Shown in pieces: positions 1 through 52,399 of a stretch of 52,399 nucleotides of DNA. The DNA is from a virus. Numbering within the stretch: the first letter of the stretch is position 1; the number at the start of each line of letters is the position of its first letter. The stretch covers positions 1 to 52,399 of the IMG/VR virus record IMGVR_UViG_3300021197_000246. One strand, 5' to 3'. Position numbers and translations under genes: made by a program. Below the pieces are notes generated by a model. The model saw only the letters and a list, made by a program, of their open reading frames with translations. It was not told where the DNA came from and did not search any database.

Positions 1-163
1 CAACCTCAAAGTCTGTCCCGTCTGTGCAAGCGTAAAATGTCGTGTTCCCATTACCAATAGAGGCAAAAGTCTCAAACCCCGTAACGGCCCCAGCTAACGT
101 ATATGTGCCAGTACCCGTTGTCGTGGTTGTTTCTTTGGCCCTATCTGAGAGAACAAGCGCCAT
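1..163 (-). CDS. Tail fibre N-terminus, cut by left window edge
   Basis: The frame starts at ATG 161-163 and runs open through base 1, so only 54 residues are visible. It begins MALVLSDRAKETTTTTGTG and continues with a Thr/Gly-rich stretch ending in TDGTDFEV. From memory this N-terminal module is common at the start of marine phage tail fibre or virion appendage proteins, where it probably anchors the fibre to the tail. It is followed one base later by the stop of nothing else; the next upstream gene stops at 165. Its frame is continuous, across the window ends, with the fibre fragment at 51336-52399 (see findings). Function as a fibre anchor is inferred. Confidence 0.6.
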   Translation of the reverse strand, partial: MALVLSDRAKETTTTTGTGTYTLAGAVTGFETFASIGNGNTTFYACTDGTDFEV

Positions 164-164
164 G

Positions 165-596
165 TTACTTCAACTCAATAGTTAGGTTACCCGCGTTAAT
201 ACGGAAAATATCACCACTTTGAATTGTCTTGTTAACATCCAGTGCGCCAACAAATAAAACATTGCCGCTACTTGATGCGTCTACAACAAAGGCATGTGTA
301 ATAACATCGTCCCCGCCGCCGCCCGAAGCAGGAAACTCAATGTTCGCTGCGTTTGTAGCCGTTTGAGCATCTGTACCCACTACTGGGACTGTCCACCCAG
401 AAGCCGCCACCTGCTGCCTTGCGTAGTTGGTAAAATCCGCTTCAGTGACAGAGCCTGTTTCAATACTGCTAACTGCTGTAGCTAGACCGACATAGATGCT
501 GTTGCCCGGAGAAGCAAAACTCTCCGCGTTGTTCTTAAACAGAAACTGCAATATCGCATGTTCTGTATAATTGGTTGCTGCATTTGAAGTTGCCAT
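165..596 (-). CDS. Putative virion/tail fibre-associated protein, 143 aa
   Basis: A 143-residue Ser/Thr/Ala/Gly-rich protein starting MATSNAATNYTEHAILQFLF. The pattern of an N-terminal helix (TEHAILQFLFKNN), then a short beta segment IYVGLATA and a TEADFTNYARQ motif resembles a phage structural family often labelled tail fibre protein or gp80-like; this comparison is from memory. It lies between an adaptor gene and a fibre start, so a tail role is likely. A good ribosome site (AAGGAGTAAATT) precedes the ATG. No enzymatic motif is seen. Confidence 0.6.
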   Translation of the reverse strand: MATSNAATNYTEHAILQFLFKNNAESFASPGNSIYVGLATAVSSIETGSVTEADFTNYARQQVAASGWTVPVVGTDAQTATNAANIEFPASGGGGDDVITHAFVVDASSSGNVLFVGALDVNKTIQSGDIFRINAGNLTIELK

Positions 597-606
597 AATT
601 TACTCC

Positions 607-1254
607 TTATGTACGGGGCCGTTCCGGCAAACCCCTGCGATACGCATCGCTGTTTTCTCTGGCCTCCGCCAGATCCTTAATCCTACTCAAAGCCTCTTGA
701 AACTGCTTCTCATACATGGTGAGCATATCCTGCTCACCTTTCATGTAAGTATACGCTTCGACCAAAGAACCGTAAAGCATGGCATTCGGAGCGTTCTCAC
801 TGAGCCATGTTGTACCAGAATCAGCCCCGGCTGTTAATGACGTAGGCCTATAATAGTAGTGAAGCTCAACAGCAAAGTTTGCATTCGGTGTTGGCGACAC
901 AATAAAGTTGTCGATATCGAAGAAAGCGTAATACTTAGGAACCCCTGTTGTGGATGCGTTGGGGTTGTACTCCTGAATAAAGTTTACATCCTTCTGCAAC
1001 AAAAACTCTTTGGAGCTACTGTTGGTGATCGACATAGAAAAAGACGCTAGATAGTCACTAGGCACAGAAAGATATGGGTCATTCTGCGACAAGGCTGACG
1101 TGGCATTTTTGCGGAAAAGTTCTAGGTCAACAAGTTTGAATATGCGCTGCTCTGTGTTCTTAATGAACGTAGGCAGGTTTGTAACAAACGAAGTTTCTGT
1201 GTTCTCCGTGTAATCCTGTATCGCTGTCTTTAGCTGTGCATAGGTGTAGCTCAC
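607..1254 (-). CDS. Head-tail adaptor protein, SU10-adaptor/gp11-like
   Basis: The protein has 215 residues and starts MSYTYAQLKTAIQDYTENTE. Features typical of the SU10-type adaptor family are the N-terminal YAQLKTAIQDYTEN helix, a TEQRIFKLVDLE segment, a central beta part with PxDYLASFSM, PKYYAFFD and ELHYYYRP, and a C-terminal helix (AMLYGSLVEAYTYMKGEQDM) ending in a charged tail. Such proteins attach to the portal ring and connect the head to a short tail. A second adaptor-like gene is encoded at 1761-2429, with one structural gene between them. I am fairly sure of the adaptor role but not of the exact layer in the neck. Confidence 0.75.
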   Translation of the reverse strand: MSYTYAQLKTAIQDYTENTETSFVTNLPTFIKNTEQRIFKLVDLELFRKNATSALSQNDPYLSVPSDYLASFSMSITNSSSKEFLLQKDVNFIQEYNPNASTTGVPKYYAFFDIDNFIVSPTPNANFAVELHYYYRPTSLTAGADSGTTWLSENAPNAMLYGSLVEAYTYMKGEQDMLTMYEKQFQEALSRIKDLAEARENSDAYRRGLPERPRT

Positions 1255-1761
1255 TTAAACCTCCAATGTGACTGGTCCGACAGTCGCATTTTCACCGCCG
1301 CCTCGTGTATTACCGGCTGTCGCGGTTCCTGACGAGGCCGTGAAGGTATAAAGGTTTGAATCCACAACAGTAATCGAGTAACCACTTGCATTCTCCAATA
1401 CGGCTTCCGTAAAACCGTCAAAAGCTTCAGCTTTGCGGAATCTTACAGTATCTGAGGTGCTACGTCCATGAGAGGGTTCAACCACGGTAATGGTGGTAGA
1501 ACCTTGGGCACCTGATATAAACGGGCTAGGCCCAAGAAGCCTTGCAACTGCAACCTCGGTCCTTTGATCTGGGCGTGGATCAAACAATGCTTGCGGGTCT
1601 GGCCCTACCTGTGGTGGCTCAAGCTGTGGGTGCTTTGGCTCATACTCATCTGGTCCTACCTTCAGTCCATTCCACTCCGTCTGCATTTCAACAAGCCGGT
1701 AGCGAAACCCCGACCTATCGGAGTAGCCCCAAGCATCTTTACCCGAAGCATACCTCGCCAT
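1255..1761 (-). CDS. Structural protein with beta-repeat (FCCH-like) domain
   Basis: A 168-residue protein starting MARYASGKDAWGYSDRSG. The N-terminal half is Pro/charge-rich and carries YEPKHPQLEPPQVGPDPQAL, which I recall as conserved in marine phages. The C-terminal half (about 85-155) is a beta-rich domain: STTITVVEPSHG, a DTVRF strand, then YSITVVDSNLYTFTAS. The same order of motifs (VTVTDSSHG, NDFVTFSGA, NSYKITASA) occurs in the gp10-like protein at 44515-46392. The start overlaps the preceding adaptor gene's stop by one base, so the two are probably translationally coupled. Role: tail or neck structural protein, inferred from context. Confidence 0.6.
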   Translation of the reverse strand: MARYASGKDAWGYSDRSGFRYRLVEMQTEWNGLKVGPDEYEPKHPQLEPPQVGPDPQALFDPRPDQRTEVAVARLLGPSPFISGAQGSTTITVVEPSHGRSTSDTVRFRKAEAFDGFTEAVLENASGYSITVVDSNLYTFTASSGTATAGNTRGGGENATVGPVTLEV

Positions 1762-2429
1762 TAATTAACCCTCAGATACTGTATGCTTGGCTGTAGTTTC
1801 AGGGCAACTCGGTCTTCGTCCTCATCTGCGGCACGTTGAAACTCTTCTTCGTACAGGTTCTTTAGAAGCTGCACTCGTTCCGGTGCTTTTTTAAGAGCAG
1901 TATAGTACGCAAGGCCTGCGACCATGCAGGGCAAAAACCTGAACGGTGCATCTGTTGTGTTAACCAAAGCATCGACATCTTCAATCCGTTGAACATAGTA
2001 ATATACCAATGTGTCTGTGGAATTTTCAGGGGTGGGCCACAGCGTGATCTGAGGCTCCACCTGGCGGTTGTAGTAATACTGACTTGGGCGTCCCTGTGTT
2101 GTTTTGTTTGGTACTGTCAGATACTCACTGCGTGACATTCGGCTTATCTCAAAGTCTGTACCACTACGGCGAACTACTACTTCCAAAAGATCCGTATAGT
2201 CCGATGTAAATGTATACGTCGCCGTGCCTTGAGTCAGAGCTTGCGTAGCTTGCTTGACTGTCCACAAGTTTAGCCCACGGTTTGCCCAGTCCGCAAACAT
2301 CAGGTTCATGGACCTACGCGCCGTGCGAGCATCATAGCCAGTGCGGACTTCAAGGCCGCACCTCTCATACGCCTCTTCGATTATCTCTGCTACGTCGAGA
2401 TCAAAGTCTCGTGAACCTGAAGTTGCCAT
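1761..2429 (-). CDS. Head-tail adaptor / P22 gp4-like tail accessory factor
   Basis: A 222-residue protein. The N-terminal helix DLDVAEIIEEAYERCGLE, then SMNLMFADWANRGLNLWTVKQ, a beta core with QATQALTQGTATYTF and SRSEYLTVPNKTTQGRPS, and PQITLWPTPENSTDTLVYYYV are the typical layout of the P22 gp4-like or portal-adaptor family, which closes the head after packaging. The C-terminal part has a helix with Tyr/Lys and an acidic stretch EDEDRV. The next gene downstream shares its last base (TAATG-type coupling). The assignment rests on motif memory and on location between capsid and tail genes. Confidence 0.75.
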   Translation of the reverse strand: MATSGSRDFDLDVAEIIEEAYERCGLEVRTGYDARTARRSMNLMFADWANRGLNLWTVKQATQALTQGTATYTFTSDYTDLLEVVVRRSGTDFEISRMSRSEYLTVPNKTTQGRPSQYYYNRQVEPQITLWPTPENSTDTLVYYYVQRIEDVDALVNTTDAPFRFLPCMVAGLAYYTALKKAPERVQLLKNLYEEEFQRAADEDEDRVALKLQPSIQYLRVN

Positions 2430-2576
2430 TTACTTTCTCTTCAATGTGCCGCCACGCATCTTACGCATAGCTTTGCCCTTTTTTGCCATGACTGGTTTCT
2501 TCATCATTGAACCACCACCGCGCATAGCTTTCTTTGCGCCCATTCCGCCACGCATCTTACGCATTGGTTTCTTCAT
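2430..2576 (-). CDS. Short Met/Lys/Gly-rich basic protein, 48 aa
   Basis: A 48-residue ORF starting MKKPMRKMRGGMGAKKAMRG, with an internal near-repeat (KKPMRKMRGG ... KAMRKMRGG). A strong ribosome site (GATAGGAGA) lies before the ATG. It ends with GGTLKRK and its TAA abuts the ATG of the adaptor gene downstream. It overlaps the upstream gene by 20 bases. Composition is extreme, with almost only M, K, R and G plus a few A and P. Similar short proteins occur in marine phages (memory); the function is unknown. Nucleic-acid contact inside the virion is one possibility given the charge. Confidence 0.6.
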   Translation of the reverse strand: MKKPMRKMRGGMGAKKAMRGGGSMMKKPVMAKKGKAMRKMRGGTLKRK

Positions 2577-3039
2577 AACACTTTCTCCTATCTCTACGAT
2601 GTTTAACTAAGCGTTGATAATCCTGGTCTTCATAGTTTGAATAATACCCTAAAGCCTCTAGCTTTGCACTAGCGTTGTCTATATCTGTCAAGCGTTGAAT
2701 AAACACCATGCTTAGCTTTTTTTCCTTAAACGCCAACAACCAAACATTGTGTCCTGTTGTTGCTAACCATCCGTTTAAGGCAAAACAAGAGGCCTCTAGA
2801 TCATCGTAACTTTGTTTGTGTGTGTAGCTGGCACAAATTACGACCTGATATGTATCGTCAAAACTTTGTATCTCTTCGTAAACCGCGTCCCACAAATCGT
2901 CTTTTTCTTCTCGGACTTTTACTTTGTTTGCAAACCAAGCGTTTTTGGCGAAAGGACACAAAGCATTTCCGTTGACGGATTTATCTGGCTGACTAAGTTC
3001 CGATACAATCCAATTTTTAAGAACGTCTGTTAGTGACAT
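2557..3039 (-). CDS. Conserved hypothetical with CPFAK motif, 160 aa
   Basis: The protein starts MSLTDVLKNWIVSELSQPDK. Around residue 28 it has LCPFAKNAWFANKVKV, which recalls the LCPFAK motif of DUF1415-type proteins, though I cannot confirm homology. The rest is mixed alpha/beta, with one further Cys in the VVICASYTH strand and another in ASCFALNGW, and the C-terminus is basic (KHRRDRRKCYEE). It is placed among small virion-associated genes and overlaps both neighbours. No catalytic pattern is certain; a metal or thiol role for the Cys residues is only a guess. Confidence 0.55.
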   Translation of the reverse strand: MSLTDVLKNWIVSELSQPDKSVNGNALCPFAKNAWFANKVKVREEKDDLWDAVYEEIQSFDDTYQVVICASYTHKQSYDDLEASCFALNGWLATTGHNVWLLAFKEKKLSMVFIQRLTDIDNASAKLEALGYYSNYEDQDYQRLVKHRRDRRKCYEETNA

Positions 3040-3193
3040 TTTTCTTTGGCATAGTTATAGCACCAGCCATTTCTTTGCGCGGGGAACAGTGCATGCCGCC
3101 ATGACTAAAACCAGGAACACCACGTCCCTTTAAAATGTCAGCTTTCGTAACATCGCCATCCTTGTTCAAATCCGGGAACTTTTTATTTGCCAC
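3017..3193 (-). CDS. Small EF-hand-like protein, 58 aa, GTG start
   Basis: It starts at GTG 3191-3193, eight bases after AAGGAG. The N-terminus MANKKFPDLNKDGDVTKADI contains a D-x-N-x-D-G-x-x-T-x-x-D loop, the pattern of a calcium-binding EF-hand or dockerin loop. It continues LKGRGVPGFSHGGMHCSPRKE. I recall short proteins with the same beginning from many marine phages, function unknown. It overlaps the genes on both sides (11 and 23 bases), which fits a tightly packed late operon. Calcium binding is inferred from the loop only. Confidence 0.6.
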   Translation of the reverse strand: MANKKFPDLNKDGDVTKADILKGRGVPGFSHGGMHCSPRKEMAGAITMPKKNVTNRRS

Positions 3194-3467
3194 GTTTCTT
3201 TCTCCTTAATGCTTTTACACGCCGGGGCTTTCCGGCTGGTTGCCCAATACGTTTCTTCTGCGCAATTCTACTACGCTTCTCTGCTGCTGTCATTTCGCTA
3301 GATGTTTTAGGAGTTTTACTGGAAACTCTCTTAGAGGGGCGACAATATGGAGTACCCCGTTTTTCACCCTTGCGACGGCCACACGGTTTTCCTGTACGCT
3401 GGTCCGTCCACTTTTCCTTAAACCATCTTTTAAGAGCCAAGCCCTTTTTCGTCTTGCGTACCGCCAT
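3183..3467 (-). CDS. Basic Cys-containing protein, DUF5872-like, 94 aa
   Basis: A very basic protein starting MAVRKTKKGLALKRWFKEKW. The segment KWTDQRTGKPCGRRKGEKRG, then TPYCRPSKRVSSKTPKTSSE, is the hallmark of a family I know from phages and large DNA viruses (DUF5872, name from memory). Two cysteines about 13 residues apart sit in a Gly/Arg-rich context that might bind metal or nucleic acid. The C-terminus is Lys/Arg-rich (VKALRRKKRGK). It lies in a run of short basic late genes. Confidence 0.6.
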   Translation of the reverse strand: MAVRKTKKGLALKRWFKEKWTDQRTGKPCGRRKGEKRGTPYCRPSKRVSSKTPKTSSEMTAAEKRSRIAQKKRIGQPAGKPRRVKALRRKKRGK

Positions 3468-3470
3468 TGC

Positions 3471-4166
3471 TTACTTCCTTGACTTTTTAATCGCATCGAA
3501 TGTCTCCCGCATAGTGGCAGGCTTCTCATTCTTCGGATCGTACTTGCACTTTATTTCCCGTGGGAAAAACTCGTTCAAGCCTAACCATACGCTGTCAACA
3601 GTGTTATTAGGCCCATGATATATGCATACACGCTGCCCGTCTATAAGCTCACAACCCTTGAGTCGGCAGTCTACATACTCCGGTATGGATGCTGCGTTAG
3701 CCGCACTTTTTAGGAACATTACAAAACCCAGTAAAACTCCTGATCCGACACAGACCATTAGAATCCACGCCACCACCTCTACAAATTTACGGCGTCTTTG
3801 TCTCTGTTTGTATAAAGTTTCTTGGCGTTGTTTGCGGATAGACCCTTCCATTTTTACGAGTTCATCCCACTTGGACCTGCCCATAGTCATGCCAATCCAC
3901 TGCTGCAACTCATACCTTTGTTGTTGAGCTTTCTGCTTTGCAGCAAATGTTTCTATAGCTTCCTGCTCTACAGACTTACCCGCAAACAGTTTTTTAAATA
4001 TGGGTGGGTTTTTGGCTTCCTTTTCAAGCATGTCCAGATCGGACATTGCACCCATCCAACGAGACAGGTCTGAGGCCATAGACTCTATATCACGGCCTAC
4101 CTGCATACCTTTTTTGATTGCGCCAAAAGCTGCGGAAGCTGCTGCCATCGCTGATACTGGATCCAT
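3471..4166 (-). CDS. Single-pass membrane/virion protein, 231 aa
   Basis: The first 125 residues are helical and increasingly basic (EAIETFAAKQKAQQQRYELQ, then KQRQRRRKF). One hydrophobic segment at about 128-151 (VVAWILMVCVGSGVLLGF) is a probable membrane span. After it comes a Cys-containing domain (C167, C172, C181, C207) with ECK-like charge, which would be outside the cytoplasm if the basic side stays in. It starts MDPVSAMAAASAAFGAIKKG, a beginning I recall from marine phage hypothetical proteins. Possible roles are DNA ejection or host membrane interaction; neither is shown by sequence. Confidence 0.6.
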   Translation of the reverse strand: MDPVSAMAAASAAFGAIKKGMQVGRDIESMASDLSRWMGAMSDLDMLEKEAKNPPIFKKLFAGKSVEQEAIETFAAKQKAQQQRYELQQWIGMTMGRSKWDELVKMEGSIRKQRQETLYKQRQRRRKFVEVVAWILMVCVGSGVLLGFVMFLKSAANAASIPEYVDCRLKGCELIDGQRVCIYHGPNNTVDSVWLGLNEFFPREIKCKYDPKNEKPATMRETFDAIKKSRK

Positions 4167-4393
4167 TAATACACCTCCACGCTTCCTTCCTTGACGTACT
4201 TTGGCACACAGTAAGCAGTGACGCGGTCCTTCGGATCTATATAGTCTTTATAGCCGTAGTTTCCGTACCTCTTTGAAACCTCGGCAGCAAAATAGTTACA
4301 TTCTGTAACAGATCTAAAATGCATATCTGCACTTGTTAAGCGTCTGTCTTCACCCGTTCCCAGGTACACCATTAAGACAAACACATGTATCAT
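4166..4393 (-). CDS. Small secreted/membrane-anchored two-Cys protein
   Basis: I chose ATG 4391-4393 (75 residues); a TTG three codons upstream is also possible. The N-terminus MIHVFVLMVYLGTG is hydrophobic and could be a signal or anchor. A pattern FRSVTECNYFAAEV ... AYCVPKYV gives two cysteines flanking the mature part. The same layout (hydrophobic start, F/Y-x-S/T-xx-C, second C near the end) is found at 24825-25013 and 35687-35947. Its stop overlaps the next gene's start. Function unknown. Confidence 0.55.
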   Translation of the reverse strand: MIHVFVLMVYLGTGEDRRLTSADMHFRSVTECNYFAAEVSKRYGNYGYKDYIDPKDRVTAYCVPKYVKEGSVEVY

Positions 4394-4398
4394 CGCGG

Positions 4399-4575
4399 TC
4401 AATAAATCTTTGTTGTGCGGTACTTGTACGTTCCGCCGGTTGCTTTCTTTTTGCTGTCACCCCAGTTTGCTGCGCCAACTTTTCTGCATTTTGCGATGGC
4501 CCCACTTGCGTACGCCGACGGGAAGACCTTATAGCGGCGTTTAACTTTGTGATAGCATGCATCTTTCTTGCTCAT
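4399..4575 (-). CDS. Small basic Cys protein with CYHKVK...SAYASGA motif
   Basis: The 58-residue protein starts MSKKDACYHKVKRRYKVFPS and continues AYASGAIAKCRKVGAANWGD. I recognise this motif from short proteins of marine phages and large algal viruses; no function is known to me. Two Cys residues and many Lys/Arg residues suggest nucleic-acid or metal binding. The overlapping reading frame at 4350-4562 is a shadow. The gene lies between a membrane-anchored small protein and a single-span membrane protein. Confidence 0.6.
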   Translation of the reverse strand: MSKKDACYHKVKRRYKVFPSAYASGAIAKCRKVGAANWGDSKKKATGGTYKYRTTKIY

Positions 4576-4599
4576 TTCTGCCTCTTTAGTTTTTTAAGC

Positions 4600-4836
4600 T
4601 TACGAACCTTCTTGAACTTTTTCTTCTGGGGCGGCTTTGATATTTGGTTTTCGAGTGACCCACGCGAGATTCCCATCTTTATTCCTCTCTATGTAATCTT
4701 CCCACAAAGTAGTGAGCATCTTGTGGTTTTCATCAACCTTGACGCTTATAACAGCCGTGTCTGTCTTTAGCTCAACTATGGACAGAGCTATCCAAGCAAC
4801 AAAACCCAGTATTGCAGTAACCCCTATATTTAGCAT
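4600..4836 (-). CDS. Small single-span membrane protein, 78 aa
   Basis: I chose ATG 4834-4836 because GGAG lies six bases upstream; an ATG two codons earlier has the ribosome site too close. The protein begins MLNIGVTAILGFVAWIAL, a membrane segment to about residue 20, followed by a helical, charged part (VELKTDTAVISVKVDENHKM) and a Lys/Glu-rich tail. This resembles holin-accessory or i-spanin-like proteins, but it is too short and generic to decide. It overlaps the upstream DUF6321-like gene by a few bases. Confidence 0.5.
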   Translation of the reverse strand: MLNIGVTAILGFVAWIALSIVELKTDTAVISVKVDENHKMLTTLWEDYIERNKDGNLAWVTRKPNIKAAPEEKVQEGS

Positions 4837-5114
4837 TTCCATCTCCGACGAGCTGCACAGATACGTTTTTTAGGAGTCTTCTTGCAACTGATGTTATGCA
4901 TCTTCATCTGACCAGCAGAACGCGAGCAGTATGACTTGCGACGCTTCGCACGAGACTTGCTAGGCTTGCTCTCAGTCACCGCTGTTTGAAGCTTGCTTCC
5001 TGGGTTTTTACGACGATACGCTGCAACACCAGCCTTAGTCATTCCCGCTCCAGATTTAGTGGAGCGGAAATTCTTTTTGTTGCGCTTGGGCATCTTTGAT
5101 GGCTTTCTAGCCAT
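4830..5114 (-). CDS. Basic protein, DUF6321-like, 94 aa
   Basis: It starts MARKPSKMPKRNKKNFRSTK and contains SGAGMTKAGVAAYRRKNPGS then KLQTAVTESKPSKSRAKRRK, the signature of a family I recall from phages and giant viruses as DUF6321. The end is Cys-rich (YCSRSAGQM, ISCKKTPKKRICAARRRWKC), giving four Cys in about 25 residues. This is a plausible small zinc or nucleic-acid-binding module. The net charge is strongly positive. A virion or condensation role is inferred from charge and from the late-gene neighbourhood. Confidence 0.6.
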   Translation of the reverse strand: MARKPSKMPKRNKKNFRSTKSGAGMTKAGVAAYRRKNPGSKLQTAVTESKPSKSRAKRRKSYCSRSAGQMKMHNISCKKTPKKRICAARRRWKC

Positions 5115-5386
5115 TAGCCAAAGAACCCAGTGATAGAGTCTACGTTAGTGAGCGTCACATGACACTCATCATCGAAGATCATGCCGTGATCAGGAATGGT
5201 AATTTGATTGTCGTCTGATGTATGAAACACCATTGACAACAATGTTGCACCACTACTCCCGTTCTTAAACACAACGGCAGGTGACCCACTAGCGGCTGTC
5301 TTTACATAGAAAGCCTTTAGACGAGTTCTACCACCCTGCAATGTGCCTGTAGCTGTAGCAGTCTTTGCTGTAATAGAAGCAGCCAT
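5114..5386 (-). CDS. Small beta-rich virion protein, 90 aa
   Basis: It starts MAASITAKTATATGTLQGGR and has alternating beta-type segments (RLKAFYVKTAASGSPAVVFK, ATLLSMVFHTSDDN, QITIPDHGMIFDDECHVTLT). The composition fits a small capsid decoration or tail-spike-associated protein. It lies directly downstream of another small structural gene and overlaps the next gene by one base. I recall similar proteins in cyanophage and marine phage structural modules, usually unannotated. Role inferred only. Confidence 0.5.
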   Translation of the reverse strand: MAASITAKTATATGTLQGGRTRLKAFYVKTAASGSPAVVFKNGSSGATLLSMVFHTSDDNQITIPDHGMIFDDECHVTLTNVDSITGFFG

Positions 5387-5398
5387 TGTGCCCTCCTA

Positions 5399-5860
5399 TT
5401 AAGCAAGGTTGTTATTCTGCTGGTACAGGATTGTAACACGAACAAGACCTGCGTTTGTTGCAGCGGAGCCAGTTACAGTCAAACGAATGTCTGCTGTTCC
5501 TGTGTCCTGCCACGCCAATGCAGCGCCAGCTTGAGTTGTTGGATACTTGCGACCAGCAGTTGTTCCGATTGCAAACGTGTTGAGAATGGTAGCAGCACCA
5601 CCAACAGTGTCACCAACACTAAGGTTAGTTGCAGCGTTAGCTGCGGTGATAACATCAATCACACAGTCAATAATCTGAGAGTTTGCTGGGATAACAACGT
5701 CAGTTACAGATGCTGCGACTGCACCACCGGAAAGATCTACTGAGAATGTTTGAGCCATAACAACCTGACCGACATTGGCAATGTTGGTGCCAAGTGTTGT
5801 GCCTGTTGTGTTCTTAATCGTTCCGGCCTTAATAGGACCAGAGAAAGTAGTTGTAGCCAT
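5399..5860 (-). CDS. Putative head decoration protein, 153 aa
   Basis: A protein rich in Ala, Thr, Val and Gly, starting MATTTFSGPIKAGTIKNTTG. Later segments (VVIPANSQIIDCVIDVITAA, LSVGDTVGGAATIL, DIRLTVTGSAATNAGLVRV) look like a beta-sandwich, as in phage head or decoration proteins. It is the first gene after the capsid gene's terminator and is preceded by AGGAGTACAAA. A 7-bp hairpin lies just upstream of this ribosome site. The role as decoration or capsid-stabilising protein is inferred from composition and position. Confidence 0.55.
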   Translation of the reverse strand: MATTTFSGPIKAGTIKNTTGTTLGTNIANVGQVVMAQTFSVDLSGGAVAASVTDVVIPANSQIIDCVIDVITAANAATNLSVGDTVGGAATILNTFAIGTTAGRKYPTTQAGAALAWQDTGTADIRLTVTGSAATNAGLVRVTILYQQNNNLA

Positions 5861-5873
5861 TTTGTACTCCTGT

Positions 5874-5893
5874 CGTGGCTAGTGTCAGCCACG
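5874..5893 (-). promoter_or_regulatory. 5' leader hairpin before decoration-type gene
   Basis: CGTGGCT and AGCCACG form a perfect 7-bp stem around a 6-base loop, ending a few bases before the ribosome site AGGAG of the 5399-5860 gene. It could protect the 5' end or be an RNase processing site that raises expression of the downstream gene. No T-tract follows on this side, so it is not a terminator. Confidence 0.4.
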
Positions 5894-5925
5894 CTGTGCG
5901 GCTGTCAGGGATAAGTAACTATACA

Positions 5926-5955
5926 ATAAAAAAGGGCGGCATGGAAGCCGCCCTC
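5926..5955 (-). terminator. Rho-independent terminator after major capsid gene
   Basis: Read on the minus strand, AGGGCGGC and GCCGCCCT pair around a 6-base loop and are followed by six T residues. It sits 20 bases after the major capsid protein's stop. It would limit read-through into the downstream small structural genes, giving more capsid transcript than downstream transcript. Confidence 0.85.
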
Positions 5956-5975
5956 TAGTTTCTTTGTGCCTACAG

Positions 5976-6887
5976 TTATGCTCCGGGTGAACCGAATACA
6001 CAACGTGGGTCTGAGAAGCCGAAGCTGTAACGCTCACGAGCCTTGAACCGCATGTTACCAGTGTCGAAGTCTGGGTCCATGTTGGTTGACAGAGCTGTAC
6101 GCTCAAAGTGCTTCAGACCGTTAGGTGCATCAGTCTTGATGAAGAATGCATCTGTGTCGGTCAGGTAGTCGTTGACTACATAGCCTTCAGGCAGCATGCC
6201 CATTGACTTCAGCGCGTTCACGTCGTTGTCGGCTGTTCCAACACGGAGGTTAGAAACAAGCAGACGCTCTGCAACGAATTGCAGTTGACGTGGAACAATC
6301 AGTTTCATGCCGCGAAGAGCAATGATGAGTCCACGCTCGTCAACGAAACCAGCGATGCTGATAAGAGCGTCTTCAAGTGAAGTCTCATTAAGGTCTGAGG
6401 CAGTTGCTGGCTCGTTTGAGAACGTGCCACCGCTTGTGAGCGGGTGGTTTGTCGCCATAAGAGCTACACCGTCACCACCAGCAAATGCGCCAGCGGAGAA
6501 GCCATTGTTGAGGACAGAAGCAGCCTTAACCTGCTTGGTGTGTGCCATAGAACGAGCAAGAGCGCGTGTATAGCGGGCACCAAGACGGTCATAAAGGTTA
6601 TCTTCGATAGCCTCTTCCGTGATTGAAAAGCCCATTGCGATGGTCTCGTGGTTATACCGTGCGGTATACGCCTCATTTGCATCGTCATAGGAGATTCCAG
6701 AACCCTCGTTTTTCACAGGGGCTGCACCGAAACCTGACAGCATGACCTCTTCTTCAAACGCCCGGTCTGATGACTCGGTGTCAAAGATCTCAGCATGCTG
6801 ACCTTCGTAGCGGTTGTATTCCATACCAAAGAGGGCGTTGAGGCCTGGTTCTAGTTCTTTGGCGAGTTGTGCGCGAGAAATAGCCAT
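5976..6887 (-). CDS. Major capsid protein, Mu gpT-like HK97 fold
   Basis: The 303-residue protein starts MAISRAQLAKELEPGLNALF. The order EPGLNALFGMEYNRY, a beta-region around EEVMLSGFGAAPVKNEG, YNHETIAMGFSITEEAIED, a spine-helix-like part LGARYTRALARSMAHTKQ and a late GLIIALRGMKLIVPRQLQF, then LTDTDAFFIKTDAPNGLKHF matches Mu gpT-type major head subunits in my memory. It lies after scaffold and decoration-type genes and before a strong terminator, as expected for an abundant product. No N-terminal delta domain is visible; assembly probably uses the separate scaffold at 7997-8875. Confidence 0.85.
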   Translation of the reverse strand: MAISRAQLAKELEPGLNALFGMEYNRYEGQHAEIFDTESSDRAFEEEVMLSGFGAAPVKNEGSGISYDDANEAYTARYNHETIAMGFSITEEAIEDNLYDRLGARYTRALARSMAHTKQVKAASVLNNGFSAGAFAGGDGVALMATNHPLTSGGTFSNEPATASDLNETSLEDALISIAGFVDERGLIIALRGMKLIVPRQLQFVAERLLVSNLRVGTADNDVNALKSMGMLPEGYVVNDYLTDTDAFFIKTDAPNGLKHFERTALSTNMDPDFDTGNMRFKARERYSFGFSDPRCVFGSPGA

Positions 6888-6899
6888 TGTCTAGCCTCC

Positions 6900-7514
6900 C
6901 TATGAAATTGCCGCTTCAGAATCGGCCTGAAGCAGTGCGTGGTTGTTGAACATCACAATCACAGGCAGACCAGCAGCAGCGTAGTCTTCGTTGTCTGCAT
7001 CATCCTGAATACCTACAATCTTCAGAGGAAGAGAGAGATTAGATGAATCCAACGTAGCTACATCCAACTGTGCGTTGGAAATACCTGTTGTTGTGCTTCC
7101 GCCTGCGCCGCTATTGAACATTGTGCTTTCAAAAATAGCTGCTTCAGCAGTTGCCTGATCCGTGAAAGAAGCGTCTGTGCAAATTACAAAACGCTGGAGC
7201 GGGTTGTCGTACACAAATCCGATAATATCGAAGTTTGTGTCCGCCCCTGAACCAGGCCAGAAATTTGAAAAGACTTTTTTCCCTGTTGACGAAGATACAT
7301 ACTCACAACCAGCAAAAACGCCAACAAATGCTACAGTGTCCCCGGAAGCAGAACCAATGGCGATTGAACCGCCATTAACAGCTTTTACCGCAGAACCCTG
7401 ATAGATTGCCGACGCATCACTGGCGATCAAGTATGCATTAGTACCGCCTGTAGCTGGTGTGCTACCTGCGTTATTAATCGGCTTCATGCCGAATGCAACA
7501 TTGACGTTTGCCAT
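6900..7514 (-). CDS. Capsid-associated structural protein, 204 aa
   Basis: It starts MANVNVAFGMKPINNAGSTP, then has TNAYLIASDASAIYQGSAVK and a long Ser/Thr/Gly-rich beta part (GDTVAFVGVFAGCEYVSSST, NFDIIGFVYDNPLQRFVICT). Proteins with this beginning sit next to the major capsid gene in many marine phages (memory). A head decoration, minor capsid or capsid-vertex role is therefore likely. It is separated from the capsid gene by only 12 bases and has a good ribosome site (AGAAAGGTAG). Confidence 0.6.
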   Translation of the reverse strand: MANVNVAFGMKPINNAGSTPATGGTNAYLIASDASAIYQGSAVKAVNGGSIAIGSASGDTVAFVGVFAGCEYVSSSTGKKVFSNFWPGSGADTNFDIIGFVYDNPLQRFVICTDASFTDQATAEAAIFESTMFNSGAGGSTTTGISNAQLDVATLDSSNLSLPLKIVGIQDDADNEDYAAAGLPVIVMFNNHALLQADSEAAIS

Positions 7515-7543
7515 AATGCTACCTTTCTCTCTAAGTTAGGTGG

Positions 7544-7993
7544 TTACTTACCACCAAAAGATACACGACTTTGCCTATCATTATGGATGGGCATAGAGGG
7601 ATGTTGTTCCCTCATTAGGTTCTCATCAACGGCCTTGATTTGGTTGCGGGTCTGCTCCCGAAAATATTCAGTTCTTTCCTCTACCGTTTCTTCAGGAATA
7701 CGGCACAGCATTAGTCCGCCGACACCAATAATTCCTGCATTCTTACCCTCTTCAAGCACTGGATAACGATCCATTTCGTCAGGATATTCATCTGCACGAA
7801 CTGGTTCCCATCCCTCACGCATCTTTGAGTGTACATTTGTTTTATCATCCTCACCACGAATGGCAGTTCTGATCCAACGATGCTTGTACCCTGCTGGTGG
7901 TTCTGGTGCTTCCAGCTTTGAAGGTGGTGCCCAAGGCTTGCGCCGTTGGGTGTTTGCGCGACTCTTTGATTCGCGTGTAGTTCTTTCAGCCAT
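7544..7993 (-). CDS. Conserved hypothetical between scaffold and capsid, 149 aa
   Basis: A hydrophilic protein starting MAERTTRESKSRANTQRRKP. The most conserved-looking part is PPAGYKHRWIRTAIRGEDDK, then REGWEPVRADEYPDE, and GVGGLMLCRIPEETVEERTE with a following helix rich in Glu, Arg and Gln. I recall this GYKHRWIR/EGWEPV pattern from marine phages without a function. The location between scaffold and capsid genes suggests a role in head assembly, for example as a scaffold partner or minor head protein. Confidence 0.55.
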   Translation of the reverse strand: MAERTTRESKSRANTQRRKPWAPPSKLEAPEPPAGYKHRWIRTAIRGEDDKTNVHSKMREGWEPVRADEYPDEMDRYPVLEEGKNAGIIGVGGLMLCRIPEETVEERTEYFREQTRNQIKAVDENLMREQHPSMPIHNDRQSRVSFGGK

Positions 7994-7996
7994 TTT

Positions 7997-8875
7997 CTAC
8001 TCCTTTACATACTTTGCATATTCTTCAAGCGGAACATTCAGTCGTTTCGCAATGGCAATCTGCGAAGGAGACAGTTTGACTGTTCTGCGCCCCTTTGGTG
8101 ACGACGACTTTGACGCCGTGGACTCAGCAGAAGCGACTCTGGGTCCAGAGTCACGTTTTGTCTCCTTGAACTTATGTGGAAACTCAACGCGAACTCGTTT
8201 GTCAAGCTCAGTATAATACTCATCTGAGGTTGGGTCAAATCCTTCATCCTCAATTAATTGCCTATGTATGCCAAAAGCAGCATAGGTCATTGTTTGATCA
8301 GTACCGAACCATTCGTTGTTTTTTGCCCAAGACTCCGCTTTTGGATCTGGCTGGGCTTGCTGCTGCGGTGCAGGCTGCTGCGCGACTTCTTGCGCCGGCT
8401 GTTCAGCCCTCTCTTCATTACGCCGCTTTGCTTCTGCATACCTAGCCTGTTCTAGGGCAAGTTGACTAATCTTTTGCTGGGCCTCAAACATGGCATCCGC
8501 GTCACCGTCTTCATAGGCTTTGCGGTATGATTCCTTGGCTGTCGTGACCTCGGACTCCAGTCTGCTGCCAAACTCACCAACATACGACTGATCAAGCTTA
8601 TCAAGTCGTGACTTGAGTTCATCGTTCTGTTTTTTTACAGCCTCGGCGTACTCCAAAGCAGCTTGTCGCTGCCTCTCTTCTTCCCGAAAGCGGTTGGTAA
8701 GTTTACTAATTCTACGCTGGACAGAATCAGAATACTGCTCAAGCTCATCATCTTCAGAAGCTGCGGTTTCCTGCTCTGCGGTTTCCTCTGCTGGAGCAGC
8801 CTCTTGCTGCTCCTCTTCCTGTTCAGCCTCTACGACCTCTAGTTCTTCTTCTTTCTCAGCAAGATTGTTTTGCAT
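7997..8875 (-). CDS. Capsid scaffolding protein
   Basis: The 292-residue protein is strongly acidic at the start (about 45 residues of E/A/Q such as VVEAEQEEEQQEAAPAEE) and then forms a long coiled coil (ISKLTNRFREEERQRQAALE and onward). A Gln/Pro linker and a compact basic C-terminal helix (VKLSPSQIAIAKRLNVPLEE) follow. Acidic start, coiled-coil middle and a short basic helix-turn-helix tail that contacts the capsid are classic for phage scaffolds. It lies directly upstream of head genes. No protease motif is seen. Confidence 0.75.
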   Translation of the reverse strand: MQNNLAEKEEELEVVEAEQEEEQQEAAPAEETAEQETAASEDDELEQYSDSVQRRISKLTNRFREEERQRQAALEYAEAVKKQNDELKSRLDKLDQSYVGEFGSRLESEVTTAKESYRKAYEDGDADAMFEAQQKISQLALEQARYAEAKRRNEERAEQPAQEVAQQPAPQQQAQPDPKAESWAKNNEWFGTDQTMTYAAFGIHRQLIEDEGFDPTSDEYYTELDKRVRVEFPHKFKETKRDSGPRVASAESTASKSSSPKGRRTVKLSPSQIAIAKRLNVPLEEYAKYVKE

Positions 8876-8876
8876 A

Positions 8877-9311
8877 CTAAGCTCCGTATGTCTTTATGTC
8901 GTCTGGATCGACAATAGTTGCAATGACCTCATCGTCATTGATAATACGAACCTCGCCGCCTTCAATATTAAAACGAGATCCAGCGTAGCGACCAATACAA
9001 ATCCAATCACCTTCCTTGCACCAAGGCTCGGAATCAGGACCAAATTTGTCTTGATCTTTGTAAGCAAGCGGCCCGACCTTAACCACATAGGCTACCATTG
9101 TGCCCCGTGCTTCTCGGTCTTTGGCTTGATCCGGCACATAAACACCACCTTCAGTCTTGTCTTTACCTGCATACGGCATAACAAGAATGCGCCAGCCTGT
9201 GGGTTGCGGCACACGTTCTGTGATAGGTTTATTTTTTGCTAGTTGTTCAGCTTCTTTTTTGGCTTGCTGTTGCCGTATTATGTGGTCAGGAACGAATAGA
9301 GTCTTCGTCAT
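8877..9311 (-). CDS. Phage GroES-like co-chaperonin (Cpn10)
   Basis: Residues 35-140 match the Cpn10 fold: PTGWRILVMPYAGKDKTEGG, then VYVPDQAKDREARGTMVAYV, VKVGPLAYKD, EGDWICIGRYAGSRFNIEGG and a final VRIINDDEVIATIVD. KTEGGVYVPDQA occupies the place of the GroES mobile loop that binds GroEL. The first 30 residues are an extra charged N-terminal extension. Such phage proteins replace host GroES to fold large capsid proteins (known for T4 gp31 and related). It sits directly before the scaffold and close to the capsid gene, which supports that role. Confidence 0.85.
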   Translation of the reverse strand: MTKTLFVPDHIIRQQQAKKEAEQLAKNKPITERVPQPTGWRILVMPYAGKDKTEGGVYVPDQAKDREARGTMVAYVVKVGPLAYKDQDKFGPDSEPWCKEGDWICIGRYAGSRFNIEGGEVRIINDDEVIATIVDPDDIKTYGA

Positions 9312-9495
9312 AGTTTACCTTTTTTAGCAGGGTTTGGAGTTCATCTAATGCGTAGGTGAGTCCCTGAATCTCACCAACCATTGCGCGGTATTGTCCGATA
9401 TCGGATGCACTGCCGCTTGTCACGGAAATGCTAATATCGTCCACACGAGTTTGCAAGGCTTTACGATACCTTGATAAAAATTGTATTACGTCCAT
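9286..9495 (-). CDS. Small helical hypothetical, 69 aa
   Basis: It starts MDVIQFLSRYRKALQTRVDD and reads ISISVTSGSASDIGQYRAMV, then GEIQGLTYALDELQTLLKKV, which predicts a helix, loop and helical hairpin. I recall this conserved arrangement from many phages as an unannotated protein near the scaffold. It overlaps the co-chaperonin start by 26 bases. It is possibly a coiled-coil partner in head assembly, but no direct evidence is visible. Confidence 0.55.
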   Translation of the reverse strand: MDVIQFLSRYRKALQTRVDDISISVTSGSASDIGQYRAMVGEIQGLTYALDELQTLLKKVNYDEDSIRS

Positions 9496-9497
9496 TG

Positions 9498-9884
9498 TTA
9501 CCCGTTACAGTCACAGTTATCGTGATCACAGTCACAAGGCATGTCAGTCATTGGACCGCCTTCCTCCCATGCGTCACAACTGTTCCTAGCACTACACATG
9601 AACTTTAGCAACTGACAGTAACCTACTTCACCGCTGTCGTTCTTCATGCACTGCTGCATGTGGTCAGTGACGTTAAAAACCGCGCAAGTTCCGCAGCGTT
9701 CCTCCGGGTTCACCGCCGGTCCATACTGGTGGTCCTTAACCGCGATATCCTGGTTTTCTTCGTTGGTTTCGATATCCTGCGTGGCAACCGGGCATGCATC
9801 TTTCATCATGTCAACGGGCATGCCATCCTGAATTTCTTTAGCTAGATCCAGACCGTCAGGGATAAGTTTTATTTCTATTTTCAT
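9498..9884 (-). CDS. Cys-rich protein, possible HiPIP-like iron-sulfur or zinc domain
   Basis: After 55 hydrophilic residues there is a cysteine cluster: EERCGTCAVFNVTDHMQQC, then GEVGYCQLLKFMCSARNSC and DAW. C-x2-C followed by later Cys residues before a Trp recalls high-potential iron-sulfur proteins and related phage families, though spacing is not a strict match. A short tail MPCDCDHDNCDCNG adds four more Cys with His and Asp. The protein is therefore a likely metal binder. Its place among head genes is unusual for such a domain. Function unknown. Confidence 0.5.
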   Translation of the reverse strand: MKIEIKLIPDGLDLAKEIQDGMPVDMMKDACPVATQDIETNEENQDIAVKDHQYGPAVNPEERCGTCAVFNVTDHMQQCMKNDSGEVGYCQLLKFMCSARNSCDAWEEGGPMTDMPCDCDHDNCDCNG

Positions 9885-10909
9885 TGACCTACGCTCCCGA
9901 ATTGTTGAGCTTGACGTAACAGATCTCCTCCTGGACCCGGCTTCGTAATGATATCTGTTATTATCGGGTTATTTATGTTGTCGATACCTACTGACTCAAT
10001 TGCTTCAAACTGGTCTCTAAACATTCTACCATCTGGACTTCTGTAAGTAGCGCCTTGAGCTTCTCTATCCATTGGAACCCCTGAGCCTGTTTCAGCGGGA
10101 CCATCAAAATAGGTGTATGGGGTTAACGCATCAGACCCGTAGACAGTATCCCCAAACTTAGGATCAAAGGCCATGCGAGTATTCTCTACTGGTGCTGTCT
10201 GATCTTGGCCCGCTTGAAAAAACTGTTTTGCCCCTTCTATCATAGAGCTTATGCTAGAACCTGGCTTGCCATACAGATTAGCGCCCATGCCTAAAGCTTG
10301 TTGTTGTTGTTCGTAATCTTCCATAGGTGTGATTCTTGTGGGCCTGTCACCAAACATTCTATCTATACCCCCTATAAAGGGAATGCCAGAAACAAGAGCG
10401 TCTAAACCTGTTCTAGGAACCTCTCGTGCAATGCCCGCGATTGTTTGTTCACCAGGACTGATACCGTAACGAGGAGTACCCGTTGCTGCATCACCGCCCA
10501 CGGGCCTACCAGTGACACTAGACACTTTAGCAAATGGATTTAAAAACCTATCATAAGCAATCCTAGAAACATTTTCGATTCCTTGAGGGCCAAGGTTGCT
10601 TGTGTAATCAATATTACTGGGGTCTATACCAAGAACTCTAGAAAAAAATCCGTCGTTTCCGTAAGGATTTGTTTTAGTCATCCCGCTAACAGCCTTGAAC
10701 TCATTGAAGTTCATGTACCCTGGCTGCACGGGCTGCTGCGAGCTAATTACGTTCAACATACGCTCACGACCAGGACGAAGTCCTAGATTAGCCGCATCTT
10801 GACGGTATTCAAACTGATTGTCCCCGCCTTGAGCAGCACTCTGCACCTGGTTATCACTTGATATAACCGTTTTGCCCGTAGCTTTGTCCGTCTTAAAGGT
10901 CGTTGGCAT
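9881..10909 (-). CDS. Large hypothetical virion-associated protein, 342 aa
   Basis: The protein starts MPTTFKTDKATGKTVISSDN and is hydrophilic, rich in Gly, Pro, Asn and Asp, without clear domains. Segments with FNEFKAVSGMTKTNPYGND, TGRPVGGDAATGTPRYGISP and MEDYEQQQQALGMGANLYGK suggest a flexible or extended protein. It lies between the holin region and the Cys-rich gene and overlaps both (stop and start by one to four bases). Internal virion or linker protein is the best guess. Nothing else can be stated. Confidence 0.45.
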   Translation of the reverse strand: MPTTFKTDKATGKTVISSDNQVQSAAQGGDNQFEYRQDAANLGLRPGRERMLNVISSQQPVQPGYMNFNEFKAVSGMTKTNPYGNDGFFSRVLGIDPSNIDYTSNLGPQGIENVSRIAYDRFLNPFAKVSSVTGRPVGGDAATGTPRYGISPGEQTIAGIAREVPRTGLDALVSGIPFIGGIDRMFGDRPTRITPMEDYEQQQQALGMGANLYGKPGSSISSMIEGAKQFFQAGQDQTAPVENTRMAFDPKFGDTVYGSDALTPYTYFDGPAETGSGVPMDREAQGATYRSPDGRMFRDQFEAIESVGIDNINNPIITDIITKPGPGGDLLRQAQQFGSVGQ

Positions 10910-11295
10910 TACCTTGTTCCCGAAAATTTGCCGCCTTTAATGGCTGCACCCATACCACGACAAGACATGTACTTACCGTCGCTGGCTTCTACATATGTAC
11001 CCATAGCAGCCTCACGAGTCTCTACATCTGTCTGACCAGGATTCTTTCTCTCGTTCCGATCACCAGGATTAGGACGGCCCTTCTTCTTGTACATCTTAGA
11101 GTTTTCTCTACGCGCCCTAGCCTCTGGAGGTAGCGGACGGGGCGGGGTTACTTTTTCTTTCATTTCTGACATGTGTCTCTCCAAAACTTGTGAGCCGCCG
11201 TCGTTACGACGCCGTCCTTCATTTATAAGCTTTTTTGCCCCTGCCGTCGAGACACCAATGTCTCTGCCAAACTGTGCTGCTCTAGGTCTAGCCAT
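10909..11295 (-). CDS. Basic hypothetical with helix and RGMGAAIKGGKF tail
   Basis: I chose ATG 11293-11295; an upstream frame extension lacks a ribosome site and overlaps the holin. The protein (128 aa) starts MARPRAAQFGRDIGVSTAGA, then KKLINEGRRRNDGGSQVLER, and ends with YMSCRGMGAAIKGGKFSGTR. The first segment looks like a helix-turn-helix or helical hairpin of a kind I recall in marine phages. The Gly/Lys-rich end resembles the RGGTFKGIF tails of neighbouring short genes. Function unknown; a virion or DNA contact role is inferred. Confidence 0.5.
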   Translation of the reverse strand: MARPRAAQFGRDIGVSTAGAKKLINEGRRRNDGGSQVLERHMSEMKEKVTPPRPLPPEARARRENSKMYKKKGRPNPGDRNERKNPGQTDVETREAAMGTYVEASDGKYMSCRGMGAAIKGGKFSGTR

Positions 11296-11506
11296 TTCCT
11301 TTTTCCTTTTCGTGGCCCAACCACACAGCAAATGCGCCGGTCATGGCTCCTGTCACTACACTAACTAAGCCTGCCTGCGCTGGTGTAGGGTCTGGCAATG
11401 TCATAAACCACTCCACTACCCGCCAAGCCGATATTGACATCATAATCATCATCAAGCGGGGTAATATCTTCCACCGCAGGAACCTTTCCATTGTCACGTC
11501 TGCCAC
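11288..11506 (-). CDS. Holin-like membrane protein, 72 aa, GTG start
   Basis: GTG 11504-11506 is preceded by GAGGATTAATC. The protein has two hydrophobic segments: KILPRLMMIMMSISAWRVVE and AGLVSVVTGAMTGAFAVWLG, with a Pro/Asp turn between (TLPDPTPAQ) and a charged end. I recall this motif (RVVEWFM, GAMTGAFAVW) from small holin-like proteins of marine phages. It is directly downstream of a GTA-type holin, so the two may act together as holin and antiholin. It overlaps the 11361-11561 frame by 146 bases. Confidence 0.65.
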   Translation of the reverse strand: MADVTMERFLRWKILPRLMMIMMSISAWRVVEWFMTLPDPTPAQAGLVSVVTGAMTGAFAVWLGHEKEKGNG

Positions 11507-11561
11507 GATTAATCCTCGCTTGCTCTTCTGTTGTCCGCTGATGTAAGCTCCATTTCGCCAT
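11361..11561 (-). CDS. Small protein overlapping the holin-like gene
   Basis: A 66-residue frame starting MAKWSLHQRTTEEQARINRG. The ATG overlaps the TAA of the preceding holin gene (TAATG), which supports real translational coupling. The first 40 residues, RGRRDNGKVPAVEDITPLDD and onward, look like a charged soluble domain. The rest runs in another frame through the first two thirds of the holin-like gene. It may be a genuine nested gene or an upstream fragment. I rate it as uncertain. Confidence 0.4.
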   Translation of the reverse strand: MAKWSLHQRTTEEQARINRGRRDNGKVPAVEDITPLDDDYDVNIGLAGSGVVYDIARPYTSAGRLS

Positions 11562-11944
11562 TATTTCTTCCCGAAGAATTTAGTCGCGCTACGAACTCCA
11601 AAAGAAGCGGCAACGATAACTCCCAAGGAATATTGATACCATTCAGGCATCGCATTGAGTTGTGCGAATCCGTTTGCAACTACTTCCTCCATGCCCGGAA
11701 TGAAGGCTAAAATAAGCGGAATCGAAAACAAAATAGTAAGCCATTCGTCTTTCCACGAAGACTGACTACCCTTTGCCATCTCAAGATCCCAGTCAATCTC
11801 CCCAGTGGCTTTTTTCTGCATGACCACAGCTTCAGCCTGCGCCTTGGCAACCTTAGTTGCGGACTCAGCCTTCTTCTCTTCTACCTTGCCGTTGAGCCAT
11901 GTACCGGCAAGGTTCGCTATTGGACCTATGAACGCCTGTATCAT
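11561..11944 (-). CDS. Holin, GTA_holin_3TM type
   Basis: The 127-residue protein starts MIQAFIGPIANLAGTWLNGK. An N-terminal amphipathic part, a charged helix (VEEKKAESATKVAKAQAEAV), then GEIDWDLEMAKGSQSSWKDE and WLTILFSIPLILAFIPG, and a last hydrophobic part YQYSLGVIVAASFGVRS give the layout of the three-span holin family known from gene transfer agents (GTA_holin_3TM). Holins make the membrane lesions that release the lysozyme, here encoded far away at 35993-36445. It overlaps the portal stop by four bases. Confidence 0.75.
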   Translation of the reverse strand: MIQAFIGPIANLAGTWLNGKVEEKKAESATKVAKAQAEAVVMQKKATGEIDWDLEMAKGSQSSWKDEWLTILFSIPLILAFIPGMEEVVANGFAQLNAMPEWYQYSLGVIVAASFGVRSATKFFGKK

Positions 11945-14325
11945 TTTCTTCCTGACAGTGCCGCCTGTGTGTTAATGCGATATATGTTGACATCGTTTCT
12001 GTCGCCAGCAATCTCTTCCTGAAGCTGCATACGCTGCTGGGCAAGATTGAATGCCTGCTGCATCTTGGCCTGATCGACCTGAAAGTCCATAGCGTCGTTC
12101 TGCATTTTACGCTGGATTTCCATCGTATCGTTCTGCAACTCCTGCTGGCGAATCCCGACCAGCGGATCTTGCTGCTGGGCTGGCTGAATCATTGGCATGA
12201 TCTCTTTCATAATCTCACCAACCTGCTGTGCAACGGCTGACTCAATCACTGCTGGATCAATCGTAGGCACTGGCTCTCCAGCCTGCTGTGCTTGCTGCTG
12301 CGCGTTGGTAAAGAACGCTGCAACCTGATCTCTCGCCAAGAAGGACACATGCTCTTGGACGTGAGCCTGCAACAGCAAGAAGCCTTGTGGATTTGCTGTA
12401 GCCACTGGTGAGGACAAGAACATGGCATGCGCCGCAATGTGCGACTCGTGGTCCTGCTGTGGGAATGCCTGTGTTGGCTTGCCCTTTACAGCATTTGCGT
12501 TCTCGGTTGCCGGATCAATAGGTTGTGGCGGCTGTGGTGCCGGCAGGATGCTATCAATGTTCTTAACATCCAGCGCATCATACATCCGACGATATGCCTC
12601 GTACATGTTATGCATCTGCGGAGCAGCTTGCGCCAACTGCAACTGTGTCTGCGCCAAAGACAGGCGCTGAGACATAGAGAAGATGGACGGATCACTGACA
12701 GGCAGAATATCCACACGTCCGTCGAAGTCCTGTGCCATGATCTCAGGCGGCACATTCACACCCACAAAGTATGGGTACGGCATTGGGTTATCTGCGAAGA
12801 TCTCTGCCAGCAGCCGGAACTCCTGCTTCTGCCCATAATGCAGACGCTTGTGGATACTGGAGATAATCTTTGAGCCTTGCTCAATCAGTGCAACCGTTGT
12901 TCCCACTGGCGCTTGAGAATTGACATCTGCGATTTTTGCATCTGCAACTTGTGCAAATCTTCTGCCGGAATCAACAATAACCCCGAGGAGTTGAGCAAGT
13001 GTGCCAGAAGGCTCCTTATAAGGGAGGGGCATAAGAGCGTTGCGAAGATCGCCACCGGGAGCATCAATGTCACGAAACTCGCCAGGAGCAAGCGGCTCAT
13101 CGTCGTTACGGATACGGACACCACGAGCCTTGAAACCCGCTGGAAGATTGGAAAGCGTTCCAGCATCGATAAGTTGTCTGAGGATTGATGTCGCTGCACG
13201 AGAGAGACCTCCTATAGTATGAAGAAGACCAAAGCCGTAAAAGCCGAACCCAGGCAAAAACTTATAATGCACGAAGTATTGTCTCTTGCGGCGGAGTGGA
13301 TCTGTCTCCCGGAAGTTTCTAACCACTGAAAGAATCTTGCCTGACCCCTCATCCAGTGTGACGATATAAGGAAGCTTAATTCCCGTGGGTTCACCTTCTG
13401 CATCAACGTCTTCAAAACCGTCAAGGTCAAGTTCTGTGTGGCACTCCAACAATGTGAACACATCGTCCCCATACGTTGGGCGAACCCCTTGAAGCTCGTT
13501 CTCAGTCTCTTTAATTGGTCCTGGATCATCTTCATCTTCTCCCTGCAACTCAATGTCCCGGTAAACACCTGAGACCTGCATCTTACGAAGTTCGTTCTCC
13601 GTCATGCGTACTACATGAGTTACCCGCTCTGCCGTGTTCAAATCACTGGCAGCATACGGGACAATCAGATCTTCCGCTGGTACGAACTTAGACACAGCCC
13701 GCTGTTTGGCGGGATCGAAGTATGTCTTCTTAAATGTGGAACCTGTCAGTGGTAAATAAAAGAGCATCTGATCCGTATCAGGGTCGTACTCGTCCATAAC
13801 CTCTGTAAGCTGGTAATTCATAAAGTCACTTACACGCTGCGCCTGATCTTCAGTCTGCGGTGTAGGTGTGCCAACAACTTGCCCCTTTACAGGACCACCT
13901 GCCGGCAGCATTTCTTTGTAAGCCTGCGCCTGAAACTGCGTAACAGCCTCACTGAGCAGCGGATGGTGAACGCCACTAGCCCCCAAGAATGGTGCAGTGC
14001 GCTCTTCGTAGTTTACACCAAGAAGTCGTAGACCCTTGGAGATAGCCTCTTCCCAATCCTCACGAGATTCTTTGTCGCTCTCAACCCTGTCACGCAAGTC
14101 AGCGGACAACGAACCAAGGACCGAATCATCTAAGACCTCCGCCAGATTGGCGTTGTGGTCGTACATCTCAGCTTGGACCTCGACCATCTCTTCCATGCCC
14201 GCAAGCTCTATGCCATCAGGCAGACCCTCCTCCATAGGAAGTTCGACTTGCATCTCTTGAGGCATGACTTCTGACGGACCGCCAGCACCCATAGCCGATT
14301 CAACCATCTGAGGAGGTAGTGCCAT
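11941..14325 (-). CDS. Portal protein
   Basis: This is the largest protein of the head module (794 aa). The N-terminal 60 residues are Pro/Met/Glu-rich. Then come QFQAQAYKEMLPAGGPVKGQ, a long alpha/beta core with YDPDTDQMLFYLPLTGSTFK and GFGFYGFGLLHTIGGLSRAA, and a Gln/Ala-rich C-terminal coiled part typical of P22-type portals. It forms the dodecameric entry ring for DNA and the anchor for the tail. It lies downstream of TerL and the short repeat-tail genes and overlaps the holin by four bases. No clip-domain boundaries can be fixed by eye. Confidence 0.8.
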   Translation of the reverse strand: MALPPQMVESAMGAGGPSEVMPQEMQVELPMEEGLPDGIELAGMEEMVEVQAEMYDHNANLAEVLDDSVLGSLSADLRDRVESDKESREDWEEAISKGLRLLGVNYEERTAPFLGASGVHHPLLSEAVTQFQAQAYKEMLPAGGPVKGQVVGTPTPQTEDQAQRVSDFMNYQLTEVMDEYDPDTDQMLFYLPLTGSTFKKTYFDPAKQRAVSKFVPAEDLIVPYAASDLNTAERVTHVVRMTENELRKMQVSGVYRDIELQGEDEDDPGPIKETENELQGVRPTYGDDVFTLLECHTELDLDGFEDVDAEGEPTGIKLPYIVTLDEGSGKILSVVRNFRETDPLRRKRQYFVHYKFLPGFGFYGFGLLHTIGGLSRAATSILRQLIDAGTLSNLPAGFKARGVRIRNDDEPLAPGEFRDIDAPGGDLRNALMPLPYKEPSGTLAQLLGVIVDSGRRFAQVADAKIADVNSQAPVGTTVALIEQGSKIISSIHKRLHYGQKQEFRLLAEIFADNPMPYPYFVGVNVPPEIMAQDFDGRVDILPVSDPSIFSMSQRLSLAQTQLQLAQAAPQMHNMYEAYRRMYDALDVKNIDSILPAPQPPQPIDPATENANAVKGKPTQAFPQQDHESHIAAHAMFLSSPVATANPQGFLLLQAHVQEHVSFLARDQVAAFFTNAQQQAQQAGEPVPTIDPAVIESAVAQQVGEIMKEIMPMIQPAQQQDPLVGIRQQELQNDTMEIQRKMQNDAMDFQVDQAKMQQAFNLAQQRMQLQEEIAGDRNDVNIYRINTQAALSGRK

Positions 14326-14549
14326 TAAAATATTCCTTTGAATGTGCCGCCGCGCTTTTTTAAAAGTGCCCCTTTAGCTGCATCTGCTCTTTTTGCATCC
14401 GTGCGTAACTTTCGTCTGGTCTTTTTATCTTTTGGACCCATTCTTTGATTGTGAAGTTTACGAGCCTTTCTCTCTGCTTTACCCTCTTCAGTCCTGCGAT
14501 ACTTTATAGCATCTAGTCTTTGACGAGCAGTCCCTAATAATCCTGACAT
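14325..14549 (-). CDS. Short basic protein with C-terminal GGTFKGIF tag (copy 1)
   Basis: A 74-residue, very basic protein starting MSGLLGTARQRLDAIKYRRT, dominated by Lys/Arg (KAERKARKLHNQRMGPKDKK). It ends with LLKKRGGTFKGIF. The last codons (TTC AAA GGA ATA TTT TAA) also contain the ribosome site AAAGGA for the portal ATG that overlaps the stop. The same C-terminal peptide ends the next two short upstream genes. The function is not known; basic charge suggests contact with DNA or acidic protein surfaces. Confidence 0.6.
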   Translation of the reverse strand: MSGLLGTARQRLDAIKYRRTEEGKAERKARKLHNQRMGPKDKKTRRKLRTDAKRADAAKGALLKKRGGTFKGIF

Positions 14550-14746
14550 TAAAATATTCCTTTGAATGTGCCACCGCGCTTTTTCATAACAGCTTTCGAC
14601 ATGCCGCCATTACGCTTGTAGTCAGGCTCTGGTAAATCTTCAAACCTCTCACGGGCGTACTTAGCAGCCTGCTCAGTGGTCAAACCCATGTCCATCCCTT
14701 CGTCGAAAAGATCCTCAAGAATGGCTTCGTTCTGTTGATTGCTCAT
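14549..14746 (-). CDS. Short helical protein with C-terminal GGTFKGIF tag (copy 2)
   Basis: A 65-residue protein starting MSNQQNEAILEDLFDEGMDM, helical and acidic at first (GLTTEQAAKYARERFEDLPE), then ending VMKKRGGTFKGIF. Its body is unrelated to copy 1, yet the tail is nearly identical in DNA and protein. ATG overlaps the stop of copy 3 (TAATG). The conserved end may be a binding tag added to different small domains. No known fold recognised. Confidence 0.6.
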   Translation of the reverse strand: MSNQQNEAILEDLFDEGMDMGLTTEQAAKYARERFEDLPEPDYKRNGGMSKAVMKKRGGTFKGIF

Positions 14747-14925
14747 TAGAATATCCCCTTGAACGTGCCACCACGGGCTTTCATCACTGCACCAGACTTT
14801 GGCTTGCCAATCTGAGCTTTCTCAAGAAAAGCGTCAATCTCTCGTATTTTATCCAGACTCATGCCCGTCCGGTTAGCCATTTTCTTTAGCTCTTTATCGT
14901 GCTTACCTTTTTTCTTGTCAGCCAC
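14746..14925 (-). CDS. Short basic protein with C-terminal GGTFKGIF tag (copy 3), GTG start
   Basis: A 59-residue frame from GTG 14923-14925 (overlapping the TAG of the neighbour) to TAA at 14746. It starts MADKKKGKHDKELKKMANRT, then has GMSLDKIREIDAFLEKAQIG and ends KARGGTFKGIF. The charged start and central helix resemble the neighbours only in tail. The gene closes a gap of about 180 bases between two others. Role unknown. Confidence 0.65.
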   Translation of the reverse strand: MADKKKGKHDKELKKMANRTGMSLDKIREIDAFLEKAQIGKPKSGAVMKARGGTFKGIF

Positions 14926-15119
14926 TAGAATATCCCCTTAAATCTCTGTGGACGAGCAATCGGGCTAAAGCCCTTGATCATGCCGCCGGCTGCTTTCTTT
15001 ACTGGAGCCTTTTTGGATTCAGCAAGAGCTTCCCGCTCTCGCTCCTTCTTGAGCTGATTTATCAACTGCGTCAACTCTTCATAGCTGGCAGTGGTAATGT
15101 CAATTTTTTTCGCAGGCAT
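14925..15119 (-). CDS. Short basic coiled-coil protein ending RFKGIF (copy 4)
   Basis: I chose ATG 15117-15119, with GGAGG seven to eight bases upstream, rather than the TTG before it. The 64-residue protein has a coiled-coil-like helix (YEELTQLINQLKKERERE), a Lys/Ala/Gly-rich part and the end SPIARPQRFKGIF. It shares only the last six residues with the other tagged genes. It is the first of the four in transcription order. The function is unknown. Confidence 0.6.
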   Translation of the reverse strand: MPAKKIDITTASYEELTQLINQLKKEREREALAESKKAPVKKAAGGMIKGFSPIARPQRFKGIF

Positions 15120-15134
15120 CAAAAAATCCTCCCG

Positions 15135-16163
15135 TCAAGAGTATAATCGAAACACGTCGGCGATACCACCCCGAGCCTTCTTCACTAACTTCAGGTCAGG
15201 CTTCGCCGGTTTTTTAGGTAACCCAACACCCACAGCGTCCCGCTGCTGACCCTCTGCAAACACACGAAACGCATCCGCCCTAGCAGCAGCGTCCATATCC
15301 GGAGTTACCCCCGCAGCCTGTTCCAAAGCAGCAGCCCTCGCCCTTACCTCCGCTGCTTCAGGAGACGCCTCATACCTCGCCCGCTTCGCCTTCAACTCCA
15401 TCTCGCGACGAGACTTGCTACCCTCCACGCGCCGAGCTACAAGATCATCCAACCCAGTAAAAGCTTCACGGTCCGGGTTCCGACGCGCAATGTCCTTCAA
15501 CAAATCATCAGCACTTATAAGCGTGTCGCCAACAGCCTCATTCACCCTATTCGCACTTTGAACCAAAGCACTCGTTAATGCCTCACTCTGAGGTAAACCT
15601 TCATCCAGTAACCCCTGATACTCCAACACAACATCTTCTGCAAAATCAGTAGGACCACCTAAACCATAATCCTCAAGGTTGTAGTCGGAAACCATGTCCT
15701 CAACTTCTACCTCAACCTTCCGAGAACGGGCGTTCAATACCTCAACGTCCGAGGGCGGAGCTTTTAGCTGCGCGTCACTCGTACCTTGAAGCTCGGACCC
15801 CTGACCTTTTTTCACACGAGCGGCTTTTGCAAATTGAGAAGCAATGCCCACTAAACTGCCTTCCATGCCCAAGCCACCAACAACACGACCAATCGTCTCT
15901 TCCGTGCTGCCTGTAGGACGATCATAAGTTACCCCGACAGCCTCTCCGAGGTCCGCGTACTTATCTATCAGGTACTCTGATCCCATCACCGGCTTGTCAG
16001 AAACAGGTATGCCAACCGCACCCATAGCCATGTTGACGATATCAACAGGGGCACCAATCAAATCAAAAGGCGCGTACTTCGCACCACGCACTATGTCAGA
16101 TTTTATCTGGTCAGCCCGCTCTGGATCGAAGGGCTTCTTGCCGGGACGGTCACCTTGAGCCAT
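15135..16163 (-). CDS. Hypothetical internal virion-type protein, 342 aa
   Basis: It starts MAQGDRPGKKPFDPERADQI. The segment APFDLIGAPVDIVNMAMGAVGI (about 32-53) with a nearby GSEYLIDKYADLGEAVG resembles N-terminal parts of large marine phage structural proteins; the 1313-aa protein at 36557-40498 has a comparable IDLVADT/GIDPVGTPG region. The middle is Asp/Glu-rich and helical; the end LVKKARGGIADVFRLYS has an RGG tail recalling the short tagged genes. It lies between TerL and the tagged genes, probably as a virion component. Confidence 0.5.
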   Translation of the reverse strand: MAQGDRPGKKPFDPERADQIKSDIVRGAKYAPFDLIGAPVDIVNMAMGAVGIPVSDKPVMGSEYLIDKYADLGEAVGVTYDRPTGSTEETIGRVVGGLGMEGSLVGIASQFAKAARVKKGQGSELQGTSDAQLKAPPSDVEVLNARSRKVEVEVEDMVSDYNLEDYGLGGPTDFAEDVVLEYQGLLDEGLPQSEALTSALVQSANRVNEAVGDTLISADDLLKDIARRNPDREAFTGLDDLVARRVEGSKSRREMELKAKRARYEASPEAAEVRARAAALEQAAGVTPDMDAAARADAFRVFAEGQQRDAVGVGLPKKPAKPDLKLVKKARGGIADVFRLYS

Positions 16164-17647
16164 CAGTAATACTCTCTTGTCTTGGACGGCAACCAGTCAT
16201 CAAGCTCTTCACCATGCAGACTAATAAACCCGCCCTGCCTAAAACGCATCAGAGCCATTGTCATGCTGTCACAGAAGTCATCGTGATCTCCGTTAGGAAA
16301 CGAAGCTACCTCTTCAATCACTTCTTCAGCAAATCTCCTACCAGAAGGATACCACACTTTACCAGATTCAAATATAGGAGAAGCCATATGCATGCGAGTT
16401 GTCTTATCAACACCCCCACCGCCCCTTTTCCGGCCCGGAGAAAACGTAGTAACCGGCAGATTGATCAAGCGCATCTCGTCCGCGAGCGGAGTACCTGATG
16501 CCTTGGCCTCAATCAACATCATATCCGGCTCCCAATACTCATTCTCCTCTGTAGCAATCTGCTTCAGCTCTGGGAAGTTCCACCGACCCTTCTTCGCGTC
16601 AAGCATAATCAAATGCTGCTCGCCGTTATCATGCGGCTCAAACACGCCCCACGTCGTGATGGCAGTGTAGTCAGCCGTTTCTTTCTTGCTGTACGCAGTA
16701 TCATAAGACTGAATGACATACTGTAGAGCAGGTATATCCTCCTCTTCCCACGGTTGCCACCACTCCCGCTTGATCATCGCCGTCTCTTCAGAGACGGGAT
16801 TCTGCTGCCACTGAGCGTTCCACTTTCCAGGCGAAAGCGAAGCTTTTACCTTTAATAACTCATCTTTTTTCCAAAATTCAGGCCAAAGAGGCTCGTCAGA
16901 AGGCATGATGGCAGGAAACTCTACCACCTCCCACTGGTCAGACATGATGTCGTTACCCTGTGCTTGCAGTAACCGGCCCGTCAAATCCTTCTTTGACCAC
17001 CGTGTTTGCACAATAATAATGGAACCACCCGGCTGAAGACGCTGTCTCGGACCCGAAGTGTACCACTCATAGGTTCTATCATACGCAGTGGGAGATAACG
17101 CATCCTGCTCCGAGTGCGGATCGTCAATAATCACCAAGTCACCACCACGACCAGTCATTGCTGCGCCCACCCCAGCAGCAAAATACTCGCCCCCCGCGCT
17201 GGTCTCCCACCGACCTGCCGCTTGGGAATCCTGTTTCAAGTCCGTGTTTGGAAAGATCTCCGCATACTTGGGGTCAGCGATCAGATCTCGGACTTTCCTG
17301 CCGAATCTTACAGCAAGTTCAGTGTTCATGGTAGCCTGAATGATTTTCAACTTCGGATTTCGGCCCAAGAACCACGAAGGCATGAGGTAGGACGCAAACT
17401 CAGACTTACTGTGACGAGGGGGCATGTTCACAATCAATCGCTTCAAGTCACCCGAAGCTATGCGCTCTAACTTTTCTGCAATGATTTTATGATGTCGGCC
17501 CACGATGAACCCATCATACACATGCTGGACGTAGTCCATGAAGTTATCTTGCGCTGATTCTCGGGTCTCCAGGAGCTTTAGCTGCTGTTCTAGCAGCAGC
17601 ATTTCTCGGAGGTCGTCCTCTGGAACTGTATCTAATCCTATGCTCAT
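16163..17647 (-). CDS. terL: Terminase large subunit (TerL)
   Basis: This 494-residue protein packages DNA into the head by ATP hydrolysis and then cuts it. The ATPase region has the viral Walker A-like PPRHSKS (76-82), and LVIIDDP as Walker B at about 171-177. The nuclease half (from about 310) shows YDTAYSKKETADYTAITTWG and later LIEAKASGTPLADEM, the acid-rich pattern of an RNase H-like nuclease. It is the first gene on the leftward late strand with its small subunit encoded separately at 21110-21655. A gap of 277 bases separates it from the early genes. Confidence 0.92.
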   Translation of the reverse strand: MSIGLDTVPEDDLREMLLLEQQLKLLETRESAQDNFMDYVQHVYDGFIVGRHHKIIAEKLERIASGDLKRLIVNMPPRHSKSEFASYLMPSWFLGRNPKLKIIQATMNTELAVRFGRKVRDLIADPKYAEIFPNTDLKQDSQAAGRWETSAGGEYFAAGVGAAMTGRGGDLVIIDDPHSEQDALSPTAYDRTYEWYTSGPRQRLQPGGSIIIVQTRWSKKDLTGRLLQAQGNDIMSDQWEVVEFPAIMPSDEPLWPEFWKKDELLKVKASLSPGKWNAQWQQNPVSEETAMIKREWWQPWEEEDIPALQYVIQSYDTAYSKKETADYTAITTWGVFEPHDNGEQHLIMLDAKKGRWNFPELKQIATEENEYWEPDMMLIEAKASGTPLADEMRLINLPVTTFSPGRKRGGGGVDKTTRMHMASPIFESGKVWYPSGRRFAEEVIEEVASFPNGDHDDFCDSMTMALMRFRQGGFISLHGEELDDWLPSKTREYY

Positions 17648-17924
17648 GCCGGAACGATATTATAACGCAATGAATTTATCAACCCAGCATGGCATGGCAT
17701 GTGGCGTCAACACCCCCCGCCGAAAAAAGGGGGTGCCCCCCGCGCGGATCCAAATCTGGCTGGCAAAGCCCCCAAGTAACCCCGCCCCGCGCAGTTTAGA
17801 ATGATTCCAATTTGCATAGTTGCGAGACGTTCGCAAAGATAATGGGTTGACCCATGCGATCCCATGTGATCTTATGGTTTTCAAGAGGGAAGCAACCCTC
17901 ACAACAGCGACATAGGAGGTTCAT
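17648..17924. promoter_or_regulatory. Divergent intergenic control region (TerL / early genes)
   Basis: No gene is seen. It holds, from left: tandem GGCAT-type repeats near 17686-17703; a CACCCCC/GGGGGTG inverted repeat (17710-17733) with an A6 run in its loop; GC-rich sequence; a perfect 17-bp palindrome at 17820-17836; and a candidate sigma70-like promoter with TTGACC at 17847-17852, a 17-base spacer and TCTTAT at 17870-17875 reading right. ATGGG and CCCAT pair around TTGA at 17842-17855. The ribosome site AGGAGG of the next gene lies at 17912-17917. Confidence 0.45.
17820..17836. promoter_or_regulatory. 17-bp palindrome, operator candidate
   Basis: TTGCGA and TCGCAA flank the five bases GACGT, a perfect 6-bp inverted repeat in a promoter region between divergent early and late genes. 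This is the usual shape of a dimeric repressor site. Candidate binding proteins in the window are the winged-helix protein (18490-18876) and the RHH protein (28166-28309), without direct evidence. Confidence 0.4.
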
Positions 17925-18158
17925 ATGTCAAAGCGCGAAACACTCAAGACCCGGTTGGCTGGCCGGATTTTTACAGCCACATTCACCAAGGCAGACGGCA
18001 CGACCCGGAAAGCATGGGGGCAGCTCGTCGAGGATGATCGCCTCAATGATCACCCCGACACGATCACATTCATTGACTTCGGTCTGGGCAAGCCCCGCCG
18101 CGCCAAGCTTGACGGACCGTACGAATTCCGGTCTGGCAAGACCGTGGTGTCGGGCTAA
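17925..18158 (+). CDS. Small early protein, DUF2693/SH3-like
   Basis: It starts MSKRETLKTRLAGRIFTATF and the segment ATFTKADGTTRKAWGQL recalls the TFTKxDGTxR signature of DUF2693-type small proteins, whose fold may be SH3-like (from memory). The rest is short beta strands (DTITFIDFGLGKPRRAKLDG) and ends TVVSG. Good ribosome site (AGGAGGTTCAT). It is the first gene rightward from the control region, so it is probably expressed early after entry. The function is unknown. Confidence 0.6.
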   Translation: MSKRETLKTRLAGRIFTATFTKADGTTRKAWGQLVEDDRLNDHPDTITFIDFGLGKPRRAKLDGPYEFRSGKTVVSG

Positions 18159-18391
18159 TGGGCAAGCTCACTCGCATTCACGTTAATCAGCACGTGATCC
18201 GCGCCAACGCCAAGAGTGGAGACCGTAACCCGGTCTTCACCGTCAAGGCAGGCAAGTCTAATCGATACGCCAGCGAGGTCGAGATTGAGGGCCGCTGCCG
18301 GCTGGTCTACAGCCCCGACAAGCCGCTGTCATGCGGGGCAAAGGTCTGGATCGAGGTTCTAGACGAGAACAACGTGGTCCTCAAGGAATGA
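18158..18391 (+). CDS. Small early protein, 77 aa, unknown
   Basis: It overlaps the previous stop by one base (TAATG). It starts MGKLTRIHVNQHVIRANAKS and continues GDRNPVFTVKAGKSNRYASE, then VEIEGRCRLVYSPDKPLSCG, mostly beta. I remember similar proteins with HVIRANAK and NPVFTVKAGKSNRY from marine phages, no function given. It ends 22 bases before the hammerhead ribozyme, so its transcript would be cut right after it. Confidence 0.6.
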   Translation: MGKLTRIHVNQHVIRANAKSGDRNPVFTVKAGKSNRYASEVEIEGRCRLVYSPDKPLSCGAKVWIEVLDENNVVLKE

Positions 18392-18396
18392 GGGCC

Positions 18397-18412
18397 GGGG
18401 GCTTCGGCCCCC
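18397..18412 (+). ncRNA. UUCG-capped hairpin at hammerhead 5' edge
   Basis: GGGGGC and GCCCCC pair around the stable tetraloop TTCG. No T-tract follows, so it is not an intrinsic terminator. Its last base directly abuts the hammerhead stem III. After ribozyme cleavage this hairpin would remain near the 3' end of the upstream transcript and would shield it against 3' exonucleases. Confidence 0.65.
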
Positions 18413-18463
18413 ACCGTCTGGCAGTGAGTGCTGCCACTGATGAGGCCAAAAGGCCGAAACGGT
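18413..18463 (+). ncRNA. Type III hammerhead ribozyme
   Basis: All conserved parts are present in order. Stem III 5' strand ACCGU (18413-18417) and cleavage-site C 18418 form the GUC triplet. Stem I is UGGCAG/CUGCCA with the loop UGAGUG (18419-18436). Core CUGAUGA follows at 18437-18443. Stem II is GGCC, loop AAAA, GGCC (18444-18455). Core GAA is at 18456-18458, and the stem III 3' strand ACGGU is at 18459-18463. Every stem pairs perfectly. Predicted self-cleavage is between 18418 and 18419. Helix III is open, so this is type III. It would separate the upstream two-gene message from the winged-helix message beginning at 18490. Identification rests on the known consensus; activity is predicted. 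Confidence 0.93.
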
Positions 18464-18489
18464 AAACATAGTCATGGAGGATATGACAA

Positions 18490-18876
18490 ATGATTAAGAC
18501 AGTATCGACTATTTTCGACAAGGTTCAGACTGTTGAGCTGGAGCGGACAACCTACGGATATGATCTTTGGATCTGGCACCTAGACGGGGACGGCAAGCGC
18601 GAGCTTAACCGCATAGAGATTGACGGGGATAACATTGAGGTCCGGGCCACGGACCGCCGGCCCGCCAAGCCAAAAGCCATGTTTGCAAAGGACACGGTGG
18701 CCCGCTGCAAAGAGCTGCTAACCAGCGGGGGCAAGTTTACGGTCCCGCAGCTCTCGACCTTTCTGGGCCTCAAGAAAAGCAGCGTTCACTCGCTGATCTG
18801 GGAGATGCGCAAGGTCCATAAGCTGGACGTGAAGAGCGAGAAGACTGGCAAGCGGAACAAGCGTTTCTCAATTTAA
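18490..18876 (+). CDS. Winged-helix DNA-binding protein, 128 aa
   Basis: It starts MIKTVSTIFDKVQTVELERT after GGAGG (18476-18480); a 4-codon ATG frame just upstream, overlapping the start, is probably chance. The N-terminal half is beta-rich with YGYDLWIWHLDGDGKRELNR. The C-terminal half is a winged helix: VARCKELLTSGGKFTVPQLS, TFLGLKKSSVHSLIWEMRKV and HKLDVKSEKTGKRNKRFSI, with helix-turn-helix and wing. It is a candidate transcription regulator of the early region. Its mRNA would carry a 5'-OH end produced by the hammerhead. Confidence 0.65.
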   Translation: MIKTVSTIFDKVQTVELERTTYGYDLWIWHLDGDGKRELNRIEIDGDNIEVRATDRRPAKPKAMFAKDTVARCKELLTSGGKFTVPQLSTFLGLKKSSVHSLIWEMRKVHKLDVKSEKTGKRNKRFSI

Positions 18877-18892
18877 CAGCGATAAAAAACTT

Positions 18893-18924
18893 GCCTACAC
18901 CGTCCTTGATGGTGTAGGCTTTTA
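18893..18924 (+). terminator. Rho-independent terminator after winged-helix gene
   Basis: GCCTACACC and GGTGTAGGC (9 bp) pair around a 9-base loop, followed by TTTTATT. It ends the transcript that starts at or before the hammerhead. The next gene begins at 18952. Confidence 0.8.
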
Positions 18925-18951
18925 TTATGTCATAGGAAAAGGAGAAAGATT

Positions 18952-19224
18952 ATGACCGCAAGAAAGACTAATCCTTTTGGTAAATCAGCCACCAAGCAAA
19001 AGCCCTACGCAGTGTATAGATCCAGTCATGGCTGGACGTGGGCAGTGTTGAAGACCTATAAGCGGCCCGACAAGGAGGCCGGGGATCAATACGCTCGCTG
19101 GTTCACTTTCGTCACGTCTCCACTTTGCCCGGAGGGCGAGTGGGGTGACACCTACGCAGCGGACGTGAAGCAGCACGGACGCCTAGCAGCAGCCACTGAC
19201 GAGTGGCGTGAACACTACGGGTGA
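18952..19224 (+). CDS. Conserved small protein, WAVLKTYKRP motif, 90 aa
   Basis: It starts MTARKTNPFGKSATKQKPYA after an AAGGAGAAAG ribosome site. The conserved-looking centre is WTWAVLKTYKRPDKEAGDQY then ARWFTFVTSPLCPEGEWGDT, with a following helix. I recall the same block in many uncultured marine viruses; function unknown. It is flanked by terminators on both sides, so it is its own short transcription unit in the early region. Confidence 0.6.
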   Translation: MTARKTNPFGKSATKQKPYAVYRSSHGWTWAVLKTYKRPDKEAGDQYARWFTFVTSPLCPEGEWGDTYAADVKQHGRLAAATDEWREHYG

Positions 19225-19230
19225 TCGAAC

Positions 19231-19259
19231 CCGCCGCACGGGGCGGAAAGTACCGTGCG
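19231..19259 (+). ncRNA. Compact H-type pseudoknot in 3' UTR
   Basis: CCGCC (19231-19235) pairs with GGCGG (19242-19246). The loop GCACGG (19236-19241) pairs with downstream CCGTGC (19253-19258), both perfect. It begins seven bases after the stop of the preceding gene and ends before a strong terminator, so the element belongs to its 3' end. An alternative single hairpin CGCACGG/CCGTGCG is possible. No known riboswitch class is recognised. Confidence 0.5.
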
Positions 19260-19275
19260 AACCTCCCATGACTTG

Positions 19276-19307
19276 CCCCCAGACTTCGGTCTGGGGGTCT
19301 TTTCTTT
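19276..19307 (+). terminator. Strong terminator with TTCG loop
   Basis: CCCCCAGAC and GTCTGGGGG form a 9-bp perfect stem capped by TTCG and followed by TCTTTTCTTT. It closes the transcription unit of the 18952-19224 gene and its pseudoknot. Confidence 0.9.
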
Positions 19308-19330
19308 GCGGGCCTGCGCCCGACATATAG

Positions 19331-19351
19331 GGACGCAGGGCGCAGGCCGCA
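19331..19351 (+). repeat. Degenerate GGACGCA heptamer repeat, cluster 1
   Basis: Three tandem 7-base units (GGACGCA, GGGCGCA, GGCCGCA). Part of it (19339-19348) is the inverted partner of GGCCTGCGCC at 19311-19320, so it can fold back after the terminator. It is the first of several such clusters in 19.3-20.9 kb. Confidence 0.6.
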
Positions 19352-19357
19352 GGGCCA

Positions 19358-19377
19358 TACGGTATTATTATACCGTA
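19358..19377. promoter_or_regulatory. 20-bp palindrome upstream of early gene
   Basis: TACGGTAT and ATACCGTA are perfect inverted 8-bp arms separated by TATT. It lies 20 bases upstream of the ATGGGATAAT motif and about 75 bases before the next gene start. It may be an operator for a dimeric regulator, or a small hairpin. Confidence 0.4.
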
Positions 19378-19396
19378 CGCGCTGCGCTGCTTTTCC

Positions 19397-19417
19397 TTTG
19401 CGTATATGGGATAATAT
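19397..19417 (+). promoter_or_regulatory. Recurrent TTTGCGTATATGGGATAATA motif (site 1)
   Basis: The block resembles 19992-20012 and 21896-21916, sharing TTGC(A/G)T, then ATGGGAT and a T/A-rich end. Each lies upstream of a rightward early gene. It may be a promoter, including GATAAT as a -10 element, or a regulator's binding site. Spacing does not give a canonical -35/-10 pair here. Confidence 0.4.
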
Positions 19418-19452
19418 GCTAGGATCTAAGAGTCATAACTATGGAGGTTATA

Positions 19453-19653
19453 TTGACTAAATCAGAAAACATTATTGATCGTATAGACGCGGCTAATGCC
19501 CGCGTTTCTGAGGCCATTTCCATGTTGGAGGATCTCCCTATGGATCACCGGGTTCACTCCGAAGATCTGATGGGAGAGATCGATACCGCGATCTCCGACC
19601 TACAGAGCGTTGAATACGCGCTTGAGGTCATCGTCCGCCCGGAGGAAAGCTGA
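19453..19653 (+). CDS. Small helical early protein, TTG start, 66 aa
   Basis: I chose TTG 19453 because GGAGG lies five bases upstream; the ATG at 19441 has no ribosome site and contains that GGAGG itself. The protein runs MTKSENIIDRIDAANARVSE then AISMLEDLPMDHRVHSEDLM and GEIDTAISDLQSVEYALEVI, almost wholly helical and acidic, as in a coiled-coil or dimer protein. The next gene overlaps its stop by one base. The function is unknown. Confidence 0.5.
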   Translation: MTKSENIIDRIDAANARVSEAISMLEDLPMDHRVHSEDLMGEIDTAISDLQSVEYALEVIVRPEES

Positions 19654-19907
19654 TGACCTATTTTAAGGACGGACGTAACACATGCGACCATCGGGATTCC
19701 GATGGTCGTAAGGAATACACATGGTACGAGTACGACGCGCGGGGCTACATGCTCGGCGGGCGCATGTGCCACATGTGCGCCTCCGAGGTCGAGGCCGATA
19801 ACCGGAGACGCTATCGCGCTGATGTGTTTTCGGACTCCGACTATTGGCACGATGAGGATCTAGAGCCGGAGGCCGGAGTCGGGCGCGATGAGTTCAGCGG
19901 GTACTAG
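19653..19907 (+). CDS. Small Cys-motif early protein, 84 aa
   Basis: It starts MTYFKDGRNTCDHRDSDGRK with a TGATG overlap. The centre reads YEYDARGYMLGGRMCHMCAS, and the end is acidic. C-x2-C (MCHMC) plus the earlier Cys and His residues may bind zinc. I recall short phage proteins with YDARG followed by CxxC, function unknown. It is closed by a bidirectional-type terminator immediately downstream. Confidence 0.55.
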   Translation: MTYFKDGRNTCDHRDSDGRKEYTWYEYDARGYMLGGRMCHMCASEVEADNRRRYRADVFSDSDYWHDEDLEPEAGVGRDEFSGY

Positions 19908-19915
19908 AAAAAATC

Positions 19916-19945
19916 AGGACCGGCTTGCGCCGGTCCTAATTTTTT
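19916..19945 (+). terminator. Terminator, probably bidirectional
   Basis: AGGACCGGC and GCCGGTCCT pair over 9 bp with loop TTGC. TAATTTTTT follows to the right and an A6 run lies at the left, so the stem can stop transcription from both sides. Confidence 0.85.
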
Positions 19946-19967
19946 GTGCCTGCCCCATATCACACGG

Positions 19968-19988
19968 GGACGCAGGACGCAGGACGCA
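19968..19988 (+). repeat. Tandem GGACGCA repeat, cluster 2
   Basis: Three exact tandem copies of GGACGCA, followed by GGGC. It lies between a terminator and the promoter of the GP88-like gene. Same unit as at 19331 and 20764. Confidence 0.8.
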
Positions 19989-19992
19989 GGGC

Positions 19993-20020
19993 TTGCATAT
20001 ATGGGATTTTCCTATATAAT
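19993..20020 (+). promoter_or_regulatory. Promoter for GP88-like gene
   Basis: TTGCAT at 19993-19998 and TATAAT at 20015-20020 are separated by 16 bases, close to a sigma70 consensus. The spacer contains ATGGGAT, the recurrent early-region motif. The ribosome site GGAGG lies at 20036-20040 and the gene starts at 20046. Confidence 0.7.
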
Positions 20021-20045
20021 AATCGGGTCATAAATGGAGGAATAA

Positions 20046-20651
20046 ATGGACGACAAAAAACTTTTATCTAATGTTAGTAAAATGCCAGGACATAGCATCT
20101 CGCGCGATGCCAGGTTGTGCAACGTAGGCGCGAAGCTCCGCCTAGTTAAAGGATCTACATGCGAAAAATGCTATGCATTAAAGGGCATGTACAACATGCC
20201 TAATGTGCGGGCCGCGATGGTACGCAGGGAGGATTTTTTCCATGCCATCGATTTTGTTCCGCGCATGGTCGCGGTTCTTAATCGACTACGGACACCAGAA
20301 TTTAGATGGTTCGATTCTGGCGATGTCGAAGATTCGCGCATGGGTCACAACATTCTAGATGTTTGCGAAGCAACACCGAACAAAAAGCATTGGATCCCAA
20401 GCCGCGAATATAAAATTTGGGGTGACGTTTTAAGGATCCGCAACCTGCCCGACAATGTCACGTTGCGAATGTCTGCCCATATGATAGACGGACAAGCCCC
20501 CAAGGCGTGGCAGAACACCAGCACAGTCGCCGGCAGCGCGGGCAAGATCACCGGGCACCTATGTCCAGCCCCCACACAGGATGGAAAATGCGGGCCATGC
20601 CGAGCATGTTGGGATCGCTCGGTCTCCAATGTCACATACAAACAACACTGA
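20046..20651 (+). CDS. GP88-like (gene 88 family) Cys protein, 201 aa
   Basis: It starts MDDKKLLSNVSKMPGHSISR. Then STCEKCYALKGMYNMPNVRA gives C-x2-CYAxKGxY, and VRREDFFHAIDFVPRMVAVL, FRWFDSGDVEDSRMGHNILD and PNKKHWIPSREYKIW follow. This matches my memory of the Gene 88 protein family of phages, where the Cys motif may bind a metal or iron-sulfur cluster. A C-terminal HLCPAPTQDGKCGPCRACW adds four Cys. Biochemical function is unknown. It is a single-gene unit with its own promoter and terminator. Confidence 0.7.
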   Translation: MDDKKLLSNVSKMPGHSISRDARLCNVGAKLRLVKGSTCEKCYALKGMYNMPNVRAAMVRREDFFHAIDFVPRMVAVLNRLRTPEFRWFDSGDVEDSRMGHNILDVCEATPNKKHWIPSREYKIWGDVLRIRNLPDNVTLRMSAHMIDGQAPKAWQNTSTVAGSAGKITGHLCPAPTQDGKCGPCRACWDRSVSNVTYKQH

Positions 20652-20659
20652 CACCATTG

Positions 20660-20688
20660 CCACGGTCCTCGGACCGTGGTACTTTTTC
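20660..20688 (+). terminator. Terminator after GP88-like gene
   Basis: CCACGGT and ACCGTGG pair around CCTCGG, followed by TACTTTTTCTT. It starts nine bases past the stop codon. Confidence 0.8.
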
Positions 20689-20717
20689 TTATGTCTTTCT
20701 CCATGACATATGACACG

Positions 20718-20754
20718 CAGGACGCAGGGCCGCAGGGCTTTGCGTCCTGTTTTT
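20718..20754 (+). terminator. Second hairpin terminator built from the heptamer motif
   Basis: CAGGACGCA at 20718-20726 pairs with TGCGTCCTG at 20741-20749, and TTTTTAT follows. One arm is the repeat unit GGACGCA itself and the other its inverted copy. It backs up the terminator at 20660. On the other strand it lies just past the stop of the nuclease gene. Confidence 0.6.
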
Positions 20755-20757
20755 ATA

Positions 20758-21186
20758 TCACGGGGACGCAGGACGCAGGACGCAGGACCACGCATCTACA
20801 GCCTTGGCCCGCAGGGCGCAGGGCAACCCCGACAACGGACCATCATATAGGGCCGCAGGGCGCAGGACATCGATCCGTGAACCTTGCAACTCGGGCGCTA
20901 AACCCCCGTCAAACAAAAGTGCATCGCCCTTAGAGGGGCAGTGGAGCAAGAAAAAACTTACGCCATTACAGCGCGTATGCCCCAAATGCCACGCGATCTG
21001 GGACTTTGACAGCCTAACGCGGCTGTTTTTAATTATTTTTAATTCAAGCCAGATTGGAACCCCGTCCATGCACAAATATGTGTCGGGCATGCCCTCCCCG
21101 ACACGGTTCTCAATCCTCTGATAATGAGACTTTTTCGGGAGTTTTTGCTTCAATGAAGTCCACAGTGATTTCTCTGTCTTTGGCAT
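20758..21186 (-). CDS. VRR-NUC-like PD-(D/E)XK nuclease
   Basis: I chose ATG 21184-21186 with AGAGGA seven bases upstream; a TTG two codons earlier is possible. It starts MPKTEKSLWTSLKQKLPKKS, then HYQRIENRVGEGMPDTYLCM and DGVPIWLELKIIKN. E (RIEN), G-x-PD and ELK form the metal-binding core of a VRR-NUC or Holliday-junction-resolvase-like fold. Such phage nucleases may trim branched DNA before packaging. The start overlaps TerS by 77 bases, suggesting co-expression. The last 45 residues are encoded by the GGACGCA repeat area (VLRPAAL, CVLRPASP) and are probably not functional. Confidence 0.75.
   Translation of the reverse strand: MPKTEKSLWTSLKQKLPKKSHYQRIENRVGEGMPDTYLCMDGVPIWLELKIIKNSRVRLSKSQIAWHLGHTRCNGVSFFLLHCPSKGDALLFDGGLAPELQGSRIDVLRPAALYDGPLSGLPCALRAKAVDAWSCVLRPASP
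20764..20784 (+). repeat. Tandem GGACGCA repeat, cluster 3 (within nuclease 3' end)
   Basis: Three exact tandem copies of GGACGCA, with further degenerate units (GCAGGGCGCAGGG at 20811-20823; CCGCAGGGCGCAGGAC at 20852-20867) to the right. They lie inside the 3' end of the leftward nuclease frame, where the complementary strand encodes repeated VLRPA. Other clusters of the same unit are at 19331-19351, 19968-19988 and 20716-20738. Confidence 0.75.
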
Positions 21187-21655
21187 CTTCAATCCTCTTC
21201 ATGTCATCGAAGGCATGTGGGTGCTGCTTACGCAGATCAGCAAGTCGAGAGACAATCTCTTCACGCGACAGCTTATCAAGCTGGTGAATGTGCTGCTGCT
21301 CACGTCTATCAATCGTCAGCCCACCAAGTGCAGATCGAATCTTCTCTGCGTTAATGGCGGCAGAGAATTGTCCCTCTTCCTCCGCGCCCCTCGACAGTTC
21401 GTCTAGACGTTTCAACTGACCGACCAATGTCACACCATATCTTTTCTGTCTGTCTTCCCGAAGTTCTTTGATCAACTCCACGACAGCCGGATAAGATTTT
21501 CCGTCAAGAAGTTTTGCGGCATGCTGCGCTGCCGAGTCAGTCGCGTATCCAGCCAACCTAGCGCAGCCAGCATTGCTGTTGCGCCCCTCGACATAATGCT
21601 TTGCAAACTCTCGCTGGCGTTGTGTCAATCCTGCTGGTCTTCCAACCTTTGCCAA
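21110..21655 (-). CDS. terS: Terminase small subunit (TerS)
   Basis: I chose TTG 21653-21655 because AGGAG lies eight bases upstream and no ATG fits. The protein (181 aa) starts MAKVGRPAGLTQRQREFAKH and continues YVEGRNSNAGCARLAGYATD, an N-terminal helix-turn-helix typical of Terminase_2-type small subunits. The middle and end are long helices for oligomerisation and TerL contact. TerS recognises the packaging site on phage DNA. It is unusual in being 3.5 kb from TerL and embedded in the rightward early region, next to the probable origin and a phage-type promoter. Confidence 0.85.
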   Translation of the reverse strand: MAKVGRPAGLTQRQREFAKHYVEGRNSNAGCARLAGYATDSAAQHAAKLLDGKSYPAVVELIKELREDRQKRYGVTLVGQLKRLDELSRGAEEEGQFSAAINAEKIRSALGGLTIDRREQQHIHQLDKLSREEIVSRLADLRKQHPHAFDDMKRIEDAKDREITVDFIEAKTPEKVSLSED

Positions 21656-21661
21656 GTCAAA

Positions 21662-21685
21662 TTCTCCTATAGTGTTTTTCCACGG
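21662..21685 (-). promoter_or_regulatory. T7/SP6-like promoter element, leftward copy
   Basis: Reading left, the element has CCGTG, then GAAAAACACTATAGGAGAA. It matches the rightward copy at 21851-21874 in 20 of 24 positions, with identical core AAAACACTATAGGA. T7 promoters contain CACTATAGGG and SP6 promoters GACACTATAG, so it looks like a single-subunit RNA polymerase promoter. With the start at G 21667, TerS mRNA would have a 12-base leader beginning GGAG, directly a ribosome site. Promoter use is inferred; no such polymerase gene was seen. Confidence 0.55.
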
Positions 21686-21740
21686 GTAACCCCAACCAAA
21701 ACAAAAAAGCAACGCGCGGCGGACTCCGAGGCCTATGAAG

Positions 21741-21850
21741 TGTTACGAACGTGCCGAAGTGTGCCGAGAATAACTTAATAAAAACAATGCTCGTAACACT
21801 CGTAACACTCGTAACACCTAATTTGAAAAAAAAATAAAAAAAAACTTTAT
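21741..21850. other. Candidate replication origin: iterons and A-rich tract
   Basis: CTCGTAACA occurs three times in tandem at 21790-21816, with an inverted relative (TGTTACGAAC) at 21741-21750 and a GTGCCGA pair ten bases apart (21751, 21761). An A-rich tract of about 23 bases follows at 21824-21844. Short iterons beside an AT-rich melting region are typical of origins. It lies between the divergent promoter-like elements and beside terS. Origin function is inferred. Confidence 0.45.
21790..21816 (+). repeat. Tandem 9-bp iterons CTCGTAACA x3
   Basis: Three exact 9-bp tandem copies, with a partial unit before and CCTA after. Possible binding sites for an initiator or regulator protein. Confidence 0.85.
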
Positions 21851-21874
21851 CCGTGAGAAAACACTATAGGAAAG
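21851..21874 (+). promoter_or_regulatory. T7/SP6-like promoter element, rightward copy
   Basis: Sequence CCGTGAGAAAACACTATAGG then AAAG. It is the inverted partner of the leftward copy at 21662-21685. It would start rightward RNA at about 21869, about 140 bases before the first gene of the long early operon at 22007. No other copy of the extended element was found by eye. Confidence 0.5.
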
Positions 21875-21895
21875 TGAACAACGTGAAAAAAAGTG

Positions 21896-21916
21896 TTTGC
21901 ATTGTATGGGATTATA
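21896..21916 (+). promoter_or_regulatory. Recurrent TTTGCAT..ATGGGATTATA motif (site 3)
   Basis: Similar to sites at 19397 and 19992. A further ATGGGAT follows at 21948-21954. They lie in the 350-base region between terS and the long early operon; nothing coding is seen in 21656-22006. The region therefore holds promoters, iterons and this motif, and likely the operon leader. Confidence 0.4.
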
Positions 21917-22006
21917 TGTGACTCTCCATTAAAGACTATATGTAACCACATGGGATGGACCCAGAATAAACCACCGAGGTCCGAGTTGCAAGGAGGTAGA
22001 GCAACG

Positions 22007-22225
22007 ATGCAATGGTTAAAGACAAAGATCGCAGAGGCGAGTGATGAGCAGCTTCAGGTATGGTACGCGAATGCCATGCACACGAGCATGACTTCTTTGG
22101 GTCACACCAAGGGTCATTGGAACATGGTCTATGCGACCAAGTATCTTGAGGAGTTGAGTGATCGTGGTGTGTTCATTGATTTTGGCAAGCGTAAGCCAGT
22201 GTTTAATGGGGAGGGGTGTTACTAA
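22007..22225 (+). CDS. Small early protein, 72 aa
   Basis: I chose ATG 22007 with AAGGAGG upstream; the open frame extends further left without a ribosome site. It starts MQWLKTKIAEASDEQLQVWY and continues ANAMHTSMTSLGHTKGHWNM, then VYATKYLEELSDRGVFIDFG, helical with several His and Trp. First gene of a long operon of small overlapping genes running to the helicase. The function is not recognised. Confidence 0.55.
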   Translation: MQWLKTKIAEASDEQLQVWYANAMHTSMTSLGHTKGHWNMVYATKYLEELSDRGVFIDFGKRKPVFNGEGCY

Positions 22226-22440
22226 TGGCTGACTATATTTACAAGCGCAAGGATGGGGGTGAGACCCTTTGCTATGGCAAGGTCGATCCCTTTGCGAATT
22301 ATGCTTTGGTCTGTGAGGACGAGGGCATGGATGGGATTGCTGCTGACATTGGTCCTGATACTGCGACCACTTGGTTGGGCGTGTGTCGGCATCTGGAGAA
22401 AAACTATTGTGACAACATTGAGCAAGTGGAGACGGTGTGA
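22225..22440 (+). CDS. Small acidic early protein, 71 aa
   Basis: ATG 22225 overlaps the preceding TAA (TAATG) after GGGGAGGGG. It starts MADYIYKRKDGGETLCYGKV, then DPFANYALVCEDEGMDGIAA and a helix with WLGVCRHLEKNYCDNIEQVE. Four Cys are spread without a clear zinc pattern. The function is unknown. Confidence 0.55.
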   Translation: MADYIYKRKDGGETLCYGKVDPFANYALVCEDEGMDGIAADIGPDTATTWLGVCRHLEKNYCDNIEQVETV

Positions 22441-22679
22441 TGATTAGAATGAAATTGACTATGGTTGATGACTCTCTTGATCCTGCTCTTGATCAGCCTG
22501 TGCTTTTGTATGGCACGGAGTTCAAGATGTTTGAACAGACAAAGAAGAGGGGTGACCGTGAGCGCAGGGTCACCATCATTCAACAGACGGGGACATATAG
22601 TGTCACGCAGGTAGCGGAGGATTTGATTGATCTTCAGAACATGATCCAAAACCCTCGCCTTAAAAGCGTAAGTGATTAG
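22440..22679 (+). CDS. Small early protein, 79 aa
   Basis: Starts at ATG 22440 in a TGATG overlap. MIRMKLTMVDDSLDPALDQP, then VLLYGTEFKMFEQTKKRGDR and IIQQTGTYSVTQVAEDLIDL. Mixed alpha/beta, no recognised motif. Part of the operon of small hypothetical genes before the helicase. Confidence 0.55.
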   Translation: MIRMKLTMVDDSLDPALDQPVLLYGTEFKMFEQTKKRGDRERRVTIIQQTGTYSVTQVAEDLIDLQNMIQNPRLKSVSD

Positions 22680-22690
22680 GAGATACAGTG

Positions 22691-23116
22691 ATGGGACTTG
22701 ATATGCATTTGAATGGAAGCAGGTATCTTTCCACTTGGAATGACGATGGTGGCAAGGTTGAGCCAATTATGATTGATGGGTTCCCTTTGATTAAGGAGCA
22801 GCTAGAGATTGGTTACTGGCGCAAACATGCACCACTGCATCATATGATCGTTGAGAAGTTCAACGATGGTGAGGACGACTGTAGGCCAATCGATCTGACC
22901 CCGAAGGATCTGCGACTGATAGCGGCTGCGCTGCGTGACGGAGAGTTTCCTGATGATGAGGAATGTCATGGGTTTTTCTTTGGTGACGAGGATTGGTGGG
23001 CCGACTGTCGAGATGAGGCGGAGGAAGATGCGAAGATCTTTGATGCCGCTGCCGACTGGTTGGATAAAAAAGATCCGGCTTTTTTTAAATACGTTGAATA
23101 CAGAGCGTCTTGGTAG
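22691..23116 (+). CDS. MGLDMHL-type conserved phage protein, 141 aa
   Basis: I chose ATG 22691 (AGGAG eight bases upstream). It starts MGLDMHLNGSRYLSTWNDDG, then has QLEIGYWRKHAPLHHMIVEK and NDGEDDCRPIDLTPKDLRLI, followed by DGEFPDDEECHGFFFGDEDW. The GLDMxL start, YWRK/H, and DGxxDC and FFFG blocks are those of a widespread phage family of unknown function, sometimes labelled phosphoglycerate kinase-like without basis. Acidic C-terminal region. Confidence 0.65.
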   Translation: MGLDMHLNGSRYLSTWNDDGGKVEPIMIDGFPLIKEQLEIGYWRKHAPLHHMIVEKFNDGEDDCRPIDLTPKDLRLIAAALRDGEFPDDEECHGFFFGDEDWWADCRDEAEEDAKIFDAAADWLDKKDPAFFKYVEYRASW

Positions 23117-23127
23117 GAGGTGTAGTG

Positions 23128-23376
23128 ATGGGACATAGACACATGATCGATGGCGCACATGCCCAGATTGAAATAATCAAGGTCAGGGATTGGGAGGACG
23201 ATGGTAAGGACCAGTTGTTGGCTCTGGCTTCCTTCACTTGGGACTGTCAGATGTGCTGGCTAGAGTTTTCTAACAGCGTGATGCGGATTGCGGACACTAT
23301 GTATTCTCAATTTGACGAGGCGTTTGATGGCGTCACGCAATATGTTCAATTCAAAACTGACAGGGAGGTGCAGTGA
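23128..23376 (+). CDS. Small early protein, 82 aa
   Basis: ATG 23128 follows TAGGAGGTGTAGTG. It starts MGHRHMIDGAHAQIEIIKVR, then WEDDGKDQLLALASFTWDCQ and WLEFSNSVMRIADTMYSQFD. No motif recognised. It is coupled by TGATG to the next gene. Confidence 0.5.
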   Translation: MGHRHMIDGAHAQIEIIKVRDWEDDGKDQLLALASFTWDCQMCWLEFSNSVMRIADTMYSQFDEAFDGVTQYVQFKTDREVQ

Positions 23377-23621
23377 TGCGTAGTGGCTGGGTAATTGTAA
23401 CCGACACCCTGTGTGAAGGGTGGCAGGCATGGGGCGAGCAGTCCGATGATGTTGAGGTCTATGCTACTAAAGAAGAGGCAGAGGCTGAGATCGAAGATGC
23501 CTTTGACGATTTGGTACGCAACCAGATTGAAAGCGGCATGGAGCCGGACCAAGAGCCGGATGCATTTGTTGTGCGGCTTAATGAGTACACTAGAGGAAGG
23601 AAGGCGATTTATTATGGGTAA
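23376..23621 (+). CDS. Small early protein with EVYATKEEAEAE segment, 81 aa
   Basis: ATG 23376 (TGATG overlap). It starts MRSGWVIVTDTLCEGWQAWG, and the part DDVEVYATKEEAEAEIEDAF looks like a strand followed by a helix, as in many small phage proteins with WVI..GW start. Acidic. Function unknown. Confidence 0.5.
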   Translation: MRSGWVIVTDTLCEGWQAWGEQSDDVEVYATKEEAEAEIEDAFDDLVRNQIESGMEPDQEPDAFVVRLNEYTRGRKAIYYG

Positions 23622-23811
23622 GGTAAAGGGTTGGCTGATGGACATGGAGGAAGATGCCATGTGGATGAGCCGAGATTCGTGGGCCGCGAGGCATGGTTCA
23701 CATAATCTGGACGTATATGATGAGGCCGTAGAACACTGGTCAGATCATGTGGAGTCTGCGGGCAAGGAAGCATATGGGAACGTGGAGATGGAGGATGACG
23801 ATGAAAGTTGA
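23614..23811 (+). CDS. Small acidic early protein, 65 aa
   Basis: Starts at ATG 23614 and overlaps the previous gene by 8 bases. MGKVKGWLMDMEEDAMWMSR, then DSWAARHGSHNLDVYDEAVE and a strongly acidic end. The N-terminal MEEDAMWMSRD is of a kind found in small phage proteins. It ends inside the start of the next gene. No function. Confidence 0.5.
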   Translation: MGKVKGWLMDMEEDAMWMSRDSWAARHGSHNLDVYDEAVEHWSDHVESAGKEAYGNVEMEDDDES

Positions 23812-23968
23812 TTTCATAAAGGTGGCGAAGGATGACTTGAGTGCTTATCAAGGCGATGAAAGCATAGCATGGTATGTGGCTGGTTTGTTGGAGTGGCTCT
23901 ACGATGTTGATCCGGAATTTCGTCAAGACCTTAACGCGCAGTGGGATAGAATAAAGGATAAGCAGTGA
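23801..23968 (+). CDS. Small early protein, 55 aa
   Basis: ATG 23801 follows GGAGG by six bases and overlaps the previous stop. It starts MKVDFIKVAKDDLSAYQGDE and reads SIAWYVAGLLEWLYDVDPEF, helical. No recognised motif; one of a row of coupled small genes. Confidence 0.5.
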   Translation: MKVDFIKVAKDDLSAYQGDESIAWYVAGLLEWLYDVDPEFRQDLNAQWDRIKDKQ

Positions 23969-24219
23969 TGCCAGTAGTTGAAAAACATTTGGAAAGGTTT
24001 GAAGCCATACAGGCGGAAGACAGGTCGTGCCTGTACATGAAATTTTATGAGGCCGTGCAAGAAGATGAAGACGGCGTGAGGTCGATGGAAAAACTTTATT
24101 ATAAGTGGTCCATATCTGATGCGGAAGCCCGTAAGTGGATTGATATTACTCTGGCTTATGTGTGTGGCTGGACGATGGGATCATTGATTGAGCAGGTCTT
24201 AGATGAGGACGAAGAATGA
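23968..24219 (+). CDS. Small acidic early protein, 83 aa
   Basis: ATG 23968 in a TGATG overlap. MPVVEKHLERFEAIQAEDRS, then YYKWSISDAEARKWIDITLA and YVCGWTMGSLIEQVLDEDEE. Helical and acidic at the end. Unknown function. Confidence 0.5.
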   Translation: MPVVEKHLERFEAIQAEDRSCLYMKFYEAVQEDEDGVRSMEKLYYKWSISDAEARKWIDITLAYVCGWTMGSLIEQVLDEDEE

Positions 24220-24578
24220 GGAATGCCAATAACAACAGCTATTATACCGAAGACAACTTGTTGCAGAACAAGCCCTATCGGTTGCGTGGGCAGGAGACGT
24301 GGGTCGATATCCAAAACCTGTCGGTGCAGATAATCAAGGAGAAAGCAGGCGTGTTCGTCTCTATCTATCCTGAGATCCACGAGGGGCGGGATAAAGACAA
24401 GCCCCTGCAAACCATGTTTGTGCCGTTCAGTGCGGCACCGACAGCCGACGACGAAGAAGCGAAGCTGCGCAAAGGCAGTGCTGAGATGACAGATCAGCAG
24501 AAGAAGAAGCAGCGTAAATACAGACTGTCAGGAAACAATGTGCGTAAATATAAAACCAGACAAGGAGACATGGTATGA
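24216..24578 (+). CDS. Early protein, 120 aa, beta part with basic tail
   Basis: Starts at ATG 24216 (ATGA overlap). NKPYRLRGQETWVDIQNLSV and QIIKEKAGVFVSIYPEIHEG form a beta-like core; the tail is basic and Gln/Lys-rich (QQKKKQRKYRLSGNNVRKYK). A nucleic-acid-binding role is plausible from charge but not shown. Confidence 0.5.
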   Translation: MRNANNNSYYTEDNLLQNKPYRLRGQETWVDIQNLSVQIIKEKAGVFVSIYPEIHEGRDKDKPLQTMFVPFSAAPTADDEEAKLRKGSAEMTDQQKKKQRKYRLSGNNVRKYKTRQGDMV

Positions 24579-24832
24579 ACGGCATGAACGGCAAGAGGAT
24601 GACTAGGGATATGCGTATAGCTTTGCTGAAGGCTCGCAATGAGCTGAAGGACATGAAGAATACAATCGTAGAGACAAACGATCTTTGGATTTCAGACCTC
24701 AGAAATCTTGAGTCTGCGCTCCACGTCATGGAAGTTACGTTTGGTTTTGCGCCGCCCAAAAAACAGGGGGCGTTTTGGATGGACTACGTTCTGAAAGAAG
24801 ACGTGCAGCCGGAGGAAGAAAACGATGATTAA
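24575..24832 (+). CDS. Small helical early protein, 85 aa
   Basis: It starts MNGMNGKRMTRDMRIALLKA and forms a coiled-coil-like helix RNELKDMKNTIVETNDLWIS and onward, then MEVTFGFAPPKKQGAFWMDY. The acidic end PEEENDD. No recognised family. Confidence 0.5.
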   Translation: MNGMNGKRMTRDMRIALLKARNELKDMKNTIVETNDLWISDLRNLESALHVMEVTFGFAPPKKQGAFWMDYVLKEDVQPEEENDD

Positions 24833-25013
24833 ATGGGTGTTGCTTGTGATCTCATTGACAGAACACAACACCCTCAACCATGAGGCTCTGGGCTTTTATG
24901 ATACAATAGCCCAGTGTCATGTGGCGGCGACTGAGTACCACTGGGAGGATCAAATGCCGCTCAATGAGGAAATGGTCTGCATGAGGATAGGTATCCAGGA
25001 TGGTGACGAGTAA
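24825..25013 (+). CDS. Small secreted-type two-Cys protein, 62 aa
   Basis: It starts MIKWVLLVISLTEHNTLNHE, a hydrophobic start of about 12 residues that could be a signal or anchor. GFYDTIAQCHVAATEYH and VCMRIGIQDGDE give the two-Cys pattern also seen at 4166-4393 and 35687-35947. Unknown function; host-surface interaction or envelope role is possible. Confidence 0.5.
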   Translation: MIKWVLLVISLTEHNTLNHEALGFYDTIAQCHVAATEYHWEDQMPLNEEMVCMRIGIQDGDE

Positions 25014-25212
25014 GTGGTATAGAGATGACTTGGGGCGGAGCCGCACAAGAGAGAGCATACGGCGTTGGCTTAACGCTGAGTACATTCCGGCACGAGATGA
25101 AGATCCAAGGGTCGAAGAGGTAGAAAAGACAACCGAAATTGTTCAATCGCTGGGGGGCGCAGGGCATGTTGAAGAGGCGTACTCTGCCCCGAAGCGGTGG
25201 GGGTATGATTAA
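25000..25212 (+). CDS. Small hydrophilic early protein, 70 aa
   Basis: Overlaps the previous gene by 14 bases. MVTSKWYRDDLGRSRTRESI then RRWLNAEYIPARDEDPRVEE, charged, followed by Gly/Ala-rich VQSLGGAGHVEEAYSAPKRW. No recognised family. Confidence 0.45.
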   Translation: MVTSKWYRDDLGRSRTRESIRRWLNAEYIPARDEDPRVEEVEKTTEIVQSLGGAGHVEEAYSAPKRWGYD

Positions 25213-25416
25213 ATGTATGTTGATAAAAGGCCGACATGCGAGTCGTGTGGCGCAGCACCATCTGACGTACACAACTCTGACGGCACATACGAATGCGCTG
25301 GGTGTTGGGTAAAGAGGAGGAAGAGACATGAAGCAGAGAGATCCAAATTGGCGAGGCATACGCAGGCACCATGTTATTCCCGACAAGAGGGATGGACTCA
25401 TCGCCAAGGGGCATGA
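25213..25416 (+). CDS. Small zinc-ribbon protein, 67 aa
   Basis: It starts MYVDKRPTCESCGAAPSDVH, then NSDGTYECAGCWVKRRKRHE. Two C-x2-C pairs, CESC and CAGC, 16 residues apart form a zinc-ribbon pattern. The tail is basic. It overlaps the next zinc-ribbon gene by 89 bases in another frame; the first half (to about residue 40) is the convincing part. Confidence 0.5.
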   Translation: MYVDKRPTCESCGAAPSDVHNSDGTYECAGCWVKRRKRHEAERSKLARHTQAPCYSRQEGWTHRQGA

Positions 25417-25552
25417 GCAGGACATGTCTTACGAGGGCCGATGTCCGAGGTGCGGGAGCCGAGATCGTGTGGAAGTACATGGGCACACTCAGTGTGTGGG
25501 GTGCCATGTTGTGATTGATGATTGTTGTCAGGGAGGTTCATGTGATTATTGA
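25328..25552 (+). CDS. Small zinc-ribbon protein, 74 aa
   Basis: It starts MKQRDPNWRGIRRHHVIPDK, then EGRCPRCGSRDRVEVHGHTQ and CVGCHVVIDDCCQGGSCDY. CPRC and CVGC form a clear zinc ribbon with extra Cys at the end. Probably a DNA- or RNA-binding or structural role; no specific family. Confidence 0.55.
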   Translation: MKQRDPNWRGIRRHHVIPDKRDGLIAKGHEQDMSYEGRCPRCGSRDRVEVHGHTQCVGCHVVIDDCCQGGSCDY

Positions 25553-25916
25553 GGGAGATGGATTGTTTGCGAAGCGCATGGCTAGGGGCCGGTGCCCATC
25601 GTGCGATGCCAAAGTAGAGGGCAACCAATGTACGGTGTGCAAGTTGCGCATCATTGACAGCCGACCACCATCTGATAAGATATCAGATGATACGTTACCA
25701 TCTGAGTGGGAGCCGGATATGCATGAAACATGGTTGTCTCCGACAGCGGAGCAGATAGCTGAGAAGGAAGAAAAACTTTCATGGTCTTCCGCTGTATCCA
25801 TTATCGAAGGCGTTGTCATGGAGAAGTTAGAGTACATGACTGACTACGGTAATGATTACACCGAGGATGACCGCAAAAAAGTGGAGGATGCATGGAACAG
25901 AATACTCAAGGGTTGA
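25542..25916 (+). CDS. Zinc-finger-containing early protein, 124 aa
   Basis: I chose GTG 25542 with GGGAGG five bases upstream. It starts MIIEGDGLFAKRMARGRCPS, with CPSC and CTVC (ARGRCPSCDAKVEGNQCTVC) as a zinc ribbon. The C-terminal part is acidic and helical (AEQIAEKEEKLSWSSAVSII) with YGNDYTEDDRKKVEDAWNRI. The third consecutive gene with CxxC pairs; possible duplication. Function unknown. Confidence 0.5.
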   Translation: MIIEGDGLFAKRMARGRCPSCDAKVEGNQCTVCKLRIIDSRPPSDKISDDTLPSEWEPDMHETWLSPTAEQIAEKEEKLSWSSAVSIIEGVVMEKLEYMTDYGNDYTEDDRKKVEDAWNRILKG

Positions 25917-26068
25917 CCCGGATCATTAGAATTCTTGACGAGGAGCTTACAGAGCTGATGACCGCAGGTCTGCACCGTCAGGCTGAAGAAACGCGCAAGC
26001 GTTTGGATACATACATTGACATGAGAAACTCTCAGGAAAGAAATACAGATGACAGACAACGTACTTAG
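25892..26068 (+). CDS. Small helical protein, 58 aa
   Basis: Starts at ATG 25892 with GGAGG six bases upstream and overlaps the previous gene. MEQNTQGLTRIIRILDEELT, then ELMTAGLHRQAEETRKRLDT, helical throughout. It overlaps the next gene by 20 bases. No recognised function. Confidence 0.55.
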   Translation: MEQNTQGLTRIIRILDEELTELMTAGLHRQAEETRKRLDTYIDMRNSQERNTDDRQRT

Positions 26069-26279
26069 TTTCCCCGTGAAGAAAGTTGAGAAGGCCAAAG
26101 AACCTGTGCCAAAGGTTTGTGAGATGGCAGCGGATCACTTTCAGGATCTGATCATCCTTGGTCAGAACAAGGAGGGGTCTGTGCAAATGGTCACGACCAT
26201 TCACGATCCCGCTGAGATCTTCTGGTATTTTGAGGCCGCAAGGTTTGGCATCATGCTAGGTGATACAGACTCGGAGTAG
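26049..26279 (+). CDS. Small early protein, 76 aa
   Basis: It starts MTDNVLSFPVKKVEKAKEPV. Then VCEMAADHFQDLIILGQNKE and GSVQMVTTIHDPAEIFWYFE. Similar small proteins with an HDPAEIFWYFEAARF-like end occur before phage helicases in my memory. It stops five bases before the helicase start. Unknown function. Confidence 0.5.
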   Translation: MTDNVLSFPVKKVEKAKEPVPKVCEMAADHFQDLIILGQNKEGSVQMVTTIHDPAEIFWYFEAARFGIMLGDTDSE

Positions 26280-26283
26280 CGAC

Positions 26284-27741
26284 ATGAAGTTCAACTATAA
26301 AACAAAACCGTATGACCACCAGCACACTGCACTGACTAAGTCGCATGATGCTAGGAACTATGGCTATTTTATGGAGATGGGTTGTGGCAAATCGAAAGTC
26401 TTACTTGATAACATCGTCTGGCTTTATGAAAACAAAAAGATCGACACCGCAGTTATCGTGGCTCCGAAAGGCGTCTACCGAAATTGGCAGACTAGCGAGA
26501 TACCGACTCATCTACCAGAGGGCATTCCGCATGAGATTTATGTATGGAAAGCGAGTGCCAACAAAAAAGAAACAGAGCGCCTCCGAGATGCCATTAAGAA
26601 GCGTGGCGTCCTCCGCATATTTTTGGCGAATGTGGAGGGGTTTGCGACTGCGAAGCTGCCAAAGTATATGGAGGCATTCGTTGGAGACAGCACATTTCTT
26701 CTTGCGGTTGACGAGTCAACAACAATCAAGAATCCCAAAGCCAAGCGGACTAAAAGTCTGGTACGGCTCGGCACGACAGCGGCCTACAAGCGCATACTTA
26801 CAGGGTCACCTGTTACGAAGTCGCCGTTAGACTTGTACGCACAATGTGGATTCATGGACAAAAAGCTGCTGGGCCATGACTCTTACTACTCATTCCAAGG
26901 GCGGTACGCGATCACTCGCACACAGCGTATGGGCAGTCATTCATTTCAGCAGGTAGTGGGCTACAGAAATCTGGAGGAGCTATCGGATAAGCTGCGCACG
27001 TTCTCTTACCGTGTGACAAAGGAAGAAGCCCTAGACCTACCTGAGAAGATATATACCACTCGACAGGTGGGGCTGACTGATCAACAGCTAGACTACTATG
27101 CATCGATCAAGTCTGCGGCTATCGCCATCCTGGAGGATGGAGAGCTGGTCACAGCTCCGGCAGCTATGACTCAACTACTACGATTGCAGCAGGTTCTGTG
27201 TGGGCATGTGATGACAGACGATGGAGAGCTGGTTGAGGTTCCTACCAAGCGTCTGGCTGCGCTGGAGGAGTGCATCGATGAGATGGATGGCAAGGTTATC
27301 ATTTGGTCGAGGTTCAGGTACGACATCAAGAAGATCGAAGCTGCCCTGAAAAAGACCCACGGTCCGAGTTCCACGGTCAGTTATTTTGGGGACACCACTG
27401 ATGATGCAAGGCAGGAAGCGATCAAGTCTTTTCAGTTCGGGGACGCAAGGTTCTTTGTGGCTAACCCGCAGACCGCAGGATTTGGTTTGACTCTCACGGC
27501 AGCGACCAACGTGATCTACTATGCTAATGATTTTAACCTTGAGACTCGTGTTCAGTCTGAGGATCGTGCGCATCGTATTGGTCAGCATCACCCTGTCCTG
27601 TATGTGGATCTGATGACAAAGAACACGGTGGATGAACATATTGTGAAGACGTTGCAGTCAAAGATTGAGCTGTCTGCTCAGACTCTGGGTGAACAAGTGA
27701 AGAAATGGTTGGAACTAACCCCCCGCCGAAGTGACGGTTAG
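26284..27741 (+). CDS. SNF2-like SF2 DNA helicase
   Basis: I chose ATG 26284 with CGGAG upstream. The 485-residue protein has motif I EMGCGKSK (31-38), Ia VIVAPKGV, II LAVDEST (about 140-146), III LTGSP (172-176), then in the second RecA-like domain GFGLTLTAATNV and VI SEDRAHRIGQ (near 440), typical of SNF2-type helicases. It probably remodels DNA or displaces proteins in replication or recombination. Its 3' end overlaps, in antisense, the leftward PD-(D/E)XK nuclease gene by 209 bases. Confidence 0.9.
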   Translation: MKFNYKTKPYDHQHTALTKSHDARNYGYFMEMGCGKSKVLLDNIVWLYENKKIDTAVIVAPKGVYRNWQTSEIPTHLPEGIPHEIYVWKASANKKETERLRDAIKKRGVLRIFLANVEGFATAKLPKYMEAFVGDSTFLLAVDESTTIKNPKAKRTKSLVRLGTTAAYKRILTGSPVTKSPLDLYAQCGFMDKKLLGHDSYYSFQGRYAITRTQRMGSHSFQQVVGYRNLEELSDKLRTFSYRVTKEEALDLPEKIYTTRQVGLTDQQLDYYASIKSAAIAILEDGELVTAPAAMTQLLRLQQVLCGHVMTDDGELVEVPTKRLAALEECIDEMDGKVIIWSRFRYDIKKIEAALKKTHGPSSTVSYFGDTTDDARQEAIKSFQFGDARFFVANPQTAGFGLTLTAATNVIYYANDFNLETRVQSEDRAHRIGQHHPVLYVDLMTKNTVDEHIVKTLQSKIELSAQTLGEQVKKWLELTPRRSDG

Positions 27742-28096
27742 ATGCGCGTTGTTCGGCATAGTCGGAGGTGTGCTGGCTTCGTTTGCTCCGGTATCTACTT
27801 TCTAACTGATATGGGTACAGGACACATTCATGTGTTTCCATGTCAACATATAACAGGCGGACACCTAGCTTCTTTTGTTCGTCACCTAAAAGACGTGAGA
27901 TCACTGAGCCATTCTTTCGGCGTCCAGCTTTTTTCACGTCAAACAATAGCACCTTCCTAGTGGGGGTGATGGCTATCAGGTCAACCGGGCCTTGCTCCAA
28001 GAAAGGGGAGTAGACATAACAGTTTTGGGCGAACAGCCAGTTGGCAGCAATCAACTCGCATCGTTTACCGTCACTGTTTTTCTTTGCTGGTCTCAT
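27533..28096 (-). CDS. PD-(D/E)XK nuclease (Holliday resolvase-like), overlaps helicase end
   Basis: The first 95 residues form the domain: KRCELIAANWLFAQNCYVYS (E14), EQGPVDLIAITPTRKVLLF (D39) and DVKKAG (D53, K55), an Hjc-like or homing-type PD-(D/E)XK pattern. From about residue 118 the frame lies antisense to the helicase gene. This tail is low-complexity and Ser/His-rich and may be non-functional extension. Such nucleases resolve recombination intermediates. Being opposite to the surrounding genes, it may be a later insertion or a separately regulated gene. Confidence 0.7.
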   Translation of the reverse strand: MRPAKKNSDGKRCELIAANWLFAQNCYVYSPFLEQGPVDLIAITPTRKVLLFDVKKAGRRKNGSVISRLLGDEQKKLGVRLLYVDMETHECVLYPYQLESRYRSKRSQHTSDYAEQRASNRHFGGGLVPTISSLVHPESEQTAQSLTATSSQYVHPPCSLSSDPHTGQGDADQYDAHDPQTEHESQG

Positions 28097-28103
28097 TTGG
28101 TTA

Positions 28104-28133
28104 TTGACCTCTGGCTAAAACATAAGATAGTAT
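28104..28133 (+). promoter_or_regulatory. Sigma70-like promoter before RHH gene
   Basis: TTGACC (28104-28109), an 18-base spacer and TAGTAT (28128-28133). It would start the replication operon's first transcript. The divergent nuclease start lies just upstream at 28096, so both may be controlled here, perhaps by the RHH protein itself. Confidence 0.55.
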
Positions 28134-28165
28134 ACGTTAGCTGAACAGGGAATAGGAGTAAAGGT

Positions 28166-28309
28166 GTGGATACAAGTAAGTGGAAGTCTATCGCTGTGTC
28201 GATAGATATATACAGAACATTGCGCGAACTTGCAGACAAGAACGACAGGTCTGTCAGTAAGCAGGTTGCGCATATGGTCAAGGCTGCGACTGAAAAGAAA
28301 GCTGCCTGA
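28166..28309 (+). CDS. Ribbon-helix-helix (Arc/CopG-like) DNA-binding protein, 47 aa
   Basis: GTG 28166 follows AGGAG by seven bases. MDTSKWKSIAVSIDIYRTLR then ELADKNDRSVSKQVAHMVKA. The short strand KSIAVSID and two helices (YRTLRELADKN, SVSKQVAHMVKAAT) are the RHH fold that binds DNA as a dimer. A likely transcription regulator of the replication operon or the divergent nuclease gene. It ends just before a structured RNA leader. Confidence 0.75.
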   Translation: MDTSKWKSIAVSIDIYRTLRELADKNDRSVSKQVAHMVKAATEKKAA

Positions 28310-28317
28310 CCAAGATT

Positions 28318-28414
28318 ACGGTGTACATTTCGGGGTTGCAGTACACCGTTGGAATATGTATAACCCCGTCTCCGTTCGGTCAGGTTGACCGGGCGGACCT
28401 AAAGCCGAAGGGCT
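28318..28414 (+). ncRNA. Structured leader with long-range pseudoknot
   Basis: Stem 1: ACGGTGTAC (28318-28326) with GTACACCGT (28341-28349). Its loop sequence CGGGGTT (28331-28337) pairs with AACCCCG (28362-28368), a 7-bp pseudoknot. Then CGGTCA/TGACCG (28377-28391) inside TCCG/CGGA (28371-28397), and AGCC/GGCT around GAAG (28403-28414). It ends 17 bases before AGGAG of the next gene. No known class fits surely; pistol-ribozyme-like topology is superficially similar. Possible riboswitch, ribozyme or translational operator. Confidence 0.6.
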
Positions 28415-28441
28415 AAAACTTTGTACTAAAAGGAGAGTGCG

Positions 28442-29008
28442 ATGAGCGATGTGTTTTCGCTGTTTGAAGAAGAGGCAGTCAACGCCGATAAGTTTGACAC
28501 AATTGGGAAGGAGGGCGCTTCGGAGCTTTCCAACCTTATCCGTCGATCTATCCAGATCGATCAGGAGATCAAGGATGCAGAACAGCATCTCAAGGATCTC
28601 AAGTTCAAGAAAAGAAAAGTGAACGAAGAAGATATCCCTATGCTCATGGAAGAGATGGGCATGGATAGGGTTGACGTGGATGGTAACAAGGTTACTCTCC
28701 GCCAGTTCGTTCATGCCCGTATCACCGAGGACAAACGCGATGAGGCTTTTGGTTTCTTGCGGTCTATCGGTGAGGCCGACATCATCAAGAATGACGTGAC
28801 AGTATCCTTCTCTGCTGGGCAAGACAACCAAGCGGGTGCCGTGGTCGATGACCTGCGCAACCAAGGGTTGGAACCAGCGCAGAAGACACACATTCATCCT
28901 ATGACGTTGAAGTCTTGGGTAAAGAACCGCATAGAAAGCGGTCAGGAAATAGACTTCGATACCTTCGGAGTATTTGTCGGCACAGAAGCCAAGATCACAA
29001 GGAGCTAG
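28442..29008 (+). CDS. Conserved hypothetical replication-operon protein, 188 aa
   Basis: It starts MSDVFSLFEEEAVNADKFDT after AAGGAG. A coiled coil (RRSIQIDQEIKDAEQHLKDL and KFKKRKVNEEDIP) precedes a mixed domain with DRVDVDGNKVTLRQFVHARI, SFSAGQDNQAGAVVDDLRNQ and a final THIHPMTLKSWVKNRIESGQ. The last segment recalls a conserved phage block near SSB or recombination genes, possibly a nuclease-inhibitor or SSB-associated protein. No certain family. It is preceded by the structured RNA and followed by a winged-helix gene. Confidence 0.55.
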   Translation: MSDVFSLFEEEAVNADKFDTIGKEGASELSNLIRRSIQIDQEIKDAEQHLKDLKFKKRKVNEEDIPMLMEEMGMDRVDVDGNKVTLRQFVHARITEDKRDEAFGFLRSIGEADIIKNDVTVSFSAGQDNQAGAVVDDLRNQGLEPAQKTHIHPMTLKSWVKNRIESGQEIDFDTFGVFVGTEAKITRS

Positions 29009-29010
29009 TT

Positions 29011-29325
29011 ATGGAAGATGTAAGAACTCTTTTCAGAGCAGACGCGCCTGACACGAGCATTGAGGCTGCATGCAGTATAGATCCGTCAAAGTTAGAGGGG
29101 CTTGTCTTACGAGCGATCATGGCATCCCCAAACGGGTGTATTTCCGACGATGTTCGTAGGTATTGTAAGGAAAAATTTAATATCAGGTCTTACTCCTCAG
29201 TGACGGCTAGGTACTCCTCGCTGGCGAGAAAAGGCCTGATTCAATACACAGGTGAAAGAAGGCCCGGTGAAAGCGGAAGAGGACAACGGGTAATGAAAGT
29301 AAACATGGAGCAAAAAAATGGCTGA
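29011..29325 (+). CDS. Winged-helix protein, 104 aa
   Basis: I chose ATG 29011 with AAGGAG upstream. It starts MEDVRTLFRADAPDTSIEAA. LEGLVLRAIMASPNGCISDD, VRRYCKEKFNIRSYSSVTAR and YSSLARKGLIQYTGERRPGE form a winged helix-turn-helix (recognition part SYSSVTARYSSLARKG). It may regulate the operon or assist replication initiation. It overlaps the SSB-like gene by 8 bases. Confidence 0.65.
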   Translation: MEDVRTLFRADAPDTSIEAACSIDPSKLEGLVLRAIMASPNGCISDDVRRYCKEKFNIRSYSSVTARYSSLARKGLIQYTGERRPGESGRGQRVMKVNMEQKNG

Positions 29326-30118
29326 TACAGCAGTAGTAGAAAAGAAAGAAAACCTTCCCTCAACTATCATGGCTGACATGGCTCAGTTCGCTGGTGAGGG
29401 GATGGATAGCATCACCGCAGATGATATGCAGATCCCGTTCTTGCGGGTGCTGCAAGCTCTGTCGCCAGAGATCCAGAAGAACGACCCCAAGTTTATCAAG
29501 GGCGCATCGGCTGGTGACCTAGTCAACACCGTTACTGGTGAGACTTGGGATGGAGACGAGGGTGTCGTGGTCATACCTTGCGGGTACACCCTCAAGTATC
29601 TTGAGTTTGGTTTGCGTGACTCAGGTGGTGGCTTTCAGGGTGAAATCCCTGCCAACCATCCCGACCTTGCCAACACTACCCGCGAGGGTAATGCGGAGAT
29701 GCTACCAAGTGGCAATGAGTTGGTCCGTTCAGCCCAGCATCTTGTGATGATTGTGGACACCAAGACAGGTGCTACACAGCAAGCGATCTGTGACATGAAG
29801 AAGACCCAGCTCAAAGTCTCACGCCGCTGGAATACTCAGATGCGTATGGTTCAGTATGACGGTCCTAATGGTCTGTTTAACCCACCTATGTGGGGCACTG
29901 CGTGGCGTCTTACAGTGGTCTCAGAGAGCAACGACAGGGGTACATGGTACAACTATGCTATCGCCCGTGTAGAGCCATCCGAGGTGCCAGATGCAGCATT
30001 CATGGCTGCGCGTTCCTTCTTCCAGTCGTTCAAGTCAGGTGAGGTACAGACCTCCGCTGGCACGAGTGATGAGATGACTAAGAAGCAGGATAACGGCGGA
30101 GACGATATCCCATTCTAG
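29318..30118 (+). CDS. Single-stranded DNA-binding protein candidate (SSB-tip)
   Basis: The 266-residue protein starts MADTAVVEKKENLPSTIMAD and ends with EMTKKQDNGGDDIPF, the acidic DDIPF tip that in bacterial SSBs recruits partner proteins. The body is a beta-rich domain (EGVVVIPCGYTLKYLEFGLR, QLKVSRRWNTQMRMVQYDGP), with a helix at the end. The tip is strong evidence; the core does not match classical OB-fold motifs that I recognise. It is encoded before the primase, with replication genes, as expected for an SSB. Confidence 0.7.
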   Translation: MADTAVVEKKENLPSTIMADMAQFAGEGMDSITADDMQIPFLRVLQALSPEIQKNDPKFIKGASAGDLVNTVTGETWDGDEGVVVIPCGYTLKYLEFGLRDSGGGFQGEIPANHPDLANTTREGNAEMLPSGNELVRSAQHLVMIVDTKTGATQQAICDMKKTQLKVSRRWNTQMRMVQYDGPNGLFNPPMWGTAWRLTVVSESNDRGTWYNYAIARVEPSEVPDAAFMAARSFFQSFKSGEVQTSAGTSDEMTKKQDNGGDDIPF

Positions 30119-30127
30119 GTGCGGAGA

Positions 30128-30311
30128 TTGGTGTGTGCATTTGCCTCTTTAGGTTAAAGCACACCAAAGGGGAAATGATGTCGGCGAATGTACATAGAAA
30201 TTTGCCTTCCATTTCCCCGCAAAATTGACGTGTCAGTAGGCCTGAAGAAGGACAAAAGCACGTCATAGGGCGACAGAGTTGTGGAGAGTGGTAGCTCCGC
30301 TCCTGTCGCCC
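30128..30311 (+). ncRNA. Four consecutive hairpins between SSB and primase genes
   Basis: The gap holds: TTGGTGTG/CACACCAA (30128-30167, with inner CTTTA/TAAAG); GGGGAAATG/CATTTCCCC (30169-30218, with inner GGCGAAT/ATTTGCC); TGACGTG/CACGTCA (30226-30265); and GGGCGACAG/CTGTCGCCC (30268-30311, with inner GGAG/CTCC). Stems are 7-9 bp and perfect. No T-tract follows, so they are not simple terminators. Possible regulatory RNA, RNase-processing sites, or a DNA structure such as a single-strand initiation origin. Confidence 0.65.
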
Positions 30312-30344
30312 GATTATACCTCTCAAATCAACAAGGGGTAGGCT

Positions 30345-31874
30345 ATGACCTATGATGAAAAGTTCATGGCGGCGTTTGATGGTTTTAGCGGCGCACATGG
30401 ACAGACACAAATATCAGAAGAGAGACGCGCTGGTAAGCAGAAAGCGAACTCTCGTATCGTCAGACAACCACTGACGCTTGATCTCGTTAAGTCTCATCTC
30501 GGCGGTGCCCGAGGCGTGGGATCTATACCTATCAAGGAAAACAACAAGTGCTTGTTTGGTGCGCTTGACATTGACCAGTATCCTCTTGACCTCGCTGCGA
30601 TAGATCGCAGGCTGCGGGAGAGTGAGATACCGTGCATCGTTTGCCGATCAAAGTCAGGCGGTGCGCATATATTCTTTTTCTTTACCGAAGAGATAAGTGC
30701 CGGAGAATTTCGTGACAAGGCCGGCGAGATCTCTGCGTTTCTTGGGTATGGTGGGTGCGAAATATTTCCCAAGCAAGAGCAGATTCTCGTCGAGCGTGGA
30801 GATGTTGGTAACTTCATCAACCTGCCGTACTTTGACCACGAGCAGACCACTAGGTATGCGGTCAAGGAAGATGGTCAGGATGCTACGCTGGAGGAATTTG
30901 TTGAGTTAGTTGAGAAGCGCAAGTGTACACCCAAAGAATTTGTGAACACTAAACTTGGCAACAGCATTGATGAGTTCAACGAGTACCCCCCATGCATACA
31001 GGGTATGTTCTCTGATGGTGTGCCAGAGGGTACAAGAAACACTGTGATGTTTGCGGCCTGTGTGGCTTGCAAAAAAGAGCAGCCCGAAAGCTGGAAATCT
31101 AGGCTGGAGGAGATCAACACAAAGTATGTGCAGCCTTCTTTGCCTGCGTCAGAGATCGTCACCATACAGCAGCAGCACGAGAAGAAAGAGTACGGCTACC
31201 CCTGCCAGCAGGAGCCGCTGAAGTCTCGCTGCAACAAATCATTGTGCAAGACAAGGAAGCATGGGGTTGGGGGCAACAGGGCAAGCGCAGACATCACAGG
31301 GCTGTGCGTGGTTAAGTCCGAGCCACCTGTCTGGTTCTGTGATGTTGATGGTAGCCGCGTCGAGTTGACCACTGAAGAGCTACAGACTCCACAAAAGTTT
31401 CAGAAGGCTTGCATGGAACAGGTCAGGATTATGCCACCACTTTTGAAGATGGCAGACTGGCAAGACCTAGTTTCGATGATGATGGAGGACATGAGCGAGA
31501 TAGATGTGCCAGAGGAACTGACCTATAAGGGACAGTTTGTTGATTATCTGGAAGAATTCTGTGTCGGTAGAGTTCAAGCTGCAAGCCCAGAGGAGCTATC
31601 TCTTGGTAAGCCGTGGACAGATGAAGGCATCACATATTTTAGGATTGAGGCTTTAATTAAATATCTGCGGAACCACCGCTTTGACAGCTATAGTCGTGGG
31701 CAAATACAGGAACGTCTGAAAGAGATGAACCCTGATGGTAAGGCTAATGGCTTAAAGAGATTTAAGGACTCAAAAGGTGAGTGGAAAAACATACGAGTTT
31801 GGCATGTGCCAGAGTTCAGTTCTCAGGTTGAAGTGCCGTCGGTAGAGGTTAAAGAAGCGGAGGTGCCGTTCTAA
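30345..31874 (+). CDS. Archaeo-eukaryotic-type DNA primase (AEP)
   Basis: The 509-residue protein carries the AEP active site: FGALDIDQYP (D75, D77), then CRSKSGGAHIFFFF (104-108 SGGAH), and CEIFPKQ (138-144). A later PCIQGMFSDGVPEGTRNTVM resembles PriCT-like domains, and a Cys cluster (YPCQQEPLKSRCNKSLCKTRK) may bind zinc or iron-sulfur. It makes primers for phage replication and may also have polymerase activity. It ends with VEVKEAEVPF, which resembles the SSB tip. The start follows AAGGGGTAGGCT and the hairpin-rich leader. Confidence 0.8.
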   Translation: MTYDEKFMAAFDGFSGAHGQTQISEERRAGKQKANSRIVRQPLTLDLVKSHLGGARGVGSIPIKENNKCLFGALDIDQYPLDLAAIDRRLRESEIPCIVCRSKSGGAHIFFFFTEEISAGEFRDKAGEISAFLGYGGCEIFPKQEQILVERGDVGNFINLPYFDHEQTTRYAVKEDGQDATLEEFVELVEKRKCTPKEFVNTKLGNSIDEFNEYPPCIQGMFSDGVPEGTRNTVMFAACVACKKEQPESWKSRLEEINTKYVQPSLPASEIVTIQQQHEKKEYGYPCQQEPLKSRCNKSLCKTRKHGVGGNRASADITGLCVVKSEPPVWFCDVDGSRVELTTEELQTPQKFQKACMEQVRIMPPLLKMADWQDLVSMMMEDMSEIDVPEELTYKGQFVDYLEEFCVGRVQAASPEELSLGKPWTDEGITYFRIEALIKYLRNHRFDSYSRGQIQERLKEMNPDGKANGLKRFKDSKGEWKNIRVWHVPEFSSQVEVPSVEVKEAEVPF

Positions 31875-33397
31875 TGGAAACAACTATCTTTGGCCCACCT
31901 GGCACAGGAAAGACAACCACGCTGCTGAACATTGTTGATGATGCATTGCAGGGCGGCATGAACCCAAGCCGCATAGGTTTTGTTTCGTTCAGTAAGAAGG
32001 CTGCAACGGAAGCAAAAGAAAGAGCATTACAGAAGTTTGGAATCGACCCAAAGTACCTAACGCATTTCAGGACTTTACATTCTATGGCGTTCCAATATCT
32101 CGGCCTTAGATCACAGGACGTGATGAAGGGCGCTGACTACACTGAGCTTTCTACTCTGGTGGGACTCCCGTTCTCGTCTCATGCATCTCTTACAATGGAC
32201 GACGGGCTACTGTTCAAAGCAGGGAGGGGTGGGGATGCGTATCTGAATCTTATCAACCTAGCTAGGGCAAGGCAGGTCAGTGTTGAGACACAGTATCATC
32301 AGTTAAACGACTGGCGGATTCAGTTGCGTCAACTCAGAGTCATAGACGGTGCGCTTACAGCTTATAAAAGTGCAAAGGGCAAGATGGATTTCGTGGACAT
32401 GATTGAGCAGTTTGTTGAAGGCGGGGAGGGTCCGCATTTCGATCTGCTGATCGTTGATGAGGCACAGGACTTGGTTCCGTTGCAGTGGCGCATGGTGAAA
32501 GACATTCTAGTTCCGAGGTCCGAGCGCACATATTATGCGGGCGATGATGACCAGTGTATCTATTCTTGGATGGGCGTTGACGTTCAAGATTTTATGAAGT
32601 CCTGTGATGACGTGAGAGTATTGAGTAAGTCATACAGGCTTCCCGCACCAGTGTATAACGTCGCGCAAAACATCGTAAAACGAGTGGGCTTGCGGCAAGA
32701 AAAACACTGGTCACCCAATGATCACGATGGATCAGTCAATTGGCACTATGATATACTGGACGTAGACATCCGGTCTGGTGAGTGGTTGATTCTTGGTAGA
32801 ACAAACAACATCGTCAACAGAGTTGGCACCATGCTCAAAGAGCAAGGCTTCGTGTTCTGGCGCGAAGGCCGAGGTAAAAACGGATGGTCTGTATCCCCTA
32901 ACACTTTAGAAGCACTGGAGGTATGGTTACGGCTATGCAGAGGAGAGACGTTTTCATCCGAGGAACTAAAACAATTTGGCAAGTTTATGAGGAAGGAAGC
33001 TATAACCCTGGCTGGGAAGCGACGTTTGAACAATTTAGACCCCGAAGAAACCTACACTCTCGACGACATTATAGAGAAGTGCAGCTTACTCGTTACACGA
33101 GAGACACACTGGTCGCAGGTGATCAAGGTGTCGGACAGGGAGGTGACATACATCACCTCAGTTCGCCGGAGTGGGGAGAAGATTCTGGGGAACTCCAAGC
33201 CGAGGATTCGTCTATCGACGATTCATGCCGCGAAAGGTGGGGAGTCGGATAATGTAATCCTTCTCACCGAGACCAACACAGCCTGCGAAAAAAGCCTCGA
33301 CCAAGATGGCGAAGCCCGTTGCTTTTATGTGGGAGCAACGAGGGCCAAGAAAAACTTACACATAGTTGAATCAGGGAATCCGAGGTACAAGATATGA
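31874..33397 (+). CDS. UvrD/Rep-type SF1 helicase
   Basis: The 507-residue protein starts METTIFGPPGTGKTTTLLNI (motif I 7-15). Motif II LIVDEAQD with LVPLQWRMV, GDDDQCIYSWMG (III), VLSKSYRLPAPVYNV (IV) and IRLSTIHAAKGGESDNVILL (V), VGATRAKKNLHIV (VI) follow. It unwinds duplex DNA 3' to 5' during replication. TAATG coupling joins it to the primase. The next gene overlaps its stop by four bases. Confidence 0.9.
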   Translation: METTIFGPPGTGKTTTLLNIVDDALQGGMNPSRIGFVSFSKKAATEAKERALQKFGIDPKYLTHFRTLHSMAFQYLGLRSQDVMKGADYTELSTLVGLPFSSHASLTMDDGLLFKAGRGGDAYLNLINLARARQVSVETQYHQLNDWRIQLRQLRVIDGALTAYKSAKGKMDFVDMIEQFVEGGEGPHFDLLIVDEAQDLVPLQWRMVKDILVPRSERTYYAGDDDQCIYSWMGVDVQDFMKSCDDVRVLSKSYRLPAPVYNVAQNIVKRVGLRQEKHWSPNDHDGSVNWHYDILDVDIRSGEWLILGRTNNIVNRVGTMLKEQGFVFWREGRGKNGWSVSPNTLEALEVWLRLCRGETFSSEELKQFGKFMRKEAITLAGKRRLNNLDPEETYTLDDIIEKCSLLVTRETHWSQVIKVSDREVTYITSVRRSGEKILGNSKPRIRLSTIHAAKGGESDNVILLTETNTACEKSLDQDGEARCFYVGATRAKKNLHIVESGNPRYKI

Positions 33398-33678
33398 AAA
33401 CGAGAGAAGACTTCCTCAAGGAAGCAGAGTCACTGATCAACGGTCCGAGGGCCAAGGAATATGGTCCTGCAAAGCTGAACCACCAGCGTATCGCAGACAT
33501 ATGGACGATTCTGCTACGGGGTAAACTATCGTCCGAAATTACACCGGAAGAGGTGGTGGCCTGTATGGTGGGATTGAAGCTGGCAAGACTGGCAGAGGAC
33601 ATTAGCAAGGATGATTCATGGGTAGACATCATTGGGTACGCAGCGTTGGGCGGGGAGATCATCAACGATGAAAGCTGA
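33394..33678 (+). CDS. DUF6378-like protein, 94 aa
   Basis: It starts MKTREDFLKEAESLINGPRA and contains KEYGPAKLNHQRIADIWTIL, then MVGLKLARLAEDISKDDSWV and DIIGYAALGGEI. RxKEYGxxxxNHxxIAxxW, KLARL and DSWVDIxGYA are the signature of DUF6378 phage proteins, whose arrangement resembles MazG-like nucleotide pyrophosphohydrolases. A role in cleansing the nucleotide pool is possible. Overlaps both neighbours. Confidence 0.7.
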   Translation: MKTREDFLKEAESLINGPRAKEYGPAKLNHQRIADIWTILLRGKLSSEITPEEVVACMVGLKLARLAEDISKDDSWVDIIGYAALGGEIINDES

Positions 33679-35536
33679 TTTGTTTGAAGATGAGGGGGAC
33701 ACTTGGTCACCCCCGTCCACGTTTCCTGATCTCACTAACTGTGACAGGATAGCCATTGACCTAGAGACTCGTGATCCAAACCTGATGACGTTGGGGCCAG
33801 GATGGTGCCGAGACGACGGATACGTTATTGGCTACGCTGTGGCTGCGGGAGACTTCGTCGGTTACTTCCCGGTGCGGCATGAGTCCGGGAACATGCCGGA
33901 GCGCATGGTAGTTAACTGGCTAAAGAAACAGATGGACACGCCTCACATTGAGAAGGTTATGCACAATGCCATGTACGACCTTGGCTGGATGCGCTGGGCT
34001 GGTATCGAAGTGAAGGGTAAGATTATCGACACAATGATTGCAGCCCCGCTGCTCAATGAGAATCGCAGGTTCTATAACCTGAACTCGCTGGCGGGCGAAT
34101 ATCTTGGTGAGTGGAAGAACGAGAAGATGCTGCGGTCTGCGGCGTCTATGCATGGCGTCGATCCAAAGAGCGAGATGTGGAAGCTAGACTCCTGTTTCGT
34201 AGGTCGATACGCAGAGCAGGACGCTTCTGTTACCCTCAAACTATGGGACAGACTGAGCATAGATATAAATAAAGATGAGGTTACCAGCATCTTTGCGTTA
34301 GAATCCGGGCTGCTGCCCGTGCTGCTTGACATGAAGACAAAGGGTGTGCGGGTAGATCTGGACAAAGCAGAGCTGGTCAAGAAAGATCTGAAGAAACGTG
34401 AGTCAGCTCTACTTAAAGAAATAAAGGAAGAGACCGGCATCGCCGTGGAGCCGTGGGCTGCTGCATCTGTAGCAAAGGTGTTTGACAGTCTGGGTCTTTC
34501 TTACAACAGGACAGAAGGATCTAATGCGCCCTCCTTTACAAAGAACTTTCTGGCGAATCATACGCACCCTGTCGCGCAAAAGATTGTACGTCTGCGCGAG
34601 TTTAATAAGGCCAACACGACATTTGTCGAGACTATTCTTAATCATGCGCATAATGGTCGTATCCATTGTGATTTTCATCCTCTTCGTACAGATGACGGGG
34701 GCACAGTTACAGGAAGATTTTCGTCGTCCAACCCGAATCTCCAGCAAATCCCAGCGAGAGATCCAGAAATCAAAGCGATGATTCGTGGTTTGTTTATACC
34801 CGAAGAAGGGTGTAAATGGGGAAGCTTTGACTATTCGGCCCAGGAGCCGCGCTGGCTTGCTCACTACTGTGCTAGTATGCCAAACCCTCATCCATCTGTC
34901 GAGGGCGTCGTTGCCGCATACAAAGAGGGTGACGCTGACTTTCACCAGATGGTGGCAGATCTTGCTGGAATTACACGCAAGGAAGCAAAGACAGTAAACC
35001 TTGGTATCATGTACGGTATGGGCAAGAAGAAGCTGGCTGGTGTCTTAGATATCGAACTCAATGAGGCAACTGAACTGATGGAGGGATATCACTCCAAGGT
35101 TCCTTTCGTTAAAGGCATGGCGGATGCTGCTGCTAAAGCAGCGATGGACAACGGTAAGATTCGCACATGGCTGGGGCGGAAGTGTCGCTTCGATATGTGG
35201 GAGCCAAAGTCATTCGGCTACAACAAGGCTATGAAGCTGGAGGAAGCAGCAGAAGAGTACGGCGGAAAGGGCCGCATCCGTAGAGCGTTTACTTACAAGG
35301 CTCTCAACAAACTGATCCAAGGTTCAAGCGCCGACCAAACAAAGAAGGCAATGGTTGATTGCTACGCAGAGGGTCTTGTGCCAATGTTAACAGTTCACGA
35401 CGAGCTATGCTTTAGTGTACAATCAGAGGACGAGGCGGAACGTATTAAAGAAATCATGGAGACATGCGTTGATGGCTTGAAGGTTCCGTTTGAGGTAGAT
35501 GCCGAGCTTGGTGACAACTGGGGAGAGGTAGGATGA
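33668..35536 (+). CDS. polA: DNA polymerase I, family A, with Leu762-type motif
   Basis: I chose ATG 33668, overlapping the previous gene. It has 622 residues. The 3'-5' exonuclease domain has IDLET (D31, E33), MHNAMYDLG (D104) and YAEQD (Y181, D185). The polymerase domain has TGRFSSSNPNLQQIP, motif A FDYSAQEPR (D388), motif B KTVNLGIMYG (K441, L445, Y449) and motif C MLTVHDEL. There is no 5'-3' exonuclease domain. L445 corresponds to Phe762 of E. coli Pol I; in viruses a Leu here is associated with slower, more accurate synthesis and often a temperate lifestyle. The last gene of the replication core. Confidence 0.93.
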   Translation: MKADLFEDEGDTWSPPSTFPDLTNCDRIAIDLETRDPNLMTLGPGWCRDDGYVIGYAVAAGDFVGYFPVRHESGNMPERMVVNWLKKQMDTPHIEKVMHNAMYDLGWMRWAGIEVKGKIIDTMIAAPLLNENRRFYNLNSLAGEYLGEWKNEKMLRSAASMHGVDPKSEMWKLDSCFVGRYAEQDASVTLKLWDRLSIDINKDEVTSIFALESGLLPVLLDMKTKGVRVDLDKAELVKKDLKKRESALLKEIKEETGIAVEPWAAASVAKVFDSLGLSYNRTEGSNAPSFTKNFLANHTHPVAQKIVRLREFNKANTTFVETILNHAHNGRIHCDFHPLRTDDGGTVTGRFSSSNPNLQQIPARDPEIKAMIRGLFIPEEGCKWGSFDYSAQEPRWLAHYCASMPNPHPSVEGVVAAYKEGDADFHQMVADLAGITRKEAKTVNLGIMYGMGKKKLAGVLDIELNEATELMEGYHSKVPFVKGMADAAAKAAMDNGKIRTWLGRKCRFDMWEPKSFGYNKAMKLEEAAEEYGGKGRIRRAFTYKALNKLIQGSSADQTKKAMVDCYAEGLVPMLTVHDELCFSVQSEDEAERIKEIMETCVDGLKVPFEVDAELGDNWGEVG

Positions 35537-35685
35537 TCCGGTGTTTTCATTGTGAGCATGAGCTTATCTGGGGCGGAGACCACGATGCGGAAGATGATGA
35601 GGGTGGGGCAATGATTGAGTCCAACCTGTCATGCCCTAACTGCAATGCGTTCTATCTTGTCTGGCTTCCGATAGACGAGAGTTGA
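35533..35685 (+). CDS. Small zinc-ribbon protein, 50 aa
   Basis: ATG 35533 overlaps the polA stop (ATGA). MIRCFHCEHELIWGGDHDAE, later NLSCPNCNAFYLVWLPIDES. CFHC and CPNC form a classical zinc ribbon. Probably a DNA-binding accessory of the replication or transcription system; function unknown. Confidence 0.65.
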   Translation: MIRCFHCEHELIWGGDHDAEDDEGGAMIESNLSCPNCNAFYLVWLPIDES

Positions 35686-35686
35686 T

Positions 35687-35947
35687 ATGTTATTCAAAGC
35701 AGCGTTGATGATATGCCTGATAGCTCGTCCCGACGCCTGCTTTATCGCGGACGATACTCGCGGGCCATATGAAAGCATCGCTGTATGCAGCGACAGATTA
35801 GCTGATATGATCGTCACAATAGAAAACGACGAGACAATAGGTGCTATTCACTACGTCCGGGGTGCGAGGTGCGATGTTGACACAACCACCAAGCATAAAA
35901 CATCGATTCTCAGCGACCTCAAGGTACTAGGACACGACACTCGTTAA
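35687..35947 (+). CDS. Small secreted-type two-Cys protein, 86 aa
   Basis: It starts MLFKAALMICLIARPDACFI, a likely signal peptide with an early Cys. GPYESIAVCSDRLADMIVTI and ARCDVDTTTKHKTSIL follow, giving the two-Cys layout shared with 4166-4393 and 24825-25013. It is the last rightward gene, before the convergent lysozyme. Perhaps periplasmic. The function is unknown. Confidence 0.5.
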   Translation: MLFKAALMICLIARPDACFIADDTRGPYESIAVCSDRLADMIVTIENDETIGAIHYVRGARCDVDTTTKHKTSILSDLKVLGHDTR

Positions 35948-35992
35948 CGAAGTCCACGAGAATCGACATTTTTATCCAATGATTTTAGTTAC

Positions 35993-36445
35993 TTACTGAA
36001 GCTCTGCAAGTGCCCGCATACGCTCGACCAGGCGTCTTGCGCGGTTGGGAACCTGAGTATACCACCTGGAATCGACCATCTCGTCGGCTGCTGCCATAAA
36101 ATCACGAGCGTCCACACCACGTTTCATACCCTTGAACTTGCTGAGTCGAGGACGGCCCATATTGAACATCATATTTGCAATGATATGCTGGCACTCTTCG
36201 GGCAGCTCGTCGAAGTCTGGGTACAGAACCTTGCACTCTTCTACCGTAACAGCCATGTCGAGGTTGAACAGTTGCTTGACCCGCTCCTGTTCGACCACTG
36301 TGCCGACGGGCTTGCCGTGTTCTTGGTCCGACTCTGTAATCAAATGACCGATACCCGTTGTGGGTAGGCCGAGATGATCCAAATAAATTTCGTACTTGCA
36401 GCCTTCGTCCTCTGCGATTTCCTCGCGCAATCTATCTTTGTTCAT
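35993..36445 (-). CDS. Endolysin, T4-lysozyme-like (GH24)
   Basis: I chose ATG 36443-36445 with GAGG upstream. The protein (150 aa) starts MNKDRLREEIAEDEGCKYEI, then YLDHLGLPTTGIGHL. The catalytic pattern E14 ... D23 ... T29 with T-x-G-x-GH matches T4 lysozyme E11/D20/T26. It cuts the peptidoglycan sugar backbone at the end of infection. No signal peptide is seen, so export depends on the holins at 11.3-11.9 kb. It is the last gene of the leftward late block. Confidence 0.85.
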   Translation of the reverse strand: MNKDRLREEIAEDEGCKYEIYLDHLGLPTTGIGHLITESDQEHGKPVGTVVEQERVKQLFNLDMAVTVEECKVLYPDFDELPEECQHIIANMMFNMGRPRLSKFKGMKRGVDARDFMAAADEMVDSRWYTQVPNRARRLVERMRALAELQ

Positions 36446-36462
36446 AGCTAACCTCGTTACAT

Positions 36463-36499
36463 GCACAGGTCTTCATACTTAGTAGTATGGACTCTGTGC
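36463..36499 (-). promoter_or_regulatory. Long hairpin upstream of lysozyme
   Basis: GCACAGGTC pairs with GACTCTGTGC (one bulge) and CATACT with AGTATG around the loop TAGT, an almost continuous 15-bp stem. It ends about 18 bases before the lysozyme start codon and near its ribosome site. Possibly a processing site or a switch limiting early lysozyme translation. No T-tract is present. The rest of 36446-36556 shows no gene. Confidence 0.5.
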
Positions 36500-36556
36500 C
36501 GGCTCATATCGCCTGTGTGTTTGTAAAACAATAAACTCTTCAGCCAGTTTAACATA

Positions 36557-39500
36557 CTATGGATTCCTTTGACCTATAATCATGTTCTTCAGGACATTAA
36601 TTGGATTTGACCCAAGTAAGGCTGGATTATTCCTAATCGTGGTGTTGGAGGTCGGAGCAGCAGAGGCTGTCTGTTGCGCTCCGACCCCCTGCCCCGCAGT
36701 GGGAGCGACCACCGCTGCGGGAGATGGTTGAGTGGTGCTAGATGTAAGGCTAGGGGGCATTACGACGGGTGCGCTAACTCCAGCGTCCAAGGTCCGAGTT
36801 TCTTCTTCCTCTCCACCAAGTTCTATTCCTCTGTACTCTCTTTGAATTGAACGTATCTCGCTCATAGGCAAGCGGTTGCCGTTATCTCTGACCGCTCTTC
36901 TAGTTTCGTCACTAACCTGCATAGGTGTAAATTTACCACGCATAAGATTTGTTACGTCACCAACCTTATATTTTTTTAGCGACCTTCTGATTTCGCTATC
37001 TCTCATGCCAAGCGCCCGCATATCATTTACGGTCTGGTACATTCTGTTCTGAACTCTGAGGAGTGCGTCATTAGCGTCTCGGTAAACAGATGTAGCATCA
37101 CTATCGGACAAGGCACCTTGAGTCTTAACTGCTGTGTTAAAAATCTGGCGGGCACCTGTTATGTTACTACTGTAGTCAAAAGATGAGTACATGGCAATTT
37201 TGTCTGGCTTTACTTTGACTTCGCCCAGTCCTGTCACAGCACGAAGAAGTTCCTCCGCCGCGCTTCTTTCGTTTCCAGCAGCGTCTTTGTCGCTGACCAT
37301 AGCGTCAGGGAGTGTGCCACGCAAAAACCTACCAAACTCAAAACCACCAGTCTGAGTTGTTTTTTCCTGGGCTTTAAATGTTATAGGAGATCCGCCAGGA
37401 TTAAATGCTTCGGCTATATGGAAAAGACTTTTGTAAGCCTTAGTGCCGGGGGTATCTACATCTCTATAGACACGCGCTCCTGTGCCAGTAACACCCTGCC
37501 GATACGTTGAATCTAACAATCTTTCGGTGAGCATAGACTCATCCCCGAAAGGTTTTACCATTTCAGTAACAGCTTCCAATACGGCGTTGGTGGCAATACT
37601 TCCTGTGTCTTTTCCTAAGTCCTGCCCATCTTTAACTGCGTTAAATATGGCCTGTATAGGACGCTGTAGATAGTCGTATGGGTTAGTAAAGCTATAATCA
37701 ACGTATCCTGTTAGATTCCCATCCTCATCCACTGAGGTAGGGATTAGTCTACTGTTACGAGACCAAGGGGCCGCGCTACGCCTAGCTGCGTCTAACTGTT
37801 CTTGACTGACGCCAGTCAAGCCCATAGCTGTCTGTTGAATGGCAGCGGGAAGAATCATCGTGGTGGACATCAACCCAGTAAGACGACGCATTCCGATCTC
37901 ACGAACTCTTGCGTTGCCACTCGCTAGTTCGTCAAGTGATTGCTTTAGTGTGTTTGCACTTGTACGAAGAATCTCGGCAGGAAACGCAATAAAGTTACCA
38001 AGAGGTAGCTTACGAAGACCCTTTACAAAAGCCGGTACTCTCTCATAGTTGGGCACGGTGTTGCGAACAATGTCGGCAGCGTAATCGTCTAGCGTTTGAG
38101 TTTCTGTAATTTGTTTAGAAGCTCGCAATGCTTTGGTGGCCTCTAACTCTGTCCCAAAGGCAGACAGTATTTTATTTTTCTCAAAGTTAAAGTTGTATAT
38201 TTTCCAAAGATCATCACCGCCCTGATAGTATTCTCGGGCAACATCAAGCTTCTTGTTCAGGAACTGAGCCGCGCTAGATTGAGTAAATTTATTTCCAGCA
38301 TTTTTACCGACCCTGATCCCAGCGATGACTTCATCAGCGTCACGAGTGACTCCGTAGCCCTCATTAATGAGTCTGTCTATCTCTTTTAGCTGTGCTTGAT
38401 TTCCGATTACACCCAGTCTCTGAAGTTTGGCATATTCCTCTAGCTGCTCGGCTGTGGACTTCTTTCTTATATTGCCCATAACCATATTAAATGACTCAAA
38501 GACGTTTGCCCCACGACCAACATTACCCTGTGCCAAGGCAAACAAAGCAGCAGATGTTACGTTCCTTACTTGTGTAACGGGGGACAGAACAGTTTTACCA
38601 AACTGTGTTATGCCCTTCGCTCTGAGAAACGCGGAGTAAGAAGAGCGAGCCAAGTTACCCATTGAAGACGTATCGTTTGCAACAATCCTTGTGAGATCTT
38701 TATACATGTTGTTGCTCACAGCTAGGCCAGAGGCTGTGCCCCAGTAATCTGCGGCACCTTTTTTGGCTGGGCCAAGAACCTCGTACTGTTCTTTCAGCTC
38801 ATTAGGTAGTCTGGCATACGCCTCTTTTGTCAGGATCTCTCCGCTATCGCCAGCCTTATTGGCTATGTACCCAAGAAAATCATCTGTCGCTGAAAAAACA
38901 GCCATGTCTTCAATGGTAGATATGAATGCCTCTTGCGGATCTTTCACCTCTCCCAGCATTCTACGGATTGCTTCTGGCTGGCTGTTCCTCGCTTTAAACA
39001 AATCTGTTCTTAACTTATCAACAACAACTCTGTTTACGCCTACATTTTTTGCGTATTTACCCTTCTTGGCCTGAGAAGCGGCAAGCAACTTCTCAGTCAA
39101 GTCTTCAGCAGCTTGCCTGCTTACTTTCTGCGATTTACCGACACCAACAAAAACCCCTTCATCAACCTTTGACAGACCACTTAGATCATCAAACCCGATG
39201 ATTTGATCATGGAACTGTCTGTATATATCCGGGTTTTTTTCAAACAATTTTATGGTGTCAGCCTTGCCTTTTTTGAATTCGGCAGTTTGCATAAACCCTT
39301 TGCCGTCCTCAAACAAGCGATACTTGCGGCGTATGTAAGAGCCAATATTACCTTTAATTGTGTCTATGATGTCTTGCTGGTCAGACTTTGAGAGATAGTC
39401 TGAATTGAGAATTCTATTGGACAGGCCATCAACCTGATCTCTCATAGCTTTAGCTTGTACCTTTATGAAGTCTGGCAATGCTTTTTCAGAAATCTCCCCC

Positions 39501-40498
39501 GTCAAGTAACCGTACAGGTCATTGTTCAAGTCGGCCCGAGTAAGAGAGGTTCCGTTAACCATAACCTCCTCAACGCCCTTGTATGCTTTATCTATGTTTT
39601 TGCCTAAGTCTTTCAGGGTGCGAGCAGCAATGTTAGCCTCTGCCTGAACCCGTCCAGATATAAGAGATCTAACCTCAAATACATCCTGCGGAAGGTTTCC
39701 TCTTGACCTAAACACTGACTTTACCGCATCAAAGTTTTCTTCCCCCAGTAGTTTTTCTGCAAACTCACCTCCACGAGTGGACAGTGCAGTGCTTGCTTCC
39801 ATCAGCTTTTGTGTTGCTGTTCCTACTATGGCTGGCTTAGAGGCAATCCTAGCGGCTGTTCCGCCCACGAGTCCAAGAGCTTTGAATGTAGGTTCTACAA
39901 GAGCAGTCGCGCCAGCGGCTTCAAACCCCACCTTGAGTTTGTTCCCGATTCTAGCGGCAGCGGCTTCTCTACCTTCAAGCCCAATTAGATCTGTGGTTTC
40001 TGTTGGACCCCCGCCGAAAAAGTCTCCGATTGTTGTTGTTCCATTTGTCGATACAACAGCATCAGTAACCCCGGCGGCCCCAGCTTGTGCGGCGGCTCTG
40101 GTTGTTTTGCTCACATTTGAAAGAGCGCCCATTCTACCGACAGCGCCAGCAACACCTAGACCAGGAACTACAAACTGAGTAACGACTTCAGCGATTTCAC
40201 CTGGAGTACCGACGGGATCAATCCCCCCAGCAGCCCGAATACCGGCGAACATGTCATCAACATTCTGTGCGTAGTTTGTATCTGCTACCAGATCTATGGC
40301 AGAACCACCCAGTTCCAAGATCCCTTGTGGAACAGCTAACACACCAGATACGATACCCTCACCAATCTCTTGAAGCGTACCCTCGTTCTCGTCGGTAAGC
40401 TCTCTCCTACGATTGGTGGATGCGAAATCAGTAGAGGTTGGAGTTGAGGTGGAGGCTTCTAGTTCCTCCTGCATCTGCTCAAGAAAAGTTTTTGCCAT
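36557..40498 (-). CDS. Very large internal virion-type protein, 1313 aa
   Basis: It starts MAKTFLEQMQEELEASTSTP. An N-terminal part with IDLVADT, GIRAAGGIDPVGTPGE and a Gly/Ala-rich AAQAGAAGVTDAVVS follows, then a long helical body with Lys/Glu, and a Ser/Thr/Pro-rich end near QQTASAAPTSNTTIRNNPAL. No enzymatic motif (such as transglycosylase) was clearly seen. Size, position next to gp10-like and Gln-rich genes, and helical composition fit a DNA-ejection (ejectosome) protein of podoviruses. A short region resembles the 342-aa protein at 15135-16163. Confidence 0.6.
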   Translation of the reverse strand: MAKTFLEQMQEELEASTSTPTSTDFASTNRRRELTDENEGTLQEIGEGIVSGVLAVPQGILELGGSAIDLVADTNYAQNVDDMFAGIRAAGGIDPVGTPGEIAEVVTQFVVPGLGVAGAVGRMGALSNVSKTTRAAAQAGAAGVTDAVVSTNGTTTIGDFFGGGPTETTDLIGLEGREAAAARIGNKLKVGFEAAGATALVEPTFKALGLVGGTAARIASKPAIVGTATQKLMEASTALSTRGGEFAEKLLGEENFDAVKSVFRSRGNLPQDVFEVRSLISGRVQAEANIAARTLKDLGKNIDKAYKGVEEVMVNGTSLTRADLNNDLYGYLTGEISEKALPDFIKVQAKAMRDQVDGLSNRILNSDYLSKSDQQDIIDTIKGNIGSYIRRKYRLFEDGKGFMQTAEFKKGKADTIKLFEKNPDIYRQFHDQIIGFDDLSGLSKVDEGVFVGVGKSQKVSRQAAEDLTEKLLAASQAKKGKYAKNVGVNRVVVDKLRTDLFKARNSQPEAIRRMLGEVKDPQEAFISTIEDMAVFSATDDFLGYIANKAGDSGEILTKEAYARLPNELKEQYEVLGPAKKGAADYWGTASGLAVSNNMYKDLTRIVANDTSSMGNLARSSYSAFLRAKGITQFGKTVLSPVTQVRNVTSAALFALAQGNVGRGANVFESFNMVMGNIRKKSTAEQLEEYAKLQRLGVIGNQAQLKEIDRLINEGYGVTRDADEVIAGIRVGKNAGNKFTQSSAAQFLNKKLDVAREYYQGGDDLWKIYNFNFEKNKILSAFGTELEATKALRASKQITETQTLDDYAADIVRNTVPNYERVPAFVKGLRKLPLGNFIAFPAEILRTSANTLKQSLDELASGNARVREIGMRRLTGLMSTTMILPAAIQQTAMGLTGVSQEQLDAARRSAAPWSRNSRLIPTSVDEDGNLTGYVDYSFTNPYDYLQRPIQAIFNAVKDGQDLGKDTGSIATNAVLEAVTEMVKPFGDESMLTERLLDSTYRQGVTGTGARVYRDVDTPGTKAYKSLFHIAEAFNPGGSPITFKAQEKTTQTGGFEFGRFLRGTLPDAMVSDKDAAGNERSAAEELLRAVTGLGEVKVKPDKIAMYSSFDYSSNITGARQIFNTAVKTQGALSDSDATSVYRDANDALLRVQNRMYQTVNDMRALGMRDSEIRRSLKKYKVGDVTNLMRGKFTPMQVSDETRRAVRDNGNRLPMSEIRSIQREYRGIELGGEEEETRTLDAGVSAPVVMPPSLTSSTTQPSPAAVVAPTAGQGVGAQQTASAAPTSNTTIRNNPALLGSNPINVLKNMIIGQRNP

Positions 40499-40511
40499 CT
40501 GCCCCTCTATT

Positions 40512-42581
40512 TTAAAGTGTGGGCCATACTACTGTGTCGAACAGGTCAGAAAACTTTCTTGCGACCAAGTCATTATTTTTTACAAAGGCACGAATTTCAT
40601 CTTCGCTTTTACCTTGGTTTGCAGGCAAGTTTAGTAGCTCTTGTACTAGACTATCCTCCATGTTGATAGCAGCATCTCCTTTGACCATCACGTCGCTGAT
40701 AAAGCTAGATTTGTACTTATTTCTGTCCTTACTCGTTTTATCAACTGTGAGAAGCTCTGTAATCTGCGCGGGTGTCAAGAATTGCTCGTACAGCTTTTGC
40801 GTGTCGCCTGGAAGCTTCGCAAGTTTTTCACGGAAGGCTTGCTCATTGAGTCCCTGCTCCTTCGCAAAGGCTTGTGCAATACCCAACTTCTCCAGATCAA
40901 ATATCCTGCCCTCTTTAGCTTGCTCTGCTGCAAAATTATGGTTTGCTAGGGCAAGATTCACCTGGTTTTCGTTCTGAGCATTTTGTAATGCAATCCTCAA
41001 CGCAGCATCATTTTTCTGCCGAAGGTTTGCAGCATCAATTTGCATGCCCGCTTCTTTAAGAGACGCATTAATTTGTGTCTGTATCCTGTTATTTTGCCAA
41101 ATATTATCTTGAGCCGCTGTTGCCGCTTGAAATGCTTGATTAGACTTATTCACATCCCACTTAAACTGTCTGTCTTTTTCTGCTTCCGCCGCAGCGTTCA
41201 TAGCCGCAGCTTCAGTAGCCATCTCTTGGTTAACATCACCAATAGCCATGAGATTTAAGTCACGCGTTTGTTTAACTTTAGCTTGAGCCTCTTCTCCCAC
41301 TGCGGTTCCAAACTCACCAAGTTGAGCGGCACCAGCTTGAGCAATATTGCTTATGGCATTTTCTGACTGACCTGACGCTATACGAAGACCCAGCATCATA
41401 AGATTGTAGTTAGCGTCTGTGCGAATGTCGTTAACAGCTTCGTCACCCAGCATCTCACGATATAGCTCGACCCGCTGCTTAACTCTCTCTGACCTAGAGA
41501 GGTTTGGATCAATACCTGAAGCGGCGTCATTGTCTTTAGCCACGTCTTTAGCTGGTCTGTTTTCATTTAAGACACTGTCTACCTTATCGGCTGCTGCATC
41601 TGCCTCATTAAACCCAACTTCAAAACCCCTTGTAAGAGCCTGCCCCGGTGCCCTTTCTACGCCACCCTCTGGCAGATTCTTTAATGAGTCGGGCAATACA
41701 ACTTTGGCGGCAGTTATATTACCAGAACCTGTTGTACCGGCGTCAGTATCACCAGCTCCCGCTGTACCTGCGGCAGGAGTCTCACCCTTTTGTCTGGCAG
41801 TCGCTTCAGACAATAATTCTGCCGCGTTTTTGCCCGCTGTCTGCGGGGTAGAAGAACCCTCACCTGCGCTACCTGCCGCATCAGGAGTGGTGCCGACAGT
41901 ATCTGTGACTGTGACTGGACCTGATTTAGTTGCAGCACCAGGAGCGGGGGCGGGGACGCTTGCCGGCATGGCACCTTGACTCGGAGGAACCGTACCGGGC
42001 CGATAAGCAGCGAGTTCTTCTGCGGGGGTCATCCCAGTTGCAGTGGAGACTGGAGTAACCAGGGTTTTAACATCTCTTGCGACGGCCCCAGGGGCACCAA
42101 TGATTGCATCAGCGACAGATTTTAGCGGAGACACTACCGCTCTAGCCGCTGATTGCAAAGGGCTTTGACGATCATCTGTGCCGAATAAAAATTGATCAGT
42201 ATTTTCATATATGTTGCGGTCTACTTCTGCAACTTTAGATATTCCACTAGACAGCTTGTCCAGCACAGTGCCTTCTGCCTTTGGCGCTGCCAATGCCTTA
42301 GTGGCTAAAGCGATAGCAGCCTTACCGTCCGGGGTCCGAGCCGCTTGACCGTAGTTTATGGGTTTAGCCAGTTCTTGAAGAGCCGCTTTATCCCCTGCCT
42401 GAATAGCGTTTTGAACCGCAAGCACATAGTTTCCCTGAGTGTTGACAGTGCCGCCGTTAGCCATGCGCACAGGTTGTCTGCGCTGCGCTGCTGCCATCAG
42501 TTCAGGAGATGACGCCAAGATGCCAGCAGCTTGCCTGCTCGCCATTGGATCACGAAACATTTTGCGGTTCATAGGATTCAT
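40512..42581 (-). CDS. Internal virion-type protein, Ala/Gln/coiled-coil-rich, 689 aa
   Basis: I chose ATG 42579-42581. It starts MNPMNRKMFRDPMASRQAAG and ILASSPELMAAAQRRQPVRM with ANGG, a start I recall in marine phage virion proteins. The middle is Pro/Ala/Thr/Gly-rich and low-complexity. The last 300 residues are long helices rich in Gln, Asn, Glu and Ala (QENQVNLALANHNFAAEQAK), suited to a channel or coiled coil. Likely an ejection protein next to the 1313-aa one. Confidence 0.55.
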   Translation of the reverse strand: MNPMNRKMFRDPMASRQAAGILASSPELMAAAQRRQPVRMANGGTVNTQGNYVLAVQNAIQAGDKAALQELAKPINYGQAARTPDGKAAIALATKALAAPKAEGTVLDKLSSGISKVAEVDRNIYENTDQFLFGTDDRQSPLQSAARAVVSPLKSVADAIIGAPGAVARDVKTLVTPVSTATGMTPAEELAAYRPGTVPPSQGAMPASVPAPAPGAATKSGPVTVTDTVGTTPDAAGSAGEGSSTPQTAGKNAAELLSEATARQKGETPAAGTAGAGDTDAGTTGSGNITAAKVVLPDSLKNLPEGGVERAPGQALTRGFEVGFNEADAAADKVDSVLNENRPAKDVAKDNDAASGIDPNLSRSERVKQRVELYREMLGDEAVNDIRTDANYNLMMLGLRIASGQSENAISNIAQAGAAQLGEFGTAVGEEAQAKVKQTRDLNLMAIGDVNQEMATEAAAMNAAAEAEKDRQFKWDVNKSNQAFQAATAAQDNIWQNNRIQTQINASLKEAGMQIDAANLRQKNDAALRIALQNAQNENQVNLALANHNFAAEQAKEGRIFDLEKLGIAQAFAKEQGLNEQAFREKLAKLPGDTQKLYEQFLTPAQITELLTVDKTSKDRNKYKSSFISDVMVKGDAAINMEDSLVQELLNLPANQGKSEDEIRAFVKNNDLVARKFSDLFDTVVWPTL

Positions 42582-42582
42582 A

Positions 42583-43473
42583 TCAGCCCCCGAATAACTT
42601 AGATAACCCACCAGCTTGGCCTGCTGCTCCAAGGCCCGCGATACCAAGTCCTAGCAACTGGGACGTTGCGCTTGGGGGCGGTGTTGTAGTGGTAGAGTAT
42701 GTTGATTGCAAGGCTGGAACACCTTGGAAGATATCGGACAAGAAGCCGACCTGCTGGAACGGAAGCTGCTGCTGCGCCAGAAGATTCTGCTGTGCTATGT
42801 TCAAGCCCTGCTGTGTCTGCTGCTGCTGAAGTCCACCGACACCCAACAGTGTGTTGATATCCTGTACGCCCATCTGCTGACCAAGCTGACCCAGACCGGC
42901 GATACCTTGCCCCAGCGCACCTTGCAGTTGTGCCTGCTGCAACTGCTGCTGCGCAGCCTGACCAGCAAGCTGCTGTGCCTGTGCAAAACCAGCAGTGCGA
43001 AGTTGTGATCCTGTACGAGCCTGCTGCTCTAGTACATTCCTGTCAATCTCACCTGCTTGAATGGCCTGCCGTGACCCACCGAAGGCACCAGCTCCTACGG
43101 CTTGTGCGCCAAGACCCTGCTGCTGCTTTATACCCTGCTCGGCGATGTCAGCGTACTGCTGCTGAACTACATCCTCAAGGTACGGATCCATAAACTGTTG
43201 GTATGATGTAGGGGTGATAGTTGCACCCTGCGCACCCGTGATCCCAGAACCGATAGCCGAGGCTGCTTGTTGTAGGTACGGCGCGTATGCACCAACACCA
43301 GACATGGCAGAAGAAATAGCCTGCTGTTGCGCTTCTGACAGATCAGCAAGCTGCGAAGGAGCATACGGCATGCCTGTTTCGGATACGGTGCCTGCCTGTT
43401 CTAAAAGGTCAGCAAGAAACTGTTCCTGAAACTCAGGCAGTCTGGTGATTTGTTCAACGGTTTGAGTAGCCAT
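42583..43473 (-). CDS. Gln-rich virion/ejection protein, 296 aa
   Basis: It starts MATQTVEQITRLPEFQEQFL and ADLLEQAGTVSETGMPYAPS, then a very Gln/Ala/Gly-rich region (QGLGAQAVGAGAFGGSRQAI, then QLAGQAAQQQLQQAQLQGAL) and QQQLPFQQVGFLSDIFQGVP. The pattern recalls marine phage proteins near the P22 gp7/gp20-like injection genes. No membrane anchor except a hydrophobic, Gly-rich end. Role inferred from position and composition. Confidence 0.55.
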   Translation of the reverse strand: MATQTVEQITRLPEFQEQFLADLLEQAGTVSETGMPYAPSQLADLSEAQQQAISSAMSGVGAYAPYLQQAASAIGSGITGAQGATITPTSYQQFMDPYLEDVVQQQYADIAEQGIKQQQGLGAQAVGAGAFGGSRQAIQAGEIDRNVLEQQARTGSQLRTAGFAQAQQLAGQAAQQQLQQAQLQGALGQGIAGLGQLGQQMGVQDINTLLGVGGLQQQQTQQGLNIAQQNLLAQQQLPFQQVGFLSDIFQGVPALQSTYSTTTTPPPSATSQLLGLGIAGLGAAGQAGGLSKLFGG

Positions 43474-44285
43474 TACGCCTGTGCCTCCAGTTCAGCCATC
43501 ATATCATACATTCGTGCCGCTCCGATATCCCTATCTCCATCGCCTGCGCCACGAACCGCTTTGGCTGTCATTACAAATTCACCGTCAGATAGACGGGCTG
43601 GCACTGAGTCCGAAGTGCCGGTGCCCGGACCCTCAACTTCTCCGCCATGATACATCCGATACTCAAAGCCCGGGTCTCGGACCTCGGCCTTGCGTTTGGT
43701 GTACAACTCAACATCTTCGGGGTTAGCTAGATCAAGCTCTTCGCCCAGATATGTAGTTACAGGAGTTCTTCTCATCTTACCGACAGGGAATGGACGCAGA
43801 GACCCTGCTTCCTCTTCTTCCTCTTCGGTTAGACCAAGCGCAGCCAAAGATCCAAGGCCTGCGGTTGTTAGGAGTGGATTCTCTTTAGCAAAGCCAAGCG
43901 CCTTGTCGAAGAAAGAAGGATCGTTTAATGCTTGAGTGGAAGCATTTTGTGGTGATACAGCAAAGTCCATTGCTGGGTCTACTCCTGGGACACCAATTTG
44001 TGTTGTCGCCTGCGGTAAAATAGAATCTCTTATAAAACCAGGAGAAAAGCTTGAAGTTCCCGCAGGTCCAAAAACCTTTCCAGCACCAAACCCAAGCGCA
44101 CCTCCGATAGCCGCTGTCTTCAAGGCTTCATCAACATCCTGACCTGCAACAAGACCCCCGATCCCAGATCCGAGGGCCGAGTACAATGCTCCGCCAGCGG
44201 GACCACCAAGACCATACCCTATCACCCCACCAATGATAGGTGCGGCGTCCTTGATCTTATCTGTCAGCTTGCTAAAAAGTCCCAT
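43473..44285 (-). CDS. Virion protein with glycine-zipper and DGEFVMTA motif, 270 aa
   Basis: It starts MGLFSKLTDKIKDAAPIIGG and continues with a Gly-zipper hydrophobic segment (VIGYGLGGPAGGALYSALGS, then GIGGLVAGQDVDEALKTAAI). The C-terminus has HGGEVEGPGTGTSDSVPARL then SDGEFVMTAKAVRGAG, which I recall from the ends of phage structural and tape-measure-type proteins. It could insert into host membrane during DNA delivery. It overlaps its neighbours by one base. Confidence 0.6.
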   Translation of the reverse strand: MGLFSKLTDKIKDAAPIIGGVIGYGLGGPAGGALYSALGSGIGGLVAGQDVDEALKTAAIGGALGFGAGKVFGPAGTSSFSPGFIRDSILPQATTQIGVPGVDPAMDFAVSPQNASTQALNDPSFFDKALGFAKENPLLTTAGLGSLAALGLTEEEEEEAGSLRPFPVGKMRRTPVTTYLGEELDLANPEDVELYTKRKAEVRDPGFEYRMYHGGEVEGPGTGTSDSVPARLSDGEFVMTAKAVRGAGDGDRDIGAARMYDMMAELEAQA

Positions 44286-44515
44286 CAGGTCACTACCTTT
44301 ACAGTACCGCTATCATTATACAGTGCGCCGGTTTCAAGTCCAGTTGCACTCGTAGGCAGATTTGTCAGTGTTAGTTTTGTTCCGCGCATCTCTCCGGGGT
44401 TACGCTCCTGTGCAATGAACAGCTCAAGAGAACGAATCAGGTCAGACATATACTGAACCGAATACTCTGTTGGTGCTTCCGGTAGCCTTGGTGGTGCGAT
44501 CTGATTTGATGACAT
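44285..44515 (-). CDS. Small structural protein, 76 aa
   Basis: It starts MSSNQIAPPRLPEAPTEYSV, then QYMSDLIRSLELFIAQERNP, and ends LTLTNLPTSATGLETGALYN with DSGTVKVVT. The TNLPTSATGLETGALY block is a form I recall from small phage structural genes near the gp10-like gene. Helix then beta end; no function beyond probable virion location. Confidence 0.55.
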   Translation of the reverse strand: MSSNQIAPPRLPEAPTEYSVQYMSDLIRSLELFIAQERNPGEMRGTKLTLTNLPTSATGLETGALYNDSGTVKVVT

Positions 44516-46392
44516 TAGCGTCTACCATCCTGTCGTATATCTATGCGTGGGCTACCAAGCTTCCACCTAGCTCCAAGGGCCGAGGACTCAATACGAAGAG
44601 CAAAGGATCTACCACGAGATCGCAAGAACAACTGGTTGGTAAATGTCTCAACCGGCGACGTGGCTGTGCGTATCGTGTCACCCGATGCTGTGTTGTCGAA
44701 GCCCGCACCTGGGAAGTTCCTGGATTTTACAGTAAATGTGGCCTGTGGGCTACTGAGATTTGTTGACCCATCAAACGTAATGTCAGGTATCACTCTACCA
44801 ATGTATGTAAACTTGTCACCATCACCGATGTCCATAGGTGAGGATTCGATGAATGAGTTCATCGCTGACCCGTCGTCGTCGTACCCAAGCTCATGGTTAT
44901 ATATGTATTGATTGCCTGTAGCCAACGGGAAGGATCTAACACCACGGTCAAGCCACGCGGTGCGGGCAAGGTTACCGAAGTACCAGACCTTTTCGGCGTA
45001 GTTGTATATGACATACCTGTCATTATCAGAACTGCTGGCACTAGGGTAATACCACACAACCTCTGAAAACTCAGAGTTAACCCCAGCTACAACCTTGTCT
45101 CGCTGACTTTGATTAAAGTCTAGAAACACCTTGTCTTTTACAGAGCAGGGTAACTGTTGTGTCTGACCCGCATAGATGTAGAAGTTGTCGATACCCATCC
45201 AGTAGACAACGTCTTCTGTACCAACAGCAGCGTTTGGTCCTGCTATCGTGATATTAGAAGCAAGCTGCTGAATACCAAAGGTAAACGGAGGGCCAATAAA
45301 GCGCATAGAACTGAGGGCAGTGTCAGTCCACACCAGTATCTCACGCTTTGTTTCAACGGCTTGCACAAAGGTAGATCCAGAGCCAAGCCTGAGATCTCCT
45401 GCTGTATTTGTTGCTGCCGGATACCAGATCAGTGGGTTCTCTTGATCAGAAAAGCGTATGAGCAACGGGTCTTGTACACCGTTACCTTGATTAGCTGTGT
45501 TGCTTGCATTCAGAGCATCACAGCCAAAAGCAATAACATGCCTATCTTGATCAGAGACAAGCACCTGCTTTGCGACCTGCGGTACGCTGGTCTTTGTACC
45601 GCTGAGTGTAGACAGTTCAACCGCTCTCGTGGACAGGTTATTACTTCTGTCCCAATAGTAAATGTTACTGTCACGAGGGTTGATGAGTAGATCTTCTCCG
45701 AAATTATCGTGTGACCACAGTCTGATCTGCGTGGTTGTAACAAGACCGCTAGATGCTGCATCGCCCCAGCCATCTCTGCTCCATGTACCTGCACCCCAAC
45801 CAGTGCCACCAACCGTTGTATCAAGGCCCACGTTTATTTGATATGCACCAACGGTACTAGATCCACCATTTCCTGTGTCGGAGCTATTAGCTGTAGCAGA
45901 TGCAGTAATCTTGTAACTGTTGGCGTTAACAATCTGTATAATTTGATGTTCAGTGTTTAACACAGCCGCAGTAATGTTGCCTCCAAGACTCGCCGCACCA
46001 GAAAACGTAACAAAGTCGTTCTCGACTGCACCGTGACTAGAGTCTGTCACTGTAACAATTGCACTGCCGTTTGTTGCAGCAAAGGTACAATCTCCTGCAC
46101 TTGTGGTTAAACGTATAGGTGTGATGTCGTTAAAAGACTGACCTTCTTCTATGTAATATTTCAGGTGTGTGCCAATACCAAGATAGTTAGAACCATCAAG
46201 CGCAATCCAGTTGTGCAGCGCACGAGCAGAACCAAGGTATGTTGATGAAGCGTACTTTTCCCAACCACCAATCTTTTCAGGATAGCCAAACCGAAAACGG
46301 ATTTTGTCACAATCCCGCCAGCCGCCTTCGTTGCTGTACGAGGTAACTTCTCTATTTACGCCGGGTCTAAATTGTAACTTTGTAAGAGGCAT
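44515..46392 (-). CDS. P22 gp10-like tail/DNA stabilisation protein, 625 aa
   Basis: It starts MPLTKLQFRPGVNREVTSYS and NEGGWRDCDKIRFRFGYPEK with IGGWEKYA, the start of the phage stabilisation/P22 gp10-like group in marine phages. Then there is a repeat-type insert (about 100-180: TFAATNGSAIVTVTDSSHGA, NDFVTFSGAASLGG, NSYKITASATAN), followed by beta-propeller-like segments (GTHLKYYIEEGQ, DNFYIYAGQTQQ). It closes the tail after DNA packaging. The insert resembles the C-terminal half of the 168-aa protein at 1255-1761. Confidence 0.75.
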   Translation of the reverse strand: MPLTKLQFRPGVNREVTSYSNEGGWRDCDKIRFRFGYPEKIGGWEKYASSTYLGSARALHNWIALDGSNYLGIGTHLKYYIEEGQSFNDITPIRLTTSAGDCTFAATNGSAIVTVTDSSHGAVENDFVTFSGAASLGGNITAAVLNTEHQIIQIVNANSYKITASATANSSDTGNGGSSTVGAYQINVGLDTTVGGTGWGAGTWSRDGWGDAASSGLVTTTQIRLWSHDNFGEDLLINPRDSNIYYWDRSNNLSTRAVELSTLSGTKTSVPQVAKQVLVSDQDRHVIAFGCDALNASNTANQGNGVQDPLLIRFSDQENPLIWYPAATNTAGDLRLGSGSTFVQAVETKREILVWTDTALSSMRFIGPPFTFGIQQLASNITIAGPNAAVGTEDVVYWMGIDNFYIYAGQTQQLPCSVKDKVFLDFNQSQRDKVVAGVNSEFSEVVWYYPSASSSDNDRYVIYNYAEKVWYFGNLARTAWLDRGVRSFPLATGNQYIYNHELGYDDDGSAMNSFIESSPMDIGDGDKFTYIGRVIPDITFDGSTNLSSPQATFTVKSRNFPGAGFDNTASGDTIRTATSPVETFTNQLFLRSRGRSFALRIESSALGARWKLGSPRIDIRQDGRR

Positions 46393-47652
46393 TTACCACA
46401 CCCAAATTTCTACATACCCGGCTTGACCCGCTGTTGAGTTTGAATTACCAGCAGCACCAGCAGCACCATACGAAATAGTTAAAGTCTCTCCACCCACGCT
46501 ATTACCCGTAACGTATTTGTGGACAACTTGCGCTTTTGTTGCAACGGATGGTGGTCCGTCATAGGTGAAGTTACCACCTTGTCCTGCTGTTGATCTACCA
46601 CCTGCCGCGCCAGCGCCAACTATAACATCGCCACCAGTAGAGCCTGAAATAACATCTCTAGTTGATATATCGCTAGTCGTGTAGTGGGCAGCACGACCAC
46701 CTGTAGCAGTTATAGAAATACTCAATGTGCTGTTTGACACCGTAGTGCTACCACCATCTGTACCATCAGCGGTTCCTAATCCACCGCCAGATGCAAACAG
46801 GGTGGTTCCACCACCACCACCGCCACTTGCGCGGATCATAATGGCTTGAGCATCACTTGGTATGCTGTAGTTTCCAGAAGTTAAAATTGTGATGACTTGG
46901 GGATAGCCAGCGATGTTGTTTATTTGGGTTTGCACACTGCTTGTAACGCCGTCTAAATAACCAATCTCTGTGCTTGTTACCGCACTAACGCTTACATCGC
47001 CATTTCCATCAGACACCAAAGCTCTTGATGCGGTAAGATTTGCCATTTTACTAAATGCTATAGCCGCTCCAGAGGCCACACTCGCGTTTACCACAGCATC
47101 ACTGGCCAGCTTTGCGGCTGTTACAGCATCATCAGCAATAGCAGCGGTATCTACAGCATCATTAGCTAACTCTGAAGCGCCCACTGCGTCAGCGGCTATC
47201 TTTGCAGAAGTGATTGCGCTGTCATTTATTTGTGAGGTATTTACAGTAAATGTTGTAACCGCCGCGCTTGAACCCGCACCATCAGCAAAAATCCAAGCCA
47301 TATCTCCATTTGCGACACCAGCATTTCCGCCACTGCCTTGTGTAAACGTAGCTGTTTGCCCAGAACCATTCTTAACAAGATACAGTTTGTCTTGATCATT
47401 AGGACTTATAGTGATCGTGTTGGTTCCGCTAGGCGAACCACCAAGAACAAGAACTTTAAAATGACCATCAGACAAAGAGCCGTCTGATGTCGTCAAAGTA
47501 TGTGTTGTACCAGACAAGGCAATCGCCCCAACGCCGTTGAGTGCGCGGTCTATGATGTCAAAGTTCGTATTAGTGGTATCGCCCCATGTACCCGACTGTT
47601 CGCCGGAGCCGGGTTTTTCTATGCCACTGTTTACTGTGTATGTACTAGCCAT
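46393..47652 (-). CDS. Tail fibre with Gly-rich tip, 419 aa
   Basis: The N-terminus MASTYTVNSGIEKPGSGEQS and GTWGDTTNTNFDIIDRALNG is the typical anchor of marine phage fibres. Repeats of S/A-I-x-DDAV type (SAKIAADAVGASELANDAVD, TAAIADDAVTAAKLASDAVV) form a coiled trimer. The end (about 260-419) is a Gly-rich domain (SGGGGGGTTLFASGGGLGTA) with hydrophobic strands, similar in idea to polyglycine-type receptor-binding tips of T4-like phages. Probably host recognition. Confidence 0.75.
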   Translation of the reverse strand: MASTYTVNSGIEKPGSGEQSGTWGDTTNTNFDIIDRALNGVGAIALSGTTHTLTTSDGSLSDGHFKVLVLGGSPSGTNTITISPNDQDKLYLVKNGSGQTATFTQGSGGNAGVANGDMAWIFADGAGSSAAVTTFTVNTSQINDSAITSAKIAADAVGASELANDAVDTAAIADDAVTAAKLASDAVVNASVASGAAIAFSKMANLTASRALVSDGNGDVSVSAVTSTEIGYLDGVTSSVQTQINNIAGYPQVITILTSGNYSIPSDAQAIMIRASGGGGGGTTLFASGGGLGTADGTDGGSTTVSNSTLSISITATGGRAAHYTTSDISTRDVISGSTGGDVIVGAGAAGGRSTAGQGGNFTYDGPPSVATKAQVVHKYVTGNSVGGETLTISYGAAGAAGNSNSTAGQAGYVEIWVW

Positions 47653-48426
47653 TTAGACCACCTCTTCTGTCCACTGGTTTACTGTACCACCAGCATTGAT
47701 TTCTGTCCACGAGTCGCCCGTGTGACTTATTGCCGACCAGTTAGGTGTACCACCGGGATCAATCGGCACCCACAACAAACCACCGTCTGTTGTCATTACA
47801 AATAAGAACGTCATACTGCTTGCGCCTGATGCGACAAGACTAGCTGCTGTTGTTTGCGTAAAGGATGCAACCAGTTCTGCTACAGCAGATCTTACAAGAA
47901 CCCCGTCAGTGTCTTGCGAGAATACAAACTCTATGCCAGACGAGCCAGATAAAACGATATTACCCGTGCTAGTTTGGGTAAAGTTAAAGTCCAGAGTAGA
48001 CACGCCAACCTTAATTACATTTCCGTTTGCAGACTGAACAAACAGGAAGTCAGCTTCGGAAACGGCACTAGCTATACGAATAGCTGTCGAGGTCTGCGTG
48101 AAGTTAGCGTCCATAGACGCATCAGCTTCCTTGACCCTATTGGCTGCGGTGGTCTGGGTAAAGTTAGCGTCCATTTCAGATACGCCAACACCGATATACG
48201 TCCCAGTGGTAGTCTGCGTAAAGTTAGCATCTATTTCAATATTGCCAACAAGTATGCCACTAGCTGCATGAAGTTTGCTAAAGGTGCCAATCATGTGAGA
48301 GACACCAGAAAACACACCTATCCCGTTAGAGGTTTGAGTAAAGTTAGCGTCCATAGTCTGAACGCCTTCTCTAATTATCCCCTGCCCTGCAAACGGTAGT
48401 TCTGCAAAAGCGGCTTCGGCAAACAT
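47653..48426 (-). CDS. Beta-solenoid-like repeat protein, about eleven 20-aa repeats
   Basis: The 257-residue protein consists mainly of exact 20-residue repeats related to MDANFTQTTxGxxIxxGVSE. Ten clear units run from about residue 25 to 224, and the first 24 residues resemble a worn eleventh (ELPFAGQGIIREGVQ). The regular length suggests a solenoid or a stacked fibre shaft. A short Trp-rich end (WSAISHTGDSWTEI) follows. It sits between two fibre genes and is likely part of a tail appendage. Confidence 0.7.
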   Translation of the reverse strand: MFAEAAFAELPFAGQGIIREGVQTMDANFTQTSNGIGVFSGVSHMIGTFSKLHAASGILVGNIEIDANFTQTTTGTYIGVGVSEMDANFTQTTAANRVKEADASMDANFTQTSTAIRIASAVSEADFLFVQSANGNVIKVGVSTLDFNFTQTSTGNIVLSGSSGIEFVFSQDTDGVLVRSAVAELVASFTQTTAASLVASGASSMTFLFVMTTDGGLLWVPIDPGGTPNWSAISHTGDSWTEINAGGTVNQWTEEVV

Positions 48427-48671
48427 TAGCTTGCTGTGTAGCCCTGACCAGCCGTGATAGCAGCATTAACCGCTGTCATGTCTTCTGTAGTCCAGTAGTC
48501 TTTAGCTACCATCAGTTGCAGATGCTCAACATTGCGGTCTACGCAACCCTGACGCTCCTCTGCATCATCATCTGCCATTGCATTACCTGCAATAACGTCT
48601 GTGATGAGTTGCACGGAATGACCCATAGCTGTGTAATTCTGTGCGATTTGTTCTGTTGTAAGTTCGTCCAT
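48426..48671 (-). CDS. Small helical protein between fibre genes, 81 aa
   Basis: I chose ATG 48669-48671 with CAGGAG upstream. It starts MDELTTEQIAQNYTAMGHSV then QLITDVIAGNAMADDDAEER, with a helix QGCVDRNVEHLQLMVAKDYW. It could be a fibre assembly partner (chaperone-like), given its place between fibres. Unknown otherwise. Confidence 0.55.
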   Translation of the reverse strand: MDELTTEQIAQNYTAMGHSVQLITDVIAGNAMADDDAEERQGCVDRNVEHLQLMVAKDYWTTEDMTAVNAAITAGQGYTAS

Positions 48672-48687
48672 TTTAATCTCCTGTAAG

Positions 48688-51336
48688 TTAGGACTCAAGT
48701 GCTGCGACTTTCGTCTCCAGCGTTTCAATTCTTGTCATAGCTTCTTGCAAGGCTTTGACTGCTTTCATATACAGCACAGAATATTTGACTGTTTTAATAT
48801 CCCTGTCCTCGCCTTCGTCATACGCTGTTGCAACTAACCCAGCACTGACTTGTTCAATTTCTTGAGCGACAACACCAAGCATTTTTGGGTCAGTATCATC
48901 TTGCTCATTGAAGTGAAATTTGCGAACACTAATTGCTTTTATGTCATCCCACTGTGATGCTGCGTCAGTTATGTTCTTTTTAACAGTCTCATCCGAAATA
49001 GCACCGTAGCTATTATTCGTGTTTTCAACATTACCGCTATCACGAACTATAAACCGATTTGCTCCTGCACCAGTATTGTAATATCTAAATGCGTTAAAAG
49101 TGCTGTTTGATGTATTTCGTTCAGCGTATAATAAAAAAGCAGTTGACGTATAGCTTGTGCTGTCGGACTCAAGCAAAAGAAGATTTGAGTTTGCTGTTGA
49201 CCCTGTGTTGTGAATCTTCCACCTGCTGTTGGCGTTATCATAATACATACGCGGATTGCCATCACCATCTGACAACACAATGTTGTTGTTGGATGTACGA
49301 ATGTCTAGGCTACCCTGATTTCCGTTATAGCTTCCAAGAATAGTATTGTTATTACCGCTAGTTACTTCATCGCCAGATTGGTAGCCTACAAAACAATTCT
49401 TATAACCAGTGTTGCTATACCCAGCCTCAACACCTGCGAACATATTTTGTCCATTAGTTGATTGGCTATACCCTGCTCTATATCCTATTGCTGTAGAATT
49501 AGCCCCCGTTGTGTTAGCTTGAAGGCTGTTCCAACCAACTGACGTGTTATTACTACCCGTAGTGTTTACACCAAGAGCAGAACCACCAATACCCGTGTTA
49601 TAATTTGCAGTGGTGTTCGCGTCTAGAGTAGCTTGACCAACAGCCGTGTTCTGTGTGCCAGTGGTGTTCACTTTAAGTGCCGCTGTTCCAACAGCCGTAT
49701 TAGAATCTGCTGTAGTGTTAGCTTTGAGAGCCTCTCTACCGCAAGCAGTATTGTTTGCTCCCGTAGTGTTTGCACCTAATGCGTTTTCACCGATAGCCGT
49801 TATGGCACCCCCCGTAGTATTTGCGTCTGCCGCAAGATAACCAAACGCAGCATTAGATGTTCCAGTGGTATTTGATAGAAGTGCATTATAACCCACAGCC
49901 GCATTTGAATGACCAGTAGTATTCGCTTGCATTGCGGCATAGCCCATACCAGTATTGTTGGCACCAGTGGTGGTATTCAACAGAGCGTTTACACCGACAG
50001 CATTGTTACCACTAGCCGTAGTGTTTGCACTCAGAGCGTTTTGACCTACAGCTACGTTGCTTCCTCCAGTGGTATTTGCATCAAGAGCCTGATAACCAAC
50101 AGCAACATTGCTATCGCCTGTAGTATTTGTGACTAAAGCGTTGTACCCAACAGCGACATTGCTTGTCCCTGTTGTGTTTGAAATCATCGCAGATGACCCG
50201 ACAGCCGTGTTGTTACTTGCAGTCGTATTTGCACTTAGAGCAGCCCATCCTAATGCAGTATTAGCTTGTGCTGTTGTCGCTGCATCCAAAGCATAAGAAC
50301 CAACAGCTACGTTTCTGTAGCCTGTCGTTAGTGCGGCAGCAGATTGATGCCCAACAGCAGTATTTTCACCAACAGCACTTCCAGTGGTCAAAGCTCCTAA
50401 TGCATTCTTGCCAACCCCTACATTATTAGGGGCTGTTGTAGAAGCATCCATAGCTTTATGACCGATGGCTATGTTATTGCCAGCCGTAGTGTTCGCGGCT
50501 AGTGCCAACTCACCAAGTGCGACATTACTGCTTCCAGTAGTATTTGCTCCAAGAGCATTAACTCCAACAGCGACACTACTAACCCCTGTAGTGTTTGCAT
50601 CAGCGGCTGCGTATCCAACAGCGGTTATGTTTGAGCCAGTGGTGTTTGCTCCTAGTGCTAAATAACCAACGCCCGTGTTGGCGCTTGCTGTTGTCTGCTG
50701 AAACGCTACGCCGTAACCAAGAAACGTATTATTAGCCCCTGTTGTTACTGCATCTCCAGCATCGGCGCCTACTGCGGTGTTGTTGTTTGCTGTGGTTGCA
50801 CTGGATAAAGCTAACCGCCCAACAGCGACATTGTTTGTGCCAGTGGTGTTTGCGGTGAGTGCGTTATAGCCAACGCCTGTGTTGTTGCTTGCGGTAGTGT
50901 TAGCACCAAGTGAATCCTTGCCTACAGCCACGTTGTTGCTTGCTGTTGTCAAAGCATCCAGAGAACCTTGTCCAACAGCCACGTTGTTTGTTCCTGTTGT
51001 AGCTGTGAACAATGCGTTCTGACCTACGGCAACATTTAACCCGCCTGTGGTAAGGTTCGTTCCAGCAAAAGAACCGATGGCAGTATTCTGTCCAGCAGAA
51101 GTATTATCTGTTAAAGCAGAGGCACCTACAGCGGTGTTGTTACCACCAGACAATGACCCATCATCAAGTGCGGCATCACCCAATGCTACGTTGTTGCTGC
51201 CTGTCGGATAGTTACCGTCCAGCTTAACTGTCCCGCTATCCTGCGAGATGTTACCGCCAATGGTTATGTTATCTACGGTAACGGTGCCTGAAAAATCCTT
51301 GTCGGCGGCATCAGCGAGATCTCTTGCTCTGGTCAT
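48688..51336 (-). CDS. Tail fibre with YadA-like repeats and S74 chaperone end, 882 aa
   Basis: After an N-terminal MTRARDLADAADKDFSGTVT, more than thirty 17-residue repeats related to NNTAVGxxALxANTTGS follow, as in trimeric autotransporter heads, which form a left-handed beta-roll trimer. The end carries a Peptidase_S74-type intramolecular chaperone: AISDETVKKNITD (Ser and Lys of the cleavage dyad), then VRKFHFNEQDDTDPKMLGVV and AQEIEQV, and a final coiled coil. The trimer cuts off this end itself after folding. It overlaps the next fibre fragment by one base. Confidence 0.85.
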   Translation of the reverse strand: MTRARDLADAADKDFSGTVTVDNITIGGNISQDSGTVKLDGNYPTGSNNVALGDAALDDGSLSGGNNTAVGASALTDNTSAGQNTAIGSFAGTNLTTGGLNVAVGQNALFTATTGTNNVAVGQGSLDALTTASNNVAVGKDSLGANTTASNNTGVGYNALTANTTGTNNVAVGRLALSSATTANNNTAVGADAGDAVTTGANNTFLGYGVAFQQTTASANTGVGYLALGANTTGSNITAVGYAAADANTTGVSSVAVGVNALGANTTGSSNVALGELALAANTTAGNNIAIGHKAMDASTTAPNNVGVGKNALGALTTGSAVGENTAVGHQSAAALTTGYRNVAVGSYALDAATTAQANTALGWAALSANTTASNNTAVGSSAMISNTTGTSNVAVGYNALVTNTTGDSNVAVGYQALDANTTGGSNVAVGQNALSANTTASGNNAVGVNALLNTTTGANNTGMGYAAMQANTTGHSNAAVGYNALLSNTTGTSNAAFGYLAADANTTGGAITAIGENALGANTTGANNTACGREALKANTTADSNTAVGTAALKVNTTGTQNTAVGQATLDANTTANYNTGIGGSALGVNTTGSNNTSVGWNSLQANTTGANSTAIGYRAGYSQSTNGQNMFAGVEAGYSNTGYKNCFVGYQSGDEVTSGNNNTILGSYNGNQGSLDIRTSNNNIVLSDGDGNPRMYYDNANSRWKIHNTGSTANSNLLLLESDSTSYTSTAFLLYAERNTSNSTFNAFRYYNTGAGANRFIVRDSGNVENTNNSYGAISDETVKKNITDAASQWDDIKAISVRKFHFNEQDDTDPKMLGVVAQEIEQVSAGLVATAYDEGEDRDIKTVKYSVLYMKAVKALQEAMTRIETLETKVAALES

Positions 51337-52399
51337 TATTTCGCCTCCAACGTAGCTATACGAGCCTCAAGTGCATCGTTCTTTGCCGATAATTCTTGTA
51401 ATGCTTTTACCAAGACAGGCACCAATGCCTCACCCTGATACTTCAAGCAATCTTCAAATTCGTCATCAATGATTACATTGTCTGAGCCTTCAAGAGCCAA
51501 AACTTCTTGTGCAAGGAAGCCATACTTTTTTGGCCCTGCTTTTGTAGTTGGGGCATCTCTGCTTTCGTTATAGTAAAACGAAACTGGTCGCAGTTGATTT
51601 ACAAACGAAATGCCTCTGTCACTGTCAATATCTGCAATATCTGTTTTATCTCGCTGGTCTGATGTAACAGCTATGCTCGTTTTGACATACGCATTGGTGA
51701 TATTGTTGTGACCAAGAATAAGTCGGTTGCTTTCCGTAGTGACATTTAAAACAGCATCTGCGCCAGATACCTCACCTATAGCTACGTTACCTGCTCCTGT
51801 TGTGCAGTTTGCTAAAGAGCCAGTTCCTATAGCAGTGTTGTTATTAGCAGTGGTGTTCAAATTTAAAGCAAAATAGCCCAACGCTACATTGTTTGCGCCA
51901 GTGGTGTTTGCGTTCAAAGCAGACGTGCCTACAGCAGTGTTGTTACCTGCGGTAGTGTTGTTCCGTAACGCTCCTGCACCTACAGCGACACTGTTGCTCC
52001 CCGTGGTGTTGGCTTTTAAAGCATTTTTGCCCAAAGCGGCGTGTTGTTCGCCAGTGGTGTTTACGTTCAAAGCCTCAGCACCCACTGCTGTATTAGATGC
52101 GCCAGTGGTGTTTTCTGTCAGCGCGGCAACACCTACAGCAGTATTATTTGAACCCGTTGTATTTTTCTGTAACGCCCCACCATTTGATTCATCATTGCCA
52201 CCGACACCTACGTTTGCGCTGCCTGTGGTGTTTTCGCGCAAAACATACGAGCCAATAGCTGTAACGTGACCCGTTGTATTTGCCGTGCCAGCCTCGTAGC
52301 CAACCGCTGTATTTCGTGACGCAGTGGTGTTAGCATCAAGAGCAAGTGCGCCAACAGCCGTGTTCTGTGTGCCAGTGGTGTTTGCGACAAGTGCAGACC
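51336..52399 (-). CDS. Tail fibre C-terminal part with S74 end, cut by right window edge
   Basis: The frame is open through base 52399, so the N-terminus is missing; 353 codons are visible. It begins with the same 17-residue repeats (NTAVGALALDANTTAS, NTAVGYEAGTANTTGH and so on), and ends with a second S74 domain: VTSDQRDKTDIADIDSDRGI then VNQLRPVSFYYNES and YGFLAQEVLALEG, plus a coiled coil. Its frame joins the fibre start at 1-163 in frame if the window closes into a circle. Then both would be one gene of about 408 residues. Confidence 0.75.
   Translation of the reverse strand, partial: SALVANTTGTQNTAVGALALDANTTASRNTAVGYEAGTANTTGHVTAIGSYVLRENTTGSANVGVGGNDESNGGALQKNTTGSNNTAVGVAALTENTTGASNTAVGAEALNVNTTGEQHAALGKNALKANTTGSNSVAVGAGALRNNTTAGNNTAVGTSALNANTTGANNVALGYFALNLNTTANNNTAIGTGSLANCTTGAGNVAIGEVSGADAVLNVTTESNRLILGHNNITNAYVKTSIAVTSDQRDKTDIADIDSDRGISFVNQLRPVSFYYNESRDAPTTKAGPKKYGFLAQEVLALEGSDNVIIDDEFEDCLKYQGEALVPVLVKALQELSAKNDALEARIATLEAK

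What the first reader, a model, noticed from the sequence alone, without database searches (positions are those of the whole stretch)
18413..18463. Perfect type III hammerhead ribozyme between early phage genes
All core bases and three perfect helices are present: stem III ACCGU/ACGGU, GUC cleavage site, stem I with 6-base loop, CUGAUGA, stem II GGCC/AAAA/GGCC, GAA. It lies 22 bases after one small gene's stop and 27 bases before a winged-helix regulator gene, with a UUCG-capped hairpin directly 5'. Cleavage would split a polycistronic early message into an upstream part with a protected 3' end and a downstream regulator message with a 5'-OH. Hammerheads are known from some phages and marine metagenomes; this one as an operon splitter before a regulator looks specific and testable.
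Basis: partly seen in the sequence, partly recalled or inferred. Interest (0 to 1): 0.92.

Follow-up and report, generated by a model that had tools for sequence, protein, structure and literature searches.

The report
Phage hairpin-capped type III hammerhead ribozyme
A virus of bacteria carries, between two of its genes, a small RNA that very probably cuts itself, with a tight hairpin placed just before the cut; related phages repeat this arrangement, which suggests that the ribozyme turns one long message into two shorter ones with protected ends.

Summary
Window 18413-18463 (+) is a canonical type III hammerhead ribozyme (HHR): every core base is present, the three helices are perfect, and the cut falls after C18418. 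Rfam RF00008 matches at 45.2 bits (E 5e-9 in 301 nt), slightly under its curated cut-off of 48.5. Relatives carry three compensatory pair changes, one of them between the window and a 97%-identical phage. It is not unusual: a single exact core pattern finds >120 stretches in IMG/VR, and Perreault et al. 2011 already proposed that prophage HHRs split polycistronic RNAs. It is also not specific to a regulator, because the same module precedes unrelated genes. What seems new is the hairpin directly 5'. Among non-redundant phage HHRs, 42% of 106 type III have a stable hairpin abutting the ribozyme, against 4% of 192 type I; the first set was significant, a second set replicated, a third, small set only pointed the same way. 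The hairpins lack U-tracts. Type III cleavage leaves the ribozyme on the downstream RNA, so the upstream mRNA needs its own 3' cap; type I supplies the cap itself. I read the element as a 'cut-and-cap' mRNA processing site. Cleavage and RNA stability were not measured.

The parts
18413..18463 (+). Type III hammerhead ribozyme; cleavage predicted between C18418 and U18419
   Evidence: sequence; RF00008 45.2 bits, E 5.4e-9; compensatory changes in relatives
18413..18417 (+). stem III 5' strand ACCGU (pairs with 18459-18463)
   Evidence: C-G to U-A change in L126
18419..18436 (+). stem I hairpin UGGCAG-UGAGUG-CUGCCA; becomes the 5' end of the downstream RNA
   Evidence: U-A versus C-G at 18419/18436 in L002; G-C to A-U in L050
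18437..18443 (+). core CUGAUGA
18444..18455 (+). stem II GGCC-AAAA-GGCC
   Evidence: no variation among 11 distinct relatives
18456..18463 (+). core GAA and stem III 3' strand ACGGU
18397..18412 (+). UUCG-capped 6-bp hairpin GGGGGC-UUCG-GCCCCC abutting stem III; predicted 3' cap of the upstream mRNA
   Evidence: present with UUCG, UCCG, GAAA or AUCC loops in all 15 lineage members that could be scored, the window included; general for type III phage HHRs
17925..18158 (+). upstream gene 1, 77 aa, partial WYL_2 Sm-like match just below cut-off
18158..18391 (+). upstream gene 2, 77 aa, phrog_8676 (unknown function); stop 21 nt before the ribozyme
18476..18481 (+). ribosome-binding site GGAGGA before ATG 18490
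   Evidence: sequence
18490..18876 (+). downstream gene, 128 aa, N-terminal beta part and C-terminal winged helix-turn-helix
   Evidence: weak Ren-like PHROG match E 0.007; Foldseek gives ArsR/MarR-type winged helices at weak E
18893..18919 (+). intrinsic-terminator-like hairpin followed by TTTTATT; likely 3' end of the downstream RNA
   Evidence: same in L002

Best explanation
The element is a 'cut-and-cap' mRNA processing site made of a stable hairpin plus a canonical type III hammerhead ribozyme. As RNA polymerase passes from the two small 77-aa genes into the winged-helix gene, the hammerhead folds and cuts its own RNA after C18418. The upstream two-gene mRNA then ends in the UUCG hairpin plus a 6-nt tail with a 2',3'-cyclic phosphate. 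The downstream mRNA starts with a 5'-OH directly on the stem I hairpin, keeps the rest of the ribozyme as its leader, and ends at the terminator at 18893-18919. Both halves would have structured ends that slow 3' exonucleases and 5'-end-dependent decay, so the two gene products can have separate lifetimes without a terminator or promoter between them. Shown: sequence, pairing, covariation, gene order, terminator-like site, and the statistical link between the hairpin and type III topology. Inferred: cleavage in cells, stabilisation, and effect on expression.
For: Complete core and helices; RF00008 E 5.4e-9; 0 calls in reversed sequence against 838 forward; three compensatory pairs in 11 distinct relatives and 100% of cells paired against 16-60% when slid, one of them U-A to C-G against a phage 97% identical over 6.4 kb. 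Hairpin module: in 15 scored lineage members the hairpin abuts stem III although the genes on both sides differ. Topology test: a hairpin of -5 kcal/mol or better within 6 nt 5' of the HHR in 35/73 type III against 4/119 type I (p 8e-14), replicated on another stem II pattern 8/16 against 2/40 (p 3e-4); total 45/106 against 7/192 after a third set. Matched gene ends in the same contigs: 16% against 60% (p 3e-10); holds in four GC strata. The spike is only at 0-5 nt from the HHR. Tail from hairpin to cut median 6 nt; none of 44 has 6 or more T in the next 8 nt. Type I HHRs sit at the stop codon (median 0 nt) and have GNRA/UNCG loops on 41% of stem III hairpins, which become the upstream 3' end. 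All 182 loci with more than one HHR have them on one strand. Prophage HHRs of the same kind cut in vitro and, in one case, in E. coli (PMC3088659).
Against: No cleavage, 5'-end or RNA-decay data for this phage. The predicted minimum-energy fold of 18387-18490 is not the hammerhead (-45.4 kcal/mol; -44.5 with the box's settings against -33.7 for the ribozyme fold drawn without the ribosome-site hairpin); for the ribozyme alone the gap is 1.5 kcal/mol, and core and loop contacts are not modelled. In Perreault 2011, 4 of 18 consensus HHRs tested were inactive in vitro. Rfam score is under the curated cut-off. More than half of type III HHRs have no perfect abutting hairpin, and the third, small set (2/14 against 1/34) is not significant alone, although some of its members have bulged hairpins there. 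The sample rests on exact stem II patterns in one viral collection.
Confidence: 0.72

Rival explanations
1. The hairpin is a folding insulator: it keeps the upstream coding RNA from pairing with the ribozyme, and cleavage itself (not end protection) is what matters.
For: The hairpin abuts the ribozyme with no gap in most cases (29 of 44) and could stack on stem III.
Against: Type I HHRs have an equally exposed 5' strand (stem I) next to coding sequence, yet lack the hairpin (4% against 42%). Insulation alone does not predict this difference.
Confidence: 0.15
2. The hairpin is a weak or U-less transcription terminator and the ribozyme only trims read-through RNA.
For: GC-rich UUCG hairpin right after a stop codon; the same phage has GC-rich hairpins with U-tracts at 18893-18919 and 19275-19298, the second with a UUCG loop.
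Against: No U-tract after the hairpin here (ACCGUCUG) or in any of 44 type III cases (0 with 6 or more T in 8 nt); the hairpin follows ribozyme topology rather than gene ends.
Confidence: 0.1
3. Cleavage lowers expression of the downstream gene: the 5'-OH RNA without a triphosphate, with the ribozyme remnant as leader, is translated or lives less well, so the HHR is a brake on the regulator gene.
For: The ribosome-binding site lies 13 nt after the ribozyme and forms a small hairpin in the predicted fold; a ribozyme in a leader is a known way to destroy mRNAs (own knowledge, e.g. glmS).
Against: 5'-OH on a flush hairpin is usually protective in bacteria (own knowledge); the ribosome-site hairpin is not kept in L002; the module precedes unrelated genes.
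Confidence: 0.15
4. The ribozyme is a dead relic or a passenger of recombination at gene borders with no function.
For: The module lies at a mosaic junction with different genes on both sides.
Against: Core unchanged and pairs kept through compensatory change in divergent relatives; only one of 17 lineage loci, L127, has a broken stem II pair.
Confidence: 0.05

Closest known systems
Type III hammerhead ribozyme, Rfam RF00008 (viroid-like satellites, plants, prokaryotes, phages)
   Same: Core, helices, GUC site, open stem III; RF00008 is the only match listed at E up to 10
   Different: Short stem I and II loops (UGAGUG, AAAA), score 3 bits under the curated cut-off; hairpin fused to the 5' side
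Prophage HHRs and tandem HHR arrays of Perreault et al. 2011 (PMC3088659; A. tumefaciens, Azorhizobium, Clostridium)
   Same: HHRs between phage genes, proposed to process long phage RNAs into operon- or gene-length mRNAs; shown to cut in vitro and one array in E. coli
   Different: Only one HHR here; no hairpin rule or difference by HHR type is described in the text read
HHphage variant of haloviruses HF1/HF2 (PMC3088659)
   Same: HHR 13 nt before an early gene; mapped transcript 5' end lies within 3 nt of the cut
   Different: Variant core and halophilic archaeal hosts; the window has the standard core
Theta ribozymes of gut phages (PMC10879173)
   Same: Self-cleaving ribozyme used by phages to process phage RNA
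   Different: HDV-like fold, linked to tRNAs, not mRNAs
Intrinsic terminators and 3' stabilising hairpins of bacterial mRNAs
   Same: GC-rich tetraloop hairpin plus a tail of about 6 nt at the mRNA 3' end
   Different: Here the end would be made by ribozyme cleavage, without stopping RNA polymerase, and carries a cyclic phosphate

Membership tests
Hammerhead ribozyme, type III | Catalytic core CUGAUGA ... GAA and NUH cleavage triplet | tested here: met
   18437-18443, 18456-18458, GUC 18416-18418
Hammerhead ribozyme, type III | Three helices around the core, with U16.1-A15.1 and stem II closing G-C | tested here: met
   Perfect 5, 6 and 4 bp helices; all 165 cells paired in 11 relatives
Hammerhead ribozyme, type III | Type III topology (stem III open-ended, stems I and II closed by loops) | tested here: met
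Hammerhead ribozyme, type III | Evolutionary support for pairing (compensatory change) | tested here: met
   3 pairs with change on both sides, shuffles 0.4 on average, 3 of 500 as high
Hammerhead ribozyme, type III | Score at or above the Rfam RF00008 curated cut-off | tested here: inconclusive
   45.2 bits against 48.5; E 5.4e-9 over 301 nt; the cut-off is a curator's threshold, not a defining feature, and short loops cost score
Hammerhead ribozyme, type III | Loop I-loop II tertiary contact for activity at low Mg2+ | not testable with these tools
   Loop pairs of this kind (UGAGUG or UGUGUG with AAAA or GAAA) recur in other type III phage HHRs
Hammerhead ribozyme, type III | Self-cleavage after H17 | not testable with these tools
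   needs RNA
Phage/prophage HHRs that process polycistronic RNA (Perreault 2011) | Lies between same-strand phage genes | tested here: met
Phage/prophage HHRs that process polycistronic RNA (Perreault 2011) | Several HHRs flank genes or gene blocks (the clustered sub-group only) | tested here: not met
   One only in this record; 182 other loci have two or more, always on one strand
Intrinsic terminator | U-tract after the hairpin | tested here: not met
   ACCGUCUG follows 18412; not reported as terminator-like

The most novel reading that the evidence does not exclude
Phage hammerheads follow a topology rule that reveals their job: each is built so that self-cleavage leaves the upstream mRNA ending just behind a stable hairpin. 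Type I uses its own stem III hairpin (1 nt from the cut) and is placed at the stop codon; type III, which leaves its body on the downstream RNA, adds a separate hairpin about 6 nt before the cut. Phage HHRs would thus be ribozyme-made mRNA 3' ends that let RNA polymerase run on, and 3'-end protection would be their selected function.
Probability: 0.55. Interest if true: 0.68.

Novelty: new member of a known kind. Interest (0 to 1): 0.52.

Why it matters
What the many hammerheads in phage genomes do has been an open question since 2011. The ribozyme itself is one more member of a large group, but its attached hairpin led to a rule that separates type I from type III phage hammerheads and points to a testable function: making and protecting mRNA ends inside an operon. 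If true, it explains placement, topology and loops at once, and gives a compact part (hairpin plus ribozyme) for making capped, separable mRNAs in bacteria.

Tried and rejected
Default Rfam scan missed the HHR; the E-value scan found it. Mu-like phage, my first guess from the RF03012 hit, was dropped: the portal is SU10-like, and polymerase A, helicase and Pam3-type genes are present. BLAST of the region and of the regulator against named phages gave nothing; the ribozyme alone matched only two Rhizobium phages weakly. The lineage pattern in bacterial genomes found nothing. The 2-sequence structure model was too poor; 6 sequences gave a usable one. Type II HHRs were too few to test (10 clusters). 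The idea that the ribosome-site hairpin or an extended upstream hairpin acts as a switch was dropped because neither is kept in relatives. Literature searches for an upstream hairpin tied to HHR type found none in the held open-access library; subscription papers were not covered.

Full report
What is there. At 18413-18463 on the + strand lies a complete type III hammerhead ribozyme: ACCGU-C^-UGGCAG(UGAGUG)CUGCCA-CUGAUGA-GGCC(AAAA)GGCC-GAA-ACGGU. Rfam gives RF00008 at 45.2 bits, E 5.4e-9 for 301 nt, just below the curated 48.5, which is why a default Rfam scan is silent. A script that looks for the core with three helices finds 838 hammerheads in the fetched loci and none in the same DNA read backwards, so a chance match is very unlikely.

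Conservation. A phage that is 97% identical over 6.4 kb (L002, IMGVR_UViG_3300030103_000728) has the same ribozyme with a U-A to C-G change at the first pair of stem I and one loop change. A pattern for this stem I finds 15 IMG/VR stretches, and a looser reading of the fetched loci adds a few more. In 11 distinct members every one of 165 pair cells is a standard pair and three pairs change on both sides, in stems I and III; sliding the partners gives 16-60%. All 15 members that could be scored, the window included, carry a GC-rich hairpin that ends against stem III, with loops UUCG, UCCG, GAAA or AUCC and an outer pair that varies between G-C and A-U. The gene before the module is a homologue of one of the window's two 77-aa genes or something else, and the gene after it is either a winged-helix protein or an unrelated small, apparently membrane-spanning protein. 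The unit that is kept is hairpin plus ribozyme, not its neighbours.

Setting. The record is a 52,399-base tailed-phage contig with structural genes on the minus strand (terminase, SU10-like portal, capsid) and replication genes on the plus strand (primase-like, SNF2 and UvrD helicases, DNA polymerase A). The ribozyme follows the second small gene of the plus-strand block. A scan finds no sigma-70-like promoter between the genes, and a terminator-like site at 18893-18919 after the next gene. That gene encodes a 128-aa protein whose C-terminal half is predicted as a winged helix (helices 67-78, 85-92, 96-108, strands 115-118 and 124-127); a structure search gives ArsR- and MarR-type winged helices among others, none below E 0.001. 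'Early' and 'regulator' are inferences.

Is the hairpin meaningful? A type III hammerhead leaves its body on the downstream RNA, so the upstream mRNA would end in a bare 5-6 nt strand. A type I hammerhead leaves its body, ending in the stem III hairpin, on the upstream mRNA. If 3'-end protection matters, extra hairpins should precede type III and not type I. I clustered HHRs with flanks from several IMG/VR scans. Perfect-stem hairpins of -5 kcal/mol or better ending within 6 nt of the HHR: 35/73 type III against 4/119 type I in the first set (p 8e-14), 8/16 against 2/40 in an independent second set (p 3e-4). In a third, small set it was 2/14 against 1/34 (p 0.2), with several bulged or distant hairpins seen by eye. 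After re-clustering, the total is 45/106 against 7/192. The idea arose from the first set, so the second and third sets are the real tests: one clear, one only in the same direction. Intergenic gene ends in the same contigs, matched for distance from the stop, show 16% against 60%. The effect holds in all four GC strata, at all thresholds from -3 to -12, and only at 0-5 nt from the ribozyme. None of 44 hairpins is followed by 6 or more T in 8 nt, so they are not intrinsic terminators. The tail from hairpin to cut is 6 nt in the median.

Type I fits the same picture from the other side. These ribozymes begin at the stop codon (median distance 0), and their stem III hairpin, which would be the new 3' end, has a GNRA or UNCG loop in 41%. 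Loops I and II cannot be used as a neutral comparison because they make tertiary contacts. All 182 loci with two or more HHRs have them on a single strand.

Mechanism. I commit to a cut-and-cap processing site: polymerase reads through, the ribozyme cuts, the upstream mRNA keeps a hairpin plus a 6-nt tail with a cyclic phosphate, and the downstream mRNA keeps a 5'-OH hairpin start and a terminator end. Sequence, pairing and the topology rule are shown; cleavage in cells and stabilisation are inferred. Caveats: the nearest-neighbour fold prefers other structures, though such models leave out the core and loop contacts, and 4 of 18 consensus HHRs tested by Perreault et al. were inactive in vitro.

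Comparison with what is known. Hammerheads in prophages, their placement around genes, cleavage in vitro and in E. coli, and the idea of splitting long phage RNAs were published in 2011 (PMC3088659); a 2017 review still calls the role in prokaryotes open (PMC6155905). The ribozyme is therefore a new member of a known kind. I found no mention of a hairpin tied to HHR type in the papers I could search, but subscription papers are not held, so novelty of the rule is provisional.

Noticed in passing
window 5858-5910 (-): Rfam Mu-gpT-DE RNA (RF03012, 67.7 bits), just downstream of a capsid gene with Mu gpT-like similarity (5976-6887 -), in a phage that is otherwise not Mu-like.
   Followed up: partly
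window 28442-29008 and 29318-30118 (+): Homologues of phage Pam3 gp33 and gp34 (Pfam DUF7307, Pam3_Gp34), a hint at host or lineage.
   Followed up: no
window 19275-19298 (+): Terminator-like GCCCCCAGACUUCGGUCUGGGGGU with T-rich tail, a further UUCG hairpin at an mRNA end.
   Followed up: no
L017 (3300031366_000001), L224, L510, L524, L258, L043, L057: Arrays of three to seven HHRs on one strand between small genes; L017 alone has seven.
   Followed up: partly
type I HHRs in IMG/VR loci, e.g. L023, L038, L048: The upstream stop codon often overlaps or abuts stem I, so ribozyme and stop codon share bases.
   Followed up: partly
L051 (3300004829_000240): Three type III HHRs around consecutive genes, two with very stable abutting hairpins (-22 and -24 kcal/mol) and one without.
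   Followed up: no
L127: Lineage member with one broken stem II pair (GGCC/GGAC); decay or sequencing error.
   Followed up: no
L495 (Rhizobium phage RHEph01) 650-735: HHR-like element with only about 3 bp in stem III, antisense to an annotated hypothetical gene, which may be a wrong gene call.
   Followed up: partly
Genome contigs against viral contigs: The same core pattern gives 18 stretches in 257 Gb of bacterial and archaeal genomes but more than 120 in the viral collection, so these HHRs are strongly tied to phages.
   Followed up: yes
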